Part shown: in pieces, positions 1 to 41,762 of the stretch
Numbering within the stretch: the first letter of the stretch is position 1
Layout of the letters: the number at the start of each line of letters is the position of its first letter
Source: a bacterium
Lineage (GTDB): Bacteria > Gemmatimonadota > Glassbacteria > GWA2-58-10
Assembly: GCA_021372515.1 (NCBI GenBank)
Contig: JAJFUG010000197.1
Coordinates: 1 to 41,762 of the forward strand
Reading direction: 5' to 3'
Length of the DNA stretch: 41,762 nucleotides
The notes under the pieces: model-generated
What the model saw: only the letters and a program-made list of their open reading frames with translations
The model's database searches: none
What the model was told of the DNA's origin: nothing
Position numbers and translations under genes: made by a program

Positions 1-2
1 CG

Positions 3-881
3 GTGGACTGCCCCTCAACCGATGAAGCGCAGGACAAATCCCCGGCGGTCTGCCTGGAGGAACTGCCGGTCCTGGCCCGCAGGTGCAGGGCCGACCTGGT
101 GCTGCTCGACCCGGAGGGCATCCGTCCGTCGCGCTGGCTGAGCCTGGCCGACAAGCTGGCCGCGGCGCGGGTGCCGCTGCGCCTGTTCACCGGCGCTGAG
201 CCGGGCCCGCCTCTGGCCCTGGAGCAAAGCCCGGAGGGCGGCGCGCTGGCCGCTCTTGCCGAGCCGCTGGGGCCGTTCAGCGCCGCGCTCAAGCGCGGCC
301 TGGATATCTGTGTGGCCGCAATCGTATTGCTTATCGCCCTGCCGCTGGGGGCGCTGGTGGCCTTGGCCGTGCGGCTTTCCAGCCCCGGCCCGGTGTTCTA
401 CGTGCAGGAGCGCGTGGGCCGCAACGGCCGCCCGTTCCGGCTGCGGAAGTTCCGCTCGATGTTCCAGGAGGCGGAAAGTGTCAGCGGCCCGGTCTGGTCG
501 GAGCCGGGGGACAGGCGCGTGGTGCCTGGAGTGGGCGGGTTTATCCGCCGCACCGGGCTGGATGAGCTGCCACAGTTCTGGAACGTGCTGACAGGGGACA
601 TGTCCCTGGTGGGGCCGCGTCCCGAGCGGGCCTTTTTCTTCGACTCCTACCCGGACCTCTACCGCGGACGGCTGGCGGTGCGCCCCGGGCTCACCGGCCT
701 GGCCCAGGTGAGCTGCCGCGAGTCGACCAGCGTGGAGCTGAAAGTGCGCTACGACCTTTTCTATATCCGCAACTATTCCCTGGCCCTCGACCTGGCGATC
801 CTCTGGCGCACCTCGGTGATGCTGGTGCGGCAGGAGTGGGAGGTGTTGCGCGGCCGCAACGGCGAGGGTGGCGAGAAGTGA
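3..881 (+). CDS. Polyprenyl-phosphate sugar phosphotransferase, 3' part (5' end outside window)
   Basis: This is the C-terminal part of an initiating sugar transferase. Such enzymes move a sugar-1-phosphate from a nucleotide sugar to a membrane polyprenyl phosphate to start a polysaccharide or glycan. About 95 residues resembling the end of the soluble middle domain come first. A membrane helix (starting KRGLDICVAAIVLL) and the catalytic domain follow. Family hallmarks are visible: GPVFYVQERVGRNGRPF, KFRSM, the Asp-Glu pair in GLDELPQFWNVLTGDMS, LVGPRPE and RPGLTGLAQV. The reading frame is already open at the left edge, and the upstream membrane helices usual for the long WbaP/EpsE type are absent, so the gene is cut by the window and the GTG at base 3 is probably not its start. 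Sugar specificity cannot be read. A nucleotide-sugar dehydrogenase lies at the other end of the window. Confidence 0.9.
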   Translation: MDCPSTDEAQDKSPAVCLEELPVLARRCRADLVLLDPEGIRPSRWLSLADKLAAARVPLRLFTGAEPGPPLALEQSPEGGALAALAEPLGPFSAALKRGLDICVAAIVLLIALPLGALVALAVRLSSPGPVFYVQERVGRNGRPFRLRKFRSMFQEAESVSGPVWSEPGDRRVVPGVGGFIRRTGLDELPQFWNVLTGDMSLVGPRPERAFFFDSYPDLYRGRLAVRPGLTGLAQVSCRESTSVELKVRYDLFYIRNYSLALDLAILWRTSVMLVRQEWEVLRGRNGEGGEK

Positions 882-908
882 TAGAGACGGCGTTCAGCCG
901 ATGCAGTT

Positions 909-934
909 GGGCACGGTGCACCGTGCCCCTACAT
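909..934. repeat. Dispersed palindromic repeat, copy A
   Basis: A perfect 20-bp palindrome GGGCACGGTGCACCGTGCCC (909-928) is followed by CTACAT. The ending GCCCCTAC is shared with the copies at 1318-1327 and 3911-3918, so this is read as one member of a dispersed palindromic family. Function unknown; it could fold as a hairpin in RNA. Confidence 0.65.
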
Positions 935-1265
935 TAAAAGACTGCGGAAGTCCAAGCTTCGGAGCGCCTTAAGAAGGCTTGGTGATCCTAAGAACAACCC
1001 GCTGCGGCTCGCAGGCCGCCGCAGTTGTCTTTGGGGGCCGCGCATGTCTGAGCCTCCCGCCGGGGCAGCGTGTAATAGCGCTCGAAACGGCAGGGGTTGG
1101 TTATTCTCCGCTGTGGGGCGGCGATTGCGCGGCAGGAACGGCGAGGGCGGCGATAAATAATGGAGTCCGTTTCTCCTGTGTCCCCAGGCCGCCGCTTTTG
1201 CCTTGGTATCCCGCGGGTTTCCAGCCGACATCGCGGAAATTATATTTGCTGTGAGTGAGATTGTC

Positions 1266-1327
1266 GTAGGGGCGGGATATATCCCGCCCGAAAGGTTTTT
1301 CGGGCGGACACACGGGTCCGCCCCTAC
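1266..1327. repeat. Dispersed palindromic repeat, copy B (full 62-bp form)
   Basis: The ends are perfect 10-bp inverted repeats, GTAGGGGCGG (1266-1275) and CCGCCCCTAC (1318-1327). Inside is a perfect 20-bp palindrome GGGCGGGATATATCCCGCCC (1270-1289). GCCCGAAA (1286-1293) can also pair with TTTCGGGC, and CGGAC with GTCCG near the right end, so alternative folds compete. It resembles the short non-coding palindromes scattered between genes in many bacterial genomes (REP/MITE-like). No coding potential. Confidence 0.75.
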
Positions 1328-1350
1328 ATGAAAGGCTAAGACAAAAAGGC

Positions 1351-1376
1351 CGGGCGAACACGAGGTTCACCCCTAC
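1351..1376. repeat. Dispersed palindromic repeat, copy C (half element)
   Basis: CGGGCGAACACGAGGTTCAC followed by CCCTAC matches the right half of copy B (CGGGCGGACACACGGGTCCG then CCCCTAC) with a few changes. It appears to be a decayed half copy directly after the full one. Confidence 0.55.
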
Positions 1377-1418
1377 GGAAGGCAACGGGTTTCCGTTGAT
1401 AGAGAAAGGTTTTTCAGT

Positions 1419-2237
1419 ATGCCCCACGCCCCTGGATCGCTGAGCGCCGAGCTGGCCCTGGAGCTTCTTGCCGAGGGCCCCTTGAGCGCCGCTGAGGTCT
1501 GCCGCCGCGCCCTGGCCGCGCAGAGCGGTCTGCCGGAGGCCCTGGCCGCGCGGCTATGCGACACCCTGCTGGGCGCGGACCCGCGTTTCGTGCGCCTGGA
1601 GGGCGGCCTTTGGGCCCTGGCCGTGGCGCCCTCGGCTATTCGTCCCCTGGCCGCGCAGTCGTTCGTGGTGGTGGATGTGGAGACCACCGGGTTCAGCCCG
1701 CCCGCCGACCGGGTGATCGAGCTGGGCTGCGTGCGCGTGGAGGCGGGAAAGGTGGTGGACCGTTTCGAGAGCCTGATCAACCCGCGCCGCCCGGTGCCCG
1801 GGCCGATCACCAGCCTGACCGGGATATCCTGGTCCATGCTGGAGGGCCAGCCGCTGTTCGGCGACCTCTGCGAGCGCTTCCTCGGGTTCCTGGGTGACAG
1901 CGTGTTCGTGGCGCACAACGCCCCGTTCGACTGGCGTTTCATTCAGAGCGAGGTGCAACTGGCCGCCGGGCGCAAGCTGCTCAACCCCTGCCTGTGCACA
2001 CGGGCCCTGGCGCGGCGTTTTCTGCCCGAGCTGAGCCGGCGCAGCCTGGATGAGCTGGCCCATTTCTACAACCTCGAATTCCAGGGCCGCCACCGCGCCC
2101 TGGGCGATGCCCTGGTCACGGCCCAGGTGCTGCTGCGCCTTCTGGAGCGGGCCTCGGAACAGGGTTTCGCCGACCTCGGCCGCCTGCTGGAGCACCTTCA
2201 ACCCGCGCGCAAGCGGAGCGCGAGCAGGAAAATTTAA
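1419..2237 (+). CDS. DEDDh 3'-5' exonuclease (DNA polymerase III epsilon-like) with N-terminal helical domain
   Basis: This 272-residue protein contains an RNase T / DnaQ-type exonuclease domain from about residue 80 to 260, expected to remove nucleotides from DNA 3' ends using two metal ions. The acidic residues are visible: Asp86 and Glu88 in VVDVETTGFSP, an Asp in HNAPFDWRF near residue 170, and His and Asp in GRHRALGDALVT near residue 225. LINPRRPVPGPITSLTGIS between them is also typical. The first 75 or so residues look like a small winged-helix domain (LSAAEVCRRAL ... FVRLEGGLWALA), an arrangement seen in stand-alone epsilon-like proteins. The ATG at 1419 sits about 10 bases after GAAAGG. 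Whether it proofreads the replicative polymerase or acts in repair cannot be told; no polymerase genes are nearby. Confidence 0.88.
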   Translation: MPHAPGSLSAELALELLAEGPLSAAEVCRRALAAQSGLPEALAARLCDTLLGADPRFVRLEGGLWALAVAPSAIRPLAAQSFVVVDVETTGFSPPADRVIELGCVRVEAGKVVDRFESLINPRRPVPGPITSLTGISWSMLEGQPLFGDLCERFLGFLGDSVFVAHNAPFDWRFIQSEVQLAAGRKLLNPCLCTRALARRFLPELSRRSLDELAHFYNLEFQGRHRALGDALVTAQVLLRLLERASEQGFADLGRLLEHLQPARKRSASRKI

Positions 2238-2324
2238 AGCGCGCGCCCGTTTATACCGACTTAGAGACTTAGCGGAAAGCCTCTCTTTGCGCCAGCGGCA
2301 GAGTCACGTTCAACGGACAGGGAC

Positions 2325-3848
2325 ATGAAAATAAAGCGTTGCGCCGGAACACTTCTCATCCTTCTGGGGCTGGCCCTGGCCGCCCCTGCGCCCCGTCTGG
2401 CGGCCCAGCAGCTCCCCTGTGTGATGGTGGTGCCGGGACGGTTTGTCAACGTGCGCAAAGGCCCGGGCACGGGCTACGACCAGATCGCCACCCTCTACAA
2501 AGGCGACCGGATGGAGGCCGAGCGCAAGTACCGCAACTGGCTGCGCGTGGTGCTGGATGACGGGCGGATCGGCTGGGTGCGCGAGGACCTGGTCCAGCCC
2601 TTCGATTCGGTCAAGCTCCCCCTGACCGATGAGCAAGCCGACAGCCTCAAGGCCGCGGTGGACTCCGGCTCCGGCCGGATCAACGCGCTCCAGGACAGCT
2701 CCACCGCCCTGCTGGGCCGCATCCGCAACCGCGAGGCCGAGCGCGACACTATGCTCAGCCTGCTGGGCCTGAGCGCGATGCCGTCCCTGGACACCCTGGA
2801 GAAGAAAGACACCGTGGTGGCGGCTCCGGTCATGCCGCCCCCGCTGCCCGGCAGCCAGGCCAGTGTGCTGACCCTTTCGCGCGAGGAATACCCCGAGCGG
2901 TTCAGTTTCACTCCTCTCCTCGGGGTGCTGCTCTCGGACGGCAACTCGCTGACCGCAGGCGGGATGTCGCTGGAGCGCAATTTCAGCCGCGAGTTCGCCT
3001 GGAAAGCCCAGGTCGCGTTCGCCCGGATGGACCCGGAGGTGAAAGGTAGCCTGGGCGGGGATTTCGAGCACGTGTTTGTCACCGGCGCTCTGGTCTACAA
3101 CTGGAGGCCCGGCAACCTTCTGGTGCCCTACCTCGAAATCGGCAGCGGTGCGGTCTACACCCAGGCCGCGGACAGCTCGTTCACCGCGCTCGACCTCACG
3201 TTCGGCGCGGGGTTCCGTTTGTTCCTCACCCCGGACCTCGCCCTGCGGGCGGGCTACCAGGGCCACGGCATGCTGGCCGAGGGCAACCGTATCCTGCAAC
3301 TGGTGCAGGTGGGGGCCTCGCTGCACGTGCCGCCCTACCACGGACGCCAGGCCGGCTGGCCCAAGGGCGAAATCTACCTTCTGCCCACGGCGGGCTGGCA
3401 GATGTTCAGCCGCCGCTTCGCGGCCAACGGCGCCCCCTCGGCCGGGCTTTCCGTCGGCTACCGCCTGTGGGAGCGCCTGGCGTTCGAGGCCGGGATGCTC
3501 TGGCAGAAGATCGACCTGAACGACGGCCTGGAGGGCCTGGGGCTGAACGGAATGGAGCTGACCGGACGGGTGCTCTATTACCCCTGGGGCGGCTACAGCG
3601 GGCCGTACCTGACCGTGGGCGGCGGAGCGCTCAGCCTGGGTGGCGGCGGGCGTCCCCCCGAGGGCACCACCCGCTACGGCCTGTTCCAGTACGGCGCCGG
3701 GGCGGACCTCTACCTGGGGCGGTCGGTGGCTCTGCGTGGAGAGATGCTGCACCTGGTGTACTCGGATGTGCTGCCGCTCAGTCAGGACGGATCGGTGGGG
3801 GCGGCCAGCGCCCTGCGCGCGGGCGTGGGCCTGCGGGTGATGTTCTGA
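2325..3848 (+). CDS. Outer-membrane protein with SH3b domain and two beta-barrel-like domains
   Basis: This predicted envelope protein has 507 residues. A signal peptide covers residues 1-27 (basic start, LLILLGLALAAPA, cleavage near LAAQ). A bacterial SH3 domain at about 32-93 (VNVRKGPGTGYDQIATLYKG ... GWVREDLV) is the type that often binds peptidoglycan. A short helical stretch at 100-150 follows. Two successive beta-rich domains at about 190-345 and 349-507 each resemble small opacity/OmpA-like barrels, with alternating hydrophobic strands and Gly-aromatic turns. The last residue is Phe (LRVMF), the usual signal for the barrel assembly machine. ATG 2325 follows a GGACAGGGA stretch. The protein may tether the cell wall to the outer membrane; this is inference from the domains. 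The substrate or partner is unknown. Confidence 0.75.
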   Translation: MKIKRCAGTLLILLGLALAAPAPRLAAQQLPCVMVVPGRFVNVRKGPGTGYDQIATLYKGDRMEAERKYRNWLRVVLDDGRIGWVREDLVQPFDSVKLPLTDEQADSLKAAVDSGSGRINALQDSSTALLGRIRNREAERDTMLSLLGLSAMPSLDTLEKKDTVVAAPVMPPPLPGSQASVLTLSREEYPERFSFTPLLGVLLSDGNSLTAGGMSLERNFSREFAWKAQVAFARMDPEVKGSLGGDFEHVFVTGALVYNWRPGNLLVPYLEIGSGAVYTQAADSSFTALDLTFGAGFRLFLTPDLALRAGYQGHGMLAEGNRILQLVQVGASLHVPPYHGRQAGWPKGEIYLLPTAGWQMFSRRFAANGAPSAGLSVGYRLWERLAFEAGMLWQKIDLNDGLEGLGLNGMELTGRVLYYPWGGYSGPYLTVGGGALSLGGGGRPPEGTTRYGLFQYGAGADLYLGRSVALRGEMLHLVYSDVLPLSQDGSVGAASALRAGVGLRVMF

Positions 3849-3868
3849 TCTTCTGGTTAAACAAATGC

Positions 3869-3918
3869 AGGGGCGCACCCGTGTGTGCGCCCGGGCGGCC
3901 ACATGGGGCCGCCCCTAC
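3869..3918. repeat. Dispersed palindromic repeat, copy D (double hairpin)
   Basis: Two adjacent perfect 8-bp stems are visible: GGGCGCAC/GTGCGCCC (3871-3892) and GGGCGGCC/GGCCGCCC (3893-3914). They are bracketed by AGGGGCG and CGCCCCT, and the copy ends CCGCCCCTAC like copy B. It fills the gap between the barrel protein and the lipoprotein and overlaps the apparent upstream extension of the lipoprotein frame, which argues for the later start at 3931. Confidence 0.7.
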
Positions 3919-3930
3919 GATGGATGGCGG

Positions 3931-4395
3931 ATGGTGAGGATAAAGATCGACAGATTGCTTTTGACTTTGTCCGCTGTGGCGCTGGCGGCCTGCCTCTTGC
4001 TGTCCGGCTGCGGCGGAGACAAGGGGCTCAAGGTCGAGCCGGCGGCCGAGAGTGTCCAGGGTGTCTGGGAGGGCAGCCTCAGCCTGTCCACCGGCGGCGA
4101 TACCACCCACCAGAGAAGCAGCCTGCGCCTGGAGTTCGTACAGCGCGATTTCATGTTCGACGGTCTGGTGCTGCGCACCGATCCGCTGGCCGGCTCGTTC
4201 GGGGCCGCGCGCGTGGACACGTTCCTGGTGAGCGGCGGCTCGGTCTCCACCACCTTTGTCTCGTTCAGCACGCGGGCCCTGGACGGCAGCGGGACTCCGG
4301 CCGTGTTCGAGGGCCAGCTGGACGGCGAGTCGTTGGGTGGCACGGTGGTGGGCGGTGTGTTCAGCGGACAATGGCAGGTGCGGTTTCTGTACTGA
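3931..4395 (+). CDS. Small lipoprotein, function unknown
   Basis: This 154-residue protein has a lipoprotein signal. A basic start (MVRIKIDR) is followed by a hydrophobic stretch and a lipobox LLLSGCGG, with the acylated Cys near residue 27. The mature part is rich in beta-type residues and small amino acids (VQGVWEGSLSLSTGG, FEGQLDGESLGGTVVGGVFSGQW). It looks like a compact beta-sandwich or calycin-like fold, but I recognise no named family. The frame is open further upstream to 3865, but those codons fall inside a palindromic repeat, so ATG 3931 is preferred. It sits alone between a barrel protein and the radical SAM gene. Confidence 0.65.
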   Translation: MVRIKIDRLLLTLSAVALAACLLLSGCGGDKGLKVEPAAESVQGVWEGSLSLSTGGDTTHQRSSLRLEFVQRDFMFDGLVLRTDPLAGSFGAARVDTFLVSGGSVSTTFVSFSTRALDGSGTPAVFEGQLDGESLGGTVVGGVFSGQWQVRFLY

Positions 4396-4410
4396 TTTGT
4401 CAGTAAATTC

Positions 4411-4438
4411 TTGACTTTACCTCCGTTGCCGTTAGATT
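4411..4438 (+). promoter_or_regulatory. Sigma-70-type promoter for the radical SAM gene
   Basis: TTGACT (4411-4416), a 16-base spacer and TAGATT (4433-4438) form a reasonable -35/-10 pair in an AT-richer patch. Transcription would begin near 4445, leaving a leader of about 97 bases that contains a terminator-like hairpin before the start codon. Confidence 0.5.
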
Positions 4439-4500
4439 AGATTCAGTTTCATATTGCAGTACGAGGCGAGTTGACGGTTTTTTTGCAGGATCGTGAGGAC

Positions 4501-4527
4501 GAGCCGGGAGATCGGCTCATTTTTTTT
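4501..4527 (+). terminator. Intrinsic terminator / possible attenuator in the leader of the radical SAM gene
   Basis: GAGCCG (4501-4506), loop GGAGAT, CGGCTC (4513-4518), then A and eight T. The hairpin ends only 14 bases before the ATG of the next gene, too close for another promoter in between. Transcripts of the gene must therefore read through it, which suggests attenuation, unless the hairpin only ends transcripts of the upstream lipoprotein gene and is leaky. A competing pairing is possible between GAGTTGA (4468-4474) and TCGGCTC (4512-4518), with two G-U pairs. Confidence 0.55.
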
Positions 4528-4541
4528 GGCTGCGGGTGAGG

Positions 4542-7121
4542 ATGAATAAACTGTTCGAAACGCTGGAGCGCAAGGTCCTGCCGTTCGTGTCGCGCCCGGG
4601 GCGCTACACCGGGGGCGAGGCCGGCCCTCCCGAGCCGGAGCGCGGCCCGGTGAGGCTGCGCCTGGCCCTGGTCTACCCCGACCTGTACGAGGTCGGAATG
4701 AGCAACCTGGGCCTCAAGATCCTGCACGCCGTGGCCTCGAAAGTGAATGGGGTGGCGGTGGAGCGTGCTTTCGCCCCCTGGCCGGACATGCAGGAACGCA
4801 TGCGTGCCGCCTCGGTGCCGCTGTACGGACTGGAAAGTTTCACCCCGCTGAAAGATTTTCATCTGGTTGGGATCACCCTGCAGAGCGAACTCACCTACAC
4901 CAATATCCTCAGTGTCCTCGACTTGTCCGGCATTCCGGTTCTGGCCGCCGAGCGGGGGGAGAGCGATCCCCTGGTCTGCGCCGGCGGGCCCTGCGCGGTC
5001 AACCCCGAGGTGCTGGCCCCGTTCTTCGATTTCTTTGTCCTGGGCGACGGTGAAGAGACCCTGCGGATGGTCCTGGAGAGGCTGCTTGGGCTGCAGGAGC
5101 GCGGAGCCTGCCGGGCGGAGCGTCTGGCGGTCCTGCGCGGTATCCCGGGTGTGTATGTTCCGGGCGCCGAGCCGCCCTCCGGCGGCGACAGCGTGGAGGT
5201 GCGGCGGGTGCATGCCTTGGAGCCTGAGGCCGCTCCGGGGCCGTTCCCGGCGCCGCTGATCGAGCTGAGCCAGCACCATCTGGCAGTGGAGATCATGCGC
5301 GGTTGCACCTGCGGCTGCCGGTTCTGCCAGGCCGGGATGTTCTACCGTCCGGTGCGCGTGCGCGACGTGGAAAGCATAGTGGAGGCGGTTCGGCGCGGCA
5401 TCCGCGAGGCGGGCTGGGATTCGGTCACCCTTCTGTCGCTCTCTGCGGCCGACCATCCAGCGATCACCGAGCTGGTGACCCGGCTGCTGCCCGAGACCCG
5501 CGCCGCGGGCGTGCGTCTTTCCTTCCCCTCACTGCGGGTGGACAGCCGTATCCTGCCGCTGCTGGAGGAGCTGGAGCAGGGCAAGAAAAGCGGGCTCACC
5601 TTTGCCGTGGAGGCCGGCAGCGAGAGGCTGCGCCGGGTGATCGGCAAGAAGGTGGAGGAGGAGGACCTGGTCCATCTGGTCGAGGAGGCCTACCGCCGCG
5701 GCTGGAACCTGGTCAAGCTGTATTTCATGGTCGGCCTGCCCACCGAGACCGCGGCGGACATAGATGAGATCGCGCGCCTGATCAACCGGATCGCCTCCCT
5801 GGGACGCGGCCTGCCCGGGCGACGCAGCGTGAACATCACCGTTTCTCCTTTCGTGCCCAAGCCAGGAACCCCCTTCCAATGGGAGGCCCAGGACCGTCCC
5901 GAGGCGACCCGGGAGAAAATCGAGCGTATCCGTCGCCAGGTGCGCTCCAGGAACGTGCAGGTGAAGTACCACGAGCCGGAGTCCAGCGCCCTGGAGGGCG
6001 TCCTGGCCCGCGGAGACCGTCGCCTGGCCGCTGTAATCCTGGCCGCCTGGCGTAGCGGGGCGCAGTTCGACGGCTGGTGGGAGTATTTCAGCTGGAAACG
6101 CTGGCTGGCCGCGTTCGAGGCCTGCGGCCTCGACCCGGCCGAGTTCATGGCCTCCCGGGAGCCGGGTGCGCCGCTGCCCTGGGCTTTCGTGCGCCAGCCG
6201 GTGAGCGGAGAGTTCCTCGCCTCCCAGCGCGAGGCGGCTTTCCGGGCCGAGAACGTGACCGACTGCCGGGAGGGCCGCTGCCACCTGTGCGGGGCCGAGG
6301 AAGCCTCTCTCTGCCGTAGCCTGCGCAGTGTGGAGAAAGCCCCGGAGGACAGGGAGGGCAAGTCCGATGTCGCACCGCCGCGGATCAACCTCCTCACTCC
6401 CGAGACCGACCGCCGTCTCTGGCGGGTGCGCTACGCCAAGCTGGGCCGCCTGCGCTACACCGGCCACCTGGACATGGTGCGCAACATCGAGTTTCTGCTG
6501 CGGCGCTCCGGGACTTCGGTGCTCTACAGCGGCGGGTTCACACCGCGCATGCGGCTTTCTTTCTCGCCGCCGCTGCCGCTGGGCCTGGAGAGCCGGGCCG
6601 AGTATTTCGACCTGGAGACCCTGCCCCTGGCCGAAAGCGAGCTGCGGGCCGCCCTGGAGCGTGCCGCAGCGCCGCTGGGCGGGTTCGAGCTGCTGGAGCT
6701 GAAGGCCATGCCCGCCGGAGTGCTGCCGCCCCTGGCTCAGGACATTGTCGCCGCGCTCTGGAGCGCGCGCCTCGAAAGCGGAGAGGCACCCTCCGGGAGC
6801 GACGACTGGGAGGCGTTCATCGCGGCCCGGCGTCAGGCGCTCCTCGACGAGGGGGGGGTGCTGGAGTACACCGACCGCAAGGAAAAGGCGCACCGCCTGG
6901 ACCTGCGCGCCGCGCTCGGGACAGTGAGCGTGGAGACTGAGGCCGGTGGTGGAGTGCGGCTTGATTTCCGCCTCGACCTGCAGGGCGAGGCTGCCTGCCG
7001 CGCGGACCGGTTCTTGCAGTATGTGCATGGATGCGGCCCCGAGACAGCGGCCGCCTGGTGCATCCGCAAGGAGACCGCTTTCTGCGCGGACCCACGCCGG
7101 AGCCAACCTCTGGATTTCTGA
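4542..7121 (+). CDS. Fused radical SAM protein (TIGR03960-type) with C-terminal DUF2344-like domain
   Basis: This is a protein of about 859 residues in the family usually found next to RNase G and L21/L27, as here. The N-terminal 200 residues look like a B12-binding-type fold (RLALVYPDLYEVGMSNLGLK ... AGGPCAVNPEVLAPFFDFFVLGDGEE), but I see no DxHxxG cobalamin motif. The radical SAM domain follows, with its 4Fe-4S motif CxxxCxxC in MRGCTCGCRFCQAGM near residue 255 and a typical AdoMet-pocket pattern (FAVEAGSERLRRVIGKK, YFMVGLPTE). A Cys cluster DCREGRCHLCG lies near residue 580. The last 240 residues, starting RVRYAKLGRLRYTGHLDMVR, match the radical-SAM-linked domain TIGR03936/DUF2344. The reaction is unknown; RNA modification is an often-made guess from the neighbourhood. 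GTG 4536 is an alternative start. Confidence 0.85.
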   Translation: MNKLFETLERKVLPFVSRPGRYTGGEAGPPEPERGPVRLRLALVYPDLYEVGMSNLGLKILHAVASKVNGVAVERAFAPWPDMQERMRAASVPLYGLESFTPLKDFHLVGITLQSELTYTNILSVLDLSGIPVLAAERGESDPLVCAGGPCAVNPEVLAPFFDFFVLGDGEETLRMVLERLLGLQERGACRAERLAVLRGIPGVYVPGAEPPSGGDSVEVRRVHALEPEAAPGPFPAPLIELSQHHLAVEIMRGCTCGCRFCQAGMFYRPVRVRDVESIVEAVRRGIREAGWDSVTLLSLSAADHPAITELVTRLLPETRAAGVRLSFPSLRVDSRILPLLEELEQGKKSGLTFAVEAGSERLRRVIGKKVEEEDLVHLVEEAYRRGWNLVKLYFMVGLPTETAADIDEIARLINRIASLGRGLPGRRSVNITVSPFVPKPGTPFQWEAQDRPEATREKIERIRRQVRSRNVQVKYHEPESSALEGVLARGDRRLAAVILAAWRSGAQFDGWWEYFSWKRWLAAFEACGLDPAEFMASREPGAPLPWAFVRQPVSGEFLASQREAAFRAENVTDCREGRCHLCGAEEASLCRSLRSVEKAPEDREGKSDVAPPRINLLTPETDRRLWRVRYAKLGRLRYTGHLDMVRNIEFLLRRSGTSVLYSGGFTPRMRLSFSPPLPLGLESRAEYFDLETLPLAESELRAALERAAAPLGGFELLELKAMPAGVLPPLAQDIVAALWSARLESGEAPSGSDDWEAFIAARRQALLDEGGVLEYTDRKEKAHRLDLRAALGTVSVETEAGGGVRLDFRLDLQGEAACRADRFLQYVHGCGPETAAAWCIRKETAFCADPRRSQPLDF

Positions 7122-7144
7122 TTCGTGGAAATCGGAAGATGAGT

Positions 7145-7173
7145 TTGACGGCGCGGTGAAAACTGTGTTAAAT
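7145..7173 (+). promoter_or_regulatory. Sigma-70-type promoter for rng
   Basis: TTGACG (7145-7150), a 17-base spacer and TTAAAT (7168-7173) lie in the 165-base gap before RNase G. Transcription would start about 105 bases upstream of the rng ATG. Confidence 0.45.
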
Positions 7174-7286
7174 TGATCCGGGAGTGTTTTTGCGAACATA
7201 AATCCCGGAAGCGGCAAGTGCTGCCCGGCCAAGGGCTGAGGCGCGGCCGCCTGAGGTTCAAGAAGGAAGGATTCAGGAATACATTT

Positions 7287-8837
7287 ATGGGAAACCAGCA
7301 AGGACCCAAAAGCATCAAGCGTGACATCATTATTTCCGTGGGTCTGAAACAGACCCGCGCCGCTATCCTCGAGGACGGCCGTCTGGCCGAACTGCTGATC
7401 GACAGCGACAGCGACAAGCGCATGGTGGGCGACATCTACAACGCCATCGTGCGCAAGGTGCTGCCCGGCATGCAGGCCGCGTTCGTCGACATCGGCCTGC
7501 CCAAGCAGGCTTTCCTGCACGTCAGCGATATCGGCGATGACCTGTTCGAGTACGAGCTGGACGAGGACGAGCCGGAGGAGGAGCGCGGCGGACGCCGTCG
7601 CAAGAAAATCCAGGCCATCCAGGACCAGTTGAAAGAGGGTCAGCAGATCCTGGTCCAGGTGACCAAGGAGCCGATCGGCACCAAGGGCCCCCGGGTGACC
7701 ACCGAGGTCTCGATCCCGGGACGGCTTCTGGTCTACGCGCCGTTCGAGAGCCGCCTGGGCATCTCGCGCAAGATCGACAACCAGGCCGAGCGCAATCGGA
7801 TCAAGGACCTGGTGCGCAAGATCATCACCAAGCGCGAGGGCGTAATTGTGCGCACCGCGGCCGAGGACACGCGCGAGGAGGATTTCCGCAACGAGTACGA
7901 GCAGCTCAAGAGCCTCTGGCGCAAGGTGCGCCGTCAGGCCAGCCAGAGCGAGGCCCCGGCCCTGGTCTACCGCGAGACCAAGCTTATCAGCGGCCTGCTG
8001 CGCGACATTTTCAACGAGCGCGTGGACTCTCTGGTGATCGACGACAAGGAGGAGTTCAAGCAGGTCAAGAGCTACCTCAAGATCATCGCCCCGGGGCTCA
8101 CCGACCGTATCCAGCTTTACACCAGCGCGGTGCCTCTCTTTACGCACTCGAACCTGGATGACGAGGTGCGGAAAATATTCAACCGGCGGGTCTGGCTGAA
8201 AAAGGGCGGCTACATCGTGATCGAGCAGACCGAGGCCCTGGTCTCAATCGATGTCAACACCGGGCGCTACACCGGGGAGAAGGACCAGGAGGAGACCATC
8301 CTGCGGACCAACATCGAGGCGGCCCGCGAGATCGCGCGCCAGGTGCGCCTGCGCGACCTGGGCGGGATCATTGTCTGCGACTTCATCGACATGGAGAGCA
8401 AGACCAACCGTCAGGCCGTACTGGATGAGCTGCGGCGCTGGCTGAAGTACGACCGGGCCAAGACCAAGGCTTTCGATGTCAGCCAGTTGGGCCTGATCGA
8501 GATGAGCCGTCAGCGGGTGCGCTCCAGCCTCTATCATAGCCTGAGCGAGCCCTGCCCGACCTGTGAGGGCCGCGGACGGATATTCACCCCGGAGGTGATC
8601 GCCACCGAGATCGAGCGCGTGGTGCGCAAGGTGAGCGCCGAGGGGGGCGAGAAACAGTTGCTGGTGCGGATTCACCCGGTGGTGGCCCTGCATCTGATGG
8701 AAAAGGAGCAGGAGGTGATGCACCTGCTGGAGCAGCAGACCGGCATAGAGCTCAAGCTGCGGGATGACCCGATGATGCAGATGGATGCCATCTCGGTTTA
8801 CTCGCTGCCTTCTCAAAAACAGATCAATGTCAACTGA
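7287..8837 (+). CDS. rng: Ribonuclease G/E family endoribonuclease
   Basis: This single-strand-specific endoribonuclease is 516 residues long and is expected to act in 5S/16S rRNA maturation and mRNA decay. Its length matches RNase G and the catalytic half of RNase E; the long RNase E tail is absent. An S1-type RNA-binding domain covers roughly residues 30-130 (AAFVDIGLPKQAFLHVSDI) and carries an acidic insert. The metal-binding Asp residues are Asp322 in SIDVNTGRYTG and Asp365 in CDFIDMES. The zinc-link cysteines are Cys423 and Cys426 in CPTCEGRG. The spacings between them (43 and 101) equal those of E. coli RNase E Asp303, Asp346 and Cys404. The open frame extends upstream to 7173, but family similarity begins at MGNQQGPKSIKRDIIISVG, so ATG 7287 (AGG about 9 bases before) is chosen. 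Confidence 0.95.
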   Translation: MGNQQGPKSIKRDIIISVGLKQTRAAILEDGRLAELLIDSDSDKRMVGDIYNAIVRKVLPGMQAAFVDIGLPKQAFLHVSDIGDDLFEYELDEDEPEEERGGRRRKKIQAIQDQLKEGQQILVQVTKEPIGTKGPRVTTEVSIPGRLLVYAPFESRLGISRKIDNQAERNRIKDLVRKIITKREGVIVRTAAEDTREEDFRNEYEQLKSLWRKVRRQASQSEAPALVYRETKLISGLLRDIFNERVDSLVIDDKEEFKQVKSYLKIIAPGLTDRIQLYTSAVPLFTHSNLDDEVRKIFNRRVWLKKGGYIVIEQTEALVSIDVNTGRYTGEKDQEETILRTNIEAAREIARQVRLRDLGGIIVCDFIDMESKTNRQAVLDELRRWLKYDRAKTKAFDVSQLGLIEMSRQRVRSSLYHSLSEPCPTCEGRGRIFTPEVIATEIERVVRKVSAEGGEKQLLVRIHPVVALHLMEKEQEVMHLLEQQTGIELKLRDDPMMQMDAISVYSLPSQKQINVN

Positions 8838-8847
8838 GAAAATTATG

Positions 8848-8876
8848 TTGACAGGTCTCGGAAGGGCCTTTATTTT
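8848..8876 (+). promoter_or_regulatory. Sigma-70-type promoter for rplU-rpmA
   Basis: A consensus -35 TTGACA (8848-8853), a 17-base spacer and TATTTT (8871-8876) follow directly after the rng stop. The leader to the L21 start would be about 60 bases. Confidence 0.6.
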
Positions 8877-8941
8877 TAATTTTTATGAAAATAACAGGTC
8901 CCCGGAATACTGAAACGCGGGTAAAAGGAGCCCTTTTCTCG

Positions 8942-9397
8942 ATGTACGCGATAGCCAAAAGTGGTGGCAAACAGTTTAAAATCGAGCAGAATTCGAAGGT
9001 CAGGGTGCCGACCCTGAAAGCCGCGGTCGGCGATACAGTGCGCCTGGACTCGATCCTGCTGCTCAGCCACGGCGACACTGTCGCCGTGGGCGCTCCGTTT
9101 GTCGAGGGCGCTTACGCCGAGGCGCATGTGGTGCGTCACGGCCGTGCGGCGAAAATCCGTATCATCAAGTACAAGCGCCGCAAGAATTACCGTCGCACCA
9201 TCGGTCACCGTCAGGGTTACACCGAGCTGCTGATCGATGCAATCATGGAGCAGGGTGCTGCCGCCGCGGTCGAGGAGCCGAAGGAGGCCCAGTCGGCTGA
9301 GGTCGAAACGGCCGAAGCTGGCGAGGCCAAGCCCCGCCGCAGCCGTCGCAAGAGCGCCGAGGCGTCCGAGGGCGAAACCCCCGCTCCGGCCGAGTGA
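8942..9397 (+). CDS. rplU: 50S ribosomal protein L21 with acidic/basic C-terminal extension
   Basis: Residues 1-103 are a standard L21, which binds 23S rRNA in the large subunit (MYAIAKSGGKQFKI at the start, KIRIIKYKRRKNYRRTIGHRQ, YTELLIDAI near the end). The protein runs on for about 48 more residues rich in Ala, Glu and Lys/Arg (EEPKEAQSAEVETAEAGEA, PRRSRRKSAEASEGE). Such tails occur on L21 in several phyla and are likely disordered. The frame is open upstream to 8885, but L21 similarity starts exactly at ATG 8942, with AGGAG at 8926-8930. rpmA follows after 47 bases, the usual L21-L27 pair. Confidence 0.96.
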   Translation: MYAIAKSGGKQFKIEQNSKVRVPTLKAAVGDTVRLDSILLLSHGDTVAVGAPFVEGAYAEAHVVRHGRAAKIRIIKYKRRKNYRRTIGHRQGYTELLIDAIMEQGAAAAVEEPKEAQSAEVETAEAGEAKPRRSRRKSAEASEGETPAPAE

Positions 9398-9444
9398 ATC
9401 ACAGGCCCTTCCGACTGAAACCGAATTGACGCAAGGAGTCACAG

Positions 9445-9708
9445 ATGGCGCATAAAAAGGGCGTGGGGAGCTCCCGGAACGGGCGCGACAGCCAGAGCAA
9501 ACGCCTGGGTGTGAAAGCTTACGGCGGCGAGAAAGTCAGCGCCGGCACGATCATCATCCGTCAGCGCGGCACCAGGATCCATCCAGGCCTGAACGTCGGC
9601 CTGGGGCGTGACCACACGATTTTCGCCTTGGTGGACGGTGTGGTGACATTCGAGCACAAGACCCGGGACAAGAAAAAGGTCTCGGTTTATCCGCCGGCCG
9701 AAAACTGA
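9445..9708 (+). CDS. rpmA: 50S ribosomal protein L27
   Basis: This 87-residue L27 has normal length. It begins [20 protein letters not shown], the flexible N-terminus that reaches toward the peptidyl-transferase centre, and continues with [20 protein letters not shown] and [14 protein letters not shown]. No Firmicutes-type cleavable N-terminal extension is present. AAGGAG sits just upstream of the ATG. It is the last gene of the rplU-rpmA unit and is followed at once by a strong terminator. Confidence 0.97.
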
Positions 9709-9736
9709 GCGGAGTTTCATGAGAGCGAGTATAAGA

Positions 9737-9770
9737 GGGGCTGTCCGAAAGGGCGGCCCCTTTTTGTTTT
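9737..9770 (+). terminator. Rho-independent terminator after rpmA
   Basis: GGGGCTGTCC, GAAA tetraloop and GGGCGGCCCC form a 10-bp stem with two G-U pairs (9737-9760), followed by TTTTTGTTTT. Confidence 0.92.
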
Positions 9771-9845
9771 GTGCGGCAGAATATGTCGGGCGAGAGGCGG
9801 GGCCGTGCGTTTAATCTCCAATCTTCTGCTGTCTACGGCATTTGC

Positions 9846-9872
9846 AGGGGCGCGGTCGGCCGTGCCCTTTTT
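9846..9872. repeat. Dispersed palindromic repeat, copy E (degenerate)
   Basis: AGGGGCGCGGTCGGCCGTGC followed by CCTTTTT is an imperfect inverted repeat sharing the AGGGGCG start of the family. The T run could let it work as a weak terminator. Confidence 0.45.
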
Positions 9873-9952
9873 CATGTATTAAACCCCCCGCAATCCCCCT
9901 TTTCCAAAGCAGGGGGAGGTGTTAGCCCGGGCTTTTGTTTCCCCTTAGCAGG

Positions 9953-10445
9953 GGGTAGGGGCAGTAATGTCCGGTTAGGAAGTTGCAGGGAGGAGCGAAA
10001 AAAGATAGGCGGGCACGGCAAGCCGCGCCCCTGCGGGGGAAATGCGGCCGTTTACGGCACAGCGCGTATCCAGGTCTGCGGCGGCCTGACTGCCTTCGGG
10101 AATAGCTTCTGTTTCCGGGCCTTGTTCCCAGGCGGCCCGCAGGACCGTCCGGGGCCGTACTGTCCGAGCCGCGTACGAGAAGCGGAGTATACTCCCCGTG
10201 CACAGCGGAGGCAGATAAAGCCCCCGAAGCCGGGCGGGCAATCAGCGTCAGCGTCACCCCGCAACACTGGCAGCGTGCAGAGGGGCGCCGCGCACAGCGC
10301 GGGCAGAAGAAAAGCCATGGCTAATGCGAGTTTACGGCCCCGAAGCGTCTTTTGGTCCTTTTCCACAAGCCGGAAAAGGACAAGAAAGTAGTTGCCTGTC
10401 GATTCCGCGATGCATTTTCCTAACCGGACATTACTGGGGTAGGGG
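9953..10445. mobile_element. MITE-like non-autonomous transposable element with 9-bp target duplication
   Basis: The ends are perfect 20-bp inverted repeats: CAGTAATGTCCGGTTAGGAA at 9962-9981 and its exact complement at 10417-10436. Directly outside both ends lies the same 9-bp sequence GGGTAGGGG (9953-9961 and 10437-10445), the expected target-site duplication. The 475-bp body encodes no transposase. It contains a member of the dispersed palindrome family (10008-10034) and a perfect 10-bp hairpin, GTCCTTTTCC/GGAAAAGGAC (10355-10381). Duplications of 9 bp are made by several DDE transposase families, including IS4 relatives; the parent family is not identified here. The inserted state looks recent, since both repeats and the duplication are perfect. 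Confidence 0.85.
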
Positions 10446-10678
10446 GGGATTTATCCAAGAAAAATTCAAATTCATCATTGTAACGGCGATTGGCCACCCA
10501 AGCGTCAGTGTGTGTAAAACTGGCACGGTGCAACGTCCCCCGACGTCAAAACGGCCCAGCCGATTACCTGCTCATCGCCGGAATGTCCCTCGCGGCAAAT
10601 CCTCCGGATTCCATTTCCCCGAATTGTGTTAGAAAAGTGTACTTTGTAGAATCTTTGCTCCAGACAGCCACGTATCCG

Positions 10679-10707
10679 TTGACAGGGACGCGTCGCCCGT
10701 TTAAAAT
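10679..10707 (+). promoter_or_regulatory. Sigma-70-type promoter for folB-folK-panC
   Basis: A consensus -35 TTGACA (10679-10684), a 17-base spacer and TAAAAT (10702-10707, five of six matches) make this the best housekeeping promoter in the window. The leader is about 55 bases. Confidence 0.72.
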
Positions 10708-10767
10708 ATACATAGGTATAAAGCATTCAGTATAATTAACTTTCCAGTCAGCCGGAGGGCGACTCCC

Positions 10768-11148
10768 ATGGACCGTCTGACCCTGCGCGGCATGCAGTTC
10801 TACTCCCATTCCGGCATCCACTCCTTCGAGCGGGATGTCGGCCAGTTGTTCGAGATCGACCTCGATTGCTGGCTCGACCTGACCCAGGCCTCCTGGTCCG
10901 ACCGTCTGGCCGACACGGTCAACTACCCGCTGCTGTTCTCCATGGTGAAAGAAATAATGGAGAAAAGCAGTTTCAACCTGATGGAGCGTCTGGCCGGAGA
11001 GATCGCCCGCCGCACGCTGGAGGAGTTCCCGGTCAACCGGGTCACCGTGCGCTGCCGCAAGCCGCGCGTGCCGGTCAAGGGGTTCATCCAGTGCGCCGAG
11101 GTGGAGCTGACCCGCAGCTCGCGTCCGGTCGAGGGGGCCACGGAGTAG
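10768..11148 (+). CDS. folB: Dihydroneopterin aldolase
   Basis: FolB cleaves 7,8-dihydroneopterin to 6-hydroxymethyl-7,8-dihydropterin and glycolaldehyde in folate synthesis. The 126-residue length is normal. Family features: LRGMQFYSHSGIHSFERDVGQ at the start with the active-site Glu region, DTVNYPLLFSMVKE in the middle, SFNLMERLAGEIA, and VRCRKPRVPVKGF carrying a conserved Lys-Pro before the last strand. ATG 10768 has GGAGGG seven bases upstream. The folK start follows 11 bases after the folB stop, so the two successive pathway steps are probably co-translated. Confidence 0.93.
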   Translation: MDRLTLRGMQFYSHSGIHSFERDVGQLFEIDLDCWLDLTQASWSDRLADTVNYPLLFSMVKEIMEKSSFNLMERLAGEIARRTLEEFPVNRVTVRCRKPRVPVKGFIQCAEVELTRSSRPVEGATE

Positions 11149-11159
11149 GGGAGTGGTCA

Positions 11160-11618
11160 GTGTCCGAGGAGTGCGTGTTTGTCAGCCTGGGCTCGAACCT
11201 GGGTGACAGTTGGGGCTATATCCGCCGCGCCACGGCGCTGGTGGCGGCAATGCCCGGGGTGAGACTGACCGGCCGCTCGCCGCTTCGACGCACGAAGCCG
11301 GTGGGCCTGACCACCCAGCCCGATTTTGTCAACCGGGTGCTGCGGCTGAGCTGTGAGACCGGGCCGGAGCGGCTTTTGAGCGGCCTTCTGGCCGTGGAGT
11401 TGCGGCTCGGCCGGCAGCGGCGCGTGCGCTGGGGCCCGCGCACGATCGACCTGGACATTTTGTTCTACGGTGACCTGGTCCGGAGCGGGGAAACGTTGAC
11501 CCTGCCGCACCCGGAGGTCTGGAACCGTCCGTTTTTCCTGGAGCTTATTTCCACACTCGACCCACAGTTCCTGCGCCGCTGGCCGCAATACAGGCCGCAG
11601 GCGGGACAGAGGCAGTGA
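11160..11618 (+). CDS. folK: 2-amino-4-hydroxy-6-hydroxymethyldihydropteridine pyrophosphokinase
   Basis: FolK transfers pyrophosphate from ATP to the FolB product, preparing the pterin for joining to p-aminobenzoate. The 152-residue protein has VFVSLGSNLGDSWGYIRRA at the start, a central YRRxxP-like region (RTKPVGLTTQPDFVNRV) and the catalytic metal site RWGPRTIDLDILFYGD, with two Asp residues that bind magnesium. HPEVWNRPFFLELI closes the domain. The start is inferred as GTG 11160, because family similarity begins at once and GGGGAG overlaps the folB stop just upstream; the frame is open further upstream only as a shadow of folB. panC begins four bases after the stop. Confidence 0.93.
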   Translation: MSEECVFVSLGSNLGDSWGYIRRATALVAAMPGVRLTGRSPLRRTKPVGLTTQPDFVNRVLRLSCETGPERLLSGLLAVELRLGRQRRVRWGPRTIDLDILFYGDLVRSGETLTLPHPEVWNRPFFLELISTLDPQFLRRWPQYRPQAGQRQ

Positions 11619-11622
11619 GGGC

Positions 11623-12486
11623 ATGATTACAGTCGACACCAAACAGAAGGTCCGTCAGGCTGTGGCCGCGGCCCGCAGCCGCGGGCTGGGCGTGGGCCTG
11701 GTCCCCACCATGGGCTACCTGCACGCGGGCCACCTGAGCCTCATTCGCCTGAGCCGTGAGCTGGCCGGGTTCACCGTGGTGAGCCTGTTTGTCAACCCGA
11801 CCCAGTTCGGTCCGGGCGAGGATTTCGAGCGCTACCCGCGCGACCTGGAGCGCGACACCGCACTGGCAGGGAGCGCCGGGGCCGACCTGTTGTTCGCCCC
11901 GCCGGTGGGCGAGATGTACGCCCCGGACGCCTCGACCTATGTGAACGAGGAGTCGGTCAGCGCCGGGCTGTGCGGGGCCAGCCGACCGGGCCATTTCCGG
12001 GGCGTCGCTACAGTAGTCGCCAAGCTTTTCGGTATCGTGGACCCGGACGTGGCCGTGTTCGGCCGCAAGGACTTGCAGCAGCTCACCGTGCTGCGCCGCA
12101 TGGCGCGCGACCTGGACATGCGGGTGAGGATCGTGGGAGCGCCCATAGTGCGGGAGGCGGACGGGCTGGCGCTCAGCTCGCGCAATGTCTTCCTGGCCCC
12201 TGAGGAGCGCGCCCGTGCGCCGCACCTCCAGCGCGGCCTGGCCGCCCTGGCCGGGCGGGTCCGTCAGGCCAGGGCCGGCGACGACCTGGAGCCCCTGCTG
12301 GCCGGGGCCCGCAGCGGGATCGAGGCCGCCACCGGCGGGCGGATCGACTACCTGACCGCCGTGGACAGCGCGATGCAGAAAGTGAGCCGGGCCGGCGACT
12401 GCCGCTACATCGCCGCGGCCCTGTTCCTCGGGCGCACCCGCCTGATCGACAATGTCGCCTTGCGGCCGGATGAGGAAACAGAATGA
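11623..12486 (+). CDS. panC: Pantothenate synthetase (pantoate-beta-alanine ligase)
   Basis: PanC joins pantoate and beta-alanine with ATP to make pantothenate, the coenzyme A precursor. The length of 287 residues is typical. Visible motifs: the nucleotide-binding LVPTMGYLHAGHLSLIRLSR with HxGH, SLFVNPTQFGPGEDFERYPR, the pantoate-binding region LCGASRPGHFRGVATVVAKL, FGRKDLQQLTVLRRMARDL, and the KMSKS-like loop READGLALSSRNVFL. It is the third gene of the folB-folK-panC unit. panB and panD are not in the window. After the stop are two small hairpins (around 12493-12508 and 12530-12548), neither with a proper T run. Confidence 0.95.
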   Translation: MITVDTKQKVRQAVAAARSRGLGVGLVPTMGYLHAGHLSLIRLSRELAGFTVVSLFVNPTQFGPGEDFERYPRDLERDTALAGSAGADLLFAPPVGEMYAPDASTYVNEESVSAGLCGASRPGHFRGVATVVAKLFGIVDPDVAVFGRKDLQQLTVLRRMARDLDMRVRIVGAPIVREADGLALSSRNVFLAPEERARAPHLQRGLAALAGRVRQARAGDDLEPLLAGARSGIEAATGGRIDYLTAVDSAMQKVSRAGDCRYIAAALFLGRTRLIDNVALRPDEETE

Positions 12487-12563
12487 CAACATTCCGGCTG
12501 TTGCCGGTGTAACAAAAAAAGAAGACAATCCGGGGCGTCAGGCCCCGGTCAAAGGAGAGCCCG

Positions 12564-14006
12564 GTGAGCGAAAAGGATAAACCCCAGTTCAGCCGCAACC
12601 TGGAGATCGACACCTCGCCGCTTGAGCGTCGCACCCAGCCGCGCTCCGCGGATTCCCCGCTTTCCGGCCAGGCGCTGACCGCTGAGGAGAAAAGCCTCTA
12701 TTTCAAGGTCGAGGGGGAAAAGGTCCTCCAGATGCTGGCCCTGGAGATGTCCCGTCCGGAGCCCGACCCGGCCGCGATAATCCTGCTCCGGGACCTCAAC
12801 CGCACCTGGCGCACCCTCTGGCGCGGGGATGACAGTTTCCCGGTGGGGCCGTTCAGCGAGATGTTCGAGCTGGCCTTTTCCATCCTGTCCTCCCTGGCCC
12901 TGCTCGGCCGCAAGGTCTCGCTCGAGGAGCGGATGCTGCTGGATGACCTCAGCCAGGAGATGTCGCGCCTGGTCTCGGGTACGGCCAGTATCGCCTGCCT
13001 GGAGGCTTGCCGCCGGCTGATCGAAAAAGTCGCCCCGCTGGCCGACAGGCTGAAAGAGGAGTCGATGGGCTGGAGCGAGAAAGCTCCCCGTGCGCAGACT
13101 ATGGACAGAACGGAGACGCCCGGGCGTGGCGCTCCGGCGAGGCAGGATACCTCCGCGGACGGGGCCAGGGCCGATATTACCAGCTCGGTGGATGAGTGGT
13201 TCGACCAGGTGACTCGCCTGATGGTCCAGCCCCTGGCCGGAGGCGGCGCCGAACCGGCCGGAAAGGCGCGCCCGGACAGCCCGGTCCACCGCCCGGCGGC
13301 GCGCAAGCCCGAGGAAAATCCGTTCCGGAACGCCCAGATCGGGCTTTTCGCAGGCGAAAAAAATACCGCTCCGGCGGCGGAAAAATTCCCCCTCCCGAAA
13401 GTTTCTCCAGCCGCACAGCCGTCAGCGCCGAAAGCTGCGGCTCCCAGGGCCGAGGCCAGACGTCCAGCCGAAGCACTCCCGGTCCGTCCCGCGCCGACCG
13501 CAGCCGCGCACCCTGCCGCGACAGACAGGCCGAAAGTGATAATCGGTCCCGAGACGGTGAACCCAGGCGCATCCAAGACGCCTGTGCCGGCCCCCAAGCC
13601 CGTGAAACCCGCCCCGGCGCCGGAGAAAAGCCTCCGGACGGAGACAGCGCTCCCGGAGCCGGAGCTGAACGAAATTCCAGTCGCGGAGTGGTTGCCCGAG
13701 CCGCCCGCCGAGGTGCTCAACTATTTCCGCGAGCTGTCCGACATCACCCTCGAGGTGCTGAGCCACAACCTTACCGAGCTGTCGGGCCCCACGGGACGGC
13801 GCGAGGTGCGACTGGCGGTCACCTACCTGGATGACCTGCTGGCCACGGCGCGGGATTTCGGCCTGGAATCGAGGTTGCCGTCCGCCGAGGGTCTGCGCGA
13901 GAGCCTGGCCGGGTTTGTCGCCGGGCCGCAGTCGGGCCGTAGCGCCGACTCGTTGCGCCGGCGGGCGGCCGAGTTCGGCGAGAAACTGCGCAGCAGCCTG
14001 AACTGA
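12564..14006 (+). CDS. Two-domain helical protein with Pro/Ala-rich linker, function unknown
   Basis: This 480-residue protein starts at GTG 12564, preceded by AAAGGAG. Residues about 35-170 form a helical domain (LTAEEKSLYFKVEGEKVLQM, LLRDLNRTWRTLWRG, FELAFSILSSLALLGRKVSL). Residues 171-370 are a low-complexity linker rich in Pro, Ala, Lys and Arg. Residues about 371-480 form a second helical domain (VLNYFRELSDITLEVLSHNL, REVRLAVTYLDDLLATARDF). Both helical parts recall histidine phosphotransfer (HPt) domains, where a similar helix carries a phospho-accepting His, but no HxxKG-type site is present here. No signal peptide or membrane segment is visible. A perfect hairpin CCGGGGC-GTCAG-GCCCCGG (12530-12548) ends just before the ribosome-binding site. 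No function is assigned. Confidence 0.6.
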   Translation: MSEKDKPQFSRNLEIDTSPLERRTQPRSADSPLSGQALTAEEKSLYFKVEGEKVLQMLALEMSRPEPDPAAIILLRDLNRTWRTLWRGDDSFPVGPFSEMFELAFSILSSLALLGRKVSLEERMLLDDLSQEMSRLVSGTASIACLEACRRLIEKVAPLADRLKEESMGWSEKAPRAQTMDRTETPGRGAPARQDTSADGARADITSSVDEWFDQVTRLMVQPLAGGGAEPAGKARPDSPVHRPAARKPEENPFRNAQIGLFAGEKNTAPAAEKFPLPKVSPAAQPSAPKAAAPRAEARRPAEALPVRPAPTAAAHPAATDRPKVIIGPETVNPGASKTPVPAPKPVKPAPAPEKSLRTETALPEPELNEIPVAEWLPEPPAEVLNYFRELSDITLEVLSHNLTELSGPTGRREVRLAVTYLDDLLATARDFGLESRLPSAEGLRESLAGFVAGPQSGRSADSLRRRAAEFGEKLRSSLN

Positions 14007-14112
14007 CGCGAGCGGTGAAGGGCCTGATTCTTGCAGCAGCCGGGGCGTGGCGATCCCCGGGGTCCGCTGGACCCTGTTTTGCTCGACCTCAGCGCGGCTC
14101 AGACCCGTCCGG

Positions 14113-16386
14113 ATGCACCAGCCGATGAGCGATAAAGCCAGGCTCCTCAACGTATTGACCGTTATTCTGCTCCCGCTGCTGCTGTATCTGCCCTCCCTGG
14201 GCAACGGCTACGTGGGCTGGGACGACGGTATCATCCTGAACGACCCCTCCATCCGCTCTCTGGCGCCCGCCGACCTGGCCCGTCTTTTCCTGCCCCGCGC
14301 CGGGGGGACACTCACCTGGCAGCCGATGCGCAGCCTGGCTTTCGCCCTGGTCTATGCGGCGGACGGCCTGCGGCCGGAGGGCTACCTTGTTCTCAATATG
14401 CTGCTCTACAGCCTGACCGTTTTTCTGTTCTACCTGACCGTGCGACACCTGTGCTCCCTGTTCCCGGAACAACTGGAAGAGCGCCGGGCCGGGTGGGTGG
14501 CCCTGTCAGCCGCCGCTCTTTTCGCGGTCCACCCGCTGCACGTGGAGGCTGTCTCCTGGCTGCAGGGGGGCAAATTCAGCCTGCTGGCCGTGTTTTTCCT
14601 GGGGGCGCTGCTGAGCTGGCTGCGTTTCCGGGCCAATGGGAAACTGTCCAGCCTGGCCGCCGCTTTCGGCCTTTTTGTCTGCGCCCTGGCCAGCCAGCCC
14701 CTGGCCGTGGCGCTCCCGCCGCTGATTCTGGCCGCGGAGTTCATGTTGCCGCCTCCGGCGGAGACGGCGCCCTCGGCCAGCAAGCGTTTACTGGCTGCGG
14801 GAGCGTTTTTCCTGCCCATGCTGGCCGTGGCCCTGCAGGTGCTTTTCCTGTCCACGGTCACGCACGCCTCGGCCGCGCAGACCCCGCTCGTTGCACGCCT
14901 GGTCATGCTCCCGTCGCTCTGGGCCGCGTACCTGGCCAAATTTTTCCTGCCGGTGAATATCTGCTGCCGCTACCCGTTGAGCGTGCCGCTCTCGCCGCCC
15001 TGGGCGGGCGGCGGCCTGGGCGCGCTGGCTGTGGCGGTTTTCGCCTGGCTGGTCCTTCGCGCCTCCGGCAAGGCCAGCCGTCTGGCCGGGTTCGGCCTTC
15101 TGTTCGCCGGACTGACTCTTCTTCCCACCTCGGGCCTGGCGCCCACCAGCACCCTGATGGCCGACCGCTACCTGTTCCTGCCCTCGCTGGGGCTGAGCCT
15201 GGCGCTGGGCCTGGCCGCGATGCAGGTCTTCGCCTGGGTCGAGGGCAAGGGGAGAGGGCCGGCCCTGGCCGCGATCCTGTCCGCTGGGATTGTCCTTCTG
15301 GGCCTGGGCGCGGTCAGCCTGCGCCGTCAGCTCGACTGGCGCGGCCCGGTCAGCCTCTGGAGCCGGGTGCTGCAGGTCTATCCGGGCCACGACCTGGCGG
15401 CCAGTAACCTGGCCGAGGCCTACCTGAAAGTAGGCAACCTGGCGGCCGCGGACAGCCTCTACCGACGTAGCCTGAAAATCAATCCCGCCAACGGGGACGC
15501 CTGGGGCAACCTGGGGGCGGTGCTGCGCGCCGAGGGCGATTCGGCCGGGGCGCTGGAGGCGCTCGAACGGGCTGCAGTCCTGCGCCCGGACCGCGGGGCG
15601 GTCTGGGTCAACCTGGCCAACAGCTACGCCGCGCGGGGACAGGATTCCCTGGCCCTGGACGCTTTCGGGCGCGCCCTGGAGCTGAAAGACAAATGGGAGT
15701 GGCAGGCGCGCTACAACCGGGCCAAGCTTTGGCTGGCCCAGGGGCGCAGCGGGCCGGCCCTGGAGGAGATCGAAAGCGTGGCCCGCACCTGGCCCGGCCA
15801 GATCAACGCCGCGGCCTGGCTCGACCTGGGACGGACCCTGGATGGTCTGGGACGGGCCGGCCTGGCAGTGGAGCTGCTGGAGCTGGGGCAGAACGAGAGC
15901 GGCTTCGACAGCCGCTGCCTGCAGCTCCTGGGCAACCTTCAGCTCGTGCAGGGGCAGACCGAAAAGGCCCGCGCCAGCCTGGAGCGCGCCCTGCGTGATG
16001 ATCCTCAGTCCTGGCAGAGCCTGGTTCTGCTCGGCTCGGCCTGGCAGCGGAGCGGTGATTTCGCGCAGGCGTCCTCTTGTTTCGAGCGGGCGCTCGGCGC
16101 CCCCGGGGCGGACAGCTTGCGCGTGCTGAATTACCTGGCCCTGGCCCTGGCCGCCGGAGGGCAGGAGAGCCAGGCCCTCGATGCCTGGCGCCGCTGCCTG
16201 AGCGCCGACCCCTCCTTCATCGAGGGCTGGGTCAACCTGGGCCTCTACCTGCGCGAGCGCGGCCACGAACAGGCCGCCCGTGCCAGCCTGGCCCGCGCCC
16301 TGGCCCTCTGCGGCGACACGCCCGCCCTGGCTGACCTGCGCGCCAGGCTGAACGGGTGGCTGGAGCAGAAAACAACCACACCCTGA
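14113..16386 (+). CDS. TMTC-like GT-C membrane protein with C-terminal TPR repeats (first of three)
   Basis: About the first 410 residues are polytopic membrane sequence. They start VLTVILLPLLLYLPSLGNGY, and the first lumenal loop carries an Asp-Asp (VGWDDGIILNDPSI). The conserved motifs HPLHVEAVSWLQGGKFSLLA and MADRYLFLPSLGLSLALG follow. This is the layout of TMTC/GT-C family O-glycosyltransferase-like proteins, which use a polyprenyl-linked sugar at the outer face of the membrane. From about residue 420 to 750 come roughly nine TPR-like repeats (e.g. WGNLGAVLRAEGDSAGALEA, WVNLGLYLRERGHEQAARAS), expected to bind a protein or glycan partner in the periplasm. Starts at GTG 14047 and ATG 14125 are also possible; none has a clear ribosome-binding site. 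The catalytic role is inferred from the family. Confidence 0.72.
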   Translation: MHQPMSDKARLLNVLTVILLPLLLYLPSLGNGYVGWDDGIILNDPSIRSLAPADLARLFLPRAGGTLTWQPMRSLAFALVYAADGLRPEGYLVLNMLLYSLTVFLFYLTVRHLCSLFPEQLEERRAGWVALSAAALFAVHPLHVEAVSWLQGGKFSLLAVFFLGALLSWLRFRANGKLSSLAAAFGLFVCALASQPLAVALPPLILAAEFMLPPPAETAPSASKRLLAAGAFFLPMLAVALQVLFLSTVTHASAAQTPLVARLVMLPSLWAAYLAKFFLPVNICCRYPLSVPLSPPWAGGGLGALAVAVFAWLVLRASGKASRLAGFGLLFAGLTLLPTSGLAPTSTLMADRYLFLPSLGLSLALGLAAMQVFAWVEGKGRGPALAAILSAGIVLLGLGAVSLRRQLDWRGPVSLWSRVLQVYPGHDLAASNLAEAYLKVGNLAAADSLYRRSLKINPANGDAWGNLGAVLRAEGDSAGALEALERAAVLRPDRGAVWVNLANSYAARGQDSLALDAFGRALELKDKWEWQARYNRAKLWLAQGRSGPALEEIESVARTWPGQINAAAWLDLGRTLDGLGRAGLAVELLELGQNESGFDSRCLQLLGNLQLVQGQTEKARASLERALRDDPQSWQSLVLLGSAWQRSGDFAQASSCFERALGAPGADSLRVLNYLALALAAGGQESQALDAWRRCLSADPSFIEGWVNLGLYLRERGHEQAARASLARALALCGDTPALADLRARLNGWLEQKTTTP

Positions 16387-16397
16387 GGCTGAATGGC

Positions 16398-18497
16398 ATG
16401 ACGAGCGAACCGAAAACAGACAATCCTGACCCGTCCCCAGCCTGGGACCGCTGGCTGTGGGCCTTGCTGGCCGCGGCTCTGGCGGTCTACCTGCGCGGGA
16501 TTAACTACGGACTGGTGAACTGGGACGACGCCCTGGCGCGGCGCGAGCTTTTCGCCGACGGGCTGAGCTTGGCACAGGTCGTCCGGTTCTTTTTCCCTGC
16601 CGGCGGGACCACTTGGCAACCGGTGCGCGAGCTGGCCACGGCCCTGCTGGGAGTGCTGCCGAGGGCCTGGGGCTGGGCGCCGTATCACGTTTTCTCTGTC
16701 GGCCTGTTCCTGGGGAGCGTGACCCTGCTGTATGCCTTTCTGCGGCGGCTGTTCGCGCGGGAGAGGTTCGGCCTGAGCGCCGGCACCGCCGCCCTGGCGG
16801 CCCTGACCGGGAGCCTGGTGTTCGCCCTGCACCCCTCTCACACCGAGGTAGTGGCTTGGACCTTGGGCCAGAAAGATGTCCTGGTCGGATTTTTCTTCAT
16901 CGCCTGCCTCTATTTCTACACTCGCTCCGAGTGGCCCGCAGGGTGGGAGAGGCTGCTCTGCCTGGTCTGCTACGGCCTGGCCCTGGGCTCGAAACCCTCG
17001 GCGGTCAGCCTGCCGCTCGTCCTGGCCGCCTACGACCGGTTCTTCCGGCCGGAGAGCCTCTCGGGACGCCGCCGGGGTGGGACACTGGTTTTCTACGCGC
17101 TCCTTCTGCTGCCGGCAGTGGCGGCGGGGCTGTATTTCATCGGCACCACGGCGCGCACCGGAGCGGTGCTGACCGAGGGCGGCCTGTCCGGGCGACTGGC
17201 GCGGGCGGCCGGGGCGCTTGCCTTTTCGGCGCTCAAGCTGGTCCTGCCCCTGAATCTGGTCCACCGCTACCCGGCGTTCGATTTCCGGGGCGCGGCCGAT
17301 TTCCGTCTCTGGGCCAGTCTGGGCGTTTCCGCAGCCCTGCTCGGTGTGACAGCGCAGGCCGCGCGGCAGCGGCGGCCCTGGGGCTTTTTCCTGGCCTGGT
17401 TCGCCCTGGCCCTGCTGCCCAATATGAACCTGGTGCCCATCCGCATCGAGCGCGCCGACCGCTATTACTACCTTTCTTCATACGCGTTCTCGGCCCTGGC
17501 GGGCTGGGCTTTCGCCCGGCTGTACCAGAACGCCGGCCGCTGGAGAGCGGCCCTGGCCGGGGCGGGGACCAGCGCGGCGCTGGTCCTGGCCGGACTGTGT
17601 TTCGTGCAGGTGGGGTACTGGAAGGACGGCCCCGCGCTGTGGGGACGGGTGGCGGCCCTGTACCCGCAGATGCCCCTGGGGCATGTCATGCTCGGGAACT
17701 CGTACCTGCAGCAGGGGCAGGATGAGCAGGCCCTGCGCGCTTTCGCCCCGCTTCTGCGGCAGAACCCGCCCAACCTGGCCGCACTCGGCGGCTCGGCGGT
17801 GGCCTTGGCGCATCAGGGACGGTTGCGCGAGGCGCGCGCTTTTCTTGAGCTGGGAGTGAAACTGGCCCCGCAGGACCCCGGACTGAACGTCCCCCTGGCC
17901 CGCCTTCTGATCCGCGAGGGCGACTACAGACGGGCGGACAGCCTTCTTGAGCGGATCCTGAGCCACGATCCGGAAGCGACTGAAGCCCGTCTGGCACGCG
18001 CCCGCCTGTGCGCGCTCAGCGGACGGGCAGGGGAGGCCTTGGATATCTATCGTGCGCTGGACCCGGGCCGCCTGGATGTGGACGGCCTGGAATTCCTGGG
18101 GGCGCGCAGTTTCGGGGACGGAGACTATACGCGGGCGGAGGGGTATTTCCGGCGGGTGGTGCAGCTCCAGCCGGCTCTGGCCCGCGGCTGGAACAACCTT
18201 GCCGTGGCAGCCGAGAACCGGGGCGATCTGTCACTGGCCGACACGCTTTACGCCAGGGCCGCGGCCCTGGACAGCCTGTACGCGGATGCCCTGTTCAACC
18301 GGGGAAACGTGCTGCTCAAGCTGGGCCGGACCGATTCGGCGCGCGTGCTCTACGCGCGGGCCGACAGCCTGAGCGGCTGCGCCGACCCGGCGGTGGTCAT
18401 GGCCTTGGGACGCGCCTGCCTCGCCGCGGGTGACAGCGCGGCGGCTGCCGCCTGCGCGGCGCGCCTGGAAAAGCTCGCGACTGAGAGAGCCAAGTGA
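16398..18497 (+). CDS. TMTC-like GT-C membrane protein with C-terminal TPR repeats (second of three)
   Basis: This 699-residue paralog of the preceding gene has the same order of parts: a first membrane helix followed by INYGLVNWDDALARRE, then HPSHTEVVAWTLGQKDVLVG, then RIERADRYYYLSSYAFSALA. A TPR tail of about 280 residues follows (MLGNSYLQQGQDEQALRAFA, WNNLAVAAENRGDLSLADTL). ATG 16398 lies 11 bases after the stop of the first paralog, whose end carries a usable GAGG; an upstream in-frame ATG at 16356 would overlap it. Its stop overlaps the start of the third paralog (GTGA), so the set is translationally coupled. The members have diverged strongly in sequence, so the duplications are not recent. 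Confidence 0.72.
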   Translation: MTSEPKTDNPDPSPAWDRWLWALLAAALAVYLRGINYGLVNWDDALARRELFADGLSLAQVVRFFFPAGGTTWQPVRELATALLGVLPRAWGWAPYHVFSVGLFLGSVTLLYAFLRRLFARERFGLSAGTAALAALTGSLVFALHPSHTEVVAWTLGQKDVLVGFFFIACLYFYTRSEWPAGWERLLCLVCYGLALGSKPSAVSLPLVLAAYDRFFRPESLSGRRRGGTLVFYALLLLPAVAAGLYFIGTTARTGAVLTEGGLSGRLARAAGALAFSALKLVLPLNLVHRYPAFDFRGAADFRLWASLGVSAALLGVTAQAARQRRPWGFFLAWFALALLPNMNLVPIRIERADRYYYLSSYAFSALAGWAFARLYQNAGRWRAALAGAGTSAALVLAGLCFVQVGYWKDGPALWGRVAALYPQMPLGHVMLGNSYLQQGQDEQALRAFAPLLRQNPPNLAALGGSAVALAHQGRLREARAFLELGVKLAPQDPGLNVPLARLLIREGDYRRADSLLERILSHDPEATEARLARARLCALSGRAGEALDIYRALDPGRLDVDGLEFLGARSFGDGDYTRAEGYFRRVVQLQPALARGWNNLAVAAENRGDLSLADTLYARAAALDSLYADALFNRGNVLLKLGRTDSARVLYARADSLSGCADPAVVMALGRACLAAGDSAAAAACAARLEKLATERAK

Positions 18498-20785
18498 GCG
18501 GACAACCTGTTCATAGGGAGCCGGGTGGTCGCAGTAGCCTCATGGAACGTTTCCCGGGCGGGGCCGCGGGACTTCTGCTCCTGGGACTGACCGTGGCTGC
18601 GGTCCTGGCGGTCTACGCGCAAAGCCTGGGTTTCGGCATGGTGAACTACGATGACGCCCTGGTGAACCGCCCGGAATGGCGTCACTTGCGCGAGCTCTCC
18701 TGGGACGGGGTAAAGCGCATTTTCAGCCTTCACGAGGGCGGCGCCTACCAGCCCTTGCGCGACCTGGCCTTCGCGCTGGTCTGGCGTCTGCAGGGCGCCG
18801 GACCGTTCGGCTTCCACCTGTTCAACCTGCTGTTCTACGGGCTGAATCTGGCCGCGGTGTTCGTGCTGCTGCGCCGCCTGCTGGGCCTGACTCCCGGATT
18901 CGAGGCTCCCCGCACCCGCGACCTGTACGCCTGGGCCGGCACGCTGCTTTTCGCCGTACACCCGGTGCACGTGGAGGCGGTGGCCTGGGTCGTTGCGAAC
19001 AAGGAACTGCTCTGCGGACTGTTCTGCTTTCTGAGTTTCCACGCCTGGCTGCGCAGCCGCGAGGCAGGGCACAGCCGGCTCTGGTACGCCCTGGCCCTGC
19101 TTTTCTTTTTGCTGGGCCTTCTGTCCAAGCCCACGGCGGCGGCGCTGCCGCTGGCCCTGGCTGTGTTCGAGCTCCTGAACCCCGGCGCCGCAGAGGGTGA
19201 GCGCCACTGCGGCCTGCTGCGTCGCATGGCCCGGCTGGCCCCGTTCGCCGCGCCGGTGGCCCTGGCCGGCCTCTACTACGTGTTCCGCAGCACCGCGTTC
19301 ACCGGCAGCTTTCTGCAGGACAGCCTGCGGGTGCACATCCTAAGCCTGGCCTCGGTGCTGGCCAAGTACGTCAGGATCGTCTTTCTGCCGGTCAACCTAT
19401 GCAACAGCTACCCGCCGCCGTTTTTCTCCGGTCGGTACGACTGGCGCCTGGCGGCCTACCTGGCTCTGGATACCGCCCTGTTCTGGGGCCTGTGGTTGTC
19501 CGTGAGGCGCGGCGAGCGCATGGTCTCTTTCGGGCTGGCGTTTTTCCTTCTCACCCTGCTGCCTGTTTCGGGCCTTCTGCCGATCAGCATCTTCATGGCC
19601 GACCGCTACCTCTACCTGCCCTCTTTCGGGGCGGTGCTGGCCGGGCTGGTGCTGCTGCGCCGTTTGGAGCAGAGTTCTCCGGCCCGGCGCCGCATTCTGG
19701 TTGCCGCCGGAGCCCTTGTGTTGGCCGCCCTGACCGTGCTTTCCACGGCGCGCTGCCGCGCCTGGCGGGATGGGGTCAGCCTGTGGGGCTCGGCGGCGCG
19801 CACCTACCCGAATTTCCAGTTCAATTTCTATGGCCTGGGCGCAACATATATGCAGCTGGGCCGTGACGATGAAGCGCTGGATGCGTTCCGCGTGGTGAAC
19901 AGTTTCAAGGAACATCTGCGCGCCACCCTGTACAGCGGCCAGATCTACGAGCGACGGGGCGACAGCCTGGCCGCACGTCAGGCTTTCCGGCGCAGCGTGG
20001 AGCTGTACGGGGAAACGATGGGCAAGCCGGAGCTTCTGGCCGAGGCCTGGCGCGGCCTGGGACGCCTGGACAGCCTGGCGGCCCTGGCCGGGAGGGCGAG
20101 CGACGACCGGGATGTCCGCGGGATAGCCATCCGCGAGGCGGACCGTCTGTTCGCCAGCGGTGACTGGAGCGCCGCGGCCATTCTCTACGGGGCCTTGCCG
20201 GTGCGTTATCTCGATGCCGAACGGCTGGAGCGTCTGGCCGCGGGCTGCTATGCCTCCGGCCGGTACACCCGGGCGCTGGACCTTTTCCGGGCGCTGCGCG
20301 ACAGCTCGGCCCACCCCACGGCCGCGGCCTGCAACAACGTGGGCGTGGCGCTGGAAGCCCTCGACAGCCTTCAGGCTGCCCAGAGCGAGTACAGCCGCGC
20401 CCTGGAACTCGATCCGCGCTACCCGGACGCCCTGTTCAACCTGGGCAACGTGGCCCGCAAGCAGGGCCGTCCGGCTCAGGCCCTCCAGTGTTATGACCGG
20501 GCCCTGGCGCTGGAGGGGAGCCGCCTGGATGTCGAGCTGGCCCGCGGACTGGCGCTGCTCGACCTGGGGCGCGGCGTCGAGGCTGCAAGCGTGTTCGAAT
20601 GGGTGCTCAAGGCGCGGCCCGGCGCCTCCGAGGCCCTTCTCGGCCTGGCGGATGCTCTCTGGCAGTCGGGACGCCGTGACAAGGCAAGTGAAATCTACCG
20701 CCGCTGTGACGCTGCAATGCAGAATCCTCCCTCACGGGTCCTGGAACGCCGGGGCCGCGGGGCGGATGTTTCCCCGAAAAATTAA
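18494..20785 (+). CDS. TMTC-like GT-C membrane protein with C-terminal TPR repeats (third of three)
   Basis: At 763 residues it keeps the family signatures FGMVNYDDALVNRPEW, HPVHVEAVAWVVANKELLCG and FMADRYLYLPSFGAVLAGLV in a membrane part of about 430 residues. The TPR-rich tail follows (FYGLGATYMQLGRDDEALDA, CNNVGVALEALDSLQAAQSE, LFNLGNVARKQGRPAQALQC). The GTG start overlaps the stop of the second paralog by four bases; ATG 18542 is an alternative nearer the first helix. Three such genes in a row imply different acceptors or sugars, or a complex of related subunits. Both are inferences, since no catalytic residues beyond the loop Asp pair can be assigned from sequence alone. Confidence 0.72.
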   Translation: MSGQPVHREPGGRSSLMERFPGGAAGLLLLGLTVAAVLAVYAQSLGFGMVNYDDALVNRPEWRHLRELSWDGVKRIFSLHEGGAYQPLRDLAFALVWRLQGAGPFGFHLFNLLFYGLNLAAVFVLLRRLLGLTPGFEAPRTRDLYAWAGTLLFAVHPVHVEAVAWVVANKELLCGLFCFLSFHAWLRSREAGHSRLWYALALLFFLLGLLSKPTAAALPLALAVFELLNPGAAEGERHCGLLRRMARLAPFAAPVALAGLYYVFRSTAFTGSFLQDSLRVHILSLASVLAKYVRIVFLPVNLCNSYPPPFFSGRYDWRLAAYLALDTALFWGLWLSVRRGERMVSFGLAFFLLTLLPVSGLLPISIFMADRYLYLPSFGAVLAGLVLLRRLEQSSPARRRILVAAGALVLAALTVLSTARCRAWRDGVSLWGSAARTYPNFQFNFYGLGATYMQLGRDDEALDAFRVVNSFKEHLRATLYSGQIYERRGDSLAARQAFRRSVELYGETMGKPELLAEAWRGLGRLDSLAALAGRASDDRDVRGIAIREADRLFASGDWSAAAILYGALPVRYLDAERLERLAAGCYASGRYTRALDLFRALRDSSAHPTAAACNNVGVALEALDSLQAAQSEYSRALELDPRYPDALFNLGNVARKQGRPAQALQCYDRALALEGSRLDVELARGLALLDLGRGVEAASVFEWVLKARPGASEALLGLADALWQSGRRDKASEIYRRCDAAMQNPPSRVLERRGRGADVSPKN

Positions 20786-20992
20786 AGCCCACCACTCTGC
20801 ATTCCGATTCTATCATAAGGAACCGGTGCCTGGACTGCCGAGCCGCAGGATGCGGCCGGGCGGGACCGCAAGGGCGCCGGTGGAGCGCGCTGACTGGTCT
20901 GGCACAGTCACCCCACCCTCCTGGAACTACAGTTCCGGCCGGTGCGTTCCGGGAATCAATCAGGGATGATCTCAGGGAGAAAGGGATTTCTC

Positions 20993-21415
20993 ATGGGAAA
21001 CAAGCTGCTGCTTGTCATCGGTATGTCGTGCCTGCCGTCGTTGTTCTACCTGTTCTATGTCCTGTTTCGCCGTGGGCGCAGGCATCTGAGCAAATCGGCG
21101 TTAAGGATCGGCCACGACAGTATCGTGCAGATCCTGCTGGCGGCGCTGGCCATATTCTGCTTCCTGCTGAGCGCCACTTTCGCGGGCTGGCTCTTGTTCT
21201 CGCACGTTCCGTACTATCACCTTCAGAAAGCCCTGGTCCTGTCGGTTCTCTTTCTGCTTCTGGGTGTGTTCTGCATCCAGGTGTTGCAGTTTATCCGCCT
21301 GCAGGGCCGGCCGTCCCAGCCGAAAAGCCGTCCGGAGCCCCGCGCGCGGACCAATCCGGCGGCCCGTCCGGTCCAGAACGGGGCCTGGCTGACCAGCGGG
21401 CAGCGGGGCCGGTAA
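20993..21415 (+). CDS. Small three-helix membrane protein, function unknown
   Basis: The product is about 140 residues. It has three predicted membrane segments (LLLVIGMSCLPSLFYLFYVL; VQILLAALAIFCFLLSATFA; ALVLSVLFLLLGVFCIQVLQ) and a basic, proline-rich cytoplasmic tail (QGRPSQPKSRPEPRARTNPA). ATG 20993 is chosen because GGGAGAAAGGG lies just upstream; ATG 20966 in the same frame would add nine residues. I recognise no family. It lies between the GT-C cluster and a second small membrane protein, and may form an accessory part of either neighbour. Confidence 0.6.
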   Translation: MGNKLLLVIGMSCLPSLFYLFYVLFRRGRRHLSKSALRIGHDSIVQILLAALAIFCFLLSATFAGWLLFSHVPYYHLQKALVLSVLFLLLGVFCIQVLQFIRLQGRPSQPKSRPEPRARTNPAARPVQNGAWLTSGQRGR

Positions 21416-21491
21416 AATGCTCCGGCAGGACTTGAAAGTCGGTCCGGCCGGCTTTAACTTAATATAGCGATCAATTTACAGGGACAGCACC

Positions 21492-21701
21492 ATGGCCGAC
21501 CTGACAAGCATGGATTTGATGGGAACGGAAGAGGAAACCTCGGAAGAGAGTCACTCTTTCGATGAGCTGCTCGATTCATCGAGCAAGGAGTTGGAGTGGC
21601 TCATCCCGCCGGAACAGTTCGTCGATTTCTGGGTCGCCGGGATTTTCCTGCTGGTCGGCACCTGGCAGATCATCACGATAATGTTCCTGATGCTGCAATA
21701 G
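21492..21701 (+). CDS. Small acidic protein with one C-terminal membrane helix
   Basis: This 69-residue protein has an acidic, Ser-rich N-terminal half (TEEETSEESHSFDELLDSSS). One hydrophobic segment follows at the very C-terminus (FWVAGIFLLVGTWQIITIMFL), the layout of a tail-anchored or small single-span membrane protein. AGGGA precedes the ATG and a perfect terminator follows within 31 bases of the stop, which supports a real short gene. No family is recognised. Confidence 0.55.
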   Translation: MADLTSMDLMGTEEETSEESHSFDELLDSSSKELEWLIPPEQFVDFWVAGIFLLVGTWQIITIMFLMLQ

Positions 21702-21731
21702 AGAGAGCCTGACGTAAACGGACCGATCTGA

Positions 21732-21760
21732 AGCCGCACCCACCACGGGTGCGGCTTTTT
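21732..21760 (+). terminator. Rho-independent terminator
   Basis: AGCCGCACCC (21732-21741), loop ACCAC and GGGTGCGGCT (21747-21756) form a perfect 10-bp stem, followed by TTTT. It closes the block of GT-C and small membrane proteins. Confidence 0.93.
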
Positions 21761-22026
21761 GCCTCCGGCGGTATGCCAATTGCCCTTATTACAACTCGGA
21801 TTCCGCTGCCGATCGGACAGACAAGGTGTGAGGACAGCCACTGGCTGAGCTTGCAGGTCTTTGACCGACAGAAGCCCTGTAATGCGATGTGGGATTTTCT
21901 GTGCGATTTCAGCCAGGAGCGCCCGTTTCCGTGCAGCAACAGCCGCCGCACCGGTTATTCTGCTGACCATTACAGGCTGGGAGTCCAACGGTTAAGCCCG
22001 GCCCGTGAACCATAGCAAGTCAAAAC

Positions 22027-22053
22027 TAAAGTTTGAAAGCAGGATGCCGATTT
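22027..22053 (+). promoter_or_regulatory. Sigma-28 (FliA/WhiG-type) promoter P1
   Basis: TAAAGTTT (22027-22034), exactly 11 bases, then GCCGATTT (22046-22053). This matches the flagellar sigma consensus TAAAGTTT-N11-GCCGATAA at all eight -35 bases and at GCCGAT. Predicted start near 22061, about 500 bases upstream of the cargo gene. Confidence 0.75.
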
Positions 22054-22060
22054 AACTCTT

Positions 22061-22330
22061 TAGGCCAAGTATTTGAGTTCAGTCTTGACTCCCGGGGATT
22101 CCTGTGTCCGGGATAGGGGATGAACCGCCCGCTGAAAGCCTCAGGGCTCGAGGCGAGTGGTTGTGACTGTATTGTCCTTCCATGTCGGGCCAGGTGAGGT
22201 GTTTCAGACCGGAGGAAAAGATAAGGTAAAAAATTCCAGAGAAATTGTCCCTAAACATAAAATTCAGACTGCAAGATTCACTTTGTTCGACGCAGAGGCC
22301 GCGGAAACTGTGAGTTTCCAAACTTTTTTT
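22061..22330 (+). ncRNA. Candidate small RNA or long leader between sigma-28 P1 and a hairpin
   Basis: Transcription from P1 would meet the hairpin GGAAACT-GTG-AGTTTCC and a T run at 22303-22330, giving a transcript of about 270 nt with internal inverted repeats (CCCGG/CCGGG near 22090-22118; GCCTC/GAGGC near 22136-22152). No open frame in it looks like a protein. This is inferred only from the order of signals. Confidence 0.3.
22303..22330 (+). terminator. Terminator-like hairpin between the two sigma-28 promoters
   Basis: GGAAACT, loop GTG and AGTTTCC (22303-22319), then AAAC and seven T. The four bases between stem and T run make it less than ideal. The end also forms AAACTTT-TTTT-AAAGTTT, whose right arm is the -35 of P2. 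Confidence 0.4.
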
Positions 22331-22356
22331 AAAGTTTGAAGGGCCTGCGCCGATTT
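22330..22356 (+). promoter_or_regulatory. Sigma-28 (FliA/WhiG-type) promoter P2
   Basis: TAAAGTTT (22330-22337), exactly 11 bases, then GCCGATTT (22349-22356), identical in both conserved boxes to P1 while the spacer differs at most positions. Predicted start near 22364, about 200 bases before the cargo gene. Confidence 0.78.
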
Positions 22357-22392
22357 AAAGAAGTAGTGTATTGCCCCTTTCTACGCTCAAAC

Positions 22393-22409
22393 TTGGCCAG
22401 ATGCATGCA
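22393..22409 (+). promoter_or_regulatory. Weak sigma-54-like site
   Basis: TTGGCCAGATGCATGCA keeps GG-N10-GC with TTGGC at -24 and TGCA at -12, but misses several consensus bases. It is listed mainly because the next genes also have sigma-54-type sites. Confidence 0.3.
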
Positions 22410-22561
22410 AATTTGAACAAAATTGACGGGAACGCTTGAAGGACAATATGTAAAGGAGGGGACATGGTATTCTGCTATGATACGGGGTGACAGAACAGCA
22501 GTGCTAGTTTCCAGGAGGGGAACTAATCTGAAGTAAACGAACTTTTCTCAAGGAGAGAAAA

Positions 22562-25500
22562 ATGAGAGCTTTACTTAAGGTGACCCGAGTAATCACCTTA
22601 CTCACTTTTCTGATCACGCTATCATACGTGCAGTCGTACGCGCAGAATACCGCCCCCGTGCCGACAACCTTTGAAATCCTCAGCCCGGCGGACGGTAACT
22701 TCCCGTTCCAGATCAATACAAGTTATGGAACGGCTACGGGCAAAAACCACCGGATTTTCTACGGTGGTGATTTTGCCTCTTCGTCCGTGGCCAACAGCCC
22801 GTTCCTGGGGTTCACCCTGCCAGCGGCGGCTGTTGCTACCGGCAACCTCACCGACAGCCGTCTGACCCTGGGCGGCACGGCGAGTGATATCGCCGGTGCT
22901 CTCGCAGGTGTCGACATTTTTGCGGTCGCCAACCTTCCCGGCATTGACCCGACCACGAATGTGGATCGTGTCGCCGCTGCTTTCGACGATGACGACGCGG
23001 GCGGAGCCGCCGGGGTTCTGGATTACCATGGCGCCAACGGCTTCATCGCGATCAACGAGGAAGATTCCCTGGTTATCCGTCTGACCGGCTATGTCGATCC
23101 TAATAATACGCTGGTGACGGCTCAGGGTGTTGCAAGTGATTTCTCCGGCGCCAACATGAAGAGCATGTCATATGCTTTCGATCTGGCGCACCCGTCCAAT
23201 GATTCGGCCAACGGCGTCAAATATGGCGTGGTCCCCTCCACTCTGCCGGCCGGCGCCAACTTCAACGGCGGGATTTTCACCTGGGTGCCCAATTTCATTC
23301 AGGGCGACGGCGCCACGGACAACAGCGTCCGCGGCGGGCGTTTCTTTGTCGACGCCAACATTTCCAGCGGCGCTACTGCTTCCGAGACAGCGACCAGAAC
23401 GGCGCTGGACACTGTCAGTGAGGATGCCACCGTTCACCCGACCAATCATCAGTTTATTGGACGTGGCAAGGGTGAGCTGAAAGACAGTCTGTACGTAATC
23501 CTGTTCACGGCCACGGATGACGGAATTCCGTCGAAAGTGGGTACGGATTCCCTGTTCATTATGGTCAACGACTCCATCGCCAACCCCGCGCCCATAATCA
23601 CCAAGCGCGAGGTCATCAACCGTCAGGGCCTGCTGCGCACCTATACCAAGAGCAGTGTGCAGTTCGCCTCTGATTCGCTCCTGCACTACAGCGAGGGTGA
23701 CAGCATCGTCATCACTTACTACGCTGTGGATCAGGACAGCGCGCGCGGTGAAATCAACGACGTCCTAGACTACTCGGTAGTCAATTGGAGCAATTTCATC
23801 CACCGCGCGAGCAGCCATATCGATTCGATGGCTCTGGACACCGTGTCGATAAAGACCCCTGGAACTCCGGGCTCTTTCCGCGTGCGGCTCAAGGTGGCCT
23901 TCAATGTGGGCGACACCGCGACCAGCGATACTCTCGCTCTCGTCGTCAAGGTGCATGATTCGTCAGGCAACGATGTTCCGGACACGATGCTGTTCAGGAT
24001 CGCCAACGTGAATCGCGCTCCGATCTGGGATTCGGACACCAGCAGCAAGCCTACACCTTACCACCTGGTGTACTCGCTCGATCCGGGCGCAGTCGATGCC
24101 GACAGCATCAATGATTTCCTGCCCATCGCTGTGGCGAATGGCCGGACAGATTCGATCACTTTCACCAAGTACATCTATGACCCGGACGTCCTGATCGGTG
24201 ATTCGCTGGGCAACAGCATCAGCTATTCGCAGGTCGGTTCGCCCTCGGGCGCCACGTTCCTGCCCAACGGGCTGATGGTGCTGCTGCTGACGAGCACCGA
24301 CACCACGAGCTATCCGTTCACCATTAAGGGCACGGACAGCTTCACTCCGGACCCGAAGACCGGCAACAAGGTGCTGATCCTGCGGGTGGCCCCGGAACCT
24401 CTGGTCGCCTCGGTGTACCCGTACACGGCCTATCCCGGCCAGAACATCACCCTCTTCGGCAGTGGGTTCGGTCTGTATGACGAGAAGAGCACCACTCCGA
24501 GCAAGGTCACTTTCCGTGCCCGCAACAGCTCCGGTGTGGCTCAGAACCTGGTTGCCACGATCAATTCCTGGGGTCGCGACCGGATCAACCTGACCGTGCC
24601 CGCCGGTGCTCCCGTTACGAAATGGGATATTACCAGAAACATATGGATTCCGGATACGATCCAGGTGAATTCGGCTGTGTTCAATTCGCCGACTTACTAT
24701 CCGTTTGTCATCTCGGAGTATGACAGCACCAGAGTGACCCAGTTCGAGCTGGCCAACCTGAGCTCGACCTCGGTGCGGTTAAAGTGGGAGACCGCTTTCT
24801 CCGGTATCGACAGCGTGGTGGTAGCTACAGAGGAAGATACGCTGCACCTGGACGACGCGGGCGTGACAGTCCCGTTTAATCCTGTGTTCAAGGTCACTAC
24901 GAGCCAGGTCAATTCGGCGGCGCAGGTTTACCACGGTGCGACCACCTCGACGGACCAGCTCCACTATGTCACGATCACCGACCTGGTGCCGAACAAGGTC
25001 TACCGTTTCTTCCTCGGCATGAGCAACGGGTATTTCTTCGGGGATACCTCAGGCCGGGTCAACGGCCCGTACAAGCCGGCCAAGATCAATCGTACAAGCC
25101 CGACCTTCAACAACGGAATCAAGGGCTTCAAGTTCAAGACCCTGCCGACGCAGTCTGCCAGCGGCGAGACGTTCGTGGTCGAGGGTGACGCCTACACCGG
25201 CACCGGTGCGGCGGTGAACTCCATCGTCACGGTGAAGGTGGTGGATTATCAGAATGTGTCCGACACCGCACTGGCCCTGACTTCCATCGTCCAGAGCGAC
25301 AGCTCCTGGTTCGTCAACCTGGGCAACGCCGTGACCGACACGTTCGATGTGCCGGACCGTGTGTTCCATCACAAGCAGGGTGATTACCTCATCGTCACCA
25401 TCGAGGGTGGCGCGGAAATCGGAACCAAGCAGTTCACCACCACGCGTGGCGCGAGCACCCCGCAGCGCATCGATTTCACGGCTACCGGCATCCGTCTGGC

Positions 25501-27130
25501 CCCGGTCGTGAACTATGACATGCGCCTGAAAGTCGGTCTGAACCTGGTCGGTCTGCCGGTGGAGCTGTTCGTCGGCGAGCCTGCCAACGCCGAGGCGCTG
25601 CTCAATCGCATCGCCGGGGGGCTGCCCTCGATCACCCGTTATGTTCCGGCCACCGGCACCCAGGAGACTATCGCCCGGGCCATCACCGGCACCACCGGAC
25701 GCGGGTTCATCGGCGCGGAAAACTTCAATCTGGCCCTGTTCCAGGGTTACTTCGTCAAGACGACCCAGGAACAGTATGTTACGCTCAATGGAAGCCTGAT
25801 CGGCGATTCGCTGGGAGTTCAGACTTTCCAGAATGCGGCTTACTACTGGATCAGCCGCCCGGCGCAGTCTTCCAATCTGTTCTTTGCTTGGAGCGCCAAG
25901 ATCATGCTGGCCAACATCGCCAACCTGAGCGAAATCTTCCGCTACAACGAAGAAGATCAGCATTGGGAGAGCGGCTACATTGAGCCGATCAGCGGTGCTT
26001 TCGGCGGCGATGATTTCCACATCGACGTGAGCGAGGGCTATGTCCTGAACATCACGGCCGCCAGCCAGTGGGACCCGAACACCCCGGCGAGCCTGCTGCT
26101 GGCCAATGCCTCGGCCAAGTTCGACAACCTGACCGAGAACATGCCGTCGCTGACTCTCAACACGGCCAACGCCACCAAGGCGCCTGAGGGCGCTTCGGCG
26201 ACCCTGCGCGGCCTGACCCTCACCGATGTCACCAGCTCGGCCGCCACGCTGTCCTGGCTGACTGACGTGAACGGCAAGGCCCTGGTGCGCTACGGCAAGG
26301 CCGGTGAGAGCCTGAACCAGACCGCCGAGTTCGACAGCAAGTCGCTGGATGGTGCCATGCGGATGGTCCAGTTGCTGAAGCTGGAGGCCGAGACCGAGTA
26401 TAATTACGAGGTCGTGATCAACGGCACCACCTACAACAACAACGGCCAGCCGTTCACCTTCACCTCGGCCAAAGTCGGCACCGGGCTGCCCTACACGGTG
26501 TTCGGCCGCCTGCTGGACGAGAGCGGCAACCCGCTGTCCAAGGCTCTGGTCTATGTCGAGCTGAAGAACAAGGATGAAGTCAGCCTGCCTCTGCTGGCCG
26601 TGACCGATGCGAAGGGTTACTGGGACATCAACCTGGCCAACTTCAAGAAGACGGCCGACGGTGAAGTGTTCCCGTGGAACGTGGGGAACGAGATTCTGGT
26701 GAACGCGATCTTCCAGAACGCCTCCATCCCGTTCCGCACCCTGGTCAGCGGCGCCAGCCCGCAGAACGTGGTCAAGGCCTCCGACCTCGACGCAATGGTT
26801 GCGGCGCAGAAGAAGGAAACCGCTCGGGTCGCTCTGCCCAAGGCGTTCGCCCTGGCGCAGAACTATCCGAACCCCTTCAACCCGTCGACCACCATCTCCT
26901 ACGACATCCCCGACTCGAAGGTCGAGGGTGTGGGTGTCGAGCTGAAGGTCTACAACCTCCGCGGCCAGCTCATCCGCAGCCTGGTCAACGAGGTCAAGCA
27001 GCCCGGCCAGTATGTGATCCAGTGGAACGGCCGGGATGAAAAGGGTGACATGGTCTCCTCCGGTGTCTACTTCTACCGGATCAAGGCCGGTGACTTCACC
27101 ACCACCCGTAAGATGGTCCTGCTGAAGTAA
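22562..27130 (+). CDS. Giant secreted surface protein with type IX sorting tail (paralog 1)
   Basis: This 1522-residue exported protein begins with a signal peptide (residues 1-28, cut after SYAQ). The mature start NTAPVPTTFEI and a beta-rich region to about 600 include a putative-Ig pattern (LPAGANFNGGIFTWVPNF). An IPT/TIG-like domain at about 611-720 (YPGQNITLFGSGFGLYDE) and a fibronectin-III-like domain at 722-820 follow. A carboxypeptidase-regulatory-like domain lies near 870-955 and a region starting GLNLVGLPVELFVGE at 992-1180. A second Fn3 domain at 1213-1305 and a second regulatory-like beta domain at 1306-1410 complete the body. The sorting tail at about 1426-1522 (FALAQNYPNPFNPSTTISYD ... 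GVYFYRIKAG) directs type IX export and surface anchoring. No enzyme motif is seen; an adhesin or structural role is inferred. A clear AAGGAG precedes the ATG. Confidence 0.82.
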   Translation: MRALLKVTRVITLLTFLITLSYVQSYAQNTAPVPTTFEILSPADGNFPFQINTSYGTATGKNHRIFYGGDFASSSVANSPFLGFTLPAAAVATGNLTDSRLTLGGTASDIAGALAGVDIFAVANLPGIDPTTNVDRVAAAFDDDDAGGAAGVLDYHGANGFIAINEEDSLVIRLTGYVDPNNTLVTAQGVASDFSGANMKSMSYAFDLAHPSNDSANGVKYGVVPSTLPAGANFNGGIFTWVPNFIQGDGATDNSVRGGRFFVDANISSGATASETATRTALDTVSEDATVHPTNHQFIGRGKGELKDSLYVILFTATDDGIPSKVGTDSLFIMVNDSIANPAPIITKREVINRQGLLRTYTKSSVQFASDSLLHYSEGDSIVITYYAVDQDSARGEINDVLDYSVVNWSNFIHRASSHIDSMALDTVSIKTPGTPGSFRVRLKVAFNVGDTATSDTLALVVKVHDSSGNDVPDTMLFRIANVNRAPIWDSDTSSKPTPYHLVYSLDPGAVDADSINDFLPIAVANGRTDSITFTKYIYDPDVLIGDSLGNSISYSQVGSPSGATFLPNGLMVLLLTSTDTTSYPFTIKGTDSFTPDPKTGNKVLILRVAPEPLVASVYPYTAYPGQNITLFGSGFGLYDEKSTTPSKVTFRARNSSGVAQNLVATINSWGRDRINLTVPAGAPVTKWDITRNIWIPDTIQVNSAVFNSPTYYPFVISEYDSTRVTQFELANLSSTSVRLKWETAFSGIDSVVVATEEDTLHLDDAGVTVPFNPVFKVTTSQVNSAAQVYHGATTSTDQLHYVTITDLVPNKVYRFFLGMSNGYFFGDTSGRVNGPYKPAKINRTSPTFNNGIKGFKFKTLPTQSASGETFVVEGDAYTGTGAAVNSIVTVKVVDYQNVSDTALALTSIVQSDSSWFVNLGNAVTDTFDVPDRVFHHKQGDYLIVTIEGGAEIGTKQFTTTRGASTPQRIDFTATGIRLAPVVNYDMRLKVGLNLVGLPVELFVGEPANAEALLNRIAGGLPSITRYVPATGTQETIARAITGTTGRGFIGAENFNLALFQGYFVKTTQEQYVTLNGSLIGDSLGVQTFQNAAYYWISRPAQSSNLFFAWSAKIMLANIANLSEIFRYNEEDQHWESGYIEPISGAFGGDDFHIDVSEGYVLNITAASQWDPNTPASLLLANASAKFDNLTENMPSLTLNTANATKAPEGASATLRGLTLTDVTSSAATLSWLTDVNGKALVRYGKAGESLNQTAEFDSKSLDGAMRMVQLLKLEAETEYNYEVVINGTTYNNNGQPFTFTSAKVGTGLPYTVFGRLLDESGNPLSKALVYVELKNKDEVSLPLLAVTDAKGYWDINLANFKKTADGEVFPWNVGNEILVNAIFQNASIPFRTLVSGASPQNVVKASDLDAMVAAQKKETARVALPKAFALAQNYPNPFNPSTTISYDIPDSKVEGVGVELKVYNLRGQLIRSLVNEVKQPGQYVIQWNGRDEKGDMVSSGVYFYRIKAGDFTTTRKMVLLK

Positions 27131-27158
27131 GGTTACGGCAGGATTCAAGTCAGAGCGG

Positions 27159-27195
27159 AGCGGCCGGGGGAGCAATCCCCCGGCCGCTTTGTTTT
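27159..27195 (+). terminator. Rho-independent terminator between the two giant genes
   Basis: AGCGGCCGGGGGA, loop GCAA and TCCCCCGGCCGCT form a perfect 13-bp stem, followed by TTGTTTTT. The two paralogs are therefore separate transcription units. Confidence 0.93.
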
Positions 27196-27196
27196 T

Positions 27197-27420
27197 GGCT
27201 CCACCCGCGCCCGATCCGCACCCACCCCTCGAAACTTCCCTGTCCGACCTCCCGGGTATTCCTTAAAGCACGGCGCGGAAAATAATGCCCTGTTATTTGC
27301 TTTAAAATTGGCATAGAATGTGGCAAAAATTACCCTCATGCTGTTGCCGGCAGATTGCTCTCTTTTTTCGGTTGTGTCTAAGTGGTTGTAATTGAACAGG
27401 ATGGACACGGCATTCCTCTA
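27197..27420 (+). other. Upstream region of second giant gene with possible activator site
   Basis: No gene is seen. An 8-bp inverted repeat TTAAAGCA (27263-27270) / TGCTTTAA (27298-27305) lies about 120-160 bases upstream of the sigma-54 promoter, the usual distance for an enhancer-binding protein. A second GGCA-rich patch follows (TTGGCATAGAATGTGGCA, about 27308-27325); its GG-GC spacing of 11 is one base too long for a sigma-54 promoter. Confidence 0.35.
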
Positions 27421-27437
27421 TTGGCACGCATGTTGCC
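27421..27437 (+). promoter_or_regulatory. Sigma-54 promoter for the second giant cargo gene
   Basis: TTGGCACGCATGTTGCC matches the sigma-54 consensus YTGGCACG-N4-TTGC at every strongly conserved position, with GG (27423-27424) and GC (27435-27436) ten bases apart. Predicted start near 27448, giving a leader of about 77 bases. Confidence 0.8.
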
Positions 27438-27524
27438 ATACTCTGCACCAGCATAACCCGACTCGAAACTGAAAAATTGTTCCGGTTTAACGGATTAGAC
27501 CACCACTTCTCAAGGAGTGAGCAG

Positions 27525-30500
27525 ATGATGTCCCGTGTCCGTCCTCTCATCGCCTTAACGGCCCTGGCGCTGGTCCTGGTTCCGTTGGGACTGCTGGCGC
27601 AGAACACCGCTCCGGTGCCGACCACTTTCGAAATCATCTCTCCACCGGACGGCAACGCCTCCTCGCTGATCAACACGAATTTCAGCACAAACAAGCGTGT
27701 TTTCTACGGAGGCGATTTCTTTTACCCGACCTCGAACAACAACGTGGGCGGGTTCCTGGGTTTCACCGACATCCTTAACAAGAATACAACCGTGGTCGCT
27801 CGCGGCAACACCAGCGGCAGCCGTCTGACCCTGGGTGGAACCGAGTACGGCTCCGATCCGGATTTTGGAACGAGCGGTGGGGCTTCAGTGGCCAACCTGC
27901 CCGGCTCGCGCATATTGGCGACGAGTTACGATCCGGATGATCTCGGCGGCGGAAGCTACCTGGTCTACACCGGCATGAACGGTTTCATCGCGATCAACGA
28001 GGGTGACACCCTGGAGATCAACATCTCCGGTTTCATCGATCCGAACAACAAGATGGTGAAAGGGGATCAGGCCGCGGATCAGGATTTCACCGGCCGCAAC
28101 CTGAAAAGCCAGAACGGTGACGGCACATCCGGCTACGACGGGGCCAACAACGTCACTTTCACCGCCCTGAACCTTCCCGCCGGCGCCACTTTCGTGGGCA
28201 ACCGCCTGCGCTGGGTCCCCAGTTTCGTGCAGGGTGACGGCGCCACGGACAACAGTATCCACGGCGGACGGTATTTCGTGGATGCCAATATCTCCAACGG
28301 CAGCACAACTTCCGAAACCTCCAGCGCCGCCGGCGACACCAGCAGCAGCGCCGTCAAGGTCGGCGTCGGTGTGGGCGAACTGCGCGACAGCCTCTACGTC
28401 ATCTATTTCAAGGCCACCGACGACAGCAACCAGGGCAACGACACCGCCATCGACAGCCTGTTCATCATGGTCAACGACTCGCTGCCCAACCCCACGCCGC
28501 GCTTTACCAAGCGCACCATGCTGCGCAAGGATTCTCTGGGTGTGAGCCAGACCCGGGCTTTCAACTACCTGGCCGGAGTGGAGGACACCCTGTTCAGCGT
28601 GTTCGAGGGTGACAGCGTGGTGCTCACTTTCTACGCCCAGGACCAGGACAGCCTTCAGGGGGAGAGCAACGACCCCATCGCTTTCGGCCTGCTCTGGAAC
28701 GACAACCTCAAGGGTGTTCCAAAGGGCGGGACGACCACCGGCCCGATAGCCGGGTTCAACCAGTTCATCCACCGTGCCGGCACGGTCGACACCCTGCTGG
28801 CGGACACCGTCTCCAGTCTAACCGGCGGAGCGATCCCCAGTTTCAAGGTCAAGCTTCAGATCCCGTTCAACCTGGCCACCAGCGATGAGAAAGCCGATAC
28901 CCTGGTGGTAATGGTTTCCGACGGCACCACGATCGCGGCCGACACTTTCGCCCTCAAGGTGCGCAACACCAACCGCGCACCCATCTGGGACGGCGACAGC
29001 ACCAGTCTGCCGCCGGACAGCGCCCTGGTGTTCAGCCCCAATCCGGCGGCGGCCAAGCCCGACAGCATCCAGGTCGTGGGGCCTTTCACCCTGAACAACA
29101 ACCAGACCGACAGCACCTATTTCTCGCGCTACGTCTACGATCCCGATTTCCTCTGCGGGGACAGTCTGGGCTGGCCGCTCAGCTTCTCCCACAGCGGGGA
29201 CTATCAGGGCGCATTGAACACCAGCACGGGCCTGAACGTCTTCCGTCCGAGCGTGTCCGACACCCTGACCTACACTTTCAACATCACGGCCACTGACAAC
29301 AACAGCCATGGCGCCAAATCCAGCGCCCAGCAGGTGCGCTTCCGCGTGGCCCCGGCCCCCACAATCTCGCGGGTGACCCCGGCCAAGGGCTCGATCAACC
29401 AGGAGTTCACGATCTTCGGCAGCGGGTTCGGCCTGTTCGACCGCAACGTCGAGGACACGAGCAAGGTGATTTTCTACGCCACCGACCTCAACGGCCGCCG
29501 TCAGAACATAGCGGCCAAGATCATCTCCTGGGCCAAGGACAAGATTGTCGCCTCGGTGCCCTCGGGCGTTCCGGTCTCGCGCCTCGACCGGAGCCTCAGC
29601 TTCCTGGTGCCCGACACGATCAAGGTGATCAGCGCGATCTACGGCGGGTTCGACACCTACCCGTTCACCGTGCTGGTCGATTCGGGCGGATACGAGAACA
29701 TCGAGGTGGTCAATATCTCCGCCACCAGCGCCATGCTCCGCTACCGCACGAATTTCAACGGCGCCGACAGCATCGTGGTGGCGGCCAGCAGCGACACGCT
29801 GGACATCCACAGCGCGGCGTTCACCGATGTGAATAAGTTCAACGGCTTCCCGACATTTGTCGAATACAACTCCGGTCTGTCCGAGATCCGCAGCTCGGTG
29901 ACCGTGTTCAAGGACGAGACCTCGGCGGATGACGGGATCCACGTGATCCAGTTGACCAACCTATCGCCCGGGACGCTCTACCGCTTCTTTATCGGCTCGT
30001 CCAACGGCGTGTTCGCGGCGGACAGCCTGCGCAACATCAACGGGCCCTACCGGCCCAAGAAGGTCGACCGCACCACCGCGGCCAAAAACTCCACCCTGAC
30101 CGCGTTCAAGCTGCGCACGCTGCCGTCCAGCGGAACCAACAGCAGCATGTACACGCTCAAGGGCAAAGTCTACTATTCGGGCGGCGCGGCCGTCAACGCC
30201 ACGGTCCGGCTCAAGGTGGTGGATGCCACCAGCACTGCCGACACCTCGCTGCCACTGGTTGCCACCGTGGGCAGTGACAGCCTCTGGGAACTGAACCTGG
30301 CCAACCTGCGTAAGTCGGACGGCAGCGGGTTCAGCCACGCCCAGGGCGATTACCTCCTGTTGGAGTTCGACGGGGCCGAGAAGGGCTTCGAGCAATACGA
30401 CACCCTGCGCGCCGCCGACGCGGCCAGCCCGATGGCGATCAACAAGGTCAAGCTCGTGCCCTACGTAAGCTACGACCTCGAACTCAAGACCGGCCTGAAC

Positions 30501-32045
30501 CTGATCGGCCTGCCTCTCAACCTGTTCAAGGGTCAGCCCTCCACGGCCCACGCCATTCTGGGCATGATACTGGGCGGCACCCCGGCCCTGTCGCGCTATG
30601 TCAGCTCCACAGGCATGCAGGAGTCGATCACCCGGGCGATCAGCGGCTCCTATGTTGGCGCGGCCGATTTCAACATCGCGATCGAGGATGGCTATTTCAT
30701 CAAGGTGAACTCCGAGAACCACCTTCTGCTCGAGGGACGTGCCTTCACGCGCAACGTGCCGATCATCCAGTTCCCGGCCGCCGGACAGTTTTTCGTCTCG
30801 CGCCCGGCGCAGGATGATATGTTGTTCCGCTCCTGGGACGCCAACAGCGTGTTGAAGGCCGTAACCGGTATACAGGCAATCTATCGTTACGAACCCAGCA
30901 CCCAGGAATACAAGCAGTATTTCAAGGACGGCACGAGCTATCGGGGTGAGAACTTCGGTATCGACGTGGGCCAGGGCTACATCTTCCAGGTCACCGCGGC
31001 CTCGAGCTGGAACCCCAACGTCAGTGGCACCCTGCTGGCTGCGGACAACACTTCGGGCGCCACCAAGACGCCCTCGATCGCCCTCGATCTGGGTAACCGC
31101 TCGGTCGCGGGCAACGCTCCGGGGATCCATGTGTCCAATGTCACCAGCTCGGCGGCCACGTTCACCTGGGCCGCCACGGTCCAGACGCCGGGCGTGCTGC
31201 ACATGACCGATCCGGACGGCAGGGAGACGCTGGTGCAGCCCAGGACCCTGGAGGGTGGGTTCAGCTACGCCCTGGTCAGCGGCCTGAAATCCGGCGTCGA
31301 GTACCGTTACTCGGTGGACGGCCTGAGTGGCCAGAGCGTGGCCCAGACAATGGCTGGCACTCTGACCACGGCCCAGTTGGGCGCCGGGCTTAACCTCTAC
31401 ACTCTGTACGGCCGCCTGACCGACAGCCAGGACCAGCCCCTGGCCGGGATGCTGGTGTTCCTCAAGCTGACCGGGGCCGAGAGCGGCGAACAGACCGGGA
31501 CGATCTGCGCCGCGACCGACCGGGACGGCATGTGGACGCTCAACCTGGCAAACCTGAAGGAAAGTGGCAGCGGCATACCCTACAAGTGGTCGGCCGGCGA
31601 CAAGATAGACCTGACCGTGCTGGGACTGGGCGTGAGCCGCAGCTTCTCCTCAACGGTCAAACCGGAAAGCCCGCACAATTTCGCCCTGGACCTGCAGGCC
31701 GGTTCGGAGAAGACCGCAACGGACGCCAGCAGCGGGAATGTTCCGGCTGTGCTGCCCAAGTCTTTCAGCCTGGCCCAGAACTCGCCCAACCCGTTCAACC
31801 CCTCGACCACCATTCGCTACGCGGTGCCCGAGGGCGCGGGACTGGTCTCGGTGCGGCTGGATGTGTTCAACCTGCGCGGCCAGATGATCCGCAACCTGGT
31901 GACTGCTCTGCGTGAGCCGGGCGAGTACCAGGTGGAATGGGACGGCACCGATTCAGCCGGGCGCCGCGCCTCCAGCGGGGTCTACTTCTACCGCCTGACC
32001 ACACCCTCGTTCCGGGCCATGCGCAAGATGATCATCCTCAAGTGA
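27525..32045 (+). CDS. Giant secreted surface protein with type IX sorting tail (paralog 2)
   Basis: This 1506-residue protein is a tandem paralog of the preceding one. After a signal peptide (residues 1-26, cut after LLAQ) the mature protein begins with the same NTAPVPTTFEI as paralog 1. It repeats the same domain order: a beta region with LPAGATFVGNRLRWVPSFVQ and QGDGATDNS, an IPT/TIG-like domain near 610 (INQEFTIFGSGFGLFD), an Fn3-like domain, a regulatory-like beta domain and the region starting GLNLIGLPLNLFKG. A second Fn3 domain near 1195, another beta domain and the sorting tail at about 1410-1506 (LAQNSPNPFNPSTTIRY ... GVYFYRLTTP) follow. ATG 27525, with AAGGAG just upstream, is preferred to the longer frame from 27477, because the signal peptide then begins correctly. 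The two genes even share the leader string TTCTCAAGGAG before their starts. No enzyme motif seen. Confidence 0.82.
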   Translation: MMSRVRPLIALTALALVLVPLGLLAQNTAPVPTTFEIISPPDGNASSLINTNFSTNKRVFYGGDFFYPTSNNNVGGFLGFTDILNKNTTVVARGNTSGSRLTLGGTEYGSDPDFGTSGGASVANLPGSRILATSYDPDDLGGGSYLVYTGMNGFIAINEGDTLEINISGFIDPNNKMVKGDQAADQDFTGRNLKSQNGDGTSGYDGANNVTFTALNLPAGATFVGNRLRWVPSFVQGDGATDNSIHGGRYFVDANISNGSTTSETSSAAGDTSSSAVKVGVGVGELRDSLYVIYFKATDDSNQGNDTAIDSLFIMVNDSLPNPTPRFTKRTMLRKDSLGVSQTRAFNYLAGVEDTLFSVFEGDSVVLTFYAQDQDSLQGESNDPIAFGLLWNDNLKGVPKGGTTTGPIAGFNQFIHRAGTVDTLLADTVSSLTGGAIPSFKVKLQIPFNLATSDEKADTLVVMVSDGTTIAADTFALKVRNTNRAPIWDGDSTSLPPDSALVFSPNPAAAKPDSIQVVGPFTLNNNQTDSTYFSRYVYDPDFLCGDSLGWPLSFSHSGDYQGALNTSTGLNVFRPSVSDTLTYTFNITATDNNSHGAKSSAQQVRFRVAPAPTISRVTPAKGSINQEFTIFGSGFGLFDRNVEDTSKVIFYATDLNGRRQNIAAKIISWAKDKIVASVPSGVPVSRLDRSLSFLVPDTIKVISAIYGGFDTYPFTVLVDSGGYENIEVVNISATSAMLRYRTNFNGADSIVVAASSDTLDIHSAAFTDVNKFNGFPTFVEYNSGLSEIRSSVTVFKDETSADDGIHVIQLTNLSPGTLYRFFIGSSNGVFAADSLRNINGPYRPKKVDRTTAAKNSTLTAFKLRTLPSSGTNSSMYTLKGKVYYSGGAAVNATVRLKVVDATSTADTSLPLVATVGSDSLWELNLANLRKSDGSGFSHAQGDYLLLEFDGAEKGFEQYDTLRAADAASPMAINKVKLVPYVSYDLELKTGLNLIGLPLNLFKGQPSTAHAILGMILGGTPALSRYVSSTGMQESITRAISGSYVGAADFNIAIEDGYFIKVNSENHLLLEGRAFTRNVPIIQFPAAGQFFVSRPAQDDMLFRSWDANSVLKAVTGIQAIYRYEPSTQEYKQYFKDGTSYRGENFGIDVGQGYIFQVTAASSWNPNVSGTLLAADNTSGATKTPSIALDLGNRSVAGNAPGIHVSNVTSSAATFTWAATVQTPGVLHMTDPDGRETLVQPRTLEGGFSYALVSGLKSGVEYRYSVDGLSGQSVAQTMAGTLTTAQLGAGLNLYTLYGRLTDSQDQPLAGMLVFLKLTGAESGEQTGTICAATDRDGMWTLNLANLKESGSGIPYKWSAGDKIDLTVLGLGVSRSFSSTVKPESPHNFALDLQAGSEKTATDASSGNVPAVLPKSFSLAQNSPNPFNPSTTIRYAVPEGAGLVSVRLDVFNLRGQMIRNLVTALREPGEYQVEWDGTDSAGRRASSGVYFYRLTTPSFRAMRKMIILK

Positions 32046-32090
32046 GGTGGAACGGGTGAGGCCCTGGGCCTCAACTGGAATCAACCCCGG

Positions 32091-32125
32091 CAGGGGCGGG
32101 TCACAGACCCGCCCCTGTTGTTTTT
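32091..32125 (+). terminator. Terminator after second giant gene, formed by a copy of the dispersed palindrome
   Basis: CAGGGGCGGGT, loop CACAG and ACCCGCCCCTG form a perfect 11-bp stem (32091-32117), then TTGTTTTT. The stem sequence AGGGGCGGGT/ACCCGCCCCT is that of the repeat family seen at 1266 and 3869, so a repeat seems to serve as terminator here. Confidence 0.9.
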
Positions 32126-32375
32126 CAGGGAGAACCTTGCTCAGGCTTTGGCATTCGGGGCTGGCAGGGGAGATTTGTTTTTCCCGGCGGCCGGAAAAAT
32201 TTGCCAGCCATTCCCGGGCGGACGGCCTAAACAAGAAAAAGCCGAGATGCGTTATGCCGGCGCAATGGGTTGCATAGCCCTATGTTTTCGTTTTCGGGGC
32301 TGGATGTAAGAGGGCTACTGCTGTGATTCCGCCGTGGCGGAAAAGGAATGTTCCGCGGCCGAAAGGGAGCAAGCT

Positions 32376-32392
32376 GTGGTATGGATATTGCA
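32376..32392 (+). promoter_or_regulatory. Probable sigma-54 promoter for the dockerin operon
   Basis: GTGGTATGGATATTGCA has GG (32378-32379) and GC (32390-32391) exactly ten bases apart and keeps TGG-A-G at -24 and TTGCA at -12. Predicted start near 32403, with a leader of about 55 bases. Confidence 0.5.
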
Positions 32393-32456
32393 AAGACCAG
32401 GATATGAAAGATGCAAACCAGCCACCCTTTTCGATAAAGCTTTGAAAGGAATCAAT

Positions 32457-33374
32457 ATGCGCCCTTCATCCACCATCCTGACTCTGGCTCTGGCCGCCCT
32501 GATTTTCCATGTGACGCCCTCGGTTGCCGCCGAGATCAAAATGACCGGTCTGGCCTGCACCGACCTGTCCATCACCAGCGCCCGCGTTTCCTGGCTCACC
32601 GACGCCCAGACCCTCGACAACCGGGTCGAGGTGCGGGAAAAGGGCTCCGATTCGCTGCTGGTTTTCACGGACGAATACGCGAGCGAGACCTACACGCACC
32701 TGATCGCCCTGATCGGCCTCAAGGTGGGCACGGAATACGAGTACCGTCTGCGCTCCGACAGCACACTCTGGGACAACAGCGACCGCTGGTACTCGTTCAA
32801 GACTTTCCTGGAGACTGTGGGCGGCGGGACACCCTGGACGGCCCATGGCAGCCTGTTCGATGGGCAGGGCGAGCCGCTGGACCGCTGCCTGGTGCGTCTG
32901 CAGGTGAGACGGGCCAACGGTGACCGTTCGGTAGTGAAGACCGTGCTGAATAAAAGGGGCGGGACCGGTGAGGTGGCCGGGCAGTGGGACGTGGACATGA
33001 CGACCGTGCGGGAGGAACTCACCGGCTATGCGTTCAATCCCGGCGCCGGCGACCGGCTGTTCATCGAGTACTTTCCCAACTACTGGACCAACGACACGGA
33101 CAGCTCGGTGGTGCTCCAGGGAAGCGCCAGCTTTTTCATTCCGGCCCACACGGTTCAGGTCTACGATCCGAACCTGGGGATGCGCGGCGACCTGGACAAC
33201 AACGGAAAAGTGAACGTTTTCGACCTTCTCGATATCCTTAAAGTTCTGGGCGGCTCGAAGCCGGTCGCCGGTGACCAGCGCCTGGCCTTTGCGGCGGACG
33301 TGGACGGCAACGGCCGGTACGATGTCTTCGACCTGCTGGCCCTTTTACGGTTGATGAGCGGCAGTGCAGCCTGA
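32457..33374 (+). CDS. Secreted Fn3-like protein with C-terminal dockerin
   Basis: This 305-residue exported protein has a signal peptide (residues 1-23, ending PSVAA). A fibronectin-III-like domain at about 28-125 follows (LACTDLSITSARVSWLTDAQ ... GTEYEYRLRSD), then a beta domain at about 130-235. A type I dockerin fills the last 65 residues, with two calcium-binding loops each followed by a helix: GDLDNNGKVNVFDLLDILKV and ADVDGNGRYDVFDLLALLRL. Dockerins plug into cohesin domains of other proteins. No cohesin or type IX tail is seen in this protein, so it is probably Sec-exported and docked onto a partner encoded elsewhere. ATG 32457 follows AAAGGA; the longer frame from 32334 runs through the promoter region and lacks a signal sequence. 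The next gene begins 32 bases downstream. Confidence 0.8.
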   Translation: MRPSSTILTLALAALIFHVTPSVAAEIKMTGLACTDLSITSARVSWLTDAQTLDNRVEVREKGSDSLLVFTDEYASETYTHLIALIGLKVGTEYEYRLRSDSTLWDNSDRWYSFKTFLETVGGGTPWTAHGSLFDGQGEPLDRCLVRLQVRRANGDRSVVKTVLNKRGGTGEVAGQWDVDMTTVREELTGYAFNPGAGDRLFIEYFPNYWTNDTDSSVVLQGSASFFIPAHTVQVYDPNLGMRGDLDNNGKVNVFDLLDILKVLGGSKPVAGDQRLAFAADVDGNGRYDVFDLLALLRLMSGSAA

Positions 33375-33406
33375 GCCGTACCTTTGAAAACACGAAAGGT
33401 GAAAAG

Positions 33407-36400
33407 ATGGCCAACACAAAAGTTCTGCACCGCTTCGCATTGACCGTCCTGTTCGCCCTCGGCCTTGTCCTGGCGCTGTGGATGCCAGACGCGGCGCAGG
33501 GGGCACAGGAGCCGCTTGAAATCACCGACCTTCAGGTGTCCAACCAACTCGGCAACGCTTTTGTCGTTTCCTGGCGCACCAGCCGGCCGACTTTCAACAA
33601 CGTTCTGCTTTACGGTAAAAACAGCCTCAACCTGGACAGAGTGATGGGGGACTCCACAATTTCCTCCGGTAAGTCGAGCGTTATCCATTATGTCCAGCTC
33701 GTGTACCTGGATATCAACACCACCTACTTTTTCAAGGTGCGCAGCGACGGGGTGGAGTATTCGGTCAGCCCCATGGGTGTGGACTCGGTGGTCACTTTTT
33801 CGCAAAAGCTCCCTCCGGCGGCGATCCTGTTCTACGGCCAGGTGGTCAACAGTTCCACCCATGATCCGCTGGAGCGCGTGCTGGCCCGTTCGTACCTCAA
33901 GACAATCCGGCCCGGCGTCGGCGGCACGACAGTGGTCGACAGTTCCACGTGGTACTCCTTGCTTACCGACGTTCAGGGTATATTCCAGTATGACCGGGCC
34001 AATTACCGTGACTTCAACGGGTCGGTTTTCGTATACCGTCCCGGCCTGACCTGGATCCACCTCGAGCTGCTTGGCACCTCCCAGGGTACGGTGACTGACA
34101 GTGTTCTGCTGACTGCTACAGAATCCACTTTGTTGCAGGATCTGGGAGTGTTCCTGCTGGTCGATGAACGCGAGGCCCTGAACGGACGGGTCAGAGCCAC
34201 CGGACCGGTGCTGGCCAATGGCCGCAGCGCCTCGGTGGTCCGGGTGACAGTGCTGGACAAGACAAAAAAGCCGGTCTCCAATGTGGAGGTCCGCCTGCGC
34301 GCCGCCGTGGGCTACGAGCAGGGCGTCACCTTCCATCAGCCCACCACGCCCACGGATGTCAACGGCATGACCTGGGGCCTGGTCCATTCCACGGTGTCCG
34401 AGACCAAGATCATCCAGGCGCTCAATGTCAGCCGTCCCGACAGCGCCGCCCTCGACTCCACGGCGATGATCAATTTTGTCACTCCGCCCGGCGATATCAC
34501 CCAGGACAAGACTCCGCCGTTCATCTATTTCACCACAGAGTACGCCGACACGAACGACAATCTCGGCCCCTACAACATCACGGCCAGCGTGGTGGACAAT
34601 TTCACCCCGGTTGTCAGGATGGCCTGGAGCGTATCCGGCAACGTCTACAAGGACACGGTCCTGATGATGGCCCAGGCGGGCACGGACGATTTCCGCTACG
34701 GGATTCCGGGCCAGGCCTACAACTCGGTGGTCAATTACTTTGTAATGGCCTCCGACTCAGCCGGGTTCCGGGTCTCGAGCCCCGACTCCTTCATCAGCAA
34801 CCCGTTCCTGCTGCCCTACCGCTTCGAGGTGCTGCCCCCGGGCGGCAGCCCCGAGGCCAAGATGGGCATCACCCACACCACCGAGCTGTCGAACACCACC
34901 AACACCACCCGTCCGCGCCGGGTCGAAACCTGGGTGACCGCGCATTCCGGCGTGCGCACTGCGGTGATCAAATGGCGCAACGCCAAAGAGAGTGAGACGT
35001 TCTTCGACGTGGTGATGGAGCATTACGGCTCGCATTACTGGGGCAGCATCCCGGCCAAGCCGGTGGGCAGCCGGATCGAGTATTTCATCCAAGTGACCGA
35101 TTCCCTGGGCCGGGTGGATGCCGACCGACGGCGCGCTCCCCTGTCCGATCTGTACAGCTACGAGGTGCTGGCCGCGGGGCCGCGCTCCGAGGCCAGTTAT
35201 GTCGACACGACCATGTATCTGGGCACGACCGACGCGCACCGCTCCGAGCAGGCGGCGGTGGGAGATTTAAACGGCGACCGCTATCCGGACGTGGTGACCG
35301 CCAACTACGGCGAGCCCAACAGCGTCTATTTCTACAACCAGTACGACGGCGCCCTGCACGAGGTGACCTCCCAGGCCATCAGCATACAGCCCTCGGACAA
35401 GAGCAACTCGGTGGCTGCGATCGACGTGGACGCGGATGACGACCTGGACCTCGTGTTCGGCAACGACGGGCAGCAGAGCCGTCTCTACATCAACAACGGC
35501 AAGGGCGCTTTCGACGATGTCACAACGCGCACAGTGGCCGAAGGTGTCACGCGCATGCCCGCCGAGGCCTGGCACACGGTCATGGTCCTGGCCGATGATT
35601 TCAACGGCGACGGGGCGATCGACCTGTACATGGTCAACAACACCCCGGGCGGAGAGGTGAACCGCCTGCTGTTCAACGACAGCCTGGGCGTGTTCCGCGA
35701 CGTCACCAACCTCTACATCCTCAACTCCCAGGCCGACCAGAGCGTCTGGGCCTGCGCCGGCGATATCGACGGGGACAAGGACATCGACATCGTGGTGATC
35801 AACCGGGCGCAGAACCACGCAATCCTTACCAACAAGGGCAAGGGAATATTCCAGCGCAGTGAGATAACCGCGGCCAGCGCGGCCCAGGCCCACGGTGGAG
35901 AGCTGGTGGATGTGGACGGGGACGGCGACCTGGACCTGGTGGTCGCCCAGAGCAACACCCAGCAGAACGAGCTGTTCCTGAACAACGGGCGGGGCGTGTT
36001 CACGCGCGACACCCAGCGCCTGCCCGCGGAGAGCGACAACACCTACGGCGTGCGCTCTTTCGACGCCAACATGGACGGCTACCCGGACCTGTACTACGTC
36101 AATTACAGCCAGGCCAACCGTCTGCTGCTCAACGACGGCACCGGCTATTTCTCAGAGGCGCCCGCCGGAATGATGCCCACCTGGATCGGCGTGTCGACCT
36201 CGGTGGGCCTGACCGATTTCAACCAGGACAGCCGTCCCGACCTCTACATCACCCAGGAGGACCGGCGCAACACCCTGGTGTTCAGCCGCGCCCGTCTGAT
36301 CAATCCCAGCGACCTGCCCTCACGCTTCGACCTGATAACCCCGACCCGGTCGGATACGGTCAGCGCGACCCAGGTCACTTTCATCTGGCACCGGAGCTAT

Positions 36401-37597
36401 TCCGAAGACAGCACGGACGTGGTGCGCTACGGTTTCGACCTGTCACTGGACAGCCTGTTCAGCGCCAGCAAGATTGTCAATCAGTACACCACCCTGTCCG
36501 ACACCACGCTCACCCTGAGCGACCTGCCGGACAACACCCGTTTCTGGTGGCGGGTCTACGCCCAGAACAGCACCCTGACGCCGGTGTATTCGAACAGCAC
36601 CTTCTCTTTCGTTGTGAACACATCTTTCCTGGGCGGGACGCCGGAGTTCGCGGTGCTGCTCAGCCGCAACCCCGTGCTGACCGGCTACATGAACATCTAC
36701 ATCGTCTCCAGCGTCCCACTGGCCGCCGCCCCGCAGCTCACCGTGAACCTGTCGGCGCTCGGCGTGACCCGGATCGGTCAGAACGACATCTGGCGCGGCC
36801 AGTACTTCGCCCGCAGCGGGTTCCTGCTGTCGGTGACCGGCACCAGCCTCGGCGGCCGGCCCGGCGAATTCGTCCAGACCTATCCCTCGATGCTGGCCTC
36901 GGTCGGCGCCATGCAGTCCGCCTCCCTGCCGTCCTGGATCGAGCCTGCCGGGACCGGGTCGGTGGAGGTGCTGGTGGCGCATAACCTGCCGCCGTCGGGG
37001 AGCGCACTCAAGCACAAGCTGGAGAGCCTGAGCCTGCAAGGCCTGGGCGCAGGCGACGAGAGCCTTTCCTGCGAAAGCTACACCTTCATCCCGCTGGGCG
37101 AGTCCACCGCCGGCGGCTACAAGGTCTTCTTCCGCGCAACGGACGGTTTCCGGAGCGGGTTGGCGATCTGCCGCCTGGATGAGTCGGGCGGCTGGCAGGC
37201 CCTGGCCACGAGCTACGACCAGTCGCGGCGCCTCTACACCGCGACCAGCGCGACTATCGGCACTTTCGCCCTGCTGTCCGGGATGGGTCCGTCCGCGGCC
37301 GGACTGCCGCGGGCTTTCTCCCTGGGCCAGAACGTGCCCAACCCGTTCAACCCCTCCACTACGATCAGCTACCGTGTGCCCGAGGAAATGGGCACGGCTC
37401 AGGTGGAGCTCAAAGTGTACAACCTGCGCGGGGCGCTCGTGCGCACCCTGATCGACCGTGCCCACACGCCGGGTGTGTACTCGGTGGAATGGAACGGGTG
37501 TGACGAGGGCGGACGGGAACTCCCCAGCGGCATCTATTTCTATCGACTCAAGGCCGGTTCCATCGCGATCAACCGCAAGATGGTCTTGATCCGCTGA
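33407..37597 (+). CDS. Giant secreted FG-GAP/VCBS propeller protein with type IX sorting tail
   Basis: This 1396-residue exported protein has a signal peptide (about 1-33, ending DAAQGAQ). An Fn3-like domain at about 37-125 (LQVSNQLGNAFVVSWRT), carboxypeptidase-regulatory-like and Big-1-like beta domains at 135-370, and a further beta region to 600 follow. Seven FG-GAP/VCBS-like repeats occupy about 615-960. Most have Asp-rich loops such as GDLNGDRYPDVV, DVDGDGDLDLVV and DFNGDGAIDLYM; seven is the number needed for a closed calcium-binding beta propeller. Another Fn3-like domain lies at about 973-1075 and a beta region to 1290. The sorting tail is at about 1301-1396 (LGQNVPNPFNPSTTISYR ... 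GIYFYRLKAG). AAAGGTG precedes the ATG. Such propellers bind ligands or matrix; the specific partner is unknown. Confidence 0.85.
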   Translation: MANTKVLHRFALTVLFALGLVLALWMPDAAQGAQEPLEITDLQVSNQLGNAFVVSWRTSRPTFNNVLLYGKNSLNLDRVMGDSTISSGKSSVIHYVQLVYLDINTTYFFKVRSDGVEYSVSPMGVDSVVTFSQKLPPAAILFYGQVVNSSTHDPLERVLARSYLKTIRPGVGGTTVVDSSTWYSLLTDVQGIFQYDRANYRDFNGSVFVYRPGLTWIHLELLGTSQGTVTDSVLLTATESTLLQDLGVFLLVDEREALNGRVRATGPVLANGRSASVVRVTVLDKTKKPVSNVEVRLRAAVGYEQGVTFHQPTTPTDVNGMTWGLVHSTVSETKIIQALNVSRPDSAALDSTAMINFVTPPGDITQDKTPPFIYFTTEYADTNDNLGPYNITASVVDNFTPVVRMAWSVSGNVYKDTVLMMAQAGTDDFRYGIPGQAYNSVVNYFVMASDSAGFRVSSPDSFISNPFLLPYRFEVLPPGGSPEAKMGITHTTELSNTTNTTRPRRVETWVTAHSGVRTAVIKWRNAKESETFFDVVMEHYGSHYWGSIPAKPVGSRIEYFIQVTDSLGRVDADRRRAPLSDLYSYEVLAAGPRSEASYVDTTMYLGTTDAHRSEQAAVGDLNGDRYPDVVTANYGEPNSVYFYNQYDGALHEVTSQAISIQPSDKSNSVAAIDVDADDDLDLVFGNDGQQSRLYINNGKGAFDDVTTRTVAEGVTRMPAEAWHTVMVLADDFNGDGAIDLYMVNNTPGGEVNRLLFNDSLGVFRDVTNLYILNSQADQSVWACAGDIDGDKDIDIVVINRAQNHAILTNKGKGIFQRSEITAASAAQAHGGELVDVDGDGDLDLVVAQSNTQQNELFLNNGRGVFTRDTQRLPAESDNTYGVRSFDANMDGYPDLYYVNYSQANRLLLNDGTGYFSEAPAGMMPTWIGVSTSVGLTDFNQDSRPDLYITQEDRRNTLVFSRARLINPSDLPSRFDLITPTRSDTVSATQVTFIWHRSYSEDSTDVVRYGFDLSLDSLFSASKIVNQYTTLSDTTLTLSDLPDNTRFWWRVYAQNSTLTPVYSNSTFSFVVNTSFLGGTPEFAVLLSRNPVLTGYMNIYIVSSVPLAAAPQLTVNLSALGVTRIGQNDIWRGQYFARSGFLLSVTGTSLGGRPGEFVQTYPSMLASVGAMQSASLPSWIEPAGTGSVEVLVAHNLPPSGSALKHKLESLSLQGLGAGDESLSCESYTFIPLGESTAGGYKVFFRATDGFRSGLAICRLDESGGWQALATSYDQSRRLYTATSATIGTFALLSGMGPSAAGLPRAFSLGQNVPNPFNPSTTISYRVPEEMGTAQVELKVYNLRGALVRTLIDRAHTPGVYSVEWNGCDEGGRELPSGIYFYRLKAGSIAINRKMVLIR

Positions 37598-37616
37598 ACC
37601 CCGGAGGGAGAGAAGT

Positions 37617-38255
37617 ATGGAGAACACCAGGCTGAAGATTCTAACCGGGGGTCTGTTGCTGACCCTCGCTCTGGCCTGCGCATGCAGCACGCCCTCGGCC
37701 CCCGAGTTCAACATCGAGCCGGCCTATCTGAGCGATGTGTCCAAGGGTTGGAGTCTGTTCGCCCAAGGAAATTTCGCCCTGGCCGCGACCAGTTTCCGCT
37801 CCGCGATAGCCCGGGATGTGCAACAGGATTATTATGAGGCCCATATCGGCCTGGGCTGGGCCATGGCGATGCAGGATTCGCTGCAGAAGGCCGTGCTCAA
37901 TTTCGACCTGGCGCTGGACCGCGCTCCGAAGGACTCCCGGGACAGCGTCAACATCCTGAGCGGCCTGAGCTTCGCCTACCGTGATCTCAACCCGCCCGAT
38001 TACCAGAAAGTCCGGGATGACGCCGTGGTGGTGCTGGAGAAAGACCCGAGCTTCGTCTTCGCCTACCGCACCTCGATCAACGCGCAGGATGTCAAAGCGG
38101 TCCTGGCGGAGGCATATTTCAACCTCGGGCAGTACGAGGAGGCGGCCGCTATTGCCGACCCGGGCGGCACGCTCGACCCGAGCGCCGATGATTACAATCA
38201 GAAATTGCTTTCCAAGATCAATCAATTGCTCACTATCAGCCGGGAAGGAGTGTGA
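37617..38255 (+). CDS. TPR lipoprotein
   Basis: This 212-residue lipoprotein starts 19 bases after the propeller gene, with GGAGGGAGA before the ATG. The signal runs to LTLALAC, with the acylated Cys near residue 21. TPR-like helices follow (GWSLFAQGNFALAATSFRSA, AHIGLGWAMAMQDSLQKAVL, LAEAYFNLGQYEEAAAIADP). It is probably held at the inner leaflet of the outer membrane as a scaffold or assembly factor for its neighbours. No named family is recognised. Its stop is nearly fused to the next start, so the two are likely co-translated. Confidence 0.68.
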   Translation: MENTRLKILTGGLLLTLALACACSTPSAPEFNIEPAYLSDVSKGWSLFAQGNFALAATSFRSAIARDVQQDYYEAHIGLGWAMAMQDSLQKAVLNFDLALDRAPKDSRDSVNILSGLSFAYRDLNPPDYQKVRDDAVVVLEKDPSFVFAYRTSINAQDVKAVLAEAYFNLGQYEEAAAIADPGGTLDPSADDYNQKLLSKINQLLTISREGV

Positions 38256-38261
38256 GCGGTG

Positions 38262-39164
38262 ATGATGCGAGCAGCCCTGGCCACCCTTGCCCTCAGCCTG
38301 GCGTTCTGCCTGGCGCCGCAAAGCGCCGCGGCCCAGATGCAGACCGTCGAGCAGCTATACCAGGCCGGACAGAGCGTGGACCGGGCCAAGAAATATCAGG
38401 AGATGAACCTCTGGGATGAGGCCGAGCGCGAGTACTGGAACGCGGTGGCCGAGGATTTCAACAACATCCAGGCCCGGTTGGGGCTGGGCGAGGTCTATCG
38501 CCGCAAAGAGATGTTCGACAAGGCGATCGAGAACTACCAGATCGTACTGAAGCAGCAGCCCGACAACGTGGACGTGCAGTACATGATCAGCCTGTCGTAC
38601 TATGACGCCCACCAGTACGCCAAAGCGCGCGAGGCCGCCGAAAAGGCCCTCCAGATGAACCCCGACCTGGCCAAGGCCGAAAACCTGGTGCGCCTGAGCG
38701 AGGTGAAGAACCAGGAGCAGCAGCAGGTGATGACCGAGCTGCGCCGCAAGGAGGAGGCCGCCCTGGTGCGCTACCGCGAGGTGCAGGATGTCAAGGAGTC
38801 GGCGCTGATCGGCAATTTCGTCCCCGGCTGGCGGCTGATCCAGACCGCCGAGACCCGGCCGATGCTGACCGGCTACACTATTCTGGGGGCCACGGCTGGG
38901 ATGTTCCTGGCCGGCTACATGCTGCGCTCGGCCGGCTCCAAGAGCTACACCAGCGCGGTCCAGGCGCTCACCCGCGAGGAGTACCAGAGCTTCATCAACA
39001 CGGGCCAGACCCGCTACAAGATAGGCGGCTACATGGTGGATGCCGCCCTGGGGATCACGTTGCTCAACCTGGTGGATTCATACTTTTTCGACCACCATAT
39101 TTTCGGCGGACGCACGCGGGTCAAGCCCAGCCTGCCCGACCGCGACCGTCACCGCACCTATTGA
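38262..39164 (+). CDS. TPR protein with C-terminal membrane region (DUF5683-like)
   Basis: The product is about 300 residues. It has a signal-like N-terminus (MMRAALATLALSLAFCLAPQ ... AAAQ), then two or three TPR units (AREYW-like EREYWNAVAEDFNNIQARLG; YQIVLKQQPDNVDVQYMISL; AREAAEKALQMNPDLAKAEN). A charged helix at about 145-180 follows. The C-terminal part has two hydrophobic stretches (GYTILGATAGMFLAGYML; IGGYMVDAALGITLLNLVDS) and a preceding FVPGW that recalls the PGxGQ motif of DUF5683 proteins. GTG 38259, ATG 38262 and ATG 38265 are adjacent candidate starts after AAGGAG. It closes the dockerin-propeller-lipoprotein run and may help export or anchor those proteins; this is inference from position only. 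Confidence 0.62.
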   Translation: MMRAALATLALSLAFCLAPQSAAAQMQTVEQLYQAGQSVDRAKKYQEMNLWDEAEREYWNAVAEDFNNIQARLGLGEVYRRKEMFDKAIENYQIVLKQQPDNVDVQYMISLSYYDAHQYAKAREAAEKALQMNPDLAKAENLVRLSEVKNQEQQQVMTELRRKEEAALVRYREVQDVKESALIGNFVPGWRLIQTAETRPMLTGYTILGATAGMFLAGYMLRSAGSKSYTSAVQALTREEYQSFINTGQTRYKIGGYMVDAALGITLLNLVDSYFFDHHIFGGRTRVKPSLPDRDRHRTY

Positions 39165-39190
39165 TCCTGCCCGCAGGACTATCCGCTTCT

Positions 39191-39230
39191 CTCCCCCGTG
39201 ACGGCAGCCGTTGCGGGGGGGCTTTTTTTT
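39191..39230 (+). terminator. Rho-independent terminator closing the dockerin operon
   Basis: CCCCCGTGACG, loop GCAGC and CGTTGCGGGGG pair along the whole stem with two G-U pairs, followed by GGC and eight T. Confidence 0.88.
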
Positions 39231-39353
39231 GCCTATCTTTGCGCGGGATAGCTCACAGGCCGGTATGAGGTTCAATACACGGAGACGGGTGGCCTGCCCC
39301 GTTGAATACAGGATGCTTGCACCTTAAGGGACGGCAAAGATAAGGAAGTGGCG

Positions 39354-40961
39354 GTGGCCCGCTATGGAGAGACCGAAAATACTCGCACGAGCCTGCTCGA
39401 CGCAGAGCGCGGCACGCTTGTCAGGAAAGACCGGGCGGCGCTGAACGTGGGCCTGGTGGCCCTCAGCCCCTATGACGTTGCCATGGCCAGTCTGGGCTTC
39501 CAGACCATCTACCGCCTGTTCAACGCCCATCCGGAGGTGCGCTGCGAGCGGGTGTTCTGCCTGGACCGCGACAACCCCGCCGCCGAGCGGAGCTGGCTGG
39601 CCCTGGAAAGCGGCGCGCCGCCCTCCACGTTCGATGTGCTGGCCCTGTCGCTGAGCTACGAGCAGGACTGCCTCTGGCTGCCGTTGTTCCTCCGGGCGAT
39701 GGGCCTTCCGACCCGGGCGCAGGCGCGCTGGGGCAATCTCCCCGTGCTGCTGGCCGGCGGACCTGTGCCCAGCGGCAACCCGGAGCCGGTGGCCCCTTTT
39801 GTCGAGGCGCTGGGCCTGGGCGATGGCGAGGTTCTGGTGCCGGATTTCATCGACACCTGGCTGGAGAGCGCGCGGCGCACCTGGGAGCGGGGGGCGTTCC
39901 TGGAGGCGCTGGCCGCGCGGCCGGGGTTCTACATCCCCTCGCTCTACCGCGCCGAGATGTTGGCAGGGGAGGGAGGCGTGCTCGTGCCGCGGCCCGCAGT
40001 TCCAGCCGCTCCGGAGCGTGTCCGCCGTCAGAGCGCCCCGCTGACCGGCGATCCGGCCCACAGCGTGATAATCACCTCCAAGGCCCATTTTTCCGAGATG
40101 TTCATGCTGGAGCTGGCCCGCGGCTGCCGTCACGCCTGCCGGTTCTGCCTGGTCAGCCGGATCAACCGTCCCTGGCGGGTCTCCGACCCGCTCCGGGTGG
40201 AGGCGCTGTTGGAGAACGCGCCCGAGAGCGCCCAGGTGGCGGGCCTGGTCGGGACCAACCTCTGCGACTACCCTGAGCTGCCGCGCGTGCTGCGCGCGGT
40301 GCAAAAGCGCGGCCTGCGCCTGGGGGCCAGCTCGCTGCGCGTCGACACGCTGAACGACGAGATCCTCGGCCTGCTGCTGGAATGTGGCACGCGCAGCATC
40401 ACCCTGGCCCCGGAGACCGCCAGCGCGGCCCTGTTGCGCGAGCTGGGCAAGCCCTCGGCCGCCGAGCTTCTGCCCTCGGTTGTGGCGCGGGCCTCCGAGA
40501 TGGGGTTCGAGCAGGTGAAGCTGTATTATATGATCGGGCTGCCGGGTGAGAGCGAGGCCGACCGGGCAGCCCTGGGCGAGCAGGTGCGCGAGTTGGCCGG
40601 CAGCCTGGGTCCGCGCACCCGGCTGCGGATCAGCCTCAACCCGTTCGTGCCCAAGCCGCAGACCGCCTGGCAGGACGAGGCCATGCTCGCGCCGCGTCAG
40701 ATCAAGGCGGCGCTGAACCAGGTGCGTCGGGCGCTGTCCCCGCTGCGGCGTGTGGAGCTTCAGTGCGAGCCGCCCGCCGGGAGCCTGATCCAGGCCCTGA
40801 TATCGCTGGGCGATAGCCGTCTGGCAGCGGCCCTGGAGGCCGCCGAGCCGGAGGGGCGGGACTTTCTGGCCGCGGCCGGCCGGGCCGGGATCGACACGGA
40901 GGCTTTTCTGCACCAAAAGAAAAAGCCCTCCGCTCCGCGTCCCTGGGACCACGTGGAGTGA
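39354..40961 (+). CDS. Radical SAM protein, paralog of the TIGR03960-type N-terminal and catalytic parts
   Basis: The product has about 535 residues. Residues 30-200 resemble the B12-binding-like domain of the protein at 4542 (LNVGLVALSPYDVAMASLGF, VLLAGGPVPSGNPEPVAPFV, ALGLGDGE). The radical SAM domain follows with CxxxCxxC in RGCRHACRFCLVSR near residue 260, then an AdoMet-pocket pattern (ITLAPETASAALLRELGKPS, YYMIGLPGESEADR) and LNPFVPKPQTAWQ. Unlike its relative it lacks the Cys cluster and the DUF2344-like domain. No DxHxxG motif is seen. GTG 39354 has AAGGAAG about six bases upstream; GTG 39348 overlaps that sequence. The substrate is unknown. The last codons are also the terminator of the convergent rpmB. 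Confidence 0.8.
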   Translation: MARYGETENTRTSLLDAERGTLVRKDRAALNVGLVALSPYDVAMASLGFQTIYRLFNAHPEVRCERVFCLDRDNPAAERSWLALESGAPPSTFDVLALSLSYEQDCLWLPLFLRAMGLPTRAQARWGNLPVLLAGGPVPSGNPEPVAPFVEALGLGDGEVLVPDFIDTWLESARRTWERGAFLEALAARPGFYIPSLYRAEMLAGEGGVLVPRPAVPAAPERVRRQSAPLTGDPAHSVIITSKAHFSEMFMLELARGCRHACRFCLVSRINRPWRVSDPLRVEALLENAPESAQVAGLVGTNLCDYPELPRVLRAVQKRGLRLGASSLRVDTLNDEILGLLLECGTRSITLAPETASAALLRELGKPSAAELLPSVVARASEMGFEQVKLYYMIGLPGESEADRAALGEQVRELAGSLGPRTRLRISLNPFVPKPQTAWQDEAMLAPRQIKAALNQVRRALSPLRRVELQCEPPAGSLIQALISLGDSRLAAALEAAEPEGRDFLAAAGRAGIDTEAFLHQKKKPSAPRPWDHVE

Positions 40962-40967
40962 GGGCTT
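40913..40967 (-). terminator. Terminator of rpmB, lying inside the 3' end of the radical SAM gene
   Basis: Read on the - strand: AAGCCCTC (40967-40960) pairs with GAGGGCTT (40930-40923), with further CTCC/GGAG pairing inside, and is followed by TTTCTTTT. Only the - strand side has a T run, so it should act on rpmB transcripts. The hairpin includes the last coding bases and the stop of the opposite gene. Confidence 0.7.
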
Positions 40968-41000
40968 CTCACGAATTTTCGCCGCCGGATTCTGGCGCGC

Positions 41001-41192
41001 TCAGACCGCCTTGCTGACCTTACCGGAGCGGATGCAGCGGGTGCAGACCGTGGCGCGACGGTTCACGCCGCCTTCGCTGATCCGTATCTCCTGAAGGTTG
41101 GGCAGGAAACGGCGCTTAGTCCGGTTGTTGGCGTGGGAAACGTTGTTCCCGACACTTGGGATTTTCCCGCAGATTTCACAAACCTTGGCCAT
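41001..41192 (-). CDS. rpmB: 50S ribosomal protein L28, zinc-binding form
   Basis: This 63-residue L28 of the large ribosomal subunit begins [20 protein letters not shown] and continues [18 protein letters not shown]. Two Cys pairs, CEIC near the start and CTRC near the end, form a zinc ribbon, the so-called C+ form. It is the only gene on the - strand in the window. GGAGG lies just upstream; the ATG at 41195 would add one Met but sits too close to it. The frame is open further upstream to 41261 without family similarity. Convergent with the second radical SAM gene and divergent from the sugar dehydrogenase. Confidence 0.95.
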
Positions 41193-41232
41193 CATTCCTC
41201 CGTCGAATGGAAAGAAGACAAAATTTAAATCA

Positions 41233-41261
41233 ATTCTGAAAAAAAGCAATGTTTTCGTCAA
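41233..41261 (-). promoter_or_regulatory. Sigma-70-type promoter for rpmB
   Basis: On the - strand, TTGACG (41261-41256), a 17-base spacer and CAGAAT (41238-41233) lie about 40 bases before the rpmB start. Confidence 0.45.
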
Positions 41262-41343
41262 TGTCTGCGGGCCTGCGCTCCGTGAGGCTTATCGGAGGTG
41301 TGCATCCGATCGGGAAGCGGAACCGGGGCTCCGGCAAAATTGA

Positions 41344-41372
41344 TTGACTTGAAAATGCAGTACGGTTAAATT
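41344..41372 (+). promoter_or_regulatory. Sigma-70-type promoter for the sugar dehydrogenase gene
   Basis: TTGACT (41344-41349), a 17-base spacer and TAAATT (41367-41372) lie about 80 bases before the TTG start. Confidence 0.5.
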
Positions 41373-41453
41373 TCTGACTTTGAGCCCGGTCATCCGCTGC
41401 ACTTTCGGGCTGTCCCAGGTCAGCTTTCATCCCGTTTCCAGAACGAGGTAAAG

Positions 41454-41762
41454 TTGAAACTTATTGAAAAAATCCAAAGCCGCAAGGCGGAAGTTGCAAT
41501 CATCGGCCTCGGTTACGTCGGGTTCCCGCTGGCGGTTGAGTTCTCCTCTGCCGGGTTCTCGGTCACGGGCATCGATCTGAGCGAGTCCAAGGTCAAGGTG
41601 GTCAACCACGGCGGCAGCCATATCCCGGATGTCGACCCGGCGGTGGTCTCGCCCCTGGTGAAAAAGGGCCTGCTCAAGGCCACAACCGAGTTCGAGGCAC
41701 TGGCCAAAGCGGATGCGATGTCGATCTGCGTGCCCACGCCGCTGAACAAGACCAAGAACCCG
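41454..41762 (+). CDS. Nucleotide-sugar dehydrogenase (UDP-GlcNAc/ManNAc or UDP-glucose type), 5' part
   Basis: The frame from TTG 41454 (GAGGT a few bases upstream) stays open to the right edge, giving the first 103 residues. They read KLIEKIQSRKAEVAIIGLGY, then VGFPLAVEFSSAGFSVTGID: an N-terminal Rossmann fold with GxGxxG and an acidic residue at the end of the second strand for NAD. SICVPTPLNKTKNP is typical of the family. These enzymes oxidise UDP-sugars to UDP-uronic acids for surface polysaccharides. The sequence to this point fits the WbpA-like UDP-N-acetyl-hexosamine group best, but exact substrate cannot be decided from the fragment. The gene is cut off at its 3' end by the window. 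Confidence 0.88.
   Translation, partial: MKLIEKIQSRKAEVAIIGLGYVGFPLAVEFSSAGFSVTGIDLSESKVKVVNHGGSHIPDVDPAVVSPLVKKGLLKATTEFEALAKADAMSICVPTPLNKTKNP

Follow-up and report, generated by a model that had tools for sequence, protein, structure and literature searches.

Introduction

In the flagellin-style control exerted by sigma-28 together with CsrA and FliW, the known targets are proteins that pass through the flagellum. In Campylobacter jejuni, flaA is transcribed from a sigma-28 promoter, and its leader forms two ANGGA stem-loops, the second covering the ribosome binding site (PMC4894983). This gene is a proven CsrA target, repressed by CsrA and relieved by FliW, and RpoN-dependent genes of Campylobacter such as flaB are likewise CsrA targets (PMC4894983). 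The Bacillus subtilis flagellin gene hag carries two CsrA sites, one of them over the Shine-Dalgarno sequence, and FliW acts as the antagonist (PMC7652899). In Bdellovibrio, FliA is a global factor that accounts for 92 of 140 attack-phase promoters (PMC3627812). Our search of the literature found no link of type IX cargo to either sigma-28 or CsrA.

Here we describe a 41,762-nt stretch of DNA from uncultured Glassbacteria, hereafter the window, for which an earlier note had proposed two sigma-28 promoters in front of a giant type IX cargo gene. This gene (cargo 1) and its paralogous neighbor (cargo 2) are best read as two type IX cargo genes under the control usual for late flagellar genes: sigma-28 or sigma-54 would direct their transcription, and CsrA and FliW would gate their translation.

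Results

Two sigma-28-type sites lie upstream of cargo 1

The motif TAAAGTTT-N11-GCCGATTT is found twice on the forward strand of the window, at 22027–22053 (distal) and 22330–22356 (proximal). As the earlier note had stated, the two boxes are identical and separated by an 11-base spacer, both matches being exact. Both sites conform to the sigma-28 pattern TAAA(GTTT)-N11-GCCGAT(AA) with its 11-base spacer, and the RNA starts would be expected at approximately 22060–22064 and 22363–22367, respectively. The surroundings are non-coding, again as claimed: the upstream gene ends at about 21702, the next good frame begins at 22562, and a hairpin resembling an intrinsic terminator, AGCCGCACCC-ACCAC-GGGTGCGGCTTTTT (about 21732–21760 on the forward strand, read from the sequence), closes the upstream gene. 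The argument that chance would hardly produce such a pair was also borne out, since only 0.09 matches are expected per window even when up to three mismatches are allowed, two exact ones were found, and no shuffled sequence contained two. The spacers were said to differ, and they have just GAA and chance matches in common; the sites are therefore not a recent duplication.

A search of the whole genome (4.87 Mb, 222 contigs) for the 14 core bases TAAAGTTT-N11-GCCGAT gave three matches, and none for the reversed control. The third occurrence, at C19:5830, has no convincing gene downstream before the contig end. A further element, GGTAAAAAATTCC (22225–22237, forward strand), is present in 5/5 orthologs at a constant 103–105 bp upstream of the proximal promoter. 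Two other promoter candidates were rejected: a sigma-70 TATAAT 3' of the proximal site, which is present in genomes G003 and G005 only, and a sigma-54 site within the cargo 1 leader, TTGGCC-N-TGCA at 22392, whose -12 element is not kept by the orthologs. Rfam searches of the window and key loci returned no family at gathering score, and the gap gave only a chance snoRNA match.

FliA and further sites of the sigma-28 type

A FliA/WhiG homolog, the presence of which the earlier note had proposed to check, is encoded in this genome (258.7 bits against a cut-off of 189.6). The gene is located on contig C103 (C103:21073), after fliP-fliQ-fliR-flhB-flhA-flhF. FliA also scored above the cut-off in six relatives, so that it was detected in 7/7 genomes of the group examined. 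The earlier note had further envisaged that flagellar genes and other type IX cargo might share the motif. This holds for the flagellin genes, which are preceded by such sites in this genome and its relatives, but no sigma-28 site turned up in front of any further type IX cargo gene.

This genome contains five Flagellin_N genes, comprising four tandem flagellins on contig C208 and a FlgL-like protein on contig C26. In G000, G001, G003 and G005, the flagellin B gene has TAAACTTT-N11-GCCGATAT about 610–720 nt upstream; the flagellin contig of G004 carries this site as well. In five genomes, flagellin A genes have TAAAG-type boxes and a degenerate -10 element, located about 250 nt upstream of the ATG. 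With looser patterns, TAAA-N15-GCCGAT gave 13 sites in this genome versus 8 for the control, indicating that the motif is not broadly enriched, and TAAA-N15-GCCGATWT gave 26 sites over six genomes versus 8 for the control; the sigma-28 regulon is therefore real but small. Flagellins were found in G004 and cargo 1 was not, and the reverse was seen in G002, both assemblies being incomplete.

We considered whether the boxes might be bound by another regulator or by a different factor of the sigma-70 family, given that several further sigma-70 family genes match the FliA/WhiG profile below its cut-off. Against this, boxes and spacing are those of the FliA consensus and the flagellins are preceded by the same sites, which makes such an assignment highly improbable. 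Judged by their sequence, both sites are very likely true sigma-28 promoters.

Three additional observations were made at other loci. Conserved sigma-28-type sites lie 72–91 nt upstream of a small, basic, roughly 60-aa protein with the pattern MA[IV][ST]EIP..AYRVQ.LDKDQAS...GRI[ND]L (L041, G000 C50:7780; L134, G005 C72:17461; L138, G003 C47:20295), which is a candidate new member of the flagellar regulon. Sites of this type are also found upstream of a 71-aa zinc-ribbon-like protein (L107, G002 C502; L129, G003 C13; L132, G005 C60); strong GC-rich hairpins follow about 110–170 nt downstream, and these sites may possibly drive a small RNA. The flagellin B leader (L047, G000 C208:5053–5727) is conserved, is 600–700 nt in length and has a large hairpin, GGCTTTTGGAG...CTCCAAAAGCC, for which Rfam returned no match.

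The double site is conserved in cargo 1 orthologs

The search for the exact core motif covered 41 genomes, namely this one and 40 relatives, and yielded 10 places, with zero control matches. Seven of the 10 precede cargo 1 orthologs; G000, G002 and G003 each have two of them and G005 has one. Readable upstream DNA was available for five cargo 1 orthologs, and every one of these has the double site. The fifth, L101, comes from a MAG deposited under Deltaproteobacteria, and one named record among the orthologs belongs to a Candidatus Glassbacteria MAG. In all five, the distal site is 525–634 nt and the proximal site 222–249 nt upstream of the cargo 1 ATG. The non-coding DNA upstream of the orthologs displayed pairwise identities of 49%–66%. 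Among the five orthologs, 13 of 14 box columns per site are invariant versus 1 of 11 spacer columns, the overall background being 20%. Invariant boxes around a variable spacer are the pattern left by a promoter whose spacer is free to change. Taken with the presence of FliA and the flagellin sites, the double site in the orthologs of five genomes supports the proposed sigma-28 control of the cargo gene.

Cargo 1 encodes a protein with a type IX sorting domain

Cargo 1 (22562–27130, forward strand) encodes a protein of 1522 aa, annotated with Pfam and NCBIfam, with orthologs at 54%–57%. It contains a signal peptide, fibronectin-type and purple-acid-phosphatase-N-type domains, and a C-terminal T9SS type A sorting domain; the N terminus, as read from the sequence, is hydrophobic and ends in YAQ. 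The type IX assignment of the earlier note is supported by a TIGR04183 score of 38.3 bits versus a curated cut-off of 23, although "giant" is a generous word for 1522 aa. The translocon component SprA_N was detected above the cut-off in this genome and three relatives, and was not found in G001 and G004. Cargo 1 had no match to the flagellin N-terminal domain. AlphaFold models of its two halves were poor (mean pLDDT 35 and 39) because relatives are lacking, and a search for a similar solved structure gave none.

The cargo 1 leader RNA and the distal 5' end

The leader RNA is a probable second control layer that the earlier note did not contain. Downstream of the proximal promoter, it contains an upstream open reading frame of eight codons, MVFCYDTG (22464–22490, forward strand), with a strong Shine-Dalgarno sequence at 22452–22459. 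An 8-codon frame with its Shine-Dalgarno sequence is present in 5/5 orthologs, as MVFCYDTG, MPLYNDTG, MLIYYDSR (twice) and MLICYNLE. Two CsrA-site-like hairpins follow on the forward strand, each in 5/5 orthologs. Hairpin 1, TAGTTTCC-AGGAG-GGGAACTA (22505–22525), exposes GGA in its loop and includes a pair that is A-U in G003 and G-U in the other orthologs; at 8 bp, its stem exceeds the length that CsrA preferred in selection experiments (PMC7652899). Hairpin 2, TTCTC-AAGGA-GAGAA (22545–22559), contains the cargo 1 Shine-Dalgarno sequence. Compared with the ANGGAN hexaloop, loop 1 reads AGGAG or CAGGAGG, and the AAGGA of loop 2 agrees with it. From this structure we infer that the leader may be bound by CsrA. 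In the first codons of cargo 1, the inverted repeat AAGGTGA-N9-TCACCTT (22577–22599, forward strand) has both arms invariant in 5/5 orthologs.

A long-range pairing is also predicted. The sequence GGCCAAGT (22063–22070, forward strand) is the expected 5' end of the distal RNA; in 5/5 orthologs it occurs at a distance of 35–36 nt from the distal -35 box. Its complementary partner, ACTTGGCC (22391–22398, forward strand), is found about 60–70 nt into the region of the proximal promoter. All five orthologs retain the complementarity, with G-U changes on one of the two sides, and in 4/5 the minimum-energy fold predicted for the long transcript includes the helix. Most simply read, this would give the distal mRNA a paired, protected 5' end.

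The same complementarity, with its G-U changes, would suit a separate small RNA that starts at the distal promoter, ends before the proximal one and tunes the cargo mRNA by pairing its 5' GGCCAAGT with ACTTGGCC. This possibility counts as a rival on account of a terminator-like hairpin found only in the window, GGAAACT-GTG-AGTTTCC-AAAC-T7 (22303–22330, forward strand), immediately upstream of the proximal promoter. However, this hairpin is absent from the four other orthologs tested and the RNA body between the two sites is not conserved, so we find a separate small RNA quite unlikely and retain the protected 5' end of one long mRNA.

Cargo 2 has a sigma-54-like promoter and a similar leader

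The next gene, cargo 2 (27525–32045, forward strand), encodes a paralog of about 1506 aa that is 42% identical to cargo 1 and has a T9SS sorting domain. It is preceded by a sigma-54-like promoter, TGGCACGCATGTTGC (27422–27436, forward strand), present in 4/4 orthologs at 103–121 nt before the ATG, and RpoN is encoded. The leader contains hairpin 1, GGTTTA-ACGGAT-TAGACC with an ANGGAN loop (27484–27501), and a Shine-Dalgarno hairpin, CTCAAGGAGTGAG (27509–27521), both on the forward strand and both in 4/4 orthologs with changed stem letters. The ANGGAN hexaloop is present in cargo 2 and in the flagellins, and hairpin 1 of cargo 2 is out of register with that of cargo 1.

A second copy of the element at 22225, GGCAAAAATTACC, lies at 27322–27334 (forward strand), and GG[CT]AAAAANTNCC has only these two matches in the window. 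GGYAAAAATTMCC or a similar element is found about 100 bp upstream of the sigma-54-like promoter of cargo 2. The shared element GGTAAAAAATTCC / GGCAAAAATTACC, about 100 bp before the promoter of each cargo gene, is a possible activator site. A gene for a dockerin-type domain protein (window 32334–33374) follows both cargo genes.

The two-hairpin layout is restricted to flagellin and cargo genes

Flagellin leaders have a GGA-loop hairpin about 20–45 nt before the start, frequently with an ANGGAN loop, and a second hairpin over the Shine-Dalgarno sequence, such as CCATC-AAGGAG-GATGG. All gene starts in the fetched loci were scanned for this layout, with both hairpins required. It was found in 5/17 flagellins and 5/7 cargo genes (10/24 together) versus 0/364 other starts (Fisher P ~ 1e-13), a P value that is only descriptive because the thresholds were set after the leaders had been seen and the positives are three orthologous groups whose members are not independent. 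The contrast between flagellin or cargo starts and other gene starts is still sharp.

CsrA (PF02599) was detected in 6/6 genomes tested, most of which have a second copy; in this genome a csrA copy is also present on contig C217. On contig C26, csrA lies between flgK and flgL, and fliW (PF02623) comes after flgL. The FlgL-like protein adjoining csrA (L141, 2008–5181) is 1057 aa, much longer than the usual FlgL.

Sigma-28 promoters could also be combined with hairpins that do no more than shield the mRNA and expose its ribosome binding site, as would suit a secreted product expressed at a high level, with CsrA uninvolved. Features compatible with this are a Shine-Dalgarno sequence in a loop, which can aid efficient translation, a cargo 1 loop 1 without the first A of ANGGAN, and the predicted pairing of the distal 5' end, a typical stabilizing feature. 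Yet only flagellin and cargo genes have the layout (0/364 other starts), cargo 2 retains full ANGGAN loops despite changed stems, and csrA and fliW adjoin flgL. We therefore judge simple mRNA protection unlikely and favor a leader gated by CsrA and FliW.

Discussion

The locus resembles Campylobacter flaA in having a sigma-28-type promoter, two GGA-loop hairpins with the second over the ribosome binding site, and encoded CsrA and FliW. The likeness extends to a sister gene with a sigma-54-type promoter, flaB there and cargo 2 here. The product here is a type IX-exported surface protein, whereas that of flaA is a flagellin; cargo 1 has two promoters versus one, leaders of about 200 and 500 nt versus 45 nt, and an upstream open reading frame and a long-range helix in a leader that would be bound by CsrA. 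B. subtilis hag, a single flagellin gene with a different product and export route, likewise has a pair of sites in its leader, one covering the Shine-Dalgarno sequence. In Bdellovibrio, genes for non-flagellar surface proteins stand behind FliA-type promoters as well, but FliA is global there whereas sigma-28 sites are few here, and no CsrA-type leader is described (PMC3627812). Bdellovibrio already shows that FliA can control surface proteins outside the flagellum (PMC3627812), so the principle is not new. With Bacteroidota type IX cargo, cargo 1 shares the signal peptide and type A sorting domain, and SprA is encoded. The new element is that type IX cargo genes are wired in two layers, as flagellin genes are.

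Our explanation as a whole, sigma-28 promoters plus a CsrA/FliW-gated leader acting on type IX cargo, is probably correct. A FliA/WhiG-type sigma factor would drive cargo 1 in the manner of late flagellar genes, with transcription starting near 22061 and 22364. The RNA would carry the 8-codon upstream frame and the two GGA-loop hairpins, with the ribosome binding site in the second. CsrA bound to both loops would block translation, and FliW, freed upon flagellin export, would remove CsrA from the cargo 1 leader. Cargo 2 would be subject to the same translational gate behind its sigma-54-type promoter. This scheme suggests that the cargo 1 surface protein is made only while the flagellum is being finished. 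A broader and more tentative proposal, to which we give somewhat less than an even chance, is that sigma-28 release and the FliW/CsrA checkpoint both gate type IX cargo, so that the pair is displayed only as flagella are completed, perhaps coating the flagellum or acting as its partner.

These results would extend the CsrA/FliW control of flagellin to a branch for which we found no earlier report, and the same two-layer wiring on a pair of type IX cargo genes is kept across genera of this uncultured lineage. If the scheme is true, a single checkpoint would join two unrelated export machines, and the cargo surface proteins would be predicted to work with motility.

Follow-up and report, generated by a model that had tools for sequence, protein, structure and literature searches.

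The window analyzed here, a stretch of 41,762 nucleotides from a 4.87-Mb genome (G000), carries the genes of two adjacent giant proteins, which are paralogs sharing 40% identity (Table 1). Both proteins start, as judged by eye, with a signal-peptide-like segment, and both carry at the opposite end a T9SS type A sorting domain (NCBIfam TIGR04183), with scores of 38.3 and 27.0 bits for the two giants (cut-off 23). Giant protein 2 displays in addition weak Ig/TIG/fn3-type matches and, at its end, a FlgD_ig match; Pfam lists this tail as FlgD_ig, not as Por_Secre_tail. A solved-structure search with P0001 gave no match at E 0.01, and the AlphaFold model of residues 860–1506 is all-beta, with a mean pLDDT of 57 and a pTM of 0.35.

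Table 1. Features of the giant protein locus discussed in the text
Feature	Position	Strand	Remark
Distal second sigma-28-type promoter of giant protein 1	22027..22053	+	Copy also in G002 and G003
Sigma-28 (FliA)-type promoter of giant protein 1, TAAAGTTT-N11-GCCGATTT	22330..22356	+	
Giant protein 1 (1522 aa, P0002)	22562..27130	+	Paralog of giant protein 2; T9SS type A sorting domain
UAS1 dyad GGAAAATAATGCC, proposed activator site	27277..27289	+	144 nt upstream of the promoter's first base
UAS2 dyad GGCAAAAATTACC, proposed activator site	27322..27334	+	99 nt before the first promoter base; 45 nt after UAS1
Sigma-54 (−24/−12) promoter of giant protein 2	27421..27437	+	Near-consensus, promoter-positioned, kept in 5/5 genomes with the gene
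Giant protein 2 (1506 aa, P0001)	27525..32045	+	
Single dyad GGAAAAATTTGCC	32193..32205	+	183 nt before the promoter at 32376
Second sigma-54-like promoter, ahead of the dockerin/PAP-N-like gene: GTGGTATGGATATTGCA	32376..32392	+	3 mismatches to consensus
Dockerin type I / PAP-N domain gene	32457..33374	+	Downstream of the second sigma-54-like promoter

Among the 61 genomes searched, full-length relatives of giant protein 2 (56–62% identity) were found in four of five genomes from the same family, the four (G001, G002, G003 and G005) belonging to three other genera; the G002 copy is cut at residue 1233 by the contig end. In G004 and 55 other members of the phylum, the best scored matches covered the tail region only, or there were none, with only nine of the first-look candidates scored in several genomes; a search of genome contigs returned one locus, where the match was limited to the tail domain. 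SprA_N is encoded in six of nine genomes, including G000, G002, G003 and G005, and was not found in that nine-genome search in G001 (91% complete, with giant protein 2) or in G004. Both giants are probably displayed via the T9SS. FliD is present in all five giant-bearing genomes, and FliD_N occurs without a full-length giant in three of the nine genomes (G004, which is 88% complete, G007 and G008). The giants are therefore not needed for the flagellum and look like a family add-on, not a core flagellar part.

A conserved sigma-54 promoter precedes giant protein 2

The site at 27421–27437, TTGGCACGCATGTTGCC, reads 27421 TTGGCACG CATG TTGCC 27437, with the −24 GG at 27423–27424, the −12 GC at 27435–27436 and 10 bases in between. 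The sigma-54 promoter consensus is YTGGCACGNNNNTTGCW, near YTGGCAC-N5-TTGC, and the site departs from it at the last base alone. An earlier sequence-only reading had assigned to this site all the strongly conserved sigma-54 bases at the right spacing, 88 bases before the start codon; the letters and the positions of the GG and GC elements bear this out, and the ATG at 27525 indeed lies 88 nt past the −12 C. The predicted +1 falls at about 27448, 12 nt beyond the −12 base. In the window, the exact pattern TGGCACGN4TTGC occurs once, at this very site; the other 123 matches carry two or three mismatches, and the 124 matches in all are fewer than the shuffle mean of 167.

A genome scan for sigma-54 sites, a kind of check that the sequence-only reading had proposed, proved favorable as regards position. 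All eight exact matches to TGGCACGN4TTGC in the genome lie outside called ORFs and no more than 200 nt ahead of a gene start on the same strand, and 32 of the 39 sites fitting the looser TGGYAYN5TTGCH are in promoter position (four are coding and three far), against a background of 3.6%, taken over the positions of eight sampled stretches, the ORF starts being those of our own codon-usage caller. As for numbers, TGGCACGN4TTGC with at most one mismatch gives 74 genome sites versus 94 for the reversed control, and TGGYAYN5TTGCH gives 39 versus 20. Site counts by themselves are thus weak or contrary, and the case for a sigma-54 promoter rests on position and conservation.

Conservation was assessed with the orthologs. 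The site is also found before giant protein 2 in G001, G002, G003 and G005, with one to three mismatches relative to the consensus, the bases shared by the five promoters being those of the GG and GC elements, whose spacing is fixed. In a scan of 300 13-nt windows from −230 to +70, anchored on the promoter, the promoter itself is the most conserved window among the five orthologs, and the dyad pair described below is the next block; the Shine–Dalgarno box CTCAAGGAG, which is beyond the range of the scan, is also invariant. A chance match was rejected in view of the conservation in five orthologs and the enrichment of such sites in promoter position.

The genome also encodes the proteins that a sigma-54 promoter calls for. 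RpoN, whose absence had been named beforehand as refuting the promoter, is present as a single PF04552 match of 215.7 bits and carries the RpoN-box-like sequence ARRTVAKYR. The domain of sigma-54 activators (enhancer-binding proteins, EBPs), likewise anticipated, gives 39 matches in the genome, 35 strong and four marginal. The genes behind the sigma-54 sites include flgF/G, flgB, fliD, flbD, fliK, fliN, cheW, two hsp20 genes, dnaK and two histidine kinase genes, all typical sigma-54 clients.

Tandem upstream dyads resemble those of flagellar sigma-54 promoters

Two dyads of the approximate form GGNA-N5-TRCC, UAS1 and UAS2, lie upstream of the promoter. In all five genomes the distance from the first base of the promoter back to the start of the dyad is 98–99 nt for UAS2 and 140–144 nt for UAS1; UAS1 is present in every ortholog, with a G005 copy one base shorter. 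Conservation of a promoter across genera together with that of a tandem upstream site is what is expected for an EBP. A gapped pattern derived from giant protein 2 (the sigma-54 core plus one dyad 70–100 nt away) gave seven matches in a set of seven genomes, from which G005 was absent, and none in the reversed controls. These matches correspond to four giant protein 2 promoters, one fliK-like gene in G001 (located beside flgD/flgE-like genes and called fliK by position and N-terminus) and two genes of G002 and G004 that are presumably AMIN-like, as judged from their sequences; Pfam reports TPRs alone in the AMIN/TPR gene of G000. A search for the exact dyad in G000 gave 18 matches versus 12 for the reversed controls and, of the two giant protein 2 dyads, recovered UAS2 alone.

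Using a matrix built from nine of the ten giant protein 2 sites (the shorter UAS1 of G005 was excluded), we scored dyad pairs at the sigma-54 promoters of G000, and found tandem dyads like those of giant protein 2, 41–45 nt apart, at the promoters of fliD, fliK and flgF/G. After giant protein 2 itself, the best pairs are those of flgF/G (28.7), fliD (24.7), fliK (21.2, with the dyads at −100/−145 as in giant protein 2) and the AMIN/TPR gene (20.2), followed by those of C72b, which matches no Pfam family (18.1), the dockerin gene (16.7), the TPR gene C102 (16.5) and flgB (13.0). The seven promoters grouped by annotation as flagellar/chemotaxis score above the 30 others (37 of the 39 promoters, C197a and C197b being omitted), with p = 0.0026 for pairs and 0.0047 for single sites, values that are indicative because it was early hits in these very data that suggested the flagellar hypothesis; p-values from shuffling of matrix scores are based on first-order Markov resamplings. 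A clear dyad pair was not found at flbD, fliN and cheW, i.e. at three of the seven flagellar/chemotaxis sigma-54 promoters of G000; the flgB pair is weak, and C72b and C102, two genes without a known flagellar role, outscore it.

Conversely, a matrix built from flagellar sites alone recovers both UAS1 and UAS2 and gives the giant protein 2 pair 25.6–31.5 in all five genomes. The best score among 34 other promoters of G000 (the 39 minus the three training promoters and C197a/b) is 15.7, reached by the AMIN/TPR gene, shortly downstream of fliA, and the median is −5.4. This result is supportive, not independent, since the training sites were chosen with the giant-derived matrix. The fliD promoters of the relatives point in the same direction: in G001, G002, G003 and G005, TGGCATAACTYTTGC is accompanied by a dyad 122–125 nt upstream; a second dyad lies another 43 nt away in G001, G002 and G003, and the corresponding one of G005 is poor. 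G004, with about 105 nt of sequence before its fliD promoter, was left out of this comparison. When the regions preceding fliD in five genomes were compared without any matrix, no 13-mer upstream of the promoter was better conserved than GGCAAATTATTCC, the dyad; fliD had been picked after its G000 promoter scored well. We also considered that the dyads might be general sigma-54 enhancers, an idea we rejected as most non-flagellar sigma-54 promoters display no clear pair.

A candidate for the cognate activator is encoded on contig C133, where a CheZ-like gene and flgB are immediately preceded by the genes of a PAS histidine kinase and of a receiver–AAA–HTH_8 EBP that has a GAFTGA loop. This EBP scores below the cut-offs of the curated NCBIfam models of flagellar EBPs (387.7 bits for FlbD and 333.4 for FlgR, each with a cut-off of 750). 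The genome has 34 other strong EBP domains; we propose the C133 protein as the most likely activator of giant protein 2.

Sigma-28-type promoters precede giant protein 1

The region upstream of giant protein 1 is of a different kind. The motif TAAAGTTT-N11-GCCGATT is present in the four genomes with upstream sequence, and the distal copy in three of them; G001 is outside this comparison because its contig ends at giant protein 1. The sigma-28 consensus is TAAAGTTT-N11-GCCGATAA-like, a form that the giant protein 1 site matches. In G000, TAAA-N15-GCCGATWW has eight matches versus two for the reversed controls: two are the giant protein 1 sites, two precede flagellin-like genes of C208, and the remaining four (C19, C31, C50 and C175) have no obvious flagellar gene downstream. 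The same type of pattern is found upstream of flagellin-like genes in G003 (C25). FliA is encoded at C103, with a score of 258.7 bits (cut-off 189.6), the one match of ten above the cut-off. A GCCGAT block aligned in five genomes upstream of fliD is preceded by TAAAG in G001, G003 and G005 and by TCAAG in G000 and G002, with a spacing one base longer, hence a looser fit to sigma-28; the fliC1 site is likewise loose. A sigma-54 promoter was also considered for giant protein 1 and rejected: G000 offers no more than a three-mismatch site, TTGGCCAGATGCATGC, its −12 GC is, as read by eye, not kept in the aligned relatives, and no conserved sigma-54 site was found among them upstream of the gene.

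Several minor features of these regions deserve mention. Window positions 22225–22237, GGTAAAAAATTCC, are kept in all four genomes upstream of giant protein 1; they resemble the flagellar dyad, and no conserved sigma-54 site follows. The leader of giant protein 1 (22464–22525) contains an eight-codon mini-ORF, MVFCYDTG*, with its own Shine–Dalgarno sequence and a start 95–98 nt before the gene; the relatives have MPLYNDTG* (G002) and MLIYYDSR* (G003 and G005). A hairpin-like stretch, TAGTTTCCAGGAGGGGAACTA, follows, with a fold z of only −0.7. Mini-ORF and hairpin-like stretch might possibly form a leader peptide or a translational switch. In C208 (L185, 427–10345), four genes were named flagellin-like from their N-termini, without a family search; the third and fourth have about 650 and 760 nt between the sigma-28-like site and the ATG, and the leaders of fliC2 and fliC3 show, by eye, Shine–Dalgarno sequences and the mini-ORFs MTG* and MKLSG*. 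Finally, in four genomes (C31:6019–6045 of G000, which is L162, and L154, L166 and L175), TAAAGT-N-GCCGATWW lies between genes labeled by eye as EF-G-like and ParA-like, and the sequence shortly downstream of it has no called gene on the same strand; the motif is perhaps the promoter of a small RNA.

A proposed flagellar hierarchy for the two giants and its alternatives

The sequence-only reading had argued that a sigma-54 promoter should make this surface protein signal-dependent. RpoN, the EBPs, the cross-genus promoter and the conserved tandem upstream site support such regulation, and the likeness of the upstream site to that of several flagellar sigma-54 promoters allows the expected signal to be specified: probably a step of flagellar assembly. 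We consider it likely that the two T9SS-tailed paralogs belong to the flagellar hierarchy, giant protein 2 as a middle gene (sigma-54 and a flagellar EBP) and giant protein 1 as a late one (sigma-28). RNA polymerase–RpoN would wait at 27421–27437 as a closed complex, which an EBP bound to the dyad pair (99 and 144 nt upstream) would open. It would be the flagellar EBP, most likely the receiver–AAA–HTH_8 protein of C133, that binds the dyads, and giant protein 2 would be made together with the products of the flagellar rod, hook-length and cap genes. Giant protein 1 would be transcribed later by sigma-28/FliA, alongside the flagellins, and both proteins would cross the inner membrane by means of their signal peptides before being shown, probably, through the type IX system. 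We infer that their task is a surface function in the motile state, such as attachment, surface interaction or support of motility or the flagellum. That they are part of the flagellum or physically serve it, as T9SS-exported partners on the outer surface made in two steps, giant protein 2 with the hook and cap genes and giant protein 1 with the filament, seems quite unlikely; if true, it would constitute a structural or regulatory link from type IX secretion to flagella.

Other readings of the same elements have to be weighed. Given 35 strong EBP domains and the fact that related HTH_8 EBPs can have look-alike sites, a true sigma-54 promoter might answer to a separate, non-flagellar EBP with a similar site, so that the giants would respond to another surface or envelope signal. 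Many sigma-54 promoters of the genome do serve genes without a known flagellar role (a T9SS-tail protein (C110b), an FG-GAP protein, heat-shock genes), and dyad pairs score at C72b and C102 too, even if promoters of such genes mostly display no clear pairs. We nevertheless regard this reading as unlikely: the dyad, its tandem spacing of 41–45 nt and the placement at fliK are the same as in giant protein 2, and the sister gene has a sigma-28-type promoter. That sister promoter could itself be a coincidence or belong to another sigma factor, leaving giant protein 2 alone linked to the flagellum, a view compatible with the four pattern matches lacking an obvious flagellar gene and with the loose fit of the fliD and fliC1 sites. 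It is very unlikely in light of the conservation of the motif and of its distal copy, the occurrence of the pattern before flagellin-like genes in C208 of G000 and C25 of G003, and the excess over the control in G000.

It might still be argued that the dyads and the −24/−12 match are conserved for some other reason, for instance because they bind a repressor or overlap a sigma-70 promoter, and that giant protein 2 does not depend on sigma-54. Sites with at most one mismatch are, after all, no commoner than the reversed pattern. This possibility appears extremely remote when set against the GG and GC elements, kept at fixed spacing in five genomes, and the genome-wide positional enrichment of sigma-54 sites. 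The flagellar hierarchy with a middle and a late giant is the reading we favor.

Relation to known systems

The promoter of giant protein 2 is ordinary in kind and the flagellar logic is known; it is the wiring and the cargo that are unusual. In the account given in PMC7064773, activation of the sigma-54 rod and hook genes by FlgSR (Campylobacter), FlrBC (Vibrio) and FleSR (Pseudomonas) needs MS ring, rotor and export-apparatus proteins. The present genome resembles these systems, as they are described there, in having RpoN, a FliA gene, a flagellar locus that encodes a receiver-type EBP and a PAS-type kinase, and rod, hook-length and cap genes with sigma-54 promoters (PMC7064773). It differs from them in that similar putative activator sites, recognized by sequence, stand before a 1506-aa T9SS-tailed protein. 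The C133 protein itself is unlike FlgR and FlbD in falling below the cut-offs of both models. Feds are small sigma-28 genes, whereas here two giant paralogs with T9SS tails would be split between the sigma-54 and sigma-28 classes. What is shared with the Campylobacter Feds is that genes outside the flagellar apparatus would be under the flagellar hierarchy, non-flagellar Campylobacter genes coexpressed with the flagellum being among the work cited in PMC4626219.

Sigma-54 has been viewed as a controller of the bacterial exterior, namely exopolysaccharides, flagella, lipids, LPS, lipoproteins and peptidoglycan (PMC3162934). Our findings agree with that view in tying sigma-54 to envelope, flagellar and surface functions, and differ from it in the type of target, the terms "surface protein" and "adhesin" occurring zero times in the main text of that article. 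The giants are like T9SS cargo (TIGR04183/Por_Secre_tail) in their C-terminal sorting domains above the TIGR04183 cut-off, in a genome that has SprA_N, and unlike known cargo in their predicted regulation by flagellar sigma factors. In the literature library searched, no paper joined T9SS, flagella, a sigma factor and FliA, and no T9SS-tailed pair split between the flagellar classes of sigma-54 and sigma-28 was found. In little-studied bacteria, giant surface proteins are often without a functional handle; here, the promoters supply one. They suggest that the production of type IX cargo can be coordinated with that of flagella, and they predict that the giants appear with flagellar assembly, giant protein 2 earlier than giant protein 1.

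Other genes with sigma-54-like sites

Downstream of giant protein 2, TGGTATNNATATTGCA stands before the next gene (in the window, the dockerin gene) in all four genomes with that stretch, as a weaker sigma-54-like site; G002 lacks the region because its contig ends inside giant protein 2. The dyad of this promoter is a single-site match in G000, G003 and G005 and is weak in G001, with no conserved pair. Elsewhere in G000, a 193-aa protein ending in a T9SS/FlgD-Ig tail (L118, C110) has a sigma-54 site upstream and no clear flagellar dyad pair. Near-consensus sigma-54 sites also lie upstream of the two hsp20 genes (L107 and L122; C55 and C116) and of dnaK (L130; C161), which suggests that heat-shock genes of this lineage are under sigma-54 control.
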